Origin: Syncephalis plumigaleata
Lineage: Eukaryota > Zoopagomycota > Zoopagomycetes > Zoopagales > Piptocephalidaceae
NCBI GenBank assembly: GCA_025201365.1
Contig: JAIXMF010000008.1
Coordinates: 911,988 to 975,987 of the forward strand
Length of the DNA: 64,000 bases
Direction of reading: 5' to 3'
The notes under the pieces: model-generated
Seen by the model: only the letters and a program-made list of their open reading frames with translations
Databases searched by the model: none
Told to the model about the DNA's origin: nothing
Shown here: positions 1 through 64,000 of the stretch, piece by piece
Layout: each line of letters starts with the position of its first letter
Position numbering within the stretch: position 1 is the first letter of the stretch
Position numbers and translations under genes: made by a program

Positions 1-311
1 GTATATATGTTAGTTGAACACACACACACACACACACACATAGATATTTATATATACTAACCATAATGTTAAATGTCGGTTAACCTAGCAAGAGAAAAAA
101 GGAACAGAAATGGAAATAGGACGAGGTTCTATGAGAAATGAATGACCATCAAATGATGATGATGACAAGTTGATTGTTTACATTTCAGTTAAATAAGATT
201 ATGAACAACTCGCGCACTTTTATTTCATTTTATTCTATCGCTTCTCTCTAGTGTGATTCATCTACTACTATTATTATTATCTTCACTCTATCGTTTGTAT
301 TTGTAGCTAGT
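1..311. other. 5' edge intergenic with CA microsatellite
   Basis: No gene is seen here. A (CA)n microsatellite lies at about 19-40. The stretch just before 312 is pyrimidine-rich and probably holds the promoter and 5' UTR of the p31comet-like gene. Confidence 0.5.
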
Positions 312-1004
312 ATGAAACTAGTGCAGCTACTAAAAGTACTCACTCTTACAGATTATAGTGATAGTATGGCTGATAAATCGTCAGATACACTTACTGAAGG
401 TATAGATGTACCTAATGAGCCTGCTATCGTGGTTACAAGTGAACTACAAGTCGAGAGTAGCGATAGTGAAAATGAAGAGCTGCTTACAGTTACAGCACCT
501 ATTGTACTTACACCACGCATTACTACACGATTGCTTTCATCCTTAATCAAATCGCTATTACATTTACGTGGACAAATACCATGGTAATATTACTAGTAAT
601 CCTTAATATCCATCCTATAACAAACTAACCAGTGTATCTATGTAATAGTATATGGGCATTTATGTTAGATGAGTTGCGTCGATTTGATGTAAGTCTCTAT
701 TACAAATTAGAATGAGATAATGGATAGTGATAATGAATCATGTAAAGATGAATTGCGATGATACTACAACTTCGACAATGGCTAATACCGCTGCCGCTGA
801 TACTATTACAAGAAAGAGACAGCGATCATCTGCAATACAAGCACATCGTAAGGTGGAACAAGTAAGTATACACCTATATGTATATCGATACATCTATTAA
901 CATCTATGTGTTGGTCTAGTTCATTGAAGGAGCGGAAACTTGGTTTACAACGATTCAGGAATATCTTAATGTAACATCAGCATTGTATAATTTGAATGAT
1001 AATC

Positions 1005-1083
<79 letters not shown>

Positions 1084-1645
1084 TAGTTCATCACTCGTAG
1101 AGCTATGTGTTGTACTAGGCCCGCTAAGTTCTCCCAAGGAGATTTATCATATACATACATGGTATTGTCATCATCAATTGGAAGCAGAACCTTCTGAACG
1201 TGAATTGAAGCAGTCAGAACGTAAAATGATTGTCTCCCTTATGGATCCATTCACTGAGCATACACCACCTGGTAGGTAGATAAGACTCGTATAGATTGAA
1301 TGAAATAGCGTAGTTATGATTTATACACATTACGCATACTAACTTGATAGTATAGGATTAGTTAAGATGTATCTACTAGTAAAAAAGTCTAGATTCAATA
1401 GCAATTCGCTACCGACAGATGCATTACCACGTAGAACATTCCAACCTGAAACGATAGGCAAACGTACACGTACTTTGTATAAGAAGATTGTACTCAATGG
1501 ACAACTCGATATTTGTAAAGAACATGACTCGACATCACAAACAAATAATACAATATCTACATTTGATAATGACGATATCTGGTTCCAATTACCATCTGTA
1601 TTGAATGGATTACCGCCATGGTCCACATCAGAGATATTACCCTAG
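312..1645 (+). CDS. p31comet-like (MAD2L1-binding protein), spindle checkpoint silencer
   Basis: p31comet is a HORMA-fold protein that binds closed MAD2 and, with the AAA+ ATPase TRIP13/Pch2, disassembles the mitotic checkpoint complex. Proposed exons are 312-583, 649-688, 748-861, 920-1271 and 1356-1645; they join in frame to give about 355 aa. Supporting motifs, in family order, are LLHLRGQIP followed by LDELRRFD, the basic stretch RKRQRSSA, LGPLSSPKEIYHI (family: LSPKEFYEL), and the C-terminal DDIWFQLPSVLNGLP (family: DYIWFQAPVTFKGF). The N-terminal ~50 residues are acidic and unconserved. About 29 consecutive Ser codons, nearly all TCA, interrupt the domain at 1006-1095. A start at MADKSS (366) is also possible. 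The family call is from motif memory, without an alignment. Confidence 0.8.
1003..1095 (+). repeat. (TCA)n trinucleotide repeat inside coding exon
   Basis: About 29 in-frame TCA/AGT/TCA serine codons form an almost pure TCA microsatellite in exon 4 of the p31comet-like gene. It adds a flexible poly-Ser loop between the helical segment and the LSSPKE strand. Confidence 0.9.
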
Positions 1646-1817
1646 CAGAAATAGATACATACACATACACATATACATATTATAATAGTTCAATAAACCT
1701 AGTAAAAACATGCAATAAAATGATATAGCAATTTATTTTCATGAATAGATTGAAGAGGAAAAGGATGAATAAGAAACGATAAATGAACGACAATACAAGC
1801 TTATGTATACGCGACGC

Positions 1818-2668
<851 letters not shown>

Positions 2669-3419
2669 AGTTATAAAGGTAAACTAGCACAAATAAAGAG
2701 AAAGAGACAAGTCAACGAATATAGGACTGAAACGTAGATAGATAGATAGGTAGATAGGTAGGTAGGTAGATAGTGATTGCGTGTATAGACTAAATTGGAA
2801 TACAATAAAAGAGTAAGAGGAGCGACAAAGCACAGCAGGTGACTGACTCGTGAATCATCCAAAAGTTGTACGTATTTATCAAGAAACCACATCACCACTA
2901 CATGTACAGGCTTTTAATGATGCAAGTATGCATCTATTTCCTTTACATGAATCATGCCAACATAGTATAGATTGATTAGTTAGGATTAGCCATATTGACA
3001 TCATCGTCATCATGTATTAGAGATAGCCCAATTAGAAAGAGAAAGCATGGCAAATGTCCATCAAACTAGTAATATTGATCCAGTCTGAATCATACTAGAT
3101 CATAGTGGACATGAAGGAATACAGACAACGTTGCTACTCCTTTTAGAATGCTCTAATAACGTTGATGACACTAGAATCAGAAGCACACTTCAAAGCCATT
3201 GTCCTGTACTACGATAGTGCCATCCAAATGCCTACTATTAATAGAGAGAGAGAGAGAGCGAACAGAAAGCGTTTGCACATCCTCGTCGTCTTTGCTCCTC
3301 CTCTAGCCTTTCTTTTCCCTTTCCCTTGCTATTCTTCATAGCATCAAGCATTCAAGTAAAAACAAACAAGCATTTCTGCATCAGCATCAATTGATAAACA
3401 ATTGCACAGCATACTACCT
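2669..3419. other. Divergent intergenic region with tetranucleotide and GA repeats
   Basis: This region separates two divergent genes. It contains a (TAGA/TAGG)n stretch at about 2736-2774 and a short (GA)n run at about 3243-3258, followed by a pyrimidine-rich block (3290-3340) before the + strand gene. No convincing ORF or RNA gene was seen. Confidence 0.5.
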
Positions 3420-4112
3420 ATGAATCCACAAAGCTGGACTCTAAACGCTCTTTTGAGCAGTCTTTTTGTTATTCTATTGTATAGTCGGGTAAGTAAAATA
3501 AACGTGTACTATGCCATCACGCTATTAACTATGTTCAATGCCGTTACTTGTACGTCATTACACTAGTATGCTATTGCCGAACAAATTATGATCACTGTCG
3601 AGCCATTTAGAGTGGATGGCCATTGCACTACCGACGTGTATCAATATGTCATGTACAATGCCACCGCTGTAGATAGTAAAAGTAAGGTGGCCGGTATTTA
3701 TCTAATGCCATACGATGACTTTCAAACCATTCGCTTGACTTCTCGTAGTAATGCCAGTTCTCCTATCCCATCCATACGATTTGATAGTCTGAACTCTTGT
3801 CAAGGCAATGCATCATACACGATAGATCATTGTTATACGGGCTTAAGTGGTCGTGGCCCAAGATTGATCAATCGGATTAAGACGGGCACATGTATCATGA
3901 TCAATAATACGCATTCCAATAAGCCGGCAGCATTTAGTATTGCTTATGCGTTTGGCGACACTCAGAACATGCGTATCAATTATACGGCGTCAATAGACAT
4001 GTCGGAAGGAGTTCATGTAAATGGTGGACAGCCGTTTACGTCTCCTAATGAACTACTTACGACATTGGCATTTATCCTATTGAGCTTTTCCACTTTAATG
4101 ACAATATATTAA
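3420..4112 (+). CDS. Secreted / GPI-anchored-like orphan protein
   Basis: Two exons (3420-3488 and 3567-4112) join in phase to give about 204 aa. The N-terminus is a signal peptide (MNPQSWTLNALLSSLFVILL followed by YSRYAIAEQ). The body has several N-glycosylation sequons (NAT, NAS, NNT, NYT) and Cys residues suited to disulfides. The C-terminus is a hydrophobic segment (LLTTLAFILLSFSTLMTIY) ending the protein without a charged tail, as in GPI-anchored precursors; N/G residues just before it could be the anchor site. No known domain is recognised. It is probably a cell-surface or wall protein; the function is unknown. Confidence 0.75.
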
Positions 4113-4417
4113 TAATAAACATCATGAAGTGTATTAAGGAAATCACGTAGCAAGAACAATCTGATCTTACTATACATGTTACGATAAACACATATATGTT
4201 GGAACAACTCAGTGCACATATCAACTAATTTGCATTGCGAGTAAGCATAGAGATATATTCACTTTCATGGTAGAATACGTAATGAACACATGACATAGAC
4301 ATTTGACATTAATGATGGATGCATTATCTTTTTAACGATCAAAAAGCTATATAAACTACTTGAGTGTTTTACTATGATATTCGCTTAGTTTTTAATAACG
4401 CCAAATATCTTTGCAAT
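4113..4417. other. Convergent intergenic region
   Basis: A short AT-rich spacer between the 3' ends of the secreted orphan and CCT7. It carries AATAAA-like polyadenylation signals (near 4120) and nothing else I can support. Confidence 0.5.
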
Positions 4418-6497
4418 TTAGTAACGACCGCGACCACGACCACGACCGCCATAAGGCGCCGGTGCAGGTTGAGATGCCGTGGCATTCGGTTGAGGTTGCG
4501 GGCTCTTTACCGTCTCGTCCACAGAGAGCACGAGGCAGGCAGCTTCAGTAGCGGCTGAAATGGCGTTCACCTTCATCATCACAGGCTCCCATACGTGCGC
4601 GTCAAAGTTGTCCGTGATACTCTCGTTGTTAATGTCGACACCGAACCATTGACCGCCTTGAGCGTGTTTCTGTCGTAGTCGAGTGAGAATATCCGTGGCA
4701 TCGAAGCCTGCATTGTCGCATAGTTGACGCGGGATAACCTCGAGGGCGCGTGCGAAAGCACCGATGACCAACTGCTGCTTGCCATGAATGGTGCGTGCAT
4801 GTTCACGCAAGTAACGGGAAAGCTCCATCTCCACCGCTCCACCTCCTGCAACTACGTCGCGATGCTTCATGGTACGGCGCACCACCATGATGGCGTCGTG
4901 TAGACTACGCTCCACCTCTGCGATGAATTGCTCGGCACCACCGCGCAATATCAGTGTGCATGTTTTGGCGCGTGGACATCCGGTGAACAGGTTAAAGCGT
5001 TCGCTGCCAATTTGTCGTTCTTCAAATCGTGCACAGGTGCCGAGATGCTTCTCGGGATCGAGATCCGAGCACGTCGATTGCACTTGACCGCCAACTGCCT
5101 CGACGACACGCTTCAAGTCCAATGCCTCCACTCGACCAGCGCAGAAGATATCACGATCGGCAAAGTATTGCGTGGCAAGATCGCCGATAGGAAGACGTGA
5201 CAACACGACCTTTGCTCCGGTCTTGACAATCGCTTCTAGCTTATTGTAGATGATGGTCCATTCGGCATCGACAATCGCTTGGTAGTCTTCCACTTGGTCC
5301 ACGCGCACTTCGGCATTATCCTTTTCCGCCTTCAATTCTAGTTCAACATTAAGGCAGAGAACCTTGGGATTGTCGAATTGCTTTGGCTGTTGCTCGAAAC
5401 CAGCATAGGAGAATGTCTTCTTAAAGGCCACGCCATCAACAAGCATCGAATCCTATTATAATGACAAGTTTAATAAATACGTTATTAATATAGATAAGAT
5501 ATAGATATTCGTAGAAATAAGTGTACCTCTAGTGCACCACCAGGAATCTTCTTGATACCAATCATACGTTCGTTCAATTCATCTCGATCAAGGTGGAGTA
5601 CTGCATCAACTACCATCTTCTTGAAAAAGTCTTTATGCGAATGGATAAGCTTAGATGACATGGCAGTACTCGCGCATTTCTCTAACAAATCACGGAATGC
5701 GCTATATCGTAGTAATGATAGTAATAATAGTAATAAGTAAAATGGATAGCAACATCATTCCAACGTATACTCACGTTTGATCATTGTAATCTATTGAAAC
5801 CGCAATTTCTTTGATTTTGTTGGTTGTCTACATCATAATAGCCATTAGTATCATTCGTAAGGAAATGGTGCAATTAATTGCGGAAACTTACGAGTTGAGC
5901 AGCACGACGGAAACCCGTAATAAGTACATGTGGACTGACACCCTCCTCAATGAAGTTCTTCACTTCTTTGAGAAGTTCTCCTGCCAAAAGAACCACACTT
6001 GTAGTGCCATCACCAACCTATAGCTCGTTAGATGTGCATTCAACTCGACTGACTACTACTATTGTCATACTTACTTCGGCATCTTGTGAGCGTGCAATAT
6101 CTACTAGTGTCTTTGCAGCTGGTTGCACCACATCCAACAACTTCATAATAGTGGCACCGTCATTCGAGATAGTAACTTGACCTACAGAATATGCACAGTG
6201 AATATCTAGTATTGACTAGCTAACCGTAGATGTTACTCACCTTTACCATCAACAATCAGTTTATCCATACCGCGTGGACCTAATGTAGTACGAACAGTAT
6301 CGCATACGGCCAAGCAAGCATTAATATTGGATAAAAGCTGACCACGTCCCTGAGAGGTATCGGTACCCTCTTTAAGCAGGATGATTTGCGGTTGCTGTAA
6401 CCAAGAAGATCGAGTTCATCAGATTATTACAGAAGATTACATTTGGCCAGTGATGCTTTATTCATCTACCACTTACCATTGGATTAGGACGTGCCAT
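4418..6497 (-). CDS. CCT7: T-complex protein 1 subunit eta (CCT7)
   Basis: A subunit of the cytosolic group II chaperonin TRiC/CCT, which folds actin, tubulin and many WD40 proteins. The protein begins MARPNPM. Small 5' exons encode the equatorial ATP-binding part. The large 3' exon (4418-5453) begins [14 protein letters not shown], typical of CCT after the GGALEDS junction, and runs through the apical domain to the equatorial domain with [16 protein letters not shown], the CCT nucleotide-site signature. The C-terminal tail is Gly/Arg-rich ([10 protein letters not shown]), characteristic of the eta subunit. The start ATG immediately precedes the conserved N-terminus. It is transcribed divergently from the Ap4A phosphorylase gene. 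Confidence 0.93.
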
Positions 6498-6912
6498 GAT
6501 GACGAATCAAATAACTAGTAATAGTGTCCACGTACTTGGATCTGTGCAGTAGTATGTAAAGAATAGATGACGAAAGAGAGAGGAAGAGAAAGAGAGAGAG
6601 GAAGAGACAATTGCAGATGGACAATACAAGTCGCTAGAGCCAAACGCGACTAAAATACTAACAATAAGGATAGTGGCGACAACTACGATGATAGATGACG
6701 AAGATGCGCAGAACTAAATCAAGTAGGTTCTAATAGAGATGGCGGAATAACTGGTAAAAAAAATAGTTAAAAACTGCCATTTCTAGGAACACTAACACTC
6801 ATAATGATGATGATGATGATGATGACAACGATGACGATGACATTCGTTCCAGCAAATACAGCTTGTCTCGTCGTTACTTCCCATTTAGATTCTTGCTAAG
6901 CAAATAAGCAAT
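6498..6912. promoter_or_regulatory. Shared divergent promoter region of CCT7 and Ap4A phosphorylase
   Basis: A 415-bp divergent spacer. It holds an AG-rich tract (about 6575-6607) and a (TGA)n repeat (about 6803-6822). I see no TATA box on either strand. Its role as a shared promoter is inferred only from gene orientation. Confidence 0.45.
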
Positions 6913-8178
6913 ATGACATTTGAATCACTGATACTTTCAGTACATAATCAGGCGTTAGCGAACGGAGCACTCGTATTCACTCCTACAACCAGTGAGGTGC
7001 TACGACAGGATGGTGTCGCGGTAGGTTTCTCGTCTGTGTATGTCCTAATAACTCGTCGCTCACCTTTAAACAAAAATAGTTTAGTGTACGACTAGCACCT
7101 AGTCTAGCGAGTAAACCAACAAGTAGCGTGGATAAAGTTGGTGTACAGGAACCACCGAGGCGGAATCCGTTTCTGCCCTATGAGAAAGAACTGCTGGTTG
7201 AGGAGTTAAGTCATCATGTTGTACTATTGAACAAATACTGCGTTGTACCTGGCCATCTTATTCTGGCCACTAAGAGTGAGTAATCAACGAGATAGGAGAT
7301 GTGCAAGTAGCACTGGCTAATGGAATGGAATGATATAGCTTTCGTACCACAAACAAACCCGCCAAGTGTCGAGGATTTCACCGCTGTTTGGTATTGTATG
7401 CGACGAGCGCAAACACGTCAATTTGTTGCCTTTTACAATTGCGGAAAAGCATCTGGTGCAAGGTATCGTATAGCGTAGTGTTTTATCATAACAAGCTACC
7501 TTATTTATTCATTTGCTAATTAGCAAGCTAATACATATGATGATGATGATGATGATGATGATTTAGTCAGCCACATAAACATTTGCAATTACTACCGATA
7601 TCCACCGATGATATAGACTCGCCACCCATCTACAGATTAATTGAGCAGGTACCATCATTGCCAGGTATGCTAGTAAGGGCGATACGTAAGGAGCTTGTTT
7701 CTAGAACGCTATTAATTAAACGAATATTCTAGATGTACCATTCCGAGTACCTGAACTCAAGTTTGTACACGCCTGCGCGCATCTCTCCTTAGACACCACG
7801 ATCATGGCATCAACGTCGACACCTGGCGTACCACAAACACCCGAGCAACATGACGCGACCATTGGGCGTGCCCTACATCGTACATTCCTCTCGTTGGCCA
7901 GAGCCGTAAATCTAGACCTCGACGCAATACCGGATGAGGATCACGACACATTTCAGTCGTATAATCTCATATTGACGCGTCATTTCATGTTACTCGTTCC
8001 ACGAAAACATGAATCTGTAAATAATATAGCGGTAAACTCGCTAGGATTTGCTGGATTATTCCTCGCCAAGTCTTATGAGCAGATGAACATTCTGAAGCAT
8101 AGTTCAATTCTGCAGCTTTTCCAGGCCTTAACATTTCCAGTGGACACTGAAACTACAGCTAACATGCCAACCCTATAA
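6913..8178 (+). CDS. ATP adenylyltransferase / Ap4A phosphorylase (APA1/APA2 family)
   Basis: This enzyme phosphorolyses diadenosine tetraphosphate to ATP and ADP. About five exons; exon 1 is 6913-7020 and exon 2 begins near 7079 (FSVRLAPSLASKP). The family N-terminal block NPFLPYEKELLVEEL, the stretch LLNKYCVVPGHLILAT, FVAFYNCGKASGAS, and then the HIT-like histidine motif QPHKHLQLLP that carries the catalytic His are all visible. The C-terminal half (SYNLILTRHFMLLVPRKHE, SLGFAGLFLAKSYEQ) matches the ATP_transf domain. The length of about 330 aa fits the family. No frame break was seen. Confidence 0.9.
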
Positions 8179-8988
8179 GCAATTTGTTAGAGACTTTAAA
8201 TGTGCTTCATCGAATGAAGCGTCGCCTATCGAAATAAACATATGGTATACAGCTTATGATGGCGTGTATCGCGTGTTACATCGCCTCTTTCATTTCGACA
8301 TTCTAGCGTAAAAAGACGAATGTAATAAGCTAGGGAACATCAATAATGCCTGTTTGAAACTGGCAACAGTCACGTCATCATCATCATCATCAGCATCATC
8401 ATCATCGTCAACCAACGTATATAGATGCTACCAGAACGATAGGTCAAGAATCGAGTCTCACCCTTGTCTATAACTTTTGTCAAGTATACAATGTTTTAGC
8501 TATTAATACTTTACACGATGAAGATGTCGCACCGTACACATGAAACAGCAATATGCGCACCATTCGTATTACCTCATGTTATCGTCGAGATGTTGTGCGT
8601 TAGGGCAACACAACGTATACGTATATGTATACATATTAACTTCATCATGATCAACTACCAAATCGAGCATTCGCCTGATTTTCGTACAACACTCTTCTAA
8701 AACGTCTATATGATTTCGTGAAGGCATCAGGACTATCATCGTTCTTTTTTCACTTTGGCCTATAGACCCTCTTGTAGAATATAAAAGCACCACGCAATTG
8801 TCTCGTCATGTCCATATCCACCAACACATCTTATTCATTGCACTTTCCAGTAATCTCTTAATTGTAACGAGCAAGTGCCGGTCCTTCTTGTTTAACGCAC
8901 ACCTTTTTCTTAGCAAAAAAGAACAACCTGCATTCTTCTAGTCTTCATTGTGAATCTTTTTTTCCTAAGCATTGCAAGTTAATTTAAT
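8179..8988. promoter_or_regulatory. Intergenic region with TATA box for the Ser-rich secreted gene
   Basis: It holds a (TCA/ATC)n stretch (about 8372-8410) and a TATAAAA at 8780-8786, about 200 bp upstream of the ATG at 8989, followed by a pyrimidine-rich leader. The long TATA-to-ATG distance suggests a long 5' UTR. Short ORFs at 8518-8793 look spurious. Confidence 0.55.
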
Positions 8989-10647
8989 ATGAAATTCCCA
9001 CTTAGCATTGCTATTCTAGTGGCCACACTTGCCCTATGGACTGTGGAGGCGACTCCTACTGGTTATAACGGTCAATCCAGTTCAGCTAGCGGCAGTTCCA
9101 GTAGCAGCAGCTCCAGCAGTAGTTCCAGCAGTTACGCCGGTAGCAAATCCGGTAGTCACTCCAGCAGTAATTCAAAGAGCCACTCCAAGAGTAAATCAAA
9201 GAGTTACTACGGCAGTCACTCTATTAGCAAATCTGGCCACCATTCGAAAAGTAGATCTCACAACAAATCTCACAGTAAATTTCACAGTAAATCTGGCAGC
9301 TACTCCGTTAGCAAATCTGGCAGTAAATCTCACAGTAAAGCTGGTAGCAAGTCCAGAAAGAAACATGGTGGCTACACAGGCAGTGGCTCCGGTAGTGGCT
9401 CTGGCAGTGGTTCAGGCAGTGGTTCAGGTAGCGGTTCAGGTAGTGGCTCAGGTAGTGGCTCGCGTGGCTACATTGGTAGCAACACTGACAGTACTTCTGG
9501 TAGCAACACTGGCAGCAATTCAACCAGTAATACAGCCAGCAACTCAAGCAGGAACACAACCAGCAACACAGCCAGCAACACAGCCAACAAATCAGGCAGC
9601 AAATCAGGCAGCAAATCAGACAGCAAAGCAGACAGCAAAGCAGACAGCAAATCAGGCAGCAAATCAAGCAGCAATTCTAGTAGCTACTCTGATAGCGCTT
9701 CTATCAGCAAAGCTGCCAGCAGCTCTGGTAGCATCTCAAACAGCAACTCAGGTGTCAAGTCAAGTAGTAACTCCAATAATGCTGCTGTAACCAACACAGC
9801 CAGCAACACAAGCAGCAACGCTGTTAGCAGGGCTGACGACGACTATGACGATGAATTCGATACTGCTGATGAAATCAGCTTCGGCAGCGATTCAAGCAGC
9901 AGTTCTGGTAGCTATTCTAGTAGCAGCTCTAGCAGTGATTCAAGTAACAGCTCTGGCAGCACCAATAGTGGCGTCAAACAAGCAACATATGCTACCGCTC
10001 CTTTTGTTATTCCAACTATTGGCACTCCCAGTCCATTGGCTAATTCACAAGTTGCAAGCTATCAAGCTAATAATGCCGCATCAATCAATAACAATCAAGG
10101 CTTGTCGCAATCATCATCGTCATCATCAGCGGAATCGCACAGCTCTAATTCCTCCAATGTTAATGGCAAGAAAACCTCATCAAGCTCATATGAGACACAA
10201 GCTTCCGACCTGAAATCTTTCAGTAATGGCTCAGAAAACTTTCAGTCCGGCAGCGCAATAGCTGCCGCCATCAAGACAAAGTCGGACGGTGATAAATACA
10301 CTAGTACCGGTGAATTCGGTTCGTCCACCGCTAATGTCAATAACTCGGGCGGTTCGATGGAGACCAAGAATGCCGCGTACGCTATCACTCCTGATACTGT
10401 GAATCTCATAAATGATGGCGATAAAATCGACTTGCCCGCTGGAACTTTTCTTACCGCGGATCTTCTTATAAATAGCGCTAAACAGAACAGCATACCTGAT
10501 GAATTCGCGTCTTTATTCGGCGGTGGTATGAATAATAACTCCCAGAATAACGCTGCAAACAACGGATACCCTTCGGTCAAGACAGCCCAATCTGCTAATG
10601 ATTCAGGCAGCGCCTATCGTGCAGAAGTCTCTGGTAATGCTTACTAG
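8989..10647 (+). CDS. Large secreted serine-rich low-complexity protein
   Basis: A single-exon gene of 552 aa. A clear signal peptide (MKFPLSIAILVATLALWTVEA, then TPTG) is followed by a long Ser-dominated region. This region changes character along its length: poly-Ser (residues ~24-47), Ser-Lys-His repeats (~50-125), a Ser-Gly (GSGS) run (~130-158), Ser-Asn-Thr repeats (~160-200) and Ser-Lys-Asp repeats (~200-225). An acidic DDDYDDEFD patch follows near 283, and the C-terminal 200 residues are more complex. No enzymatic domain is seen. The composition suits a heavily O-glycosylated wall, spore-coat or adhesive protein. A TATA box upstream fits strong, regulated expression. Function is inferred only. 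Confidence 0.8.
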   Translation: MKFPLSIAILVATLALWTVEATPTGYNGQSSSASGSSSSSSSSSSSSSYAGSKSGSHSSSNSKSHSKSKSKSYYGSHSISKSGHHSKSRSHNKSHSKFHSKSGSYSVSKSGSKSHSKAGSKSRKKHGGYTGSGSGSGSGSGSGSGSGSGSGSGSGSGSRGYIGSNTDSTSGSNTGSNSTSNTASNSSRNTTSNTASNTANKSGSKSGSKSDSKADSKADSKSGSKSSSNSSSYSDSASISKAASSSGSISNSNSGVKSSSNSNNAAVTNTASNTSSNAVSRADDDYDDEFDTADEISFGSDSSSSSGSYSSSSSSSDSSNSSGSTNSGVKQATYATAPFVIPTIGTPSPLANSQVASYQANNAASINNNQGLSQSSSSSSAESHSSNSSNVNGKKTSSSSYETQASDLKSFSNGSENFQSGSAIAAAIKTKSDGDKYTSTGEFGSSTANVNNSGGSMETKNAAYAITPDTVNLINDGDKIDLPAGTFLTADLLINSAKQNSIPDEFASLFGGGMNNNSQNNAANNGYPSVKTAQSANDSGSAYRAEVSGNAY

Positions 10648-10934
10648 TGCAATCCTAAATGAGCTCACCATATGCTGTATGCGTATTTTTTATTAAGGAA
10701 TACTAAATAAACGTATGATAGTATATGAGTTAACTCTCTATAGTATTATAATTTGTTCAAAGCATATCATTAATGTTTATTTCTGTGTTTACAAGTTCAA
10801 ATGTAATTTAATTCATGGTCATTAGAGCAATTAATTGATTGATTGATTAATATATATTATTATTTTATTAACAAAGCCAATAGATGATAAACTGTACATA
10901 GCATGAGGTCGTTAAACTACAAAAAGAAATAAAG
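10648..10934. other. Convergent 3' spacer
   Basis: Very AT-rich spacer with AATAAA-type signals (near 10705) between the Ser-rich gene and the Leu-Pro repeat gene. No gene was seen. Confidence 0.4.
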
Positions 10935-11657
10935 TCAAGCTACTAACGCGGCTTCAGCAAGCCAGTTTGGTTGCATTGCTGCAGCGCGTTCAATATCCGC
11001 CGTCCATCCGTCGTATAATAGTGCAAAATCGTCGTCGTCGTTCATCCAATCGTTTATTAATGCCTCGCTATCCGCGGCATTATCCGCGTTATTTCTCGCG
11101 CTTTCAAGCATCGTTAATAGATCGGGGAAGCGCACAAAACTCGCTAGATTCGATAGTCCCGTCAAACGAGGTAGTGCTGGCAATGTTGGCAAGTCTGGCA
11201 AATGCGACAAGCTACGCAACATTGGAAGGTGTCGCAGATCCTGTAGTGCTGGAAGTTCGGGCAGCATTGAGAACTCAGGAAATGCCGGTAGGCACGGCAG
11301 TTCAGGCAATCGAGATAGACCGGCAAGATCGGCCAGTCCCTCAAGTGCCTCCCTCGCTTCCGATCGCATGCCTTCTACCAGTTCGACGTGCCATCGACTC
11401 TGTCTAGCGTGTTGACGCCATTCAGAATACACGGTACGACATCGACGTAGGCTGGCAGCGTTTTCCGCCACCACAACTGCAAGTGTAACACATGCCGCAC
11501 CGGCAATAATCCACGGTGCAGCAGTGAGGGGATCCGCGAGCGCGTTCGGCACCGATATAGTTTTAAGTTGCTCTGCAATAAACTCGGATACAATACCGTC
11601 CACCTCTCCACCACTGCCACTGCCACTGCCAGTAGAGGGAAGTAGATAAGTAGCCAT
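10935..11657 (-). CDS. Single-TM orphan with Leu-Pro repeat
   Basis: A 240-aa single-exon ORF that I do not recognise. It has a Gly-Ser-rich N-terminus, one predicted transmembrane segment (about residues 48-68, WIIAGAACVTLAVVVAE), a basic post-membrane stretch (SLRRCRTVYSEWRQHARQS), and a run of about a dozen short repeats of the form LPxLP / LPxFP at spacing of 3-7 residues (about residues 112-175). The C-terminus is acidic (NDWMNDDDDF). It is GC-richer than its surroundings, as expected of a real coding region. The opposite strand also has an open frame (10967-11407), but the repeat periodicity and the TM favour this strand. Confidence 0.6.
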   Translation of the reverse strand: MATYLLPSTGSGSGSGGEVDGIVSEFIAEQLKTISVPNALADPLTAAPWIIAGAACVTLAVVVAENAASLRRCRTVYSEWRQHARQSRWHVELVEGMRSEAREALEGLADLAGLSRLPELPCLPAFPEFSMLPELPALQDLRHLPMLRSLSHLPDLPTLPALPRLTGLSNLASFVRFPDLLTMLESARNNADNAADSEALINDWMNDDDDFALLYDGWTADIERAAAMQPNWLAEAALVA

Positions 11658-12149
11658 AGGGAAATATGAGATTGGCAGTACTAATTGACGTGATTCGATA
11701 ATAGAAATTGTATTAAAAAATAGGAATGTGATCGTAGAACAAGGAGAAAAGAGAGAGAATAAGCGAGTGAGCGTTTACTTGCTGAAACCTCAAATTTGGT
11801 GATCTCGTCGTTCCAAGAGTTAATATGCCATTTCCCAATTTGGTAGTGTGTTGACATTCATGTGATCATAAAGTCCTACAGTGCTTCGATAAGCATAACA
11901 CTATGCCTATTAAGTGTTGTTATCAGTTTCAACAGGAAGCATAGATAACAGTCATAAGTAATGCATACTTGTTGTTTATGTTTATGTTTATTTCGTTGTT
12001 GTTGTTGCTATTGTATTACTCCTTAATTATATCATAATTACATTGAGGCTTCAATCTAGGTATCTAACGTGATTGGCAAAATTGTTGAAACCAAGTTCTA
12101 CCTCATGCATTCCATTGCCAAGCTTAATCAAATGATATATTGCAAAATA
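11658..12149. other. Intergenic, AT-rich
   Basis: No gene was recognised. There is a TTG-rich tract around 11970-12010. It ends at the TA that flanks the MITE starting at 12150. Confidence 0.4.
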
Positions 12150-12378
12150 CAGGCTTTTTCCAACCAATTTGCGCAGTTACCCATTTGTCTTTACGAATAA
12201 ATAATAGTTATCGCTATCAATAAATGATCCATTACTGAATACTGAATTGTTATTATTATCATGCTATATCAATTGGTATTTCTACGGTGATAATGGATGT
12301 TAACAATTGTGTTAATCTATCTATTAATAAACTGTAAATGTTAAAAGATAAATGCGCAAACTGGATGGAAAAACACTG
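12150..12378 (+). mobile_element. MITE copy 1, Tc1/mariner-like, complete
   Basis: A 229-bp non-coding element flanked by TA dinucleotides (12148-12149 and 12379-12380). The left end begins CAGGCTTTTTCC and the right end is the inverse of CAGTGTTTTTCCATCC. A second copy at 46128-46354 aligns end to end in inverted orientation, with about nine positions in ten identical by eye. No ORF is present. TA flanks and ends starting CAGTG are typical of the Tc1/mariner superfamily, so this is probably a non-autonomous derivative mobilised in trans. Confidence 0.85.
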
Positions 12379-12480
12379 TAGGTTGTCATTAGTTAATTAA
12401 ATGTTTACTAATAAATTGAAATGCTAATTATTTATTATTTGTAATATGTAAACGAGCGATTAACTAATGAAAATGCCATA

Positions 12481-13878
12481 TTATGCCTTGGATATGCTGA
12501 TTCGTTGACGAACAGCTAGTTGTGTAATCTCTTCGAGTGATTTGTTCTTGGTTTCATGGAGAATAAAGTAGTAAGCGAAACTGGCGAGCAAACATATGAC
12601 GGCGTATATTACAAAAATACGCCAACCAATAGTGGTCATCATATACGGCGTCAACTGTGCAATAAAGAAATTCACCATTAGATTGGCCGATACACCGAGT
12701 GACATCATGGTGGCGCGTACATTTTGCGGGAAGATCTCGGACAGGTACAGCCAGGTAACGGGACCCCATGTAATACTGTAGATGCCATTGAAGCTGTACA
12801 ACGTTGTTAATACGCCGTATTTCCTTCCTTCTCGAGAAATACTGGAATCATCCAGAGCTAACAGTGTAGCTAGTGCAACAAGTATCGAACAAATTAGCGT
12901 GCCACCATATACGAAGGATGACTTGCGACCTAGTTTATCAATGGTAAAGACACCCAACAGAGTGAAAACCATAGCTGAGACACTATTGCCGATATTCAGT
13001 AAAAGTTGTTCTTGACTATCGGTGACACCGGCACTCTTTAGAATATCGGGTCCATAGTAACTGATTGTCGCGCTACCGCAAAAGTTTTGCAATCCTGTAA
13101 TGGCGAGACTGAGCAACACTACGCGTCGTATACTTTTATCCGTGATCAACTTCCATTTCGATGGTCCGCCGGCATCTTTCTTTGGACAGCTTGACGTAAG
13201 CTTATCGACTTCCATGGCCACGATCCCGTCATTTTCATTAAGATGTAAAAGTCGGGCCAGGTGTTTACGTGCCTCGATCTCGCGACCCTGAGATACAAGC
13301 CATCGCGGTGACATGGGCGAGAATATCATGCCGACGATGACCAGTACAGCCGGGATAACCTGCATGGACAAAGAGGTACGGAAACTTGCCGTGCCATCAA
13401 TATGGCTTACTCCGTAGCCAGCGACACCGGCCACCACCATTCCAACGGTGACGCACAAATGTCTTAGGAATCCGAAAGCACCGCGTTTATCCTTGGGCGC
13501 AATCTCCGAATTGTAAAGGGGCGCAGCAGAGAAGGAAAGACCTTTTCCTATGCCGCCCAGGATACGAGCAACGTATAGCATGGGCAGGCCGTTAGAGGCT
13601 GTTTGCATGCTAGCACCTAGTGCAAATATGAGTGACGAGGCAATGATCATTGTACGTCGTCCATATCTGTCTATGAAGTATCCGCCGAAAAACGAGCTTA
13701 TAAAGGCGCCCAACACGTAGCTCGAGGTGATGAAACCCTTCTGGAAGCTGTTCGTCCACTGGAAATACTCTTGGGTAGCCGGTATTGCCAAGACAGCGCT
13801 AATGGTAGAAATATCGTAGCCACTGTAGAAACCACACAATGATGAAGAGATGGCTGCTATCCACAAAGTACGCGTCAT
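12481..13878 (-). CDS. MFS sugar porter (hexose transporter-like)
   Basis: Single-exon gene of 465 aa with about 12 transmembrane segments. Sugar-porter hallmarks: GGYFIDRYGRRTMII after TM2, RILGGIGKGLSFSAAPLYNSEIAP, SPRWLVSQGRE, the central loop with an acidic linker, GVFTIDKLGRKSSFVYGG, and the terminal LHETKNKSLEEI. The TM7 QxxGxxxxxYY region reads LQNFCGSATISYYGPDI. This places it in the HXT/STL/inositol-type branch; the substrate cannot be read from the sequence. At 465 aa it is slightly shorter than usual because both cytosolic tails are short. The start is the ATG just before the first membrane segment. Confidence 0.92.
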   Translation of the reverse strand: MTRTLWIAAISSSLCGFYSGYDISTISAVLAIPATQEYFQWTNSFQKGFITSSYVLGAFISSFFGGYFIDRYGRRTMIIASSLIFALGASMQTASNGLPMLYVARILGGIGKGLSFSAAPLYNSEIAPKDKRGAFGFLRHLCVTVGMVVAGVAGYGVSHIDGTASFRTSLSMQVIPAVLVIVGMIFSPMSPRWLVSQGREIEARKHLARLLHLNENDGIVAMEVDKLTSSCPKKDAGGPSKWKLITDKSIRRVVLLSLAITGLQNFCGSATISYYGPDILKSAGVTDSQEQLLLNIGNSVSAMVFTLLGVFTIDKLGRKSSFVYGGTLICSILVALATLLALDDSSISREGRKYGVLTTLYSFNGIYSITWGPVTWLYLSEIFPQNVRATMMSLGVSANLMVNFFIAQLTPYMMTTIGWRIFVIYAVICLLASFAYYFILHETKNKSLEEITQLAVRQRISISKA

Positions 13879-14938
13879 TTTCCGTTGTTGTTGTTGTTGT
13901 TGTTGTTTTTCCTAAGTAGTAACCAGTACTATGCTAAATTATACTATTGATATATTATGCTGAATAGTGAATGAATTTACTATTTTAAATAATGCGTACT
14001 AAATGCCAATGCAGAGTGAATAATAATGGACTCATGCTTACACAAACACATAAAGACATTGTTCTTTTAAATATCAAAGAAAAGAAGTTGTAGAATCTCG
14101 CGTCTTGTTCGTCCTCTCAAATAAAGGGCTATGCATTCCAAACAATGTTACTACGTTTCCATTCCTGGCAAGCGTCAGTTATCTATATCCTACCTTGTGA
14201 CATGTATGGAACTAGGATATTGTCATGAAATCTCATTGCTCATGTATCACAATGATAAAGCGTTATCTGGTGCAATGTCATGAAACTTTGTCATCCGTTT
14301 ATCTCGATGTCAAGGCATTATATATTTATATTTATATTTATAGATAGATAGAAGCGGGGAGGAATACTCGTTGTTACTTTGAAACCAGTTGCATCCTCAT
14401 TTGATCTGCAGCAACATCTCCTCCCTATACCTTTGAAGGCACCTACTTGCTGAAACAAATATGATACGCATCTACAAACAAGTACCATTGCATTTGCACA
14501 ATGATTAATCATTGCTGCTTCTCTCATGCTAACTCCCTCCCCCTAATTGATCAGCGCGCGCGTGCCTACTTTGTTTTTTGCTAAATCTATTTCTAGTTGA
14601 ATCAGTTCAGGGATCACTAAGTCAATGATAACGAATTGAAACTATGCTACAATGGAAATCTTTATGGAAGAAATAGTAGATTGAGCAAACAAACAAACAA
14701 ACATAATAGTGTAATAGTAGTAAGTCATTGCTGCCTTGAACAATATTCTAACATGTTACAATGTCAAAGCGATGCCTGAATGTTTAGTAATTAAAATAAC
14801 AAGAATAAGCATGATAATAGATTTATGTACATTGCTATACTTGCTTATATTAATCATGTTAATAATACGAAAATGCTACACTGCACTATGTCTACGGTAT
14901 TTATTGCTAGTAAAGGTAAGATGACATGACATCGATGA
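13879..14938. other. Long intergenic region
   Basis: About 1 kb between two minus-strand genes. A (TTG)n repeat at about 13881-13905 sits just upstream of the sugar porter start and is probably in its 5' UTR. Short runs of TATA/ATTT repeats occur around 14320-14340. No gene, RNA or element was recognised. Confidence 0.4.
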
Positions 14939-15587
14939 CTAGTATATCTCGTCAAATGGTTGCGTATCATTGAAGCAACTATCGAACACCTCATGTACTG
15001 CACGTTCAGCCACACCAGGAGCGGAACATGGTGGATTCTGGCTTACCGAGAGGATAGCACGACGCTTTACACAAGCCTAGATGTTTCAGTTAGCGTATTG
15101 CAATCCAGCATATCATTTAGCATCACTGGCACATTACCTGTAACTGCTTAGCGAACTTGAAATTGCCCCGCGACATTTCACGCAACCAGCCACAATCGCC
15201 GCTAAGTGTAGCGGCACGCACCTCGGAACACGCATGATGTAAGCAATTACTCCAATCCACATTGAATTTACTGAATCACACAAGTATAAAGTAAGTTTGC
15301 ATTAGATATACAAATATATAGGGAGAGTAGTATTCGCTTACCAATGATCATAAGCGTGCACCATTTCATGGACTATCGTCTCTTCCATATGCGCGATATT
15401 ATAGAATCGATTCTGACATAATAGAATACCATATTCCGGACTGAATCCACCACTACGCGTACCATCGCATGGCATACACTTTAACTCCTCGGGCCTCATA
15501 GGGCAGCCGACTTTTTCCAACTCCTTACTCATGAAATTAACGACTGGACCTATACAATTATCATTATTATTCATTCATTCATTCCTG

Positions 15588-15620
<33 letters not shown>

Positions 15621-15869
15621 ACTATTCCTCGCCAGTTGGTCGCGCCATTTTTCACAACGTCGACAATCCTCCTCCTCTTTAGCTATGGCCATATCAGTCT
15701 TTGCACTATCACTCCCTTCGTATCCACTCATAATAGTGAACCGCTTGTACCAATGCTCGAATAAACGCGTGCTCTGATCAGTTGCTGCTGCCGATAAGCG
15801 TGATTCCCTTATAGATTCATTGCGTCGTGGCAATTCAGCACTAGTTCCACTTGTAGTATTTAGTTGCAT
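14939..15869 (-). CDS. ATP23: ATP23 mitochondrial inner-membrane metalloprotease
   Basis: In yeast ATP23 processes the Atp6 precursor and aids F1Fo-ATPase assembly; it also degrades intermembrane-space proteins. The exon parts line up with the family: an N-terminal helical part (EEEDCRRCEKWRDQLAR), then KELEKVGCPM, GGFSPEYGILLCQNRF, and the zinc-binding VHEMVHAYDHW (HExxH). Next is FNVDWSNCLHHACSEVRAATLSGDC with the conserved Cys, SRGNFKFAKQ, and the C-terminal ACVKRRAILSV. About four exons. The start at MQLNTT (15869) is chosen; an in-frame ATG at 15923 would add 18 mostly hydrophobic residues. Confidence 0.9.
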
Positions 15870-16474
15870 AGTGTATATTATTACTGCTGTTATTATGTTG
15901 TCAGGAGAAAGGGAGAACACCACTACCGCGTACTTTTATCGTTAATAAGAGTTATGTAGTTGTTGTATATCAAGTATTGCCACAATGTTATTACAAAAAA
16001 AAAGGGTTTGCAGTGGTGTTTTTTACAGCTATTTCCTCAACATCTGCCAATCTTTATTGGTTAGAAAAACACTGTATGTGCATGCGTGTTTGTGTGCGTG
16101 CAATGACAATTGATCATGTCATTGGCATTTGTGTGTACTCACAACTCTCACACCTATCCGCATTTTCGTATCTTTCCTTCATCTTTTTATTCAACAGATC
16201 CGTTGGCGATCCTAAGCATACATCCAGTGCTACCTGACTACTCTCTCTGTCTCTGTGTCCCTGTTCTTATTGCACTAGTCAGAATCGTAGTTGCTGTCGA
16301 CGATACTTGCACGCCTTTCCTCTGCATTCACACTTGGATTCACTAGTGGTTTGGCGAGTGTCGCGTCATTGTTGCTCGCTGTCAAAAAAAAAGTGTGTAT
16401 TTATATCGTATTCACTGTACAGGAGCATATCGGTAGAGAGGGAAAAGGCCACTAGTTGTAATCAAGTAGAGAAG
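15870..16474. promoter_or_regulatory. Divergent spacer between ATP23 and transportin gene
   Basis: It contains a MITE right-end footprint (16053-16074), CT-rich tracts (16230-16265) and a probable long 5' leader for the + strand gene. Short ORFs here (15977-16346) have no family features and are rejected. Confidence 0.4.
16053..16074 (+). mobile_element. MITE right-end footprint
   Basis: The sequence ATTGGTTAGAAAAACACTG followed by TA closely matches the right terminus of the MITE family (ATTGGATGGAAAAACACTG-TA). Only this end is recognisable. A TACAGCTATTTCC about 50 bp to its left may be a vestige of the other terminus. It lies in the promoter/5' leader zone of the transportin gene. Confidence 0.55.
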
Positions 16475-19400
16475 ATGGCAGCACTCACTGCGACTCCCCA
16501 GGTACTCCAGGCATTATCTGCACTCTATGGCAATAGCGACTCGACAACAAAGGAACAGGCTAATCGTTGGTTAGACGAATTCCAAAGTACGGTAGGTTTC
16601 ACGTTTCTATTGACGTGTACGTGTGTCTACGTGTATTACGCATATTAACGTGTATGTATGTATGTATGTATGGTTGGTTGGTTGGTTTGATTGGTTGTAT
16701 TAAGGAAGCAGCATGGAAAACGGCAGACGAGCTATTGAATAATGCTGCCGGTAGTTTAGAGACACGCTTGTTCGCGGCACAAACCTTTCGTAAAAAGGTA
16801 AGCGATAAAGGTGGTATAGGATGTGATAACCAAGAACTAATAGCAAATACGTTATACGCTCGATGTACACACTGGTAGATCACCTATGACTTGCATCAGC
16901 TTGATACGCCAGCGCGTCTTTCATTAAGAGATGCCTTACTTGTACAGCTGGCCCAATCGAAATCCAGTCCAAGTGTACTCATTACACAGATTTGTTTAGC
17001 ATTGGCGGCACTTGCCATGCAACTACCCGAGTGGACGGATGTTATCCCGCAAATGATAAAACTATTTGGATCAGATGCGGAAAGTGCATCATGCTTACTT
17101 GAGTTCATAACCATTCTACCTGAGGAAATCAATGGCAATCATAGAATCCCTATTAGCGTAAGTGAATACATGAGCCAGTATATATATGAGTATATGAATG
17201 GCTAATCTGTTGATCGAAATTAGGATGAGGCATTTAATGAACGATCTCGTGTACTATTGTCAGACAATGCATCCGAAGTATTTCGACTTTTATTGCTTTA
17301 CATGCAAGGTTCAGGTAACTAGTTTATTCGTATTATACAAATTGAATACATATACTAATGGTGATGACGACGTTACAATTAGGATCAAATGCAACCATGC
17401 AGAATCGCGTATTTAAATGCCTGCTAAGTTGGCTTCGCTCCGGTGACATACCAGTGGCCGATCTAGTGAAGAGTCCATTGTTTGACATCTCGTTTGAGGC
17501 GCTAAAATCGCCGGAACTATTCGATATGGCGGTTGATGTTATTTGCGAGATTATTCGCGAGACACGTGAGGTCCACGAGTATATGCCGGCCATCGAGCAA
17601 ATCTACACTAAACTGCTATCGATTCAACCGATGATTACCGCTGCTACCGATGATGAAGATCAGCTTCGCGGTTTGTGTCGTATATTCACGGAGGCCGGTG
17701 AAGCCTATCTACCATTGATGGTGACGCATATTGACACATTCCGCGGTGTCATCGAGGGTATTCTTACGTGTATCACGTCGGATGAGTTGGATATCGTTAA
17801 GATGACCTTTAATTTCTGGTACTCGCTTACTCAGTTCCTCGACACCGAGCGATACGAGTCGATGAAACTGCAATTCGTAGAGGTGTTCCGTAGATTAGTG
17901 GAGATTATCATTCAGCATCTCTACTATCCGTCCGATTTAAGCACATGGCTAGCCGAGGATCGAGACGAGTTTCGGGATTTCCGACACGAGATGGGAGACG
18001 TTCTCAAGGATTGCTGTGTAGTATTAGGCGTCAAGGAAGCCATCGCTATCCCGTGTCATCGTCTAGAAGGCTTACTCGCCAACCCGAATACGCCATGGCA
18101 GGAGATTGAAGCGCCATTATTCTCGCTAAGAACAATGGGATCGGAGGTGCCCATTGATGAGGCGGATATGATGCCGCGTATTATGTCCATGTTATCGCAA
18201 CTTCCTGATCATCCAAAGATTCGTTACGCGGCCATTCTAGTCATTGCTCGCTACACGCAATGGACCAGCTATCATCCAGAGTTCATCGACTATCAAATGA
18301 ATCTCATCTCACGCGGTTTCGACAATGAAGAGGTATCGGCAGCATCGGCAATGGCACTTAAATACCTATGCAAAGATGCCAGCAAAGTAAGTATTATGGA
18401 ATAGACGCTCACTGATATTTATTTATTAACTAGCTGTATCAACAATATCAAATTAGCTATTAGTATCCTATTTAACCACACTCCATCCATTCTACGTTAA
18501 TGCATGCAAGAGCTTCAATCGTGACGATTTGCTTGAAATAACCGAGGCATTATCTCATGTGATATCAGCCGTGCCAGCCGATAAAGTACTTGAAACACTT
18601 CAGACATTCTGCTTGCCAGTTTGTCAGAGTCTACATGCATTGGCGAGTAAGGGTGCGCAAGCAACGGAAGGCGATCAAACCAAAGCAGCCGGTAAGTAAT
18701 TGGTGCTTACTATTACTTCTTCATTCATTCATTCATTTATTCATCTAATCGAAATATAGAACTACTGGAACAGTTGGCCATCTTTTTAGGTGTCGTAGCA
18801 CCGGATGTACCCGATCATCAAGTGCATCCCTGTCTACCCTTGGTGAAAGACTTGATGCCCGTATTTGATCTATTGCAAACGCATCAAGGCAGCCATGCAG
18901 CAGTATCGGAGGCACTATGTCGTTGCTACACGGCATGCGTTGAAAGCTATGGTGTTCATTTTATACCAATGGTACAACAACTCATGGAACGATTGGGCGT
19001 AGCCTTTGCCGCCACCAATCTAAGCTGCTATCTATGGGTAGCACGCAAGTGTATCCGCTCGTTGGATCGTGCGCCAGAGAGTGCGGCAATGGCGTCCGCG
19101 TTTGTCGAGGCATTGAGTAGTGTGATGTTTGCCACGGTGCAGAAACAAACGCAAATCGCAGAGATACCCGATGTCGTAGAGGAATACTTCCGATTAGTGC
19201 TCATCTTCCATCAAGACTATCCCGGTGCACTAATACGCTCGCCCATGTTCGACTCGTTATTCCAGTGTGCGATGGCATGTCTCGCCGTGAATCAATCGTA
19301 TCCACTTGAGGCGGTACTTGATTTCATACGTGAAACGCTAGTCGTCGGTCTGGATGCTTCTAGCAGCAGTAGTAGTGCCACCGCTTATTCCTCCACCGAT

Positions 19401-19706
19401 CGTGGTATGATAAAGCAACTGGCGAGCAAGCATGGCTGCACCCTTACCACTCTACTGATCGATAGTGCATTCCATAACATGCCTCGTGACATGGTGGTAG
19501 AAGCAGCCATCATACTGGAGATTATGGCACAATTGGCACCGATGGAGAGTGCCCACTGGATAGCGGAAGAGATTGGTAAAGTACCCGAGAACCGATTAGC
19601 ACCAACAAAACGAGATCAATTTATTAAAACATATTCAGAGTAAGTTGATAAATGAATGAAGGATAACAATACTGCTAATACTAACACATACATCTCTCTA
19701 TCTCTC

Positions 19707-19740
<34 letters not shown>

Positions 19741-19872
19741 CTTGTGAATGTAACTATGACCGATAGAGCAATTCAAAATAAGGATTGGCGTCGTCTACGT
19801 CGACTTATCAACGACATTGTCGCATATTACTGGCGTCAAAACTCGCGTACCGCTAGTAGACTACGACCGTAG
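16475..19872 (+). CDS. Transportin-3 / Mtr10-type importin-beta karyopherin
   Basis: A HEAT-repeat nuclear import receptor of the importin-beta superfamily; yeast Mtr10 imports the SR-like protein Npl3 and human TNPO3 imports SR splicing factors. It begins MAALTATPQVLQALSALYG, then KEQANRWLDEFQST, AAWKTADELL, and FAAQTFRKKI, which is the importin-beta N-terminal domain. The largest exon (from about 17383) includes LLSWLRSGDIPVADL, EVHEYMPAIEQIY and TFNFWYSLTQFLD. The C-terminal exon ends DWRRLRRLINDIVAYYWRQN like Mtr10. About eight exons. A Ser-rich acidic-free loop (ASSSSSSATAYSS) interrupts the late HEAT repeats. Stop at 19870-19872. Confidence 0.92.
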
Positions 19873-20014
19873 GATGTTAATTGATAAGCAACAGCGAGAG
19901 GTAAAGATTTCTAGTAGCTTATCATTGTTATGGCTGTGTTTGTATGATGTATGATGTGGTGTTTATTCACCTCTTCTCTATTCCTCCTTCGCTTCTCCTC
20001 TACTATTATCACAC

Positions 20015-22137
20015 TTAGGCTAATACACCATGCGCGAATCGATGTCGTGCCATTACATCTACATCAAATGCAGCCACGGAATTCTCGGTACCTATAACGA
20101 TTAATTATTATTATTATAAATATACACCAATATGCACTACTATCAATATATACGTGTATATATGTGTGTGTGTTTGTACATGGGATACTAATCATTCAAC
20201 TACTACAATGCGCCATCCATTCGTGTCTCCTTTGTTTGTACGAGTAACTTACCCACGAATAAACGAGTGCCACAAGGAGAGAAATCCATACCGGCGATGT
20301 GTTGATCCATATCCGATGAAATGCATATTGACTGGCGATCTTGATATGTACGAGCATCCACTACGTTAATGTAGTTGACATGCTATATTACACAAATTGA
20401 TATCAATGGGTATATTAGTATACAATTATCATTACATAGAATTGATATATTCATAGGATAGCTAATGCTAATGATATTTACCTCGCTGAATGCCAGTAAA
20501 TCAACGGCACCTGATTGAGAGAATTTCGCACCACGAATTGCACCACGTACACGCGATGGTTGCTATACAATCAATCAATATCGATGATGATAATAGTGAT
20601 GAAGGAAACTACTTACTTGTGTACAACCAAGTGTGGCCAACTTTTCTGATGATCGTATATCCCATACAATAACTTGACCATCTTGCGATGCCACTACAAA
20701 CTGATTGCCCGTTCTGTTCCAGGCTGTACTGAATCCCGCATCATCCGCTCCTAATATATACATATACATATAAATATATAAATATATAAATATACGCATA
20801 AGAATCTAAAATGATATACATGGCTTATTCATTACCTTTAAGAGTGGCAGTATGAAAGTAGCCACCGCTTCGTACGTCAAACATGAATATTTCATTGCTA
20901 TCGCCAACTGCTACCATACGTCTACCATCTGGACTCACGGAGGCTAGTTCAATCATCATCAATAAAACAATAATAAAAACATCAAGTGGATTACTCACCA
21001 TGATTAACTGCTACAGGTAGTTGTACAGTGGCCACCTTATTGAGATCAGGCAAGGTGAACGCCTTGATAGTCTGATCATTATTGCATACCACCACTCGAT
21101 CTTGGTCAAGATGATGCGAGATATGGATGGCATTATTGATGGTGCCACCAATCTGTGTATCCACAGACCTGATCATAATTCACAATTATAGAATGATAGA
21201 CACATACAAGTCATGTATAAGTAAACGAATGAAAGTATTAGCAAGTACATACACTACACTTACCAGTTGGTGTCTAGTTCACGTATGGATAGTTGGCTTC
21301 GTTGGCCACCCACTGCCATATAGCCACATCTACAAATGAATCAATGTGTGTATATATATATGATAGAATAGAATGATTAGCAAGAAGGATGTGACCGCTA
21401 TCTATTCATTCTATCCACATCATTGCTTACCCAACTGCCATGGATACAGGTGTAAATGGTAAATGTTTCATAACAGGTGAAGTCTGTAAAGTGGCAAGTG
21501 TTAATAGTCTTCTATCACTACTACTACTACTATTATTATTATTAAAGGCTGCTGTTCTACGCTGTAATAAAGACCATCGTCGACCTAACAACGAAGGAGT
21601 CTAAATAATAAGATGATTGCCCAGTAATCACAAGAGATTATCCGTTGCTAACATTAGTCATTTGTTATTGCAATACAGTTTAGAGATGCTTGTATTACCT
21701 CCTTCATTTCAATGGCATCTCCCCCTTCATTGATAGGTTACGAGGATGGTCTTTTTTACGAGCATCATCATCATCATCATCGTTATTATGATTGTTTACT
21801 AGTATGGCTTACCTCATCATTAAACGGACAATAGCGTAGTACATTATTCTGATTGACTACAAATAGCTCATCACGAGTGAATGGACAATGTAATAAATCA
21901 CGAAGTTGCCTATATCATCGTTTACTCATTCATTAACTATAGAAATACTAATGATTACTAGATCATATTTACCAATGTTGTATAGTTAATCGTAGTGGAT
22001 ATTTAATGGGGGTTGCACATAGAAACGATGCGCCATCACTAATCTCGTGTATAATATAGTTGATTAATAGATTAGTAGATTATTTAAATAGAGATATAAT
22101 GAATGCTCCCCCACCTAGTATTATGTGGTCGTGTCAT
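20015..22137 (-). CDS. Fungal WD40 protein with DUF2415 motif
   Basis: A multi-exon (about nine) WD40-type protein. From the N-terminus: MTRPHN, FLCATPIKYPLRLTIQHW, QLRDLLHCPFTRDELFVVNQ, VNHGE-type blade starts, DDAGFSTAWNRTGNQFVVA followed by SQDGQVIVWDIRSS, PSRVRGAIRGAKFSQSGAVDLLAFSE, then NYINVVDARTYQ, and DFSPCGTRLFVG. The short VDLLAF element is the DLL signature of DUF2415, found in fungal WD40 proteins of unknown function. The protein should form a seven-bladed propeller and act as a scaffold; its partner is unknown. Exon boundaries at the 5' end are approximate. Confidence 0.8.
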
Positions 22138-23220
22138 GGTGTAGATAGAACAATTGTAATGTAGAAATGTGGCTAATGTAAATGTAAAAGAAAGAAGAAT
22201 AAAATGCTGGTAACGATGATTGATCAATTAAGGGTTTGTATAAATGATATTGACATCCATTTGACGCAGTCCTATTTCGTTGGCAACGATTCTACGTGCA
22301 ATTGGTTGCCAATTGGATTCAAGTAAGTTTTGCCAAAGAAAAAAGGAGAGGAAGTGAGCAAGCAAGTGAGCAAGCAAGTAAGCAAGTAAGCAAGTGAGAT
22401 AGAGTCTCGTTTTTTAAGTAGAACCAAGTTGTGTTAGACAATAAGTGTGAATCAACGAACTATCCACCCTAATGACGTGATGATTGTTGCTTTTATACTA
22501 TTTGATTTAGAGGAAAGAAGTGTTTATTACTAGTACTACTAGTGCTATTAGTAGAATATGTTCATGGATACTGATTGAATTGATGAGTAGATTAGTGACT
22601 GCCGTTTTAGATCATACTTGGGAATGATTGCTTGAGTGATATCATTGCAGTGTCATTAGAAACTAATAAATAGAATTGACAGTTTTAGTCTATAGCGTTA
22701 TTACACAACGAACTGATGATGATGATGATGATGATGTGATAGGAATGTGATTGCAACTACTAATAATAACAATAGATCACAAATCTAATAAAGGGGATAA
22801 ATGTATGGAAGGAGAAAAAGAAGAAACGAAAATGTATGACTAGAAAATGATAGAATCATAGAGAACGATACCGGAATGCGTACATTTATCCGGGAGCACC
22901 CGAATGATCGATTCACCAATCGGCTGTTAGCAAGTATTTTTCTTTTTTTCCTCTCTGAGTAATCCAGCATCACTATTTCTATGACTATATCCCAGGCTCA
23001 ACTCTCCCCCCGACCCTACTGAAGTGTGTCTTTCACGTCACGCTTTCTTTTCATATTGTAGTTCTCGCTAGTGCTGCTACTGCTGCTACTGCTCGTCCTG
23101 TCTTATCTGTTTGCATAATTACGCCACCTTCTCTCACTTGTTGCTTTAGAGTGCGTGTGTAATTGGTATACGAAGAAGAAGAAGAAAGACATTGCGCGTA
23201 ATTACTCGAAACGATTGATC
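22138..23220. promoter_or_regulatory. Divergent intergenic region upstream of mitochondrial Hsp70
   Basis: About 1.1 kb. It has a degenerate 8-mer repeat of the form GCAAGTGA/GCAAGTAA at about 22354-22397, a (GAT)n run at about 22716-22736 and pyrimidine-rich promoter-like sequence at 23000-23160. I looked for heat-shock elements (alternating nGAAn/nTTCn) and found no convincing array of three. Confidence 0.4.
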
Positions 23221-25432
23221 ATGTTCTCTCAATTACTTGCTCGTCCAGCTATGGCTGGTACTCTACGTGCCACAGCTATGCGTTCTGTAAGTAACGATTA
23301 GCGTAGAGATTAGATCATATGCTTATTTGTTGTATTTTCTATATTTAACTAGGCATTCCGTCAGTCACCTTCCGTAGCCAACGCATTTGTTCGTCACGAA
23401 AGGTACGCGTATTTATTTTATTGAGATAATCCTGTTAAAGAAGACAATACTAATGTTTCTTTTGCTATATACGATGATAATCGTCATGATTATTATGATG
23501 TTTAGTACTAATGGTAAAGTACAAGGCGCCGTTATCGGTATCGATCTCGGTACTACCAATTCGTGTGTGGCTGTAATGGAGGGTAAAACACCACGCGTTA
23601 TCGAAAACTCGGAGGGTGGCCGTACCACGCCATCCGTTGTCGCCTTCACGAAGGAGGGTGAACGCTTGGTGGGTGTGCCAGCTAAGCGTCAAGCGGTTGT
23701 CAATCCAGAAAACACGCTCTTTGCGACAAAACGTCTTATTGGTCGTCGATTCGAGGATCAAGAAGTGAAGAAGGACATTAGCAGTGTGCCATTCAAGATT
23801 GTTCCTCACACTAATGGCGATGCTTGGGTGGAGGCACGCGGCAAGAAGTACAGTCCCTCGCAGATGGGTGCCTTTGTCGTGGGCAAGATGAAGGAGACAG
23901 CCGAAGCTTACCTCGGCAAGACAGTAAAGAACGCCGTCGTCACCGTACCCGCTTACTTTAACGACTCGCAACGTCAAGCCACCAAGGATGCCGGTCAAAT
24001 TGCCGGTCTCAACGTGCTACGTGTTATTAACGAGCCAACTGCCGCTGCTCTAGCCTACGGTCTCGACAAGGTGGAGGACAAGACGGTGGCTGTCTACGAT
24101 TTGGGCGGTGGTACCTTTGATATCTCCATTCTAGAGATCCAAAAGGGTGTCTTCGAAGTGAAGAGCACCAACGGTGACACGCATTTGGGCGGTGAAGATT
24201 TCGATATCGCCCTCGTCAACAAGATTGTTAGCGAGTTCAAGGCATCCGATGGCATCGACTTGTCCAAGGATCGTATGGCAGTCCAGCGTATTCGTGAAGC
24301 GGCCGAGAAAGCCAAGATTGAATTGTCGTCCACCGTGCAAACCGATGTCAACCTGCCCTACATCACCGCAGATGCCTCGGGTCCCAAGCACATCAACATG
24401 AAATTGTCCCGCGCCAACTTTGAATCGCTCGTCAAGCCATTGATCGATCGTACCATTGAACCATCGAAGAAGGCCATGAAGGATGCCGCGATCACTAGCA
24501 GCGACATTAGCGAGGTCATCCTCGTCGGTGGTATGTCACGTATGCCAAAGGTAATCGACGTGGTCAAGGGTCTATTCGGTCGCGATCCAACCAAGAGTGT
24601 CAATCCCGATGAAGCGGTGGCTATCGGTGCCGCCATTCAAGGTGGTGTGTTGGCCGGTGAAGTCACAAGCGTGCTTCTACTCGATGTCACCCCATTGTCA
24701 TTGGGTATCGAGACACTTGGCGGTGTGTTCACTCGATTGATCAACCGTAACACGACCATCCCTACCAAGAAGTCGCAAGTGTTCTCGACTGCTGCCGATG
24801 GACAGACTGCCGTTGAGATCAAGGTGTTCCAAGGTGAACGTGAACTAGTACGCGACAACAAGCTACTAGGTAACTTCCAGTTGACAGGTCTACCACCTGC
24901 ACCAAAGGGTATTCCACAGGTTGAGGTTACCTTCGACATTGATGCCGATGGTATTGTCAATGTCAGCGCCAAGGACAAGGCCACCAACAAGGATCAATCG
25001 ATCACTATTGCCGCGTCATCCGGTCTCAGCAAGGACGAGATCGCCGATATGATCTCGCAAGCGGAGGAACACGCCGATGCCGATCGTATTCGTAAGGAGA
25101 CCATTGAAGCCTCGAACCAAGCCGACTCCATCATCCACGATACTGAGAAGGCGATGAGCGAGCACAAGGATCAGTTGGACAAGGCGGAGGCAGAAAAGAT
25201 TAAGCAGCAATTGACGGAATTACGCGAATTGGCCGCTAAAGCACAAGCCGGTGACGGTAGCGTGAAACCAGACGATCTACGCGCTAAATCGGGTGAAGTA
25301 CAGCAAGCAAGCTTGAAGCTATTCGAGATGGTCTACAAGAACCGAACCGCTCAAAACACCGATTCCTCATCATCTAGCGAGTCATCCGATGCCAAGGATG
25401 CCGACTTCAATGATGTCAAGGATAAGAAATAA
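23221..25432 (+). CDS. SSC1: Mitochondrial Hsp70 (SSC1/mortalin)
   Basis: The import motor and matrix chaperone. Three exons: 23221-23286 ([20 protein letters not shown], a presequence rich in Arg and hydroxyl residues), about 23354-23401 ([16 protein letters not shown]) and about 23505-25432. The mature domain opens with [20 protein letters not shown] and has the DnaK signatures [16 protein letters not shown] and [13 protein letters not shown], the linker [18 protein letters not shown], and a substrate-binding lid. The C-terminus is [14 protein letters not shown], preceded by a Ser run. Codon use is strongly biased to C-ending codons, as in highly expressed genes. Length fits the family. Confidence 0.96.
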
Positions 25433-25614
25433 GTGTGTTTCGTGCGTGAAATGCGTGTAATATGTTTTACGATTGAACATGAATAAAAATAAGCATTAGT
25501 TGCTTTTACAAAGAATCATTTCTACGATTGTTATTGTTATTGCAATTTGATACGCTTCCCTTTCCATTCCACATATAGCTGAATCTAAGCTTACCGCTTC
25601 TTCTTTATTATCAT

Positions 25615-26448
25615 GGCACTCATACTGCCACTATTGCCTATTTCGGTCTATTCTCTGCGGCGATACTTGTGACAATGTCGCTTGGTAAATAACAAAACAT
25701 AGTATTCAATTAACTTATTATTCATTCTACTGTGTATATATTTAGCTTGTGGTTTATACTATCTATCAGAACTAATAGAAGAGAATACCGTATGGGCTGG
25801 TCGTGTTATTCGTTGGATAACTTGGGTGAGTAGAGCGAGAGTACGACAATACTCATTCATCATATATATATATATATATATGAATACTGGTGTGTGTTTA
25901 TTAACGGTGTGGTGCTCCTCTTTATCGTCATATAGGCTGTCGTGTCTATTCAACTAGCACTACTCGTGGATGGTCTACCCTTCTGGCGTGTTGCCTACTC
26001 GTTATCTTGTCTAGTGGTGCTTAGCACGAACATGCTTACCTTTCCCAATATACGAGTAACGAGTCCCACCTTTATAGTTGGTAGTAGTAAGTGTGATATT
26101 GACATCATGTACAATCATCCAGCTAGCTAGCTAGCTAATTGCTATTCTGTTTACCTTGTTCAGTCATGTCGGTGATCAATCATTTTCTATGGTTTCAGTA
26201 TTTCAGTCGACATCCTGCCACTTTATTGCAGGTGGCCACCTTCTTTGGCATCTGTGTCTGGCTAATTCCGTTCATCTACTTTTTATCACTTAGCACGAAC
26301 AATACTAGTTTGCCATCCTTCGGTAAGCGATCATAATCTACTAATAGTGGCAGTAATGCAATACTAATCAATTGTGATAATAGGTCAACAGGATGCATCA
26401 GATGAGAATAGACGAAGAGGACGGGTTAGCTTGATTAAAATCTCATGA
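25615..26448 (+). CDS. SVP26: SVP26/TEX261-family ER-Golgi cargo adaptor (apparent 1-base deletion near start)
   Basis: Svp26 is a polytopic ER/early-Golgi protein that loads type II membrane glycosyltransferases into COPII vesicles. Exons encode FSAAILVTMSLACGLYYLSE, LIEENTVWAGRVIRW, VSIQLALLVDGLPFW, FPNIRVTSPTFIVGSS, VINHFLWFQYFSRH, FFGICVWLIPFIYFLSLS and the terminal RRGRVSLIKIS. This is the complete four-TM TEX261 order. The conserved frame has no in-frame ATG: the ATG at 25615 (MALIL) is one base out of frame with IAYFGLF. Adding one base between about 25622 and 25634 would give a normal-length N-terminus. An unseen upstream mini-exon is the alternative. Confidence 0.82.
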
Positions 26449-26657
26449 ATACAATGGCGGGTCGTAATTAGAGATGAAGAAGCAAGAGGAAAAGTAATAA
26501 CTACTCAAGTATAAATGATATATATACATATCTATTAGTAAACATCGTATAGTTCAATAGCACGAATATCAACAGGTATAACTGTAATAATAGACTGCAT
26601 CATCTAATATACTTTATAGTGATTAAAATGTATATCTCAGTGTGAACTACAATGGCA

Positions 26658-28962
26658 TCAAGGGTCAGCGGCAACAACTACTAGCGTGTCATTCGATTCC
26701 ACTTGATAATGTCGAATATCATGTAGATCATTGTCTAATTCTATCCATAGCATAGTATCCTAAATAACAAATCAATCAGTTATAATACTGTTGGATAAAT
26801 ATACTGATAACTTGCCTCGTTAGATGCCTTCGTAACACGATAGATGATTTGACGATGAATAGGCACATTAAATAGTCGTTGTAGTATATTCTTGAGATTT
26901 CTTACGGGAGATGCACCTATTTCATGGTTAATCAGAATTAGCTAGTCAGTCGAATGTACACAGTAATGGTGCTTGTACCCACCGAGTATACGTCGATTGA
27001 CAGTCTTGATCGATTCACCATCACGCGATGCACGTAGCGATATGTTAACGCCTAAGAAGAAGACATTCATGTAAGATTACAATGACATGCACGCTATATT
27101 CACTTACTCAGTAGTCTATCCTGCAATTTACTACTTGTCACTGGTTGTCGTTCATTAGGTGGACCATGCTCTATTCAGAACATATACATTAGTATAGTAC
27201 TAGTACTAGTAATAATAGTAATAACAGCGATTGTTGTCATCAATCACTTACTATCACATAGTAATTTGTAGCGTGGAAATCGACGTATACGCTCCTCTTC
27301 CCCGCCATTATCAAGTGGAATCTCGGCAGTCAGTTTGTTTAAATAGTAACGCTCGCAATCATCTCGGTCTTTATTGTCCACCTGTTATGTGATTGCACTT
27401 GATCTTTAGTCATAAATACAATATGTGTAACTAGTTCACTCACATTAGATCCATTATAATTGGATATATTACCCAATCGAGCTATAATCATAAGACGGAA
27501 GTGTTCTACACCAAGTTTCATTGCAAGCGGATTATCTTGCAAAGCAATCTTAACGAGGGAAGGCAATGAATTCAAACGATCAAACTCGCTTTCATCATTC
27601 AGCTGATTCTTCTGAAGGTATAACTGGTTCAATTGCGTAAATCCTTCCTCGATGCCTGCTAATGAATCTATCTGATTATCATGCAAGAATAAATTCGTTA
27701 AGCTGTCCATCTATTAGTATGCACATCACTCATAGCATATCTGTATCTTGCTAGTTACCATGGAAGTTGTGCTAAACACGCGATATCCTGCCATTTTGTA
27801 ATTTTATTATGGTCAAGCGATAATGTATGAAGTCGCGGGAATATCTCGCATGTAGTACGTGCATCCGTATCAAGTTTAGTGATACCATTACTTGCCAACA
27901 TTAACGTGGTTAATTGAGGTAGACTATGAGCTAATATACAAGCCTATAGAGCAATAACAACTAGATTAGCATTGCATCAATGTTCAGCGTATATATGCTT
28001 ACTTGTGACCATGACACTCCCGTATTGGTTAGCCCTAGATGCTGCAGTTGTGTGAAGGCATCAGTAAATCTAATCGATGGTAAAAGTGGCTTAAATCGAT
28101 TTCCACTAGTTGATGATAGCAGTGTAGATGAGCGTAGATTAGCATCGACATTGTCATCGTGACTATCTGCTTCTTGTATACTCGCTTACTTTAACTTTAA
28201 CTCTTTTAGATGAACTAGTTCAGAGCATATAGCAGCAACATCATCCCAATTATTGAATAAATTGTCAGAGAGATCCAAGTCCACAATGGCTAAACATACA
28301 AATAATATCAGTCATTGTAATGAGTATAAAGTGACACTATTACTCGTACTTACCAGGAGCAACTCGAGCAACCTCACCCACAGGGTCGGGACGTGCAACA
28401 TTCCTTGAATATAAACCGACTATTTTCAATTGATCCAATTGACTGGATACACGTACAATTACAATATGAGTATATAGATATATATATATCGAGTATATAC
28501 TTACGATTGTTGCTTATCAATCTTGTCTAGACCCACTGTTTCAATGATAGTGGCACTATTGTCAAAGGTCAGCTTGACATCCCGCACTTCTACACCGGTC
28601 TGAGTGTAGCGATCGCGTAATGCTTCAAGGAACGACAAACGCGGTGGTAGCTTGCCATGTCGAATAAACGAGCCAGCACCCGGTACACTATAACATATGC
28701 CATACTAGTTGTTAATAGATATCCATTATAGTTACTTATCGTCTTTGTATCCTTACCGACACGTAAAGTAGGAGTGACCGTTGTGCTCTCCAGAATGCTT
28801 GCCCCACTCTGCATTATCCCACTCGATACCTATCCAATTACCCTTCAACTCGGCGATAGGTCCATAGTAGCGAATAGTGCCTAGACGACTATCGATGCAG
28901 ATACGATCATCTAGACGTGGTGTATAGGATTCGCTGGCTGGTAAAGTGGATTCCTCTGTCAT
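26658..28962 (-). CDS. TBCE: Tubulin-folding cofactor E (TBCE)
   Basis: TBCE captures alpha-tubulin and with cofactors C and D assembles the alpha/beta dimer. The N-terminus MTEESTLPASESY is followed by a CAP-Gly domain (RICIDSRLGTIRYYGPI, GNWIGIEWD, GKHSGEHNGHSYF). The middle exons encode leucine-rich repeats (LTNLFLHDNQIDSLAG, QLYLQKNQLND, PSLVKIALQDNPL), and the C-terminal part is a ubiquitin-like fold ending IELDNDLHDIRHYQVESND. That is the canonical TBCE order. Roughly a dozen exons. The start ATG lies only 117 bp from the divergent MoaD gene, so a bidirectional promoter is likely. Confidence 0.9.
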
Positions 28963-29079
28963 ACTGTACTTGTGCAAGGAAAGTAAATAATAATTGGTAA
29001 ATGAGAATGTAAGTGTGTGTTGCGTCACTGAGATCATTCTTTCCTTATATCTTCATAAAGCTTTATTGTTATTTCACAA

Positions 29080-29429
29080 ATGTCCGTGGTAAGCTATTGC
29101 TATAATGATCTTGTTAAGCAGCTGTAATTAATGGTTTGCTACAGATAAAGCTATTGTATTTTGCAGCAGCGCATGATGCTACAGGTATTGGCGAGGAACA
29201 AGTAGCGCTGTCTAGTATTCATAAAGAAGAGGAAGCAATAGCAGCCAATGCACCAATATCAATTGAACAACTACGAGCGTGGATGATCAAACGTTATCCG
29301 GCCATTGAGCCATGTCTACAAACAGCAGTTATTGCCATTAATATGGAGTATGTAGACAATAACGATAGGAATATAACAATATCAGATGGTGATGAGGTCG
29401 CTGTTATTCCACCAGTAAGCGGTGGATAA
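29080..29429 (+). CDS. Molybdopterin synthase small subunit (MoaD/MOCS2A)
   Basis: The small ubiquitin-fold sulfur carrier of molybdopterin synthase. Its C-terminal Gly is thiocarboxylated and donates sulfur to precursor Z in molybdenum-cofactor synthesis. Two exons: 29080-29088 (Met-Ser-Val only) and 29145-29429, about 97 aa. Visible features are IKLLYFAAAHDATG, IEQLRAWMIKRYP, VIAINMEYV, SDGDEVAVIPPVSGG and a stop, i.e. the invariant terminal Gly-Gly. A tiny first coding exon of nine bases is unusual but joins perfectly in frame. The length is slightly above the family norm because of an acidic loop. Confidence 0.93.
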
Positions 29430-29529
29430 TACATGAATGAATAAAGCATTCGTACATTCGCTCTATTCCATCGTGTACTCGTAGTATATTAACAATAGCG
29501 TAGCATGTGTTTATTGATGAAAAATCAAG

Positions 29530-30889
29530 TCAGGGAAATAAGTCATGTCGACGATGTTCGAATACGGGCATCTCTCTTCTAACACGCGCGAGATAGCTTA
29601 AATCTATTTCTGCTACAGCAAGCGTGGTGTTTCCGTTTCTTCGCAACAAGCTATTACTTTGCCCCATGGATCAATGATCTACAAGAGATTAATATATATA
29701 TATATATGGTTTGTATTTACTTACCATGGCATGACCGTAACTTGCTCGTTTCGCGTTATGCGATCCATACTGTGCCGATGCCACGACGAATGTTTGCGTT
29801 TCAATGGCTCGTGCTCGTAACAGCACCTCTATAGCATATGAGAGCATTCATAGATGATTAGCAGACATATATGAATTCATAGATCGTAGTAGTAGTTATG
29901 TACCCCAATGTGCTAGACCGGTCAGTTTAGTAAAGGCTGATGGGTAGGTGAGTATCTCGGCACCTTGTCGACGTAAATAACTTGACAATTCAGGAAAGCG
30001 TAAATCGTAACACTAAATGTTCTTTAGTACAAATCATGTCACTTCTTGCTCGTCACTTACCACTGACAAGCCTACTCGACCAATTGGCGTGGTAACAAGT
30101 GGAGCAATCTCCTCTCCACGTAATGTACTTGCACTCTCCAGTAATCGTGGCCATTAGCAACATCCTATACGATGATGTCAATAGCGATATTGTCATGACA
30201 ACTTGTATTACTCGTCAGCATTACCACATCGAATAAATGTAATTTACGGTATTTCCCTTGCACTTGTCCTTCATTATCAATTACCCAATGTGTATTAAAT
30301 ACTTTGGCTAACTATCAATTGCACGGTGAATCATTAACCAAAAGAGATAGAGAGAGAGAGAGAGAGCCGATTGTTACATAGAATATGAACCTACTGATTC
30401 TTTACTGATATCTGTGCTGTTTGCATCATTGCTTGCTACTACGGAGGATGCAACTGCCGTATTAGCTGCTGCGGATGTAACATTGGTGGCCGACTCATGC
30501 AATCCGATAGATATCCAGATGCTGTACTCTTTGGCAAATCGCTTAATCTCACTAAGATACTGGGCAGAGACACCTTCCGAAGTAAGTTGACAACTTTCAC
30601 GCGCTGTTTCTGTAATAAAATCGGATGCCTCTGGTAGAAATAGAATCTAATATCGACAACGATAAGTATACCCATTTATTATTACTTGGTGGCATAACGT
30701 ATATCATTCTTTCATAACCATAGAGCTACTTCTACTACTACCACTCACCTTGGCTTCTTTCTGAGCAGCCTTCATAATGAGCGTACGACATGCTTCTAGA
30801 TTCTGTTTCCACAAAGCAGTAGCACAGAATTGACCAACTGCAGCAAGCATAATAACAATAACAATGGAAAAAGCAATAGTAGTAAACAA
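29530..30889 (-). CDS. NIT1-type nitrilase (deaminated glutathione amidase), frame broken near C-terminus
   Basis: Nit1 hydrolyses deaminated glutathione. The carbon-nitrogen hydrolase triad can be placed: Glu in the ASDF segment region (LPEASDF-like), Lys in [10 protein letters not shown] and Cys in [39 protein letters not shown] and [13 protein letters not shown] follow as in NIT1. The conserved end [20 protein letters not shown] followed by [10 protein letters not shown] is present but one base out of frame. One extra A in the run at about 29635-29639 (minus-strand GAAGAAACGG) would restore it; as written the protein stops early. About six exons; the first exon and true start are uncertain because the ATG at 30889 precedes an unconserved hydrophobic stretch. 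Confidence 0.82.
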
Positions 30890-31110
30890 GGAATTAATAA
30901 AGAATATTACAGGCTATTTCTTTCGTTCATTCTTGTTATCCTTGCTCATCACACATGTACTACATGGATGATCAATCGCTTAATCAATACATATACACAA
31001 TATAGCTACTATTACAGATGGTCTAATACCGATTGCAACTAAAGAGAATTCATTCATTCTAATTAAAAACACATATATATACTTGCTAACGAATTACTAT
31101 CGATATGATC

Positions 31111-34100
31111 TCATTCTTCCACGTTCATATTGATGTCTACGTCAACATCAAATTCCATTGAAGGATGCTCATCCGATCTACTCGATTTTGTATCCACTTG
31201 TTGCTTATGCTTTGGTAGAAAGGGTAGTGATGGCAGTAGGGTTGCATCGGCCACTTGATCACTGCCTACAAAGGTAGCATTACTGAGCATATGACGCATA
31301 CCGCGATCATCGGTTATACTCGATGTTTGCACTATATACATACATTGATCAATAAAGCAACAGGTTATCGCCACATCTACTCACCACTATGCGTCATTTC
31401 TTGTCGTCGTTTAAGTATAGTCTGTTCTAATGTGCCCTCGACGACTAGTGTCTCCACGTAGACTGGACGTGTCTGTCCAATACGATGAGCTCGTTTCACC
31501 GCCTATCACGAGAAGAGATCAATATAGGTATCAGCTGGTAATGTCGCTCATCTTACCTGACGCATCATGGCATTCTGCCATACTGGTGATACGAAATAGA
31601 CGCGAGAAGCCGACGACAAATCAATACCATAAGCTGATTATCATTCATATTTCACTATTGTCAGCATGGTATGTTGTACAATGCAATGAACTTACCTGCT
31701 AGTCGAGTATCCATAATAATCACCCATACTTGATCACTCGTAGTAAATGTGGTAATATTACGTGATCGTTCCGATTGCCCTATAAATACCAATAAGAATC
31801 GATCGAATAGAACTAGCTACTTGTTATTTCATATACGCGTACTTACCATGCCTTGTGTATGATAGAGTAGACAGCGTATATTCGATAGACATAATGCCTC
31901 GTGGAGATAGTACATGTCATTGTTGAACTGCGTAAATAGAATGCATTTCTCATGACCAACATGCATGCTAACCCGTTCCACTAGATAGTTAGCTTGCAAC
32001 TAGTCGATGACCGAACGGCCGTCTTGTGAAGTGGCGTCAAATAAGGTCTAACCATGGCAAGTTCCTTTTCACGTTGCTGCCGACTAATTTTACGTCGCAT
32101 TGCCGCGGATGTTACATGCTGCCCTTTTGGCAGTGTCTCATCAGCTTGCTGATCTACGCGTAACACATCATCGATATTCTTCGGTAACTCGTCATCATTA
32201 TGGTGGCATTAGTATGATCCGTTACACTATTATTATTTATATCGTCATTCTCTGTGCTCGCTAATAATTTCATCTTTTTATCCAGCTGTTTCCGTTGTAC
32301 CTCCAAAGCTAATAGTTGCATCGACGTAGATGATCCAACGGTATCGAGTATTGCTGGTCATCGCCATCCACTTCGTTACCATACTGCGGTATACATTTCA
32401 TACGAAGATCTTGAGTCAAGTGTTGACATATATCTCGGGTAATCCTGTAATAATAATACTTGGTTCATGATTTTGCAACAATTGCACCCAAGTATCATGC
32501 ATGATGGCTTCCTGTAAATGTTCAATAATCGTATGTAAGAGTTGTATATCTGTATCGCTATAACCTCGTTCTTCCGCACGATCCAATCCATTGCGCGCAT
32601 GTCGAATTGCCTCGTGTAGATGATCAAGCTTCGCGGGCATAAACCAGAAACAGCTTTGCCATAAATTGGCAATACTTTCCGCGAGTGGCTTCCTATTGAT
32701 CGGATGGAAAAAGTAGTCACGATCGACACGCTGCGTGAGTACCGCGTTTAAATGTTGTAGCGCGATCAGTGTGTTGTAAGTGAGTCGTTGTACCGGTGTA
32801 AACCGTAAAGTAACAATAGTTTCATAAAGTGGCGGCAGTTGCACGTCTTCCTCAATGGATTCAGGTCGATTTCGAATCATTAACGGGTAGAGAATACGCT
32901 CTACACGATCAACCGCGCCAAATTCACCGTCAAAGAATGGCTTAGTCACTCGTTTATTCCAAGTGTTCGTGCACGAACTGAACGGCTGCTGTAGTAGGAA
33001 TGTACCGATAATCCCACCCAATCGTTTCATGTCGTCTCGTTCCGCTTCCACTCGATTGACGGTAGCGGCCAAGTTCTGTGTAGGTGTACCGGTGGCAATC
33101 CATCGTCGTTCTGCCGTCAACTTCGATGCCAATAACGTTTGATGCGATGTAGTCGAGCTCATTACGTGACCTTCATCGATGATAAGTCGTTTCCAATGAA
33201 CTTGTAGCAATGGTGACACGTAGCGTGGCCTTTCTGACAATGGCAATCTACGGTCAAGGTCGAACCAATATACGAACAATGACACGATAATGGTATACCT
33301 AAAGAAGTTGATCAACTACTATGCCATACTACAAGATAACTCGACTATTTACCAGTAAATTCAAATCCACCCTTGGCATGTTCAATTGCAAATCGTTTAT
33401 TGCTTATTAGAACAATATCGTAATGTATTAACTCTCTCGCCGTAGGTATTTCCGGTTCTCGATGCGATATAACGCGTAATCGACAGCTTAAATCATCAAC
33501 ATGCTAAGTAGAGTTATATCAATAATAAGAGTAACAATAGTAGCAGTGGTATGGCTTACCTTATTTATTTCATTTGTCCATTGATCTACTAGATTAGCAG
33601 GCACGACAACCAAGGTAGTCGATGCTAAATAGACCTTCAGTCGTTGTACAAGTAGTTGAGATCTTCTTCGTCTATTTGAATTGTCCTCATTTCGATAGTA
33701 GTAGGGTGGATATCGATCAAGATGATGCACTAATGTACTAGGCAAACTATCCCTCCACAGTCGATACGGTATATTCTCCATGATAATCTTAATGGTCAAT
33801 AGATTCATAAGAGAGGATGGCGCAGTTCCATTCGATCCCTTCATATCTTCCACTAGATCACACGTAATCTCTCGATCATCAGGCCATGCCAATTGATGTC
33901 TTGTATGTAGTATGAGTGCCAAGCAGATACACGTCTTGCCTGTACCCATATCCTCGCAGATGACACCGCCACGCGTCGAGTCATAGAAGGTAGGCTCACG
34001 ATAGAATCGCCAAGTTGACATTGATAAGTAGTAAGAGTCGTTATTAATATCTTGTAGTGGAATCATTTTAGGTTCAACCAATCGACCTGGACACATCTCC

Positions 34101-34790
34101 TGTTGAATCATACGCCAAAGTGAACGCTAGTTATCATCACTACTTAGTCAGAATGTATAGTGATAATGTTGACAACAACATATAAATTACCTTTTGATAG
34201 CCATAGAGCGATGTCTTCATACCATCCAGGTATTCGGATTCTGTTTCCCCTAATAGTTCACGTATATCATCATTTGCCATATCATAGATATGCTGACTGA
34301 TGGTAGGCGATGGTAAATCATGAAATATATCCACTAGACTCTTTTTGCTCTATATACAAATGTATACAAATGTATATATATACGATAAGTGAATATTAAT
34401 GTAGAGTATAGCGTGTCTCCTTACCGTAAGATGTCGTGTCGTATCCAGCTGCGTTAAAAGAGTAAAGAATGCCCATTTCAATTCAGGCAAGTTGACTTTA
34501 CGTCGACGTACCGGCGCTATAGGTCGACCCTTTATATTGTTTGCAAACCCCGTGATAGCAAACCAAATATCCACCCGTCTACTTGTACTACTATTGCTAG
34601 ATTGCTCACCGAGAATAGCCTCCACATATTTACAGACTACTAGGTGGTTGATAGCCGTACTAATATCTTGTTGTTCCGTGGTAACAGGTTCATTTGCTAA
34701 GTAGCTAGACCAAGTTGCTCCAGTTGGAATCGTATCAATAACATTCTGTACAGTAATAGAACCTGCAGGAATCCACTTTGTAGGATCCAT
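31111..34790 (-). CDS. SNF2-family DNA helicase/ATPase (Rad5/HLTF-like), several frame breaks
   Basis: A Snf2-type chromatin or repair translocase. The N-terminal ~200 residues are family-specific. Motif I is GGVICEDMGTGKTCICLALI, motif Ia is TLVVVPANLVDQW, motif II is KRLIIDEGHVM (DEGH), and motif III is WIATGTPTQN. Next comes a helical insert with LPPLYETIVTLRFTPVQRL, then the C-terminal lobe (HEKCILFTQFN, and a segment ending in the AHRIGQTRPV type motif VI near 31470-31510). A DEGH box plus GTPTQN suggests the Rad5/Rad16/SHPRH group; I see no RING finger. Three single-base frame losses (near 31990, 32204 and 32335) interrupt the region between the lobes. The tail is acidic (FDVDVDINMNVEE). 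Confidence 0.78.
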
Positions 34791-35002
34791 ACTTTGTTAT
34801 AGTATAATATTATATATACCTAGACTAATAATACAATAAGACATGAGGAAAAGAAAGGAAAAGAAATCTACTAGATAATTCATTTCTTAATAACAAACAC
34901 AAATGCTTTTTTGTTTATTTACACAACGAGTTTTCTTACGTGGATTATCATTTCCTTTCCTTCCTTTTTATTCGTGAATTCTCGTTGTATTCCTTTTTAA
35001 TC

Positions 35003-36437
35003 ATGCAGCAAGTGACAAAGTTCGACGCGGATCACGAAGATCTTGTTCATGATATCGCCTATGACTTTTACGGACGACGACTAGTCTCGTGTAGTTCTGA
35101 CCAACGACTAAAAGTATGGGATTTTGACGAGGAAACAGGCTGGGAACCTAATGATAGTTGGAAGGTAACTATATGCACATAGACATGCGTAGAAGTAAAT
35201 AAACAATCAACCAACCAAATAGCTGTGCTGAATATGTCACGCTAGGCCCATGATTGTTCAGTGTTACGCGTTTGTTGGGGTCATCCAGAGTATGGTCAAG
35301 TGATCGCATCTTGTTCGTTCGACCGTTCTGTACGTATATGGGAAGAGCAAGATTATGGTAAGTTATTATGCGGATACTTTCCCCTACTCTTAGATGTACT
35401 ATTATTAATAAGCTGTTGACAGAACCGAAGAACAGTGGTCGTCGTTGGATTGAACGTGCTCGCTTAGTGGATAGTCGAGGATCAGTGCAGGATATTGAAT
35501 TTGCACCGCATCATCATGGTTTACAATTGGTAAGCATTCATTGCATTGCTGTTCATTCCTTCGTTTATTACTTATTCGATGGATGATGATTAGGCAACTT
35601 GTGCGGCCGATGGATGTGTTCGTATTTACGAAGCAATGGAGGTAGTCAATCTATCGCATTGGACACTTACCGAGGAGTTTGACGTGTCAGTGGGTGGATC
35701 AAGTAAAGAGGCCGAGGGCAACTATTGTCTTTCTTGGTGTCCTCCAAGTTTCTACCACCTCAACTAGCAGTAGGATGTGGTAGAGATCATACTTGCAAGG
35801 TAAGCAACGCATACATACAAGTTAGTCAATGATGGCTTAACTAGTAATGTTCTCTTAGATATTTAGAATAGATCAACATGGTAAATGGCAGGCACGCGAG
35901 GAATTGTACGGACATGAGGGTGTAGTGCATGATGTGGCATGGGCACCTAATGTTGGACGGTAAGATCTAGGAATGTACGAGTATACACTTGTACATGCTC
36001 TAATCGATTGTCATGATAAATAGGAGTTACCAATTGATTGCTACCGCATGTAAAGATCATCGTGTACGTATTTTTAAACTCACTGAGAATACGAGCGATA
36101 GCGATACACGCTACAAGGTCGAAATGGTGGCCAACTTTGTAGATCATAACGCCGAGGTAATGTATACAATTATATAATTTGTAGACATGTAGATAGTAAT
36201 AGAGCTAGTACAGGTTTGGCGAGTAGAATGGAATATCACAGGTACAATTCTATCAACATCCGGAGATGATGGTAAAGTGCGATTATGGAAAGGTAAATGA
36301 ACACACATCTAGCATAGTGTACACGCATTATAATCTTATTAACTCGTTGTTATTACAAAGCCACCTATGCCGATGAATGGAAGTGTATGAGTATTATTAC
36401 CGCGGAACACAACGGACATGATCATATGGAGGCATAG
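35003..36437 (+). CDS. SEH1: SEH1 nucleoporin (WD40), one frame break
   Basis: Seh1 is a beta-propeller of the Nup84/Y-complex of the nuclear pore and of the SEA/GATOR2 complex. It starts [20 protein letters not shown], then [14 protein letters not shown], the family motif [95 protein letters not shown] and [14 protein letters not shown]. Blade order matches human SEH1 throughout. Seven exons; exon 1 is 35003-35164. At about 35741-35744 the frame changes by one base (CLSWCP then [15 protein letters not shown]); an extra T would restore CPSKFLPPQ. The upstream ATG at 34940 is not used, judging by family length. Confidence 0.92.
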
Positions 36438-36514
36438 CATTCTCAACATCATCATCATTGATGTAGATGATATCTAATAAATAAATAAATAATAGTTCGT
36501 GTTCATTTATTTAT

Positions 36515-39271
36515 TCATTGTTGAGATGGCTCCATTAGAGAACGTATTAACTGTTGTCCACTTAACATTTGCGTAGTTACTATCAAGTAGTGGCGACCTA
36601 TTGACATAGCATATCATATTGTTACTATTAGTATAATGATTCATGTTCATCGCATGTGTGTCCATCTCCACTCACCAGGTTCTTTTCTAGTATGAAATCG
36701 AAGTGCAGCCACCTCAGTATACGTACAACCACCCAAGAATAATACGACAGTGGCACGTTCACCAGGATGACGTTTAACCCATTCTATATCGTCGTGTATA
36801 ATATAACAATGAACAAGTTAGTCGATTAACTCATTATTAACATAGTCATGATCACTTACGCTGTGATATACTATCATCAACACGCTGCACTTCATCCACG
36901 GTCTCGCCCTTCATAAGACGTAGTGCATCCTCGTAGCCACGCCATCCACTGATACCTGCGAGTCCGCGTGCCGGCACTCTACTCGCACATTGCACGAGAC
37001 GTACACTCAATGGAGCGTAGCCCGAGTAGACATAGGCAATATCGGTGGGATTCTGCTCGTCCACATCAGGTACACTAAGTCGTAGTTGTTTACGTAGGGT
37101 CGGGTAATGATTACGTCCACTGCCTTGTGGTATTAGTAGACCAGCCTTGGCTAATCGTTGTAGTGTCAACATATGTTCATAGCCATAGGTCTACTCATTA
37201 ATCAAATAGCCGATTCATTGATTAGTATACTATATCAGTGATAGTCTAGATTACAGCAAGCATACCTGTACAATTTCATATCGGAAAAAGTCATACTGCT
37301 TAACCTTAAGTCCATGATTCACTAATGATTGTAGACATAGTAGACGAAGTACTTGTTCAATGGGTGCTTGTTGATTAATCAACTCTTCAACAGTATTGCT
37401 ATGTGCATTCGTGTCTTGTCCATCCAGTAGAGCTAGTTAATTGATTTATGATACATGGTTACTCATCATATCTCCTACACTTATTGCTATTATTATTATC
37501 ACTCACCTTGCTGTGCTTCTAAATAATCTCGGAATGAATCGGTGTCAATCCACTTTTGAATATTCTCAGTAATGGTCAAATCTATTTGAATTCATTCAGT
37601 GATGCAAGTCTACATTAGCTATTATAGTGGATGACTTGTATACAGAATAAAAGGATACGCGTAGTGAGTGATTGTTTATCCGCTTGCAGTTCATTAAGAC
37701 GTCCTGCCATTTCTCGTAGCTGGGACAATGACTTCATCTTATGTCGTTCCTATTAAGATGTTACTATTAGTATGTATTATCATTTTACTCATCTCCTCTC
37801 CTCTCCTTTACCTCTTGACCTTCTTGTATCTTTTTTGCAAATTGTTGCAATCTGTTGTGGCTGCCGTGAAATTAAGATCCCCAATTAGATTGTATAGTGT
37901 GTCACGCGTATCCAGTTGAACTCGCTTTCTTCTACCGGTACCTAATGGTGAACCTGGTAATGAATCATCATAGGAGGTGGATGCTATGGGTGCACCTCGA
38001 GCATGCGAATCCATTTCAATATAGCCTATGATTACATCTATTAGTAAACGGTACAGCAATCTATCATTGTTGCATTACCATCTTTAATCCCATAGTATTC
38101 ATCAACTAGACCGGAATACGTTAATTGCGTACACAATGGTGACACTAAATCAGATGCTCGATCGATAATAACCAATGAGTCTATGGCCACCGAGAGACTG
38201 GCACCCTCCTTGACCACTTGATTCTGTGTGGCTAATTCTCTTCGCATTTGTAATAGCATATCTGCCAATACCTAATCAATTCATTAATAGCTAGATAATA
38301 GTAACAAAGCATAATAAAATACCTTGGCCATATCTCCTTTGCCTAGAATACGCGGGAAGAATCCATATTCCGTTTGAAGTCGCATCACTCCTCGTGCCAC
38401 ATTATACAACGAGGAGTAATCGCCATCCTAGTATCATTGTTGTTGTTGTCCCGTATCAATACATTATCTTATTCTTATTATACATTGATGTATATCTATC
38501 TAACTTACCACATATAATTCCTTAAACGTGTCCTCTAATTCCAAGGATAATAGATCGGAATCCAATGGAATAAGATCAATGGCACATTCACCTAATTCAA
38601 CGCGTAAATCAGCATCTAGAGAGTCAAGTGATACTCATCTATTATCATCAATTCATTCAATTTGACATGTAAAGGATATTGCCAAGTACACCCTCTTGTT
38701 CGAGTATCTGCTCACAAACAAGTGTACGACGTGGTACCATAAACAGTTTATACACCAGTGATTTCCCTTCCGATTCATGCTTCTTGATATGTTCTACATT
38801 TACATGATTACTTCAGTGTTGATAGGTGCATTCCTATACTCATTCTACTTACCTGCGATATAACGCATGTACATCATTCGCGGTCGACAGATATAGACAA
38901 TGACATTGTTCTCCGTTTCAATGGGCTTTTTATCCAGATAGTACACTTTACCAACAGCATGCTCCTAAATAATCGTCATTCCATATCATAAGCGTAAATA
39001 GCTAGCCAAATAAACTGATTACCTTTAACAATTGAATATCCGTAATTCTATTTAGCGGACCAGCTAACTGAGGATCCAATACCAAGTCCTTACGACTATA
39101 CACCTAAGCAGTGTGTCGTTAGTCAAATACAAGTATTCTAGCTCCTTTACTACTTACTGAATCCAAGGCATCTACCAGTTCCTTACGAGCAATCTCTTCA
39201 AATGTCGTAGTGTTGACGGGAAATGGACCGGCTGACTCGGTGGATAAGTCTTGCTTCAGTCCAAGTGCCAT
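36515..39271 (-). CDS. VPS33: VPS33-family Sec1/Munc18 protein
   Basis: The SM-protein subunit of HOPS/CORVET that templates vacuolar SNARE assembly. Start [13 protein letters not shown]. Next are [95 protein letters not shown] with [13 protein letters not shown] (the SM family core), [91 protein letters not shown] and a last exon ending [12 protein letters not shown]. About a dozen exons. The motifs fit Vps33 rather than Sly1 or Sec1. It converges on SEH1 with a 77-bp gap and diverges from CWF19L1 with 240 bp. Confidence 0.92.
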
Positions 39272-39511
39272 ATTTATTCAATATACAGGGAGACAATGAT
39301 AGTAAACAGTAAACAGTAAATAGGAAAGAGATGACAAAGCGAGTGTAGTGACGTGCTTGGTGTCGAATAAGAGAAAGTGGAGGAAATGATGATGGTACAC
39401 TTCAGTCTTACTCGTTTGTAATATAAACAAAAAATCATTAACAAATACGATTTATCCAATAAATTTTGCTTTACTTTCTTTTTCTTTAGCTTCTCGGTTA
39501 CGTTAAACACA

Positions 39512-41869
39512 ATGACCACGACAGACCATAATCTGCCTATCAAAGTGTAAGTACGGCAGTATAATAAAAGAGAAAAGCACTAATATGAACCAATGGGATT
39601 ATCGATACTGTCATACTAGTCTAATGGTAGGTCCTGTGATAGGTGGCCTCGACAATGATCCTGCGCAACAAGCAAAGTTCAACGTCAAAACGCTACTTGG
39701 CCGTGTAGCGGCACTCAATAAGAAAAGCGGGCCATTTGACATGGCTATACTAGTGGGCGACTTGTTTACGAGTACAGACGACGAGACACAGCATGAGATA
39801 ATTGACACGCTATTGGCAGGGAAAATAGATGGTACGCGTCGTGATATAATATGATAAAAGATTAACGCTTACATGTCGTGCTATACAGTTCCTATTACTA
39901 CTTATTGGATACCGGGTAGTAGGCGACTACCTCAATCGATAAGTGACCATGTGGAGAAAACGCATGGTGAACTATGTCCTAATCTAACTTATCTTGGTAA
40001 ATAGATACATAGATATACATATACATATATTGCTAATGAAGTTCTATGTAACGTGTAGGTACCTGTGGTGTATTAACGACCGCGCAAGGCATGAACTAGC
40101 TTACGTTGGTGGCACTGATATCAATGTAATCGTCTAATATTATTACTAGCTTTATAGCATTGTCATTAATCGTAGCAACCTGTAAACTAGATCACCGACA
40201 CAACATTAGCGTATAATGCAGATGAAGTGGACGCACTACCTAGTAAGGCGGGTGAACCCGATCTATTCATTACGTACGATTGGCCGCAGGGTATTGAGCA
40301 GGGTAGTCAGAAGCCATATCAACCACAATTGGCTAGTCAACGAATAGCGACAATTGCTACGAAGCTATGTCCACGCTATCATTTTGCCGTGTCAGAACGC
40401 GTCTACTACGAACGCGAACCGTATCGTTCAGGATCTAGCGATGGACATGTCTCGCGATTTATTGGATTGGCAGCATTTGGTAATAAGGAAAAGATGCAGG
40501 TAAGCATGGTAGAACAGATGCATAACAATAATCAACTAATATACTCTCTCTCTCTCTTTCTCTCTTTGTTTAGTGGGCTTACGCGATGAATATCATACCA
40601 ACAGTTCATAGTACGATGGAGCAGTTGGCTGAACAGCCCGCACATACCACCGACTTACCATTCAGTAATGCTGGCATGAAACGATCGCGTCCCAACGAGA
40701 ATGATCATCTTAGCCAGCAGGTAAGATGGGGAGACAATGCACAATTAGCACCAGATACAAAACGTGGTCGTCCATCCAGTAAGTTGCTTATACGTATTCG
40801 ATTCGCTACACCGTCTATTCACACGAGTGATGTGGTTAGAGGCACCGCCTGCCGGTTATGTTTGTAAAATCTGTAATGAACCGGGACATTTTATCAAGGA
40901 ATGTCCCCAGAAGACTGATCGATCAGCATCGGCTCGACCTGCTAAAGGTATGTTATAGAATGAATGGTAGTCTAATTAGAATGTAACAGACATATATGCA
41001 TATATGCATATATACGAATGAATACAGGACCATGCTGGTTCTGCTTAGGTAGTCCCGATGTGGCCAAGCACTTGATCGCCTCTATCGGCGAGGCATTCTA
41101 CATGGCACTACCCAAGGGTGCGCTACTTGACAAGGAAACCTCGCGTGTACCGGGTGGTGGTCATTTACTACTGATCCCGATCCAGCATGTGGATAATCTA
41201 CGCGCACTACCATCGGAAACCATTGCTAGTTGGATGGCCGAGAAAGATAGATACATGGATAGTTTGACAAAGTTTTACGCACAATACGATGCAGTACCCG
41301 TTGTATTCGAGATATGTCGACCAGGTACGCAACAGCATGCACATTTCCAGGTAAGGAATAAGTTGATGGCAAATGAACGTGCACTAATAAATAACGATTA
41401 GGTTGTGTCGATACCTAAAGATAAAGTGGAAGCAGTTGCTAATGCAGCTACGACGATAACAACTGATCAAGGATTAACACTTGTCGATCAACTACCTGTA
41501 AGTAACTAATGACATATATGAGTGAATTAGATTAACAATATGATTACTCTTGCATATATGTATATATCCATATAGTCAAATCCTATGGCATGCTACTTTA
41601 AACTAGACTTACCCGATGGACAATCGTTTATTCATTCGTTTTCACCGCGTACACGATTCAATCTGCAACTAGGAAGGTAATATAAACACGATATAATACG
41701 GCAATAATGTGATCATTATTAATGTTGTCCGTTTAGAGATATATTGGCACAAGCATTAGAGATACCCGGTAGAGCAGACTGGCGTCAGTGTGTTCTATCC
41801 GAGTCGGAGGAAACACAAGCGGCTAATGCGTTTAAACAAGCTTTTAAACCTTTGGATTTTACACTATAA
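39512..41869 (+). CDS. CWF19L1/Drn1-type CwfJ-domain protein with CCHC knuckle, one frame break
   Basis: The Drn1/CWF19L1 family partners the lariat debranching enzyme in intron turnover. Exon 1 (39512-39547) reads MTTTDHNLPIK, then VLMVGPVIGGLDND, FDMAILVGDLFTST (a calcineurin-like but non-catalytic N-terminal domain), EPDLFITYDWPQGIEQG, VYYEREPY, a zinc knuckle CKICNEPGHFIKECP, GPCWFCLGSPDVAKHLI, GGGHLLLIPIQHVDNL and CRPGTQQHAHFQV (HxHxQ-like HIT motif of CwfJ_C_1). CwfJ_C_2 follows, ending with FKPLDFTL. Around 40091-40093 the frame is lost by one base (TTAQGM then AYVGGTDI); AAA instead of AA would restore GMKLAYVGG. About ten exons. Confidence 0.9.
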
Positions 41870-41992
41870 TCTACGAAAAAATGAACATTTGATAAATTTA
41901 TTACAATCCAAGTTAAACTACTATTTGACCTGTAAAGCTATAATAACAGCATCAGTAACATTACTATCATTAGTACTAATGTGGATCTACAA

Positions 41993-42355
41993 TCACTTAC
42001 TGCGCTTCAATTGTTTACGCTTCCATCGTCGTTCTCTTGCCTCCATACTACGTGCATATTTACGTCGTCGTTTTGCGGCAACTACTTTTGTCGTTGTAGT
42101 ATTCGTTTGTTTCTTTTCTTCTTCTACTACTACTAGTACTTTTTGTGCTTCTTCCTCTTCATCTGTATCGCTGTTATCACTTGATGAATAATCCATTGCT
42201 CCTGTTATATTATGCTTCGAGCTGGCAGCTACCAAGTCAAATACTGAATGACCATGCTTAGGCCTTTTACTTTGCGCATAACGAGTTTCTTGTTCACTCT
42301 CCTCAGAACCACTATCACTACTACGATGAATAGAACGTTTAGTTACAGATTCCAT
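41993..42355 (-). CDS. Small acidic/basic nuclear-type orphan protein
   Basis: A single-exon 120-aa ORF that I do not recognise. Its layout is polarised. A Ser/Glu-rich N-terminus (RSSDSGSEESEQE) with casein-kinase-II-type sites leads to an acidic middle (SSSDNSDTDEEEE). The strongly basic C-terminus (KRRRKYARSMEARERRWKRK) looks like a bipartite nuclear or nucleolar localisation signal, possibly a helix. It converges with the CWF19L1 gene (123-bp gap) and diverges from the asparaginase gene. Charge layout suggests a ribosome-biogenesis or histone-binding role, but nothing in the sequence proves it. Confidence 0.5.
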   Translation of the reverse strand: MESVTKRSIHRSSDSGSEESEQETRYAQSKRPKHGHSVFDLVAASSKHNITGAMDYSSSDNSDTDEEEEAQKVLVVVEEEKKQTNTTTTKVVAAKRRRKYARSMEARERRWKRKQLKRSK

Positions 42356-42706
42356 AGTAATAATCAGTGAATCTAAACACGTATATTGTATTAAATAATA
42401 AGAATTGTAAAAAGAAGAAAAATAAATTATTTATTAGATCATCACGATATCTTTACACCTTATAACCGATAGCAATACTATACAACTTACTCGATGATAT
42501 TAATGCATGAATGATATACTACTTATATCGTATATCCTGTGCCTATTGGCAAATGGTCATAATGACTGTATTTGCATGAAAAAGAAATAGAAAAAGGTTT
42601 TACTGTTTCATTATATGGCTCTATAAATAAATAGAACTGAATAAAAAAAGGAGATGTCTAATTTCAACCTATTGTCTATTGTGTATCCTCTTGTTGCCTA
42701 TTCATA
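42356..42706. other. Divergent intergenic region
   Basis: 351 bp of AT-rich spacer between the small orphan and the asparaginase gene. No element, RNA gene or obvious TATA box was found. Confidence 0.4.
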
Positions 42707-45583
42707 ATGGACAAAAGCCTAAACATTCCACCGTCGGCCGTGCTTATGGAGCACAGTTCCTCTACGGAAAGTATGGGCTCTACGCAGTCGGACGTAATGT
42801 TTGAAAGTCCCGCTGTCAAGCTGCAAACGGTAGCCGATAAAAGCAGCATGCTCATGCCAGGTTAGTCGGTTGCATTACAACAACAACAACGACAATAACA
42901 ATAATAATATCCGTGTAAATATCTATAGATATCTCGCGTGTACTGGTTATTTATACGGGAGGCACTATCGGCATGAAAAATAGCAGGGATAAAGGTTACA
43001 TACCCGTAAGTAACAGTAGAGTATTAGAAAAATCATACGGATTGTAGAATACTTGCTACGAGTTGTATTAATCATCGTATTGCTCGATCAATTTAGGTAC
43101 CTGATTATCTGGGAAAGACGCTGGAAACAATGGCTAGATTCCATGATCCGAAAGGACTCGAGAAGATGGAGGCGTTTTCCCGTAAAGTTCCTTCATCAGA
43201 GCCATTACAAAGTGTAGCAATGGCCGAGAAATTAGACACCACTCGTATTGATGATCAACACTATGACAGTCGACAATTGCACTGGTTAATGATGCCCCAG
43301 TCAATGTATGGCAAGCGTATTCGGTAGGTATTTAGACAATGATGCGGCAATGGTAGCTAGCACCACTAACAGGACGGGTATCAGCTATGCCATTCTAGAG
43401 TATAGTCCGCTATTAGATTCGAGTAACATGACCATGGATGGTAAGTGACAAATAAAGCGTGTATAACAATGACATGTAATAATGACATCATGAATGATCA
43501 GGCTGGATTCAAATTGCCACGGATATAGAGGCAAATTACGAGAATTTCGATGCATTCATCATCTTACATGGCACTGACACTATGGCCTACACCGCCAGTG
43601 CACTTAGCTTCCTGTTAGAGTATTTGGGGTAAGTATCGCATGCATTACGATGGTAGATACAAGTACAGATGGGAATGTGTACACAATAGCTGATGACATC
43701 TTGATAACTAGAAAGACGGTGATTGTCACGGGATCACAAGTAAATAGCATGGTAATCAGGGTAAGCATGCATACTAACGAATTTGCCAATAGGTACCGAT
43801 ATCGGAAATAAGGAATGACGGTGTAGAGAATTTACTGGGCGCACTCACCATCGCTGGCCATTTCGTTATGCCCGAGGTGTGCCTCTACTTTAATAACTCG
43901 CTCTATCGCGGTAACCGCTCCTCCAAAGTGGATGCCGTCGACTTTGATGCATTTGACTCGCCGAATCTTCGACCATTAGCGAAAGTAGGCATTAATATAA
44001 GTAAGTGTGCATCATTCGAGATTGCATAGTAAATAGTCGCCATTAATGATGATATAATCCACTTGACTGTTTAGACGTTGCATGGCCCGAGATCTTGCAT
44101 CCCGATCGAATTGCTCGATTTAGAGCACATAAAAAAATGAATCCAAATGTTGCCACACTACGCATATTCCCCGGTATTACCGAGGCAACCGTACGCGCAT
44201 TTCTTATGCCTCCTATACAAGGCATTATTCTTGAGACTTATGGTGCTGGTAATGCACCTAATAATCGACCTGAATTAATGCACGCATTAAAGGAGGCGAC
44301 AGATCGTGGCATTGTCATTGTTAATTGCTCGCAATGTACGTGATAAGTTAGCATAAATATGATATCTAATATATGTATATGTATATGTGTATGTATATAG
44401 GTACGCGTGGTCTTGTATCGGATCTTTATGCAACAGCGAAACCACTACTAAAGGCGGGTGTCGTGCCAGGCGGTGATATGACAGCGGAGGTAAGCTGTGC
44501 AATCGTATAAGAAGCATGATTGATAAACATTACTAATGCCTCTTACGTAGTGTGCATTGACTAAACTGTCGTACTTGCTATCGAAATATCCACCGGAGAA
44601 ATGTCGCGAACTTATGCAACGTAATCTACGCGGTGAAATGACCCTACTTCAATCGGAACAACAGTTCTCGCATCCGTACAAGAATCGAGCTATCATTCGT
44701 GCTGTACTATCGGCCACTCGTCCCAATGCCAATACGGCCAAGGAATGGGACGCTGTTGACGATCATGAACGCGCGGAAGTCGAGCGCAATCTCTATCCAA
44801 TTCTACTTTGTTTTGCCGCAGCTTCCGGTGACTTGGAAGGACTACACGCAATGGAGACCGCTTTCGGTGGTACGCTACAATTGAATTGCGTAGACTATGC
44901 TGGATTTACACCATTGGTAAGTAGATGCGCGTGTTATTATTCGTTAATATTGTACACTTACGCTAATTGATTGAGCAGCACTTGGCTAGCGGTAATGGAC
45001 ATACTACGTGTGTCGAGTATCTACTATTGCACGGTGCCAGTGTCCATGTACTTGATCGACTAGGACATACGCCGTTATACGTGGCAGTACGATTCAAACA
45101 TGATCTGGTCGTAAAGCTACTGCGCAAAACTGGTGCTCATTTCAACGATACAGAATTGGCGGAAATTACACATCAGTTACATCAGTAAGTGGCCTAGTTT
45201 ATTCTCCATCAATTAGCTTATGTGATTTCTAGTGCGGCTGCTGTTGGCGATATAAAGGTGATTCAAATCCTTGTAGATGCCGGAGTCGACTTGAACTGTA
45301 CTAGCACCGATGGACGAACGGCACTACATAGGGTAAGTTAGGCTTATACGATTACTATCATTATTATTGTTATTGCAGCATTACAATCATGCTGATCCAT
45401 AAATTCATGACTATTTAGGCTGCGGCAGAGAATCAATACGATGTCGCGAAACATTTGCTCGATCATGGAGTGTCGCAGGATGTTCGGGATTTCCGTGGTG
45501 ATACGCCCTTGGACGACGCACGTCGTAGTGCCGAAAAACATAAAGGGACGGTGGCTTGCGTTCTAGATCTACTCAATCGCTAG
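42707..45583 (+). CDS. L-asparaginase with C-terminal ankyrin repeats (ASPG type)
   Basis: A type I cytosolic-style asparaginase fused to ankyrin repeats, as in the 60-kDa lysophospholipase/ASPG group; it hydrolyses asparagine to aspartate and ammonia. Starts [18 protein letters not shown]. Then [15 protein letters not shown] (first catalytic Thr), [20 protein letters not shown] (second catalytic Thr-Asp), [70 protein letters not shown] and [16 protein letters not shown]. The C-terminal part has at least three to four ankyrin repeats ([59 protein letters not shown]). About ten exons. No frame break was seen. No signal peptide, so it is cytosolic. Confidence 0.93.
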
Positions 45584-46127
45584 ATTCCTAACACGGCAAT
45601 CAATGATCTTTGCATTGAATAAAATAAAACACTACTTAAAAAATAAATCACAATTAGTATAGCAAACAACAACAAAAAATTTGAATGACAGTCCATCGTA
45701 GAATGGATCTAGCTTGTTTCAACGATCCTACAAGTAGGATATCTACACTCGAGAGTGCCACCCGCTGACCGTGATCGATGCGGACGGTTTTCGCTGCTCT
45801 GTTAGCCAGCCTCACGCATTGCCCGCCTCTTTAACAGCCTTGACCCATCATAGACGCTTCCGCGGATGAGCCAATGCCGACATCGCACTTCATCGGACAC
45901 ATCTGTCTACGCGAAGATAAACAAGCCAGTTTTGACACCATATCGTACGTCATCCCAGCCATTCAGAATAGGTTCCGCCAGTAGCAGCAGTCACAGATTA
46001 GTGCCAAAAATCCAACCTAGTTAGAATTGAGGTGAAAGCCTACATATACGTATCTCGTGACTGCTCTCATTAGCCAATCATATTGCTGCATTTTGTATAA
46101 TCATTTGAATGGCGGTATTTTATAATA
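45584..46127. other. Intergenic with GC-rich structured non-coding block
   Basis: About 45690-46030 is clearly richer in GC (near 50-58% in places) than surrounding non-coding DNA, yet no long ORF runs through it. Two adjacent short perfect hairpins are visible at about 45726-45762: ATCCTAC-AA-GTAGGAT and CACTC-GA-GAGTG. This could be a structured RNA gene or a degenerated coding exon. I tried to fit SRP RNA, RNase P and U3 hallmarks by eye and could not. Confidence 0.3.
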
Positions 46128-46354
46128 CAGTGTTTTTCCATCCAATTAGCGCATTTATCCTTTAACATTTGCAGCTTATTAATAAATAGATTAACACAAT
46201 TGTTAACACCATTATTACCATAGAAATGCCAATTGATACAGCATAATAATAATAACAATACAGTATTAGTAATGGATCATTTATTGATAGTGTTAATTAT
46301 TATTTATTCGTAAAAACAAATGGCTAACTGCGCAAATTGGATGGAAAAAGCCTG
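46128..46354 (-). mobile_element. MITE copy 2, Tc1/mariner-like, complete
   Basis: A 227-bp element in opposite orientation to copy 1, bounded by TA at 46126-46127 and 46355-46356. The left terminus reads CAGTGTTTTTCCATCCAATT and the right terminus is the inverse of CAGGCTTTTTCCATCC. The interior matches copy 1 throughout, including the conserved sub-terminal tract TTTTTACGAATAAATAATA. The short ORF across it (46070-46258) is a by-product of the repeat, not a gene. Confidence 0.87.
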
Positions 46355-46525
46355 TAAAACAATTTCAATTGCTACTTTTATTCAATGTGTGAAATAGGTA
46401 AATTTATTGCTGACTAGCCAGAGTCAGAATGTAGATGCTATAGCATGCATGGTATAATTTTATCATTAATAAAGGTGAATTTAGCTGAGGATGATGTGTC
46501 GCGCTCTCCCGTCTTATCTGTTGGA

Positions 46526-47730
46526 TTAGAATGGAATATCGGACAATTCACTCATGTACTCGATTATTTCCGAAAGCTCGCTTAACTCTCCATAACTTGA
46601 CAAGGGTAAATACCTATGCTCTGCATCGCTGTTAAGATGCATACTTATCACGGTGCTTATAAACATGTCTTGCAATTTTTGCCAACCGTTTTGGCCGTTG
46701 AAATAAGATGATTTCCGCTTATAGATGTACCTAAAGTATCCGCGAGCCATAGGACCACTCCATTTAAGATCGAAATCAGGACTTGCCGTAGCCATAATGT
46801 ACGCGATAACACCGATAGACCATGAGTCAACCATGCGTACATCCTTTGGCAGTGATACGACATTTCTCTCACCGGGGAAATATTCCGGTGGCATGTAGGT
46901 CACGGCGTTGATATCCCTTGGCATTGTATCGTATTTGTTGTTGAAAACGATAGCATGCTCAAAGCCGGACAAGATTATCCTTGGCATTTCTTTAGTGGTC
47001 CTCCTGAACACAAGTATATCTGATCATCATATGTTAACTAAAGTAAAGTAAACTAAATATTTGTTAATAATCACTTACTATCTAGGTTGAGATTGCCGTG
47101 TGCTATCCTTAGATGATGAAGAAATATCGTAGCTAATGGCTAGTGTTAGAATGTATTTAATAAGGACCACGCACTGGTTATACTTGCCTTTCACTAGTTG
47201 CGTCAGTACGCTATACGTCTTGGCCGATCTATCGTCGTTCATCTCTCGTAGATAGCCTCTTAGCGGTATTAATAGTTTGTTTGTCCCGTAGAACGTGCAA
47301 AACTTGTTGTCAAAGACATATTCACCGAACCATGGTAAGAATAGCTTGTCGAATTCTCGCTTATGCGATGCCACTTGATCGTAGATTTTACTCATACGCT
47401 AATGGAATAGACGTTAGTATCAAGCGCGCTACGATTGCCATTACTATAATTACTGCTTACATCGTAGACACGAGTTACAACCTCGTGTTGATACTTGTTG
47501 TTGATGCATTTGACTTGTAAATGTTTGCCTTTGAATTCTGCCTCGCCATGGAGCGGGAATCTATCATTTAGCCATGTATTGACCGTGACTCCAGTGGCTC
47601 GCTTCATATTCGCGGTCAATTCATTTTGTCTATAAGGGCTAATTCTTTCGTCTCCTTGTGCAAGTGCATTGTCAAGTTGCGACAAAGATAAAGCGGCAAC
47701 AACAAAGTAACGTGTAAATTTTCGTAACAT
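46526..47730 (-). CDS. Secreted pseudokinase
   Basis: A 342-aa protein with a signal peptide (MLRKFTRYFVVAALSLSQL, then DNALAQ) and a protein-kinase-like fold. Exons 47461-47730, 47188-47398, 47079-47132 and 46526-47019 join in phase if the intron 47133-47187 uses a GC donor (GCAAGT...TAG). The assembled catalytic loop reads AHGNLNLDNILVF: the HRD motif is HGN, so the catalytic Asp is lost. DFG is replaced by SGFEHA. The candidate ATP-site Lys is kept in LQVKCI; the Gly-rich loop is not recognisable. TYMPPEY and DSWSIGVIAYIMA keep the APE and F-helix fold. It is therefore likely a non-catalytic secreted or endomembrane kinase-fold protein. The substrate or partner is unknown. Confidence 0.8.
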
Positions 47731-49074
47731 TTCTAAAGATAACGATAGTTGCGATAGTTGCGATAATGTGATAATGTGATAATGATGGAGGTAATGATGG
47801 AAAGGATAGTAGGAATGGTGGGGTTGTTGAATATCGCTATCTGGACAGCTTCTTATCCTGCAGCTATTTATTCATGAGTTTCCCGGTAGTTCTACATCGA
47901 CGACAAGTGAAATATCAACTACCCCACAGCCGTATTTGATACATAAAAATCACGTTCCCCTTCAATAAAGCATGATAGGCGTACTCCATATGGTAAGTTG
48001 TCATTACCACGGAACCGTGATGTTTCATGCGCCACCTTATTGAAGCTATACTTGCTTCATCCATGGGTGGAGTAATGCGCGCAGCAATTGTAGTTTCAAG
48101 AATGCGCAGGGGATAGTTTACCACGACTATAGATTTGAAACTAAATTGAGGGTTCGACTAATTATATCCATTTTACCTGTTTAGAAGAGAATGATCGCAC
48201 GCGAATGTCATACAACATTGACAGTTTCACGTAGGATCAATACCTCATTTACCAAGTGCTATCGAGTAGCATCCAATAGTGTGCGCTAATTCCGTTTGTC
48301 CCGCACTATTATTCCCCAATAAAGCACTCGGTGCATTTGACATTAGTTATCCGGGAAATGCTTCATGAACCGTGTAGAGAATGAAGACACGTCCTTATTT
48401 GTGCAAGGAAAACGCGTTGTTTATCCTGACACACCGATCAATAGTGATGATAATGATGATAGTAATGCTTTTCTTTAGCAAGTCAACTCTGCTGTCATGC
48501 CATCAAGTACAAGGCGGTAATGTACACTATCATCTATACTGATAAGCTATCGAAGGCCTCTACCATAGCACAGTCGATAAATAATACGAATCAGCGTAGC
48601 ATAAACTGTTTCAAGTTAACATGTTACCGTTGATAGATTGTTGTTTTTCCGAAGTTCGCAACATTAGCAGCCAGAATCATGGCAAGTACGCCTATTCGTA
48701 TAGAAATCATACTCGTGTCGAATCTCAGGCTCGCCTTCACCAGACATGTGTTTTACTTGTTAATGCAGCCGACAGGATCGAGTAACGGTGTTTCAATGCT
48801 ACAACATTAACGATCAATTGGAATAAACTGGGAATTAGTAGTTCAAATGGTTTATCACTTTTATACTTGCTACCTAACAACAGCAAAAGATTACGAAGGA
48901 AAGGAATGCTTTTATTGAACACAACATACAATAGAGAGCCAACACTTGCTCGAAAATGCTAATGTCATGACAGTACACTTAAGCTACATGCTAGTTATAC
49001 TTGATGTTTGGTATAGACAACGCTACAGTTTCACAGTATGATTTAGACTATTGCTGTAGTCAATAATATTGCTC
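47731..49074. other. Long intergenic region in accessory zone
   Basis: About 1.3 kb between two minus-strand secreted-protein genes. Just upstream of the pseudokinase are GATAATGTGATAATG-type short repeats (about 47740-47790). Two small minus-strand ORFs (47915-48124 with 69 aa and 48737-48931 with 64 aa) have no recognisable features and I do not call them genes. No MITE end was found. Confidence 0.35.
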
Positions 49075-49977
49075 TCAGTTTCTATACGCAGTACCAGCAG
49101 CGCCTAGACATTCATCAACGCGCACTAGGCTTTTCCCTAATGATCGCGCATAGGTGACCACTCGTTCTACGAGTTGACCATCAATCGACGGTTGGATATC
49201 GTGTTGCAAGCTGATGAATGACGAGCCTGGCCCGCTATTGCCCATGACACTCTGGTATACGTGGAAGGTAGCGTCGGCGTCATTGGGATGCTGCCAATCG
49301 TTAGTGTCGAGATTCCAATTTACAACGTGGTAACCAAGGCTTCCCAACACCGATAACACTTGAGGCGAGGTGTTCCCGTAGGGTGGTCGCATATAGGTGA
49401 CACGCACACCGATAATGCCTTTGATCATATTGTCGAGATCGGTCATTTGCTGCTCGATGCCGGACGCGCTCAATTGCGTGAGATCGACATGCGAGAATGT
49501 GTGCGAGGCAATTTGATGGCCTTCGTCGTAGGCACGCTTAAGCAGAGCGGCATCTTCTGCACGGCTGAGATCGCCCACGTTACGTCCGTTCACGAAGAAG
49601 GTTGCCTTCACGCTTAGTCGACCAAGTGCATTGAGAATGTCGGCGGTGTTTCTCCCTGGACCATCGTCAAAGGTAAGGGCCAATGCGTCGGGAATAGTGC
49701 AGGTGGTTAGTACGACACCAACATCCGGCCCGCTACCTGCTCTTCTCACGAGTACTGAAGTGGATTGCTCAGCGTGCGAGGAAGACACGTCACCACCATC
49801 ACCACTATCATTACCGTCATTACCGTCATTAGCAGCAGCGGTGCTACTTGGTATTTGACGAGCAGATAATGCGCGCGATTCAATGGGTGCTATAAAACAA
49901 ATAGACAAAATGCTGGCCATTAGCCAGAACAATACGAGTGAATAACAAAGAGTGCAAGCAGTGGTGTGTGACCGCAT
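49075..49977 (-). CDS. Secreted polysaccharide deacetylase (chitin deacetylase-like, CE4)
   Basis: A single-exon gene of 300 aa. It has an N-terminal hydrophobic signal (CYSLVLFWLMASILSICFI), a linker rich in Ser/Gly/Asp, and one NodB-homology domain. CE4 motifs are all intact: LALTFDDGPGRNTADIL (motif 1, two metal/catalytic Asp), ASHTFSHVDLTQL (motif 2, His-His), MRPPYGNTSP (motif 3), LDTNDWQHP (motif 4) and ISLQHDI (motif 5). It is expected to remove N-acetyl groups from chitin in the fungal wall, giving chitosan. No GPI signal is seen at the C-terminus (ECLGAAGTAYRN). A TATAAAA lies 83 bp upstream on the same strand. Confidence 0.93.
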   Translation of the reverse strand: MRSHTTACTLCYSLVLFWLMASILSICFIAPIESRALSARQIPSSTAAANDGNDGNDSGDGGDVSSSHAEQSTSVLVRRAGSGPDVGVVLTTCTIPDALALTFDDGPGRNTADILNALGRLSVKATFFVNGRNVGDLSRAEDAALLKRAYDEGHQIASHTFSHVDLTQLSASGIEQQMTDLDNMIKGIIGVRVTYMRPPYGNTSPQVLSVLGSLGYHVVNWNLDTNDWQHPNDADATFHVYQSVMGNSGPGSSFISLQHDIQPSIDGQLVERVVTYARSLGKSLVRVDECLGAAGTAYRN

Positions 49978-51164
49978 TTTGATGCATGTATACGAAAGAG
50001 ATTTGCTTAATTGGTAGATAACTAATTAGCAACAAGTGTTGTGCAGATGTGTTCAACACTTTTATACGTGATTTCAGATAGGGCAACAATAGCAACAGAC
50101 TGTGCAATACGTGTATGATGATGTGTATGTGGATGAGGATGATCCAGTGTAGATCCCATGTACAATTAGCACTCAAGTCATTAAAGACAGAAACAAGGGG
50201 GATATGCGCATTATTTAGATGGTACGGTATCATATTTTTCTTTCCGATAGTCTCGGTGGATATGAAGTATAACACTAGAGCAATGCTAACAATGATGGCG
50301 GGGGGGGTGTAATACGCGGGGAATAATAGTGGCGTAGAAATAGACGTTCTCGAGAGAATAAGAAATACACGCAACCTGAAGATGACTGCTACATGTTTAC
50401 TACGACATTAGCATACTAGCATGTCAAAATGCAATGCATACCATTCCATTGATATTTGTTAATGTCAAGTAAATCCTAGATGGTGTAGGAATACCCGAAA
50501 GTAGTAGAATGACAAGATGTCAATAAATCTATGGCTTGGTGTGGTGGCAACGCTTTCCTCAATAAAGCTTTGCATTTACCTCAATAGCGAAAATAGGGAT
50601 AGGAGTAGCCCGTATTACAGACTGCATAAGCAGTGATGTTTGGCACAATGCTACATGGTATAATTAGAATTGTGGCACTTGTTTTTCTTTCTTTGAGACA
50701 TCATCTAATATGCTACGATAATGCATAAAACGATGTTCCACATACATGTACTGCTTTTCAATCATAGGATGAAGTTACCGTATCGCTACTACTATTGACG
50801 ATCACTAGGGATAGATATGGACCTAAACAATCGATCCATCATTCCTACACGAGATCCTTTCGAGAAACTTGTTATTGCTATTATACGAACATAGTAGTAA
50901 AAGATATGCAATATTTGTAGTAACGAGCGTGTTCTTTTTAGTAATAACAATAGTAAAATATTGGATTTAATGAACAGAAATGCTACCAACACGTTGTGTT
51001 ATAGTCGTTGTTATTGTTGTAAAGAATATACTAGACTATAACTGCGTGTATTCATGCCTTTTTTTTTGTGTAATCATATCCTAATTCTCATACACACATC
51101 ACTTCTCTATGACGATCTAGTTGATGATCTAATTGCTGCTGCTGCTGATGATCTAGAAATCTAG
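49978..51164. promoter_or_regulatory. Chitin deacetylase promoter region and AT-rich spacer
   Basis: A minus-strand TATAAAA at 50060-50066 sits 83 bp before the deacetylase ATG. An eight-G run is at about 50298-50305. The 164-aa hydrophobic minus ORF (49880-50374) overlaps this TATA box and the deacetylase start in another frame, so I do not accept it. The rest holds nothing I recognise. Confidence 0.5.
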
Positions 51165-54100
51165 TTAGAACGACTTCAACACTTCAATCGCTGCCAATCG
51201 ATTGTTTGGATTGTACGAGAGAAGTGACGCAACTGCCAATCGTGCCGACTCGTCGGGAATGCATTCGTTCAGGTCATCCGGTATTAGCACACGATCCTCC
51301 GACCATTTGACATGTCCCAGTCTAGAGCCGCATTCCGCTAGAATCAAGAATGCGTGTACTTGCTCATCCGAAGCGGTGACATCAAATAATGGTTTCTCCG
51401 CAAATATTTCCTGTAATTAGCAATAAAGTGTACATGGTTAATATCAATCTACGTTAATCTGCTATGCGCTACTTACATATATAATACAGCCCAATGACCA
51501 AAGATCAACGGTAGCGGCAGCAATCAATTCTGATCGATCGCGTACCGCTTCCGCTACTTCCGGTGCACAGTATCGAGTGTGGCAACCCGCGTCAGTTGGC
51601 CATATCTCGCCGGGACGACGAATACGCTCGAGTGACACGAGTTTACACTGTGGCTTGTCATCGTTTGACTGAGCGAATGACGCTGGTGTTAAATCGCCTA
51701 TAACTAAGCCTTGAGCGTGGCATGTCGACAGCATTCCGCAATAGAACGTGATATACCGGTGCGCATGTTGAGATCCAAATCGCCGTTGTCGTCCAGTTTC
51801 GAAAGTAGTTCCGGTAATGCTCGACCGTATCGTTCGGTGACCAATACATATCGCTCTGTACCCGTACGTTCATCGGCTAGATTGTAAATATTACGCAATG
51901 CCGCCACCTGTGGACTACGCAAGAAACGAAGTGCAACATATTCTCGTTCCCAAGCGGTACGCGAGACAAACATCTTCAACACGACCATCTCGCCTGCCGT
52001 ATCGTCCGCGGCATAAATAACGACGGCATCGGTGGCCAGATTCGGCGCCGGTCTATCAAGTAGAATATAACGATTGAATAGCACTGAGCCTGGTCGTAGT
52101 ACGTCGGAACCAATACGTACGAGTGTTGGATGTCGATGTAAGGCAGGCTTTGTACCCGTACCGTCATCTTCATCGGTACCGTCCAATGCATCCTCGGCCG
52201 ATTCCTCGTGTAATACACCAGGATCCGTAATACTGCGACTACCAGCGGTGCCTACCAAGTAGCCTTCAACACTCTCGCGTGCATCGCCTCCACGTACTTG
52301 AATCTTCTCGTCGGGACTCTCGTTAGACTTGTGCGAGCTATTCTCGCTAACATCGTCGCGTAGCATGGCAGCGATACTCGCCGTGGTGGATGATGCATCT
52401 GGATGCAATGTAGTATAGGCTGGCTTCAACTCGTTGTTCTGTGTCGGTGCTGTCTCTTGCTTGCCGCTGCCATCATCACCATTGTTGTTGTTGTTGTTGT
52501 TGTTGCTATTATCGCCGCCTTCACCGACTCGTTTCATTTGATTCAAGCGAAGTCGAGCGATCTGATCAAGTGGACTGACCATGCCGGAAATAACACTGCC
52601 TGGTTGTAGATTTGGACTCATTGGCGGTGAGATCACTTGAGTTAGCGGTAGTGTCACATCGTTAGACGTAGATTCGGATGGTGTCGCGGAGTGGGCCGGT
52701 AGATTTGCACGGAATACCGCTTGTGACATGGATCGTGATCGTGGTAGTGCGGCAAGTGGTGGATAATAGCGTGCCGGTCGTATCTCGTTATTGCTATTAT
52801 TATTGTGACTATTGCTGAATACACGAGATTTGTTATTGGGATTCGCGTTTTGTCCGAATGAAATGGACGAGGCAAATGTCCATCGATCAACATCGTCGTC
52901 ATCGTCGTCATCATCGATACCGCTGGGTGTATTAGCGGATGCATTGGTAGTACGACCAACTCGACGCTTGCCCTTACGTTGTACGCGTGGTGTTGGATCG
53001 GAAGCAGCAGCAGTCGATAGATCGCCGTTAGAGTCGCGTGGCGAGTTTGTCTCGCTATTAATCACCGGTCGTCCAATAAGTAAAAGGTTTTGACTGTTGC
53101 GTTTGCTGCTGTCGTTGTTGTCACCGTTGTTGTTATTCAAGTATTTGCCGCTATTCGCAACCTCAGTCATGCTAGGATGTTCGACGCTACTTGGTGACTG
53201 AGAGCCAAGACTCATATCGTCTAGGGTTTCCTTCCTCAACAATGCCTTACTACCATTGCTGGTGGTACCATTGGCAGCACCATTGGCAACTATGATAGTA
53301 GTGCCGCTATTCTGGCCATTATTCAACTTGCGAGCACGTCTCTTTCGTAGACCAAGTAGGATGAACGCATGATGGCGAGTAGTCCTACTAGACCACATAC
53401 AACGGAACAATAATCACCACTGTGCCGTTATCGTTCTTCTTCTCGCCATCCTGGCTTACTTCTCCCGGTTCAGGAAGCATCGAGTCAACTTCGGCATGCG
53501 ACCACGTCCATGTATCTGTGTCAAGAGCGTACATACGCAAATCATCACTATTGCTAACACCGCCCCAAAATAAGATACGATTTCCGATTAGAACAGCAGT
53601 ATGTCCTATTAACCAGTTGATGCAAAAAAGAAAGAAGAGCAAGGGAAGAAAGAAAGAGAAATGTTAATAATCACACGTAATACACTCGTCATTTGTTCTT
53701 ATTCACTTACCCATACGTGGTGGAGGTGCATGATTTGTATTCTTCATTTGCGGTTTCGACCACAAATACTTTTTACCTTTATCTATCGATTCTAGAACCC
53801 AGATATCGTTGGATGAAAGCACAGTGGATTTTCCATCATTATCAGGAGTGCCACCTAGAGTAGTTAACGTGTAAATAATCGAGTAGATCCGTTATACGTC
53901 ATGCAAACATAACCTACCAAATACAATCATCTTATTGTCGAGACAGGTTGCAGTATGTCCCATTCTAGTACATCGATGAATGTAAGTAATACGAGCAGCA
54001 ATGGTCACATTACAATAACTTACCTGGCTGATGGAAAACCTTTATCTACGTCAATTACAGGACTAGAGTCCCACGTTTTATCGTCCAACTTGTAGACATT

Positions 54101-55015
54101 AAGCTGATTAATCGTTTTGAATGTGTTGTCCACACCGCCGAATACTAAAATTGAATTGCTGCTGCTTAGATAGCATGCAGTATGACCTTGACGAGCCTGA
54201 CCGCTTGGACGATCAATCCATTCGCGTGATTCGACGTTCATCTCCACTAGACCATTACTGATGGAACCCGTGTTGATGTCACCATTCGGATCCTGTGTAC
54301 TGCCACCGTACATGTAGGCCCTCTTGTTCACGTAGGTGAACGTTTGTCGCACACGAGATAGTGGCGTTGATACATTCGGTTTCGGTATAGACCACGACCA
54401 TGACGAAGGATACAGCATCATAATGGGATTCCTCGATTCGGGATCAGTTCCCGTAAAATTGGTGGCGTAGAAGAGGATCATTCCATCTTCAATGGTAATG
54501 GCCGAATGCATACGTTGCCCATTGGTGGGCGCGTTAATCATACGTGGCTTGTACCAACGACCATCTTTGATGTAGTAGACGAATAAATCACTAGTACCGG
54601 GTTGCGAGAATGCATCGCGACTATTAGCAACACCACCATAGATTATCATGTAGTTTCCGGATAGTGAAGCGGTATGAAAGGCACGCCATTGAGGTGTAAC
54701 CGGAGAACCAATGTTCATTATTTCACGTCGTACCAAATGATGATTAGATGCACTAGTCACGGCAGCATCCACGCCTTGCAATGATGTCGCGAGTAAACAT
54801 GAACTGCTTAGTAAAGTAAGCATGGATAGGACAAGAATAAATAGTATATGCGACATTGAATAGAAGGACGAGTCAGACTGACGAGATGATTTCCCACTCG
54901 AACGTGACGATTGCACCATATCCCGATCATAGCTGGATGCAACAAAGGCAATATGATCGCAAGACGTAAGCGAGTGCTGCTTGTCTTGCACTTGCATATT
55001 AACACCAAGGCTCAA
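51165..55015 (-). CDS. Kelch-ectodomain / single-TM / pseudokinase receptor-like protein, three frame breaks
   Basis: Domain order: a secretion signal (MSHILFILVLSMLTLLSSSC), six or more kelch repeats with Gly-Gly pairs (YMIIYGGVANS, RAYMYGGSTQD, NSILVFGGVDN, KMIVFGGTPDN, NRILFWGGVSNS), then a TM whose conserved hydrophobic run (VVIIVP, VVCGLVGLLAI, AFILLGLRKRR) is spread over three frames at 53363-53410. A long Ser/Asn-rich cytosolic linker follows, then a kinase-like domain. There VVLKMF keeps the Lys, GLVIGDLTPASF replaces HRDLKPEN, VSLERI replaces DFG, and YCAPEV and DLWSLGCIIYE are kept. It is likely a pseudokinase. Single inserted bases near 51735, 53370 and 53403 rejoin everything. The start may instead be the ATG at 54856, giving a cleavable signal peptide. 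Confidence 0.78.
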
Positions 55016-56344
55016 TGCTTCTCAATACTACACCGTGTAAGTAACTTTAGTGGAAATCAAGCTAGTGGACGAGTGTTGTCGATCGTATCAAAAAAATGCT
55101 GACTTGGCGAAGCACGAGTCAAGGATGTATGCATGAAACTGTCGAGTATGGTTAGGGTGTAGAAGTTGTATGCAGCAATGCCGACACAGATGATGACTTG
55201 AAAAATGATTAAATCACAACAACCAAATAAAACAAATACGATGTAGAATAGCCTAGTATAAATTAATTAACTGTATAGACACCAATAGTGTATCGTAAGT
55301 GTAGGTGTCGTAATCTGAGTGAACGATAGATTGAATCAAGACAAGTAGGATAATATAATAATAAAGTAATAAAATAGAGATAATAAAGTGGTAATAAAGA
55401 AGAAAGCGATTGAAGAATGGAGGATGGTAGGTCGCTTGAAAAAAGAAAATGCCTAAAATGATATGGCTAGACTCCGACTGGGTTCACCAGTGAACGTCGG
55501 ATAATCAAATACCACGCTGGTCACACTAGTAGTTATCGCGTATTCAATCACAAAGAAAGAGCTGCGCACACGCACACACACACACACACAAAGCAAACGA
55601 ATAGATAAATAGTGTTATATATGAATGCAAAGTGAGCGTGTTATAGTGCTAGAATGAGTGCAAGTGTAACCTGTAAAAGAAGGAAAGCGAGAAACTAGTG
55701 TGCGCGTGTAGGTATGATAGAAAGGAAAGGATGGAAGGATGGCAAGTAAGTGACCATGTAACAACAAAGCCACCATACAAACGACAATAAAAGAGGCAGA
55801 CCAGGCCCGTTCATACAATCACTTTGAATGAGCGACTAGGAAAGAGGAAAGGCAGTATTGAAATTATAAAATAATAAATGGTGGATATATTGTTGCTGTT
55901 ATTAGTGCTAGATAAAGAATAGTAGTAGTAGTAGTAGTAGTAGTAGGAAAAGTAGCTGCGGATGTTTAAATGTAGATCCTGCACCGTATCCTGCTTCTTA
56001 TTGCACACAAGGCAGGATAAGAAGCGACAGTATACAGAAACCGGACTATGTCAACAAGCAGCACGACTAAACAAGTGTGGACGAGTGAGCGAGCGAGAAA
56101 GAGAGGGTACTCCTCGAGAGAGAGAGAGAGAGAGAGAGATGGTGATACAAGTTGTATGGTGAGTGGAAAAAAAGGGGCCATTCCGTGCATCGTGCAGTCT
56201 GAATCATGTTAGCGTAGTAGAAGGTTGTTGTTGTTGTTGTTGTTGTGGTTAGCCACACACATGTGTGTGTGTTTGTGCTTGTTCCATTTATTCAGGTGGC
56301 ATGCTAAAGTGTCTTTTATTGGTAATTATCCTGTAGTAGTATTA
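55016..56344. other. Low-complexity intergenic region with several microsatellites
   Basis: Holds (CA)n at about 55566-55592, (GTA)n at about 55919-55947, (GA)n at about 56117-56139 and (TTG)n at about 56222-56246. This dense cluster of unrelated simple repeats lies upstream of the kelch gene. No coding gene was seen. Confidence 0.5.
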
Positions 56345-56373
56345 CAGGCTTTTTCCATCCAATTTGCGCAGTA
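56345..56373 (+). mobile_element. MITE left-end footprint
   Basis: CAGGCTTTTTCCATCC and the following AATTTGCGCAGT match the MITE left terminus exactly, preceded by TA (56343-56344). The match stops abruptly after GCGCAGT and no right end is found downstream, so this is a solo terminus or a truncated copy. Confidence 0.75.
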
Positions 56374-56910
56374 GTATAGTTAATTTCGTATGCTGAATAC
56401 AAGATAACAGCAACATCATATTCCTCTATCGTGTAAATGATGTAGTCTACGTATTCGATTACGGAACATTTGCAATATGCATGCTGTCATACAATGTTTT
56501 AAGTAGATAATACGCAGTTTATGATAATAAAAAGTCTTGCTTTGTTTGTTCCTTAATATCAAACCATAGTGCAACCGGTATATTCGTGTTTCCAATCATT
56601 CAATTACATCATGCCTTAATATTACACTCGTGTAGACCAGTGTTCACGACATAGGTTGTTACCTGATATACTATACTATTGATGTGAATATTCTATACAA
56701 GGTTAATTGAATAAAGTGACAATATGGTTGGCAACCAATTATATTTTGTACATTAATCGACGATTGACTAATAAATCAATACGTTATCGAATCTCCATCT
56801 CTTTCCTATCAATGATACTTTGACTCGTATACCATTTATACGTTATTTTCCCGAATCAATAGATTACTCCTCTCATTCTTCTCTATCGTATTCTCCTTTG
56901 TTAAGCAATC
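56374..56910. other. Intergenic upstream of SKP1
   Basis: AT-rich spacer ending in a pyrimidine-rich leader (56860-56905) before the SKP1 ATG. Nothing else is recognised. Confidence 0.4.
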
Positions 56911-57546
56911 ATGGTGCGACTACATAGTTCAGAGGGTTCGGAATTCGAGGTAGACCGAAGTGTTATTGAAAAGTCACTTCTCATCAAGAATATGCTCGAG
57001 GATGTTGGCGAGACTGATGCAGGTCAGTATGCTTGATAGTAGTATCGTAGGTTGTCTGCCGTTAGCGTGTTAATACTTGCTATTATCGAATACAGTCATT
57101 CCCTTACCTAATGTAAGTGGTCCCATACTGGCAAAAGTAATCGAGTATTGCGAGCATCATCGCAATGATCCCGACGTGGATGCTCAGAGTACATCCAAGA
57201 ATGGTGGTAATGGCGTGAATGGCACGAATTACACGTCAAGTGACGATATCGACGAATGGGATATGGAATTCTGTCGTGTGGATCAAGGCACACTCTATGA
57301 AATGATACTGGTAAGCGTATAATAATAATAATAGCAAGCTGTTATAGCTGCTAATATTATGCGAATTAGGCTGCCAACTACTTGGATATTCGTTCCATGT
57401 TGGATCTGACATGCAAGACGGTGGCCAATATGATCAAGAATAAATCGCCCGAGGAAATTCGCAAGACATTCAATATAACGAATGATTTCTCGCCTGAAGA
57501 AGAAGAGCAAGTGAAGCGCGAGAATTCATGGTGTGAAGACCGATAA
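56911..57546 (+). CDS. SKP1: SKP1, SCF ubiquitin ligase adaptor
   Basis: Skp1 links F-box proteins to cullin-1. Three exons. The POZ part reads [40 protein letters not shown] with HRNDP following. A short linker is expanded by Asn/Gly/Ser ([15 protein letters not shown]). The C-terminal F-box-binding half is intact: [75 protein letters not shown]. This is near-universal Skp1 sequence, ending DR rather than the usual WCEDR plus extension. The spacing between the two ends agrees with family length. An F-box gene lies about 3.3 kb downstream. Confidence 0.96.
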
Positions 57547-57833
57547 TTAGTAGTATGAGCATGATCTATACTCCAGTTGATTCAAGATGATGGAATGGAT
57601 CCACGTCAGTTATAAGCAATCTCTCATTGATGTCTACTTGATTGTTAATTGTAATAAATTGTCATTAAATATACATATATACAAATATGATTACAACAAT
57701 GTTTAATCATGCATTATTCTAGTATACTAGTATGCTTTAATAAACAATCGCCTAAGCTTGATTCGCTATTGATTAGTGAGTAGATTAGATTAGAGTAGCA
57801 TTATCATCATTCAGAATTATTCGTAGTATTCGA

Positions 57834-60066
57834 TTAAATACGAGATATACCATGAAGATTGCCACCCTTCACTGGTGTGCCATACACTACCGATAAACAA
57901 ATACCTAGGATGGTACGCGTGTCTCGTGGATCAATGATGCCATCATCCACTAGGCGACTACTCGTGTAGTAGACGTCGGCCTCTCGCTCCACGATATCTT
58001 GCATGATAGCCTTGCGCGCCTCCTGTTCCTCCTCGTTAATTTGACGACCCGCTCTATTCATTGCCAATCATTGTCAATGCATCATATACATTTAGATAAG
58101 TGTGCGATTCATCATTGCTAGAGTAAAAACAAAAGGGCGATACTTACGCGGCTGCACTCTCGCGTACCACCATATCCATGACACCGGCCAATTGTTCAGA
58201 TCCCATGACACTGCATCGACTATTCGGATAGGACCATAGGAAGCGTGGTGCATAGGCACGTCCATTCATGGCGTAGTTACCCGCACCGTAGGATGCACCC
58301 ATAATTACAGTGATGGCAGGCACTTCACTATTCGATACGGCATTGATAAACTGCGAGCCCGACTTGATAATACCCGATGCCTCGTATTGACGACCCACCA
58401 TGAATCCCGTGATATTTTGTAGGAAGATCAATGGAACATTACTAGTCATGCGATATTAGTACAGCATACTTTTAATTGATCATGATGATAGTGACTTACC
58501 GCATATTGCATAGTTGTATAAAATGGGTAGCCTTATTGGCCTCTGCATTGAAGATAACATTGTTATTGGCAATGATACCCACCGGGACACCTATCATTTT
58601 ACTTGTTAGCATCAATTGATATCAAGCTATCTAGATGTGTATGTGGTTCTAGTGATGCTCACCGTGAATACTAGCCCAACAACAAACGATATTAGAGCCA
58701 TAGAGTGGTTTGAATTCCGAGAAACGAGATCCATCCACAATACGACAGATGACCTCGCGACATTCAAATGGTTTCCGAATATTAGCCTGAATAATTCCAA
58801 GTAACTCATCTAGAAGGAATGCATCAATAATATAAGTAACCCTAGATCCTATCCTATCCTATCCTATCCTATTCATTCACTTACCTCTATCATAGATCGG
58901 TTCTTCAACCAACCCGCTACTCGGTCCGTATAGATGTCGTAGTGGTAGTTGTCCCTGTTTCTGCCAGTTAAGACTGGTCATGTATTCGCGCGCTTTCCTA
59001 ATCGCATCAATCTCGTCCATCGCCAATTGATCCGACACACCCGATACTCGACTATGCATATCGGCACCACCGAGACTCTCTGCGTCGGTTATCTCACCGG
59101 TGGCCATCTTAACGAGAGGCGGTCCACCGAGAAATACTTGTGCCTGATTCTTGACCATAATGACATAGTCGCTTAATCCGGGTGAATAGGCACCGCCTGC
59201 TGTCGATGATCCAAACACAATGCTACATGTAGGAATACCCATCTTGGATCTATTGCCATTATTCTACAATCAATAACTACAATCATTGACTAAAAGCAAA
59301 TATTCAACTTCTTACGCAATAGCTAGATTTCTAAATCCTGCACCACCCGGATGGAATACCAATGATTGTTGACCCAAATTAGCACCAGCCTATCCGTAGT
59401 ACGTATTAGTTCGTTGCAACATCGACTAACCTGATCATACTTGCCGTTTGAACAAGCGAGATGCAAGGTAATCGATTCTCCATGGCAATCTTCTGTAAGC
59501 GTAGTCCTTTATGGACACCCACTTGATTTGCCGCTCCTCCATTCAGTGTAGGCACACGCGCCTCGACTAGACATTCAACACCGCTACCATCACAACAACA
59601 ACATTATCATTATCATAATTGTTAGCATCTTGTTCATTCATTCATTCATTGCTATAGGACAAACTCACCATACTAGACCGATACCCGCGATGATGGATCC
59701 ACCCACCGTCATATCATCTTGTCCCCAACCTGCCAACGGCATCAACTCGAGGAACGGCGAGTCTGGATCGAGTAGTAATTCGATACGCTCGCGTGCTATT
59801 CATCATCAAGCATAGTATGAATACCATAGGATACACGTTGTTTCCCTCTCTTGCTAACTAATTACCTAATAGTTGACCTCGTTTAAGGTGACGTTGTATG
59901 TGTCGCTCCTTGCCTTGGTAAGTGCCATCCGTTTGAAGACGTTCATTCAACTCCTCTACCAGTTGTAGCATGGCAGCATAGTTCTCCTTATATTCCGGAG
60001 TAGTAGTGTCCACATTACTTTGATAGCGTGGACATTCTCGTTCCATACCAGCTATTGGATTCTCCA
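57834..60066 (-). CDS. Methylcrotonoyl-CoA carboxylase beta subunit
   Basis: The mitochondrial carboxyltransferase subunit of leucine catabolism; it transfers CO2 from biotin to 3-methylcrotonyl-CoA. Exons encode [25 protein letters not shown], the N-terminal ACC-type domain with [69 protein letters not shown], and the C-terminal domain with [51 protein letters not shown] and [15 protein letters not shown]. The motif [17 protein letters not shown] is specific for MCC beta. The conserved frame starts at 60066 without a targeting peptide; a presequence-like ORF from 60197 ends one frame away, so the true start may lie there. An intron carries (ATCCT)n at about 58847-58872. Confidence 0.93.
58847..58873. 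repeat. (ATCCT)n minisatellite in an MCC intron
   Basis: About five tandem ATCCT units lie in an intron of the MCC beta gene, just inside the splice acceptor side on the + strand view. Confidence 0.8.
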
Positions 60067-60372
60067 TACAGTTTAGTGGTAGGACTATTCCGTGTTATAG
60101 TAGCAGTAGTAGAAGTGGCAGAATATGATATAAGCGTGTTAAAAAGGATTACAAGTGCTCCACAACCCCGCGTGTTCCCTATCAACCATTGTTGCAACTA
60201 GAGCAGCTGTGCTAATAGTGATGACGATGATGCCCTCATTCATAATATGGGGGTACATTCGGCAATAAACATATCCGTTCATGTGGCACTACTGCTATTA
60301 CGTGTATACCAATAATCACTCGCTTATCCTAATCATATACATTAATCTATAATTGTTATTCATAAATCTATA

Positions 60373-60430
60373 CCAAACATTTCCAATCAATTAGCGCTGT
60401 GAGCCTTTTGTTTTTACGAATAAATAGTAG
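60373..60430 (+). mobile_element. Degenerate MITE/transposon end beside the Fanzor-like remnant
   Basis: The stretch TTTCCAATCAATTAGCGC, followed by TTTTGTTTTTACGAATAAAT, aligns to the left end of the MITE family (TTTCCATCCAATTTGCGC ... TTTGTTTTTACGAATAAATA). The outermost bases have decayed, although a TA remains at 60371-60372. The orientation points the element body to the right, towards the Fanzor-like ORF whose stop is about 40 bp away. No right end was found before the F-box gene. Confidence 0.65.
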
Positions 60431-60467
60431 CCATGATAATATGTATTCAGATGTAAAAGCGATAGTA

Positions 60468-60806
60468 TCACGGATAAGTTGTTTCTTGTTGTCCTTGTCC
60501 TTCATTTCTTGAACGTTTAAAAGCAATGACACTTTGATGTAGCTGTGTTGGAACACCATTTCCATTGCGAAGACTGAGAATAATCTGAATAACATTCAGA
60601 TATGCTGCCATATCCCGATTCCATACACGATACTCGAATCCTTCACCATTCATGTCATCATTACAATTCTGATGTGTGCATCTAATAGAATAATGAATTA
60701 GTATATTGTTATAGATTGTACTCATCTTAAGAAGACATGACAAGTAACAGTAGGATATCTTGTCAATTAGAATGACTTGAACACCATGCTTCATTATTAT
60801 CCACAC
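60468..60806 (-). pseudogene. Fanzor/TnpB-like RuvC nuclease, C-terminal remnant
   Basis: A 112-aa ORF matching only the C-terminal end of the large TnpB-like/Fanzor family of fungal transposon proteins. MKHGVQVILIDKISYCYLSC corresponds to the segment before the zinc ribbon (family KHGYKVYLIDEF..S..CPxC), RCTHQNC is the second half of the zinc ribbon, and RVWNRDMAAYLNVIQII is the RuvC-III block (family LWNRDLAAVLNF) with the catalytic Asp present in NRD. SLRNGNGVP matches the family tail. The stretch between the two Cys pairs is shortened, the first pair is C-x3-C, and everything N-terminal (RuvC-I/II, wedge) is missing upstream. The F-box gene starts about 90 bp away on the other strand. It is most likely a dead fragment. 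Confidence 0.7.
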
Positions 60807-60893
60807 TTGTGTATGATTTATTTGTGTATTCTTGATTAAACTAACGTCATCGTATTTCTCTACCCCATATCGCCTTTCTTATTCCATTCCACT

Positions 60894-62519
60894 ATGTCTA
60901 CTACTACTACTACTACTGAAATATTGAGTAATTCCAACTCGTCTTGTAGATTACTAGTTTGTCTGAATAGTCTTCCATTTCATGACCAGCGTGTCTTCCG
61001 TAGTCTACTTGGTCATATCGAATTAGTGCGTTTATCAGCATGTTGTCACTCGTTAAGAAACAGTATTCGAAATGATCCAATATTATGGCAACAAATATAC
61101 CATAGGGATTTCCTATCGGGTGCCTATTATGTTAAAGAAATGGATTTTGTATTATGGTGTATACGCACGGATGTCAACAATCCGTGTACATCGGATAAAC
61201 GAGCCGATCTACTAGAGAATGTGGACTGGTACAACACATATCGTCGACGAGTAAGCACCGAGAATAATTGGCGATATGGACGATGCAAGACCACGCATAT
61301 CGATCTGGAATCTGATAAAAATGGAGTATGTTATATCACAGAAGCTGGAGATAATGATTTAATTATCATACAACAAATCCGCTTGGACGGGACATCAACT
61401 CATAATTATAGTTTAGAATATTTGCCCCATTCAAATTTTAGATCAAACCATAATAATGTATATAACACTACATTCTCTACATCGCCAAACACCCTTTCGC
61501 TGGGTAACGCTAATGAAGTTCAGTATTACTATGCCAAGGGTGACCATTACATAGCCGTATCTCCTAAGACAATTGAGAACAATACCAGCTATAATGTAAA
61601 AATACTTTCTCGAAATCATGGCGGTGTCTTCACTACATTCGATGTTCCAGTACCATATAGAGTGGAGACAATTGAGGGGAAATGGGCATTATTAGTGCAT
61701 GAATTGCAGCAATCATACAGATTTTGGCCAATTTGTAAGCGTAGTAATTGTAAAATGATGTATTATAGCTAGTACTAATAATCAATGAACTTAGACCATA
61801 TAATGGTATTCGATATAGATAACAGTATCATGTGTCCAGGGAACATTGATGATACATGGAATGTAGTCCATTTCTATAAAACAACCAATAATACAGCAAT
61901 AGTATACACAGCAAGAATCGTCAAAGATGATGTGGGTCGTATTGAATGGGCATTATACCAGTTCTCGAGCAATAATCCTGTTGTACAATGGCGAAATGGC
62001 TGGTTTGAACTACCTGAGAGTATGGCGAATGCGCGGCTATTTATTTATTATTCATGCAATTCGCATGTGCTCCTCAATTTATATAATAGTTCTAATTATA
62101 GTGTATACATAATTCACAGTGTAGCATCCAATGGTCAAAGTCATACTCCACATAATTGCTACACTATATCTGACCAACATATACCTATCCCATTGTTAAG
62201 GGCTGGATACACGCATTTAATATATGGTTGCAGACCGGCAAAAGTATGGACAGACTTATCCTACAATGACGATCAAGTATTACAGATACCGGGCGCTATT
62301 TTCACTAGAAATATTATAGGAGATCTTTATGAGTTTATTACAAGAGATCATGATCTTATAGAAAGTCGATTGCTTGTGGACATCAATGCAAAGGAGATAA
62401 TACGCGAATTGGAAGTGCCGAACACGGACGAACAAGTGGATAATTATACAATGTTTGGCACGATATGTAGTCCCGATTATAGCCGTGTGCAAATTATACA
62501 GGAATACGGCGAACTATAA
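60894..62519 (+). CDS. F-box protein with unknown C-terminal domain
   Basis: Two exons, 60894-61734 and 61795-62519, separated by a 60-bp intron (GTAAGC...TACTAAT...TTAG) that restores one frame across an apparent stop; about 521 aa. The N-terminus starts with a Thr run and then an F-box: LNSLPFHDQRVFRSLLGHIE, LVRLSACCHSLRNSIRNDPI, LWQQIYHRDF. The rest is Asn/Tyr-rich with repeated strand-like segments, possibly a propeller, but no WD40, kelch or LRR signature is clear. It would recruit substrates to the SCF ligase through SKP1, whose gene is nearby. Substrate unknown. Confidence 0.82.
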
Positions 62520-63423
62520 CAAGCATCAATAAATCATACTATATTAGTTAATAAGAGCAGTGTTATACATCATTAAATCATAACACATGCAAATACTTTC
62601 TATGAACTGGATGATTGATCGAATAAATCAACTATAGCAGCAATTGAGACATCAAGCTGTACAAACTGATGAATGCTTCTCAATGTATAGAGGACGTTGC
62701 TCGGTAGCACATGTACTACGGCATCATTTCATTCTGCTTGATTGAAGCTTGCTATCTGAATAATCTCGAATGCCATTATAACAATGCACCGAATAAAACA
62801 AGCATTCATGTTGTCCTTTACTAAATGTTCCTGTCAATTTATCATAACTTGTTAAAACTATTGTAATATATGATATCGCAATCATTAACATCTCCCTCAA
62901 CTGCTAGTGCCATGACAACTACTCAATGATAATAACAATGCAATAATGGTGTTAATAATAGTGCAAATCTATTTAGTAATAAACAGCAAAAGTTAAAGGT
63001 CAACAGTGTTAATTGGATGGAAAAACACTGTATTTTCTATGTCGTTACTCTTCTTGTCATCGATCTATTATTAGACTAGTGCTGAGTTGTTGACATTGCT
63101 TCAAAGGTTATGCGTGCAGTGTAGAACAACAACTAGTCACGACGTCATTGCTTCTTTCCTGTTTACGCTTTGTTTTCCACGCTAGTAGTAAACAAAGTAG
63201 TATCGACTCACGCAATGCAATGGCTTTGTGCATCCCTACAAAGGACGGCCATACCTCCATTCGTTTATTGCCGACGTATAAACGGTAGTTATTCTCGTGT
63301 CATTGACACATATCAAGTAATGGAAACATCTTACGCATAGTTAATGGTAGGGTCGGTGTTTTCTGTTCTGTTTTAAGAGTGAACATGGAAGATTCTACAA
63401 TGGCTATTTTTACATCGTCTTCT
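62520..63423. other. Intergenic with MITE half-copy
   Basis: Beyond the MITE right half (about 62937-63030), this region is AT-rich non-coding DNA with no recognised gene. A short palindrome-rich stretch near 63180-63260 is unremarkable. Confidence 0.4.
62937..63030 (+). mobile_element. MITE right half, truncated copy
   Basis: From AATAATGGTGTTAATAATAG to the terminus AATTGGATGGAAAAACACTG plus TA (63031-63032), this aligns with the right half of MITE copies 1 and 2. The left half is not recognisable. The terminus itself is identical to copy 1 over the last 15 bases; internal positions have drifted more. Confidence 0.75.
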
Positions 63424-63780
63424 TCATTCATCAAAATAGACACGAATAGTTTCTGCCACTTTTACTTCATTGTTATTGTCTAGATCGGTTACACTCATCG
63501 ACGGACCAATAAGATGATCAAGATGCTGTAGAAATGGTCGGCGCAAAGTCTTCATCAATGCCACTTGTATTGTGTACGCGCGTGTGTGTGTGTGTGTATG
63601 GCCTTTGCGGTTGTTGTAACCATCACTATTCACGAGTGTAAGATTGATTCTATGACACATACACACACAAACATCGAGTATGCCGTGCGAAATTGCCGTA
63701 TTGAGAACCGGATCATGTTCTAGACGATATCCGAAGAATAAAGCGTTGAATTGGTCAACGACTTTGCTAATGGTTATCAC
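63424..63780 (-). CDS. Hypothetical protein, possibly partial
   Basis: An ORF of 118 aa that I do not recognise. It starts MITISKVVDQFNALFFGY and ends with VKVAETIRVYFDE. In the middle a (CA)n microsatellite encodes His-Thr repeats (GHTHTHTRAYT). The phrase ISHGILDVCVCMCHRINLTL resembles part of an ankyrin-like or helical repeat only weakly. Codon use looks like that of other coding regions here. It may be one exon of a longer gene. Nothing in the neighbourhood suggests a function. Confidence 0.35.
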   Translation of the reverse strand: MITISKVVDQFNALFFGYRLEHDPVLNTAISHGILDVCVCMCHRINLTLVNSDGYNNRKGHTHTHTRAYTIQVALMKTLRRPFLQHLDHLIGPSMSVTDLDNNNEVKVAETIRVYFDE

Positions 63781-63904
63781 TATGGTCGCTGCTAATGATG
63801 GCGTGTAAACATTGTAGTCACATTGAACATGGTATCGCCATGTTCATTGACAGCGCTCTATTTTTATCTTTACACTTGTTGTATGATTAGACAAACCTCA
63901 TAGC

Positions 63905-63911
63905 TATAAAA
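63905..63911 (+). promoter_or_regulatory. TATA box for a gene beyond the right edge
   Basis: TATAAAA followed by about 90 bp of a CA/CT-rich leader that runs to the window end. The arrangement resembles that upstream of the Ser-rich secreted gene (8780-8786). A plus-strand gene probably starts just after position 64000. Confidence 0.45.
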
Positions 63912-64000
63912 GCAAGTCGTAAATTCGTCAATCCTACTAGTTCTACATCTTCAACACATCTTCAGCATTCAGCACTACTAGCTCAACTCATCAAAAGAGT

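Follow-up and report, generated by a model that had tools for sequence, protein, structure and literature searches.

The role that Fanzor proteins play for their transposons in eukaryotes is an open question, and the systems described so far provide the frame in which a new locus can be placed. Fanzor1 elements with a TA target and no transposase of their own have already been reported (PMC3627910), as have ghost loci (PMC10432273). The Spu-1 family of Spizellomyces punctatus is described as comprising 42 full or partial Fanzor loci and 134 ghosts (Saito et al. 2023, PMC10432273), and a 75-nt region of the right end works in that organism as a ghost guide RNA, according to the same report. Fanzor1 genes are also carried by the Tc/mariner elements PGv-1, PUl-1 and PUl-4 (Bao and Jurka 2013, PMC3627910). 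A Fanzor1 gene of SfAV resides in a non-autonomous element that codes for nothing else; two viral copies are described and the RNA has been shown (PMC10711439).

The window analysed here, the whole stretch of 64,000 nucleotides of Syncephalis plumigaleata, contains members of a family that shares much with these systems. As described for Spu-1, Fanzor1 is flanked by inverted repeats, gene-less elements bearing the ends are much more numerous and no transposase was found between the repeats (PMC10432273). A TA target and Mariner-like ends are shared with PGv-1, PUl-1 and PUl-4, as is the existence of Fanzor-only families without transposase, of which PUl-4 is the example (PMC3627910), and elements coding only for Fanzor1 are shared with SfAV. 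Unlike Spu-1 as reported, the ghosts fall here into several size classes, including one with an F-box-like gene that is present in at least about 100 copies, and a transposase family with related ends is found in the same genome. Hundreds of related elements are present, in contrast to the two copies of SfAV. Comparison of their sequences shows that the family ranges from MITEs of 231 bp, through derivatives of 1.1 kb and 2.66 kb keeping the 3' end of Fanzor1 only, to elements of 4.2-4.5 kb with a long Fanzor1 gene. The explanation favoured overall, with a probability of roughly 0.7, is that elements sharing these ends would be moved in trans and retained by RNA-guided Fanzor activity, the F-box class being a derivative. 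The features of the window on which the comparison is built are as follows.

12148..12380, minus strand: complete MITE copy of 233 bp (repeat alignment; genome search row)
46126..46356, plus strand: complete MITE copy of 231 bp, used as reference (repeat alignment; genome search row; 92-94% to both ends of the complete Fanzor elements FzA and FzB)
56343..56372, no strand assigned: lone MITE end of 30 bp (97% to the MITE end at 12148; matches the TIR pattern without mismatch)
60371..60430, no strand assigned: decayed terminal repeat on the Fanzor 3' side, counterpart of the right terminus shared by the Fanzor elements and the MITE at 46126-46356 (repeat alignment)
60468..60878, minus strand: Fanzor1 C-terminal remnant (PDB Fanzor1 matches; aligns as DNA with the 3' region of FzA and FzB)
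60894..61734, plus strand: exon 1 of the F-box-like gene (open frame 60840-61772; start codon and splice donor placed by visual inspection)
61735..61794, plus strand: inferred 60-bp intron, GTAAGC...TACTAAT...TTAG (read from the sequence; the frame of copy L018 is continuous here)
61795..62519, plus strand: exon 2 of the F-box-like gene, through the stop codon (open frame 61782-62519; arrangement repeated in other copies)
62942..63032, no strand assigned: second terminal repeat, counterpart of the left terminus that MITE and Fanzor elements share (repeat alignment)

An earlier note on this DNA had placed a Fanzor-like C-terminal remnant at 60371..60806, an interval that includes the terminal repeat and most of the remnant ORF, and both the place and the kind of feature proved right. 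The frame at 60468-60878 on the minus strand comprises 136 aa from stop to stop in the open reading frame listing and contains CTHQNC and RVWNRDMAAYLN. It matches the C-termini of PpFz1 (9cf0, E = 6.5e-4) and SpuFz1 (8gkh, E = 1.4e-3) in the PDB, with alignments spanning the second zinc knuckle and the WNRD block, and its assignment as a truncated Fanzor1 C-terminus is confirmed. Its layout consists of a degenerate first zinc knuckle (SYCYLSC), an old intron, the second knuckle CTHQNC and the RuvC-III motif WNRDM, that is, a C4 zinc finger followed by RD, with the first knuckle degenerate. The RuvC-III block recognized previously stands; the description of the ribbon as one half does not, since the degenerate first knuckle is present too. 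The RuvC-I aspartate (DPG) and the N-terminal domains were not found in the window ORF when it was checked for Fanzor membership, and a search of the genome with the Fanzor exon-1 protein returned no row at the window remnant at E up to 0.01. At the DNA level, the window element matches FzA and FzB solely at the two termini and in the 3' end of the gene. The remnant is divergent in sequence: the ORF matched no Pfam family at E up to 10, and in the whole genome no match to the TnpB zinc-ribbon model PF07282 was obtained at E up to 0.001 (25 scored candidates). Copies of the remnant ORF amount to 150 scored rows out of 647 candidates in the 32.6-Mb genome. No longer Fanzor frame was found at five divergent remnants (L062-L066), and none of 8 pattern stretches on viral contigs is related to full-length Fanzor.

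The near edge of the decayed terminal repeat is situated 37 nt past the stop codon of the remnant, close to the distance of about 40 bp given before, and its derivation from a MITE end is upheld by the alignments. Positions 60380-60430 match the MITE at 12148-12380 with 84% identity over 51 nt and positions 60371-60400 with 70% over 30 nt, and the end at 60371-60430 matches positions 176-222 of the MITE at 46126 with 87% over 47 nt. The tract TTTTTACGAATAAATA occurs exactly at 60411-60426 and at 46301-46316; when up to 3 mismatches are allowed, 9 matches are obtained in the window versus 1.4 expected. A second end, missed by the earlier note together with the F-box-like gene located between the two ends, is found at 62942-63032 and displays 84.6% identity over 91 nt to MITE positions 1-91 and 84% over 90 nt to positions 1-90 of FzA. 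With ends on both sides, the window copy is one non-autonomous transposon of 2.66 kb (about 2662 bp, 60371-63032), in which the Fanzor 3' remnant on the minus strand and the F-box-like gene on the plus strand are enclosed between the termini.

The F-box-like designation was chosen with caution. The frame of the window matches PF12937 at E = 8.6e-4 and PF00646 at E = 0.012, both under the Pfam cut-off, and one or both of these models scored at E values of 3e-4 to 0.015, under the cut-off, in 4 of 4 proteins tried; F-box-like is therefore the safe name. Exon 2 has no Pfam match of its own, and the protein of copy L018, in which a 513-aa frame runs uninterrupted across the inferred intron site, has no PDB match at E up to 1. 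Exon 1 is represented in the genome by at least 130 rows (scored out of 322 candidates), 103 of the 130 being free of internal stops. A listed Fanzor remnant is found head-to-head with 99 of the 130 rows, 145 of the 150 remnant rows having been entered in the comparison; the 31 of 130 rows devoid of a listed remnant count against this arrangement. A terminal repeat is also present at the far end in 3 of 3 other F-box copies for which this end was fetched. Among the best 30 remnant copies, 5 were aligned against 18 copies in the same orientation, and the alignments span the end region, the ORF and the F-box-like gene. Most of them extend to about 100 nt from the fetched edge; copies L003 and L019 stop earlier versus most others. 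Conservation in the F-box elements is lowest at the Fanzor-side end, which has a mean identity of 0.51 at 60360-60399 and of 0.68 at 60400-60439 and is not visible by eye in several of the 30 copies.

The truncation of the remnant and the decay of the window terminus would fit a mere dead scrap of Fanzor lying beside an unrelated host F-box gene, an explanation that is contradicted by the head-to-head arrangement of 99 out of 130 rows, by the alignments running through both genes and by the ends on both sides, and that we regard as highly improbable. The earlier judgement that this copy is clearly dead holds for the Fanzor part and does not extend to the element as a whole, which is a carrier of the F-box-like gene. 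The comparisons indicate that in the 2.66-kb class the F-box-like gene has replaced the rest of Fanzor, head-to-head with the remnant, and has spread to at least about 100 copies.

Long Fanzor1 genes with the same ends are present elsewhere in the genome. The model NF040570 gave one genome match (E = 4.6), which proved to be a full-length Fanzor1 whose open frame of 687 aa is accompanied by a short intron and by a second exon that terminates in WNRDMAACLN...KTIHP. When the first exon of this gene was used as a query, 85 rows were obtained in the genome, 14 of which span at least residues 13-661 without a stop; the 12 best-scoring loci of the 85 constitute the long Fanzor1 set. Exon 1 of L061 matches PpFz1 at E = 3.4e-102, SpuFz1 at 2.9e-32 and GtFz1 at 6.9e-07, and PpFz1 of Parasitella parasitica (PMC11423790) is the closest solved relative of the full-length protein, with the same catalytic motifs. 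All 12 long copies (L067-L078) possess DPG, the alternative glutamate (IDE, within IDEHKTSKCCP.C), the zinc finger RCTH..C and WNRDM. In the surroundings of RuvC-I, RRN is found instead of RRD in 7 of the 12; TDG is at its expected place in 11, the first match in L075 being located elsewhere. The median dN/dS of 0.37 over 66 pairs points to purifying selection on these genes. The right end of the MITE follows the stop codon at 12 of 12 long loci; the earlier note had stated that full-length Fanzor genes never carrying this terminal sequence would refute the connection, and the opposite was observed. Intact elements with both ends, which it had proposed to look for, were also found. Two of them, FzA and FzB, were read completely: they measure 4540 and 4233 bp, and their inverted TACAG...CTGTA termini are the two ends of the MITE. 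No transposase frame was detected in either. From the left end to the Fanzor start, about 1.7-1.9 kb display no long frame, contain internal direct repeats and are partly well conserved between copies.

The relation of the MITEs to these elements can be read along the reference copy. Its positions 1-165 (FzB) or 1-175 (FzA) correspond to the left end and its positions 164-231 (FzB) or 171-231 (FzA) to the right end, with 92-94% identity, and 61-68 nt of the right end of the Fanzor element are retained. An origin of the MITE by internal deletion of a Fanzor element, both parental ends being joined, is supported by this correspondence. The former suggestion of the MITE as the non-autonomous shell of a TA-target transposon carrying Fanzor is supported by the right ends at all 12 long loci, the two complete elements and the 92-94% match. 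An intermediate size is illustrated by the 1110-bp element L081, in which a left and a right end enclose segments in common with the F-box element as well as the region of the Fanzor intron and exon 2. Family termini with at most 1 mismatch number 402 in forward and 401 in reverse orientation (803 in the genome), compared with 0 for a reversed control pattern. TA is found at both termini of 25 of 25 full-length MITE rows (21 distinct sites), and no duplication longer than TA is observed. At C1:1009562-1013746, intact family ends 4185 bp apart enclose no Fanzor exon-1 row.

The qualification of the family as Tc1/mariner-like can be retained in part: the TA target, the inverted ends and a DDE_3 family with similar ends argue for it, and the lack of a DDE/D transposase in FzA and FzB argues against it. 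Three DDE_3 families were fetched, one of which has family-related ends and encodes a protein of 383 aa (99.9 bits). Five copies of this protein are each enclosed by exact ends spaced 4525 bp apart, and DDE_3 matches are also found within four shorter end pairs (two of 2566 bp and two of 2621 bp). One DDE_3 end was read; it matches the end of the F-box element with 85% identity over 48 nt (E = 1e-8) and, weakly, that of the Fanzor element (79.6% over 49 nt, E = 0.005). The 383-aa protein is a candidate for the trans-mobilizer of the family. The Tc1 element L085 was rejected as a source of the partner transposase because its 213-bp ends are unrelated, and L087 because it has no matching ends. 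L085 (C1:571950-573750) displays perfect 213-bp inverted ends, encodes a DDE_3 protein of 380 aa and is located inside a Fanzor gene, with Fanzor matches on both sides. Two places, C216:13790-16399 and C329:1076391-1079000, each contain a DDE_3 fragment about 2.05 kb from a Fanzor remnant on the same strand, perhaps as traces of an older element that carried both.

The favoured explanation can be summarized as the following sequence of events. A DDE transposase of the Tc1/mariner type, supplied in trans, would move all size classes by their ends. The long Fanzor genes would provide an RNA-guided nuclease, for which guide RNA would be made from the right end of each element. The nuclease would cut the matching empty site beside an [A/C][A/C]TA motif, and repair of the cut site would restore or copy the element. 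This action would extend in trans to the MITEs.

The left ends show a one-sided bias, such as would be expected from trans action through a Fanzor recognition motif. Among the fetched loci, 18 of 28 distinct sites have A or C at both of the first two positions outward from the left TA, versus 11 of 37 on the right and a background of 0.267 for all TA sites of the window. For the MITEs alone, the proportions at distinct sites are 14/21 on the left and 6/21 on the right. Genome-wide, [A/C][A/C]TA accompanies 158 of about 259 exact left ends, a count in which duplicated sites are included and whose denominator may be slightly low, the pattern for the 259 ends being one base longer than the bias pattern; right ends with the bias number 79, near background. 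On the contigs covered by the termini listing, a hand count gave 26/44 on the left versus 14/56 on the right (Fisher p = 0.0009), where the 56 comprise all listed termini that are not exact left ends and the stricter right pattern may make the right fraction too low; the figure of 11/37 is the right-side control free of this mismatch of patterns.

The same bias could be produced by a target preference of the transposase if two non-identical ends were handled asymmetrically, Fanzor then having no role in the persistence of the elements. The left and right ends do differ in sequence, and an asymmetric transposase complex is thus possible. Target preferences of Tc1/mariner elements are, on the other hand, generally described as symmetric about TA. 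The layout described for Spu-1 also stands against a mere transposase preference: it is identical to that observed here, CA being found outside the left repeat, and the CATA so formed is the tested TAM (PMC10432273). We consider a transposase preference plausible enough to be kept in view, at somewhat less than even odds. The TAM of PpFz1 is reported as ATN (PMC11423790), unlike the [A/C][A/C]TA suggested by the flank bias.

RNA-guided retention would further imply a guide RNA at the right end. The tract TTTTTACGAATAAATA is located where the scaffold of such an RNA would be and can be designated as a putative scaffold. A short hairpin follows the stop codon at 12 of 12 long Fanzor loci, and its arms change on both sides between subfamilies (GGUUG/CAACC, GAUUG/CAAUC and GAUAG/CUAUC). 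In 25 of the 30 F-box copies the hairpin tract can be recognized, with 12 or more of its 16 letters retained, and in these 25 all five arm pairs are complete in 1 copy, four in 15 and three in 9. Another pairing, GTGAT/ATCGC, is intact in 22 of the 30 copies and is uninformative because it forms part of the search motif. In the Fanzor elements, the final 72 nt form a weak fold in which a GGCU/AGCC stem is seen at the right end and covariation is scarce; the consensus fold of the MITE right ends is unlike that of the Fanzor right ends. Both points weigh against the favoured explanation. MITE positions 166-195, the expected site of the scaffold, are among the least conserved (0.84-0.88) and the right end is not better conserved than the left part. 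Strong constraint on positions 166-195 is therefore disfavoured. With 61-68 nt of the right end retained in the MITE, it is a reasonable idea that this segment could act as a putative ghost guide RNA, by analogy with the 75-nt region of S. punctatus.

The history of the F-box class was addressed through 30 copies (L001-L030) chosen as the best 30 remnant matches, a biased choice by which the apparent divergence of the remnant is lowered. In these copies dS amounts to 0.07-0.10 over the remnant and to 0.05-0.14 over the first 180 aligned F-box codons, with the exception of one 30-codon bin at 0.32, and rises to 0.28-0.71 beyond. The F-box-like gene is consequently divided by this dS step into a homogenized N-terminal part and a diversified C-terminal part. 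Recombination or gene conversion in the class is likely, because such a step would not be expected in a unit that does not recombine. The median dN/dS of the F-box gene is 0.61, with stops in 5 of 30 copies; the remnant displays a value of 0.60 (0.74 in the exon-2 part) and stops in 19 of 30.

These figures bear on the reason for which the remnant is kept in the F-box elements. It is rather probable that the remnant persists as 5' flank or promoter of the F-box gene, or through gene conversion homogenizing this block, and not for a guide RNA. The low-dS block runs through the remnant and the first 180 aligned F-box codons, the terminal repeat has not been preserved, the stop-codon hairpin is weakened and the remnant is interrupted in 19 of 30 copies. 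This must be balanced against the selection of the copies as the best 30 remnant matches, which lowers the apparent divergence, and against the conservation of WNRDM in 27 of 30 remnants and of a recognizable hairpin loop tract in 25. The favoured explanation accommodates such a role of the remnant: in the F-box elements the Fanzor function has probably decayed, the remnant would now be mainly the 5' flank of the F-box gene, and in our reading the F-box family no longer depends on the Fanzor side. In its widest and more tentative form, to which we give less than an even chance, the proposal is that dozens of Fanzor1 genes would constitute a trans-acting, RNA-guided retention system for hundreds of gene-less elements, MITEs included, leaving the one-sided [A/C][A/C]TA footprint. 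The same machinery would once have carried an F-box gene and turned it into a mobile family of at least 100 copies with a homogenized F-box end and a diversified substrate-binding end.

The series from MITE to Fanzor element and the F-box cargo class are not known to be described in PMC3627910, the main text of which does not contain the word F-box, and no report of the F-box class, or of a flank bias across gene-less elements, was found in searches of an open-access library on Fanzor and on F-box or transposon expansions. The genome of S. plumigaleata combines open-frame Fanzor genes with complete active sites, gene-less classes with the same ends, a candidate transposase and a flank signature, and makes the idea of help in trans directly testable. 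In the F-box class, an RNA-guided transposon family would have dispersed a family of protein-coding genes. As a separate observation in the same window, a Ser-rich frame of 554 aa with an array of 12-nt periodic repeats is found at 8983-10644.
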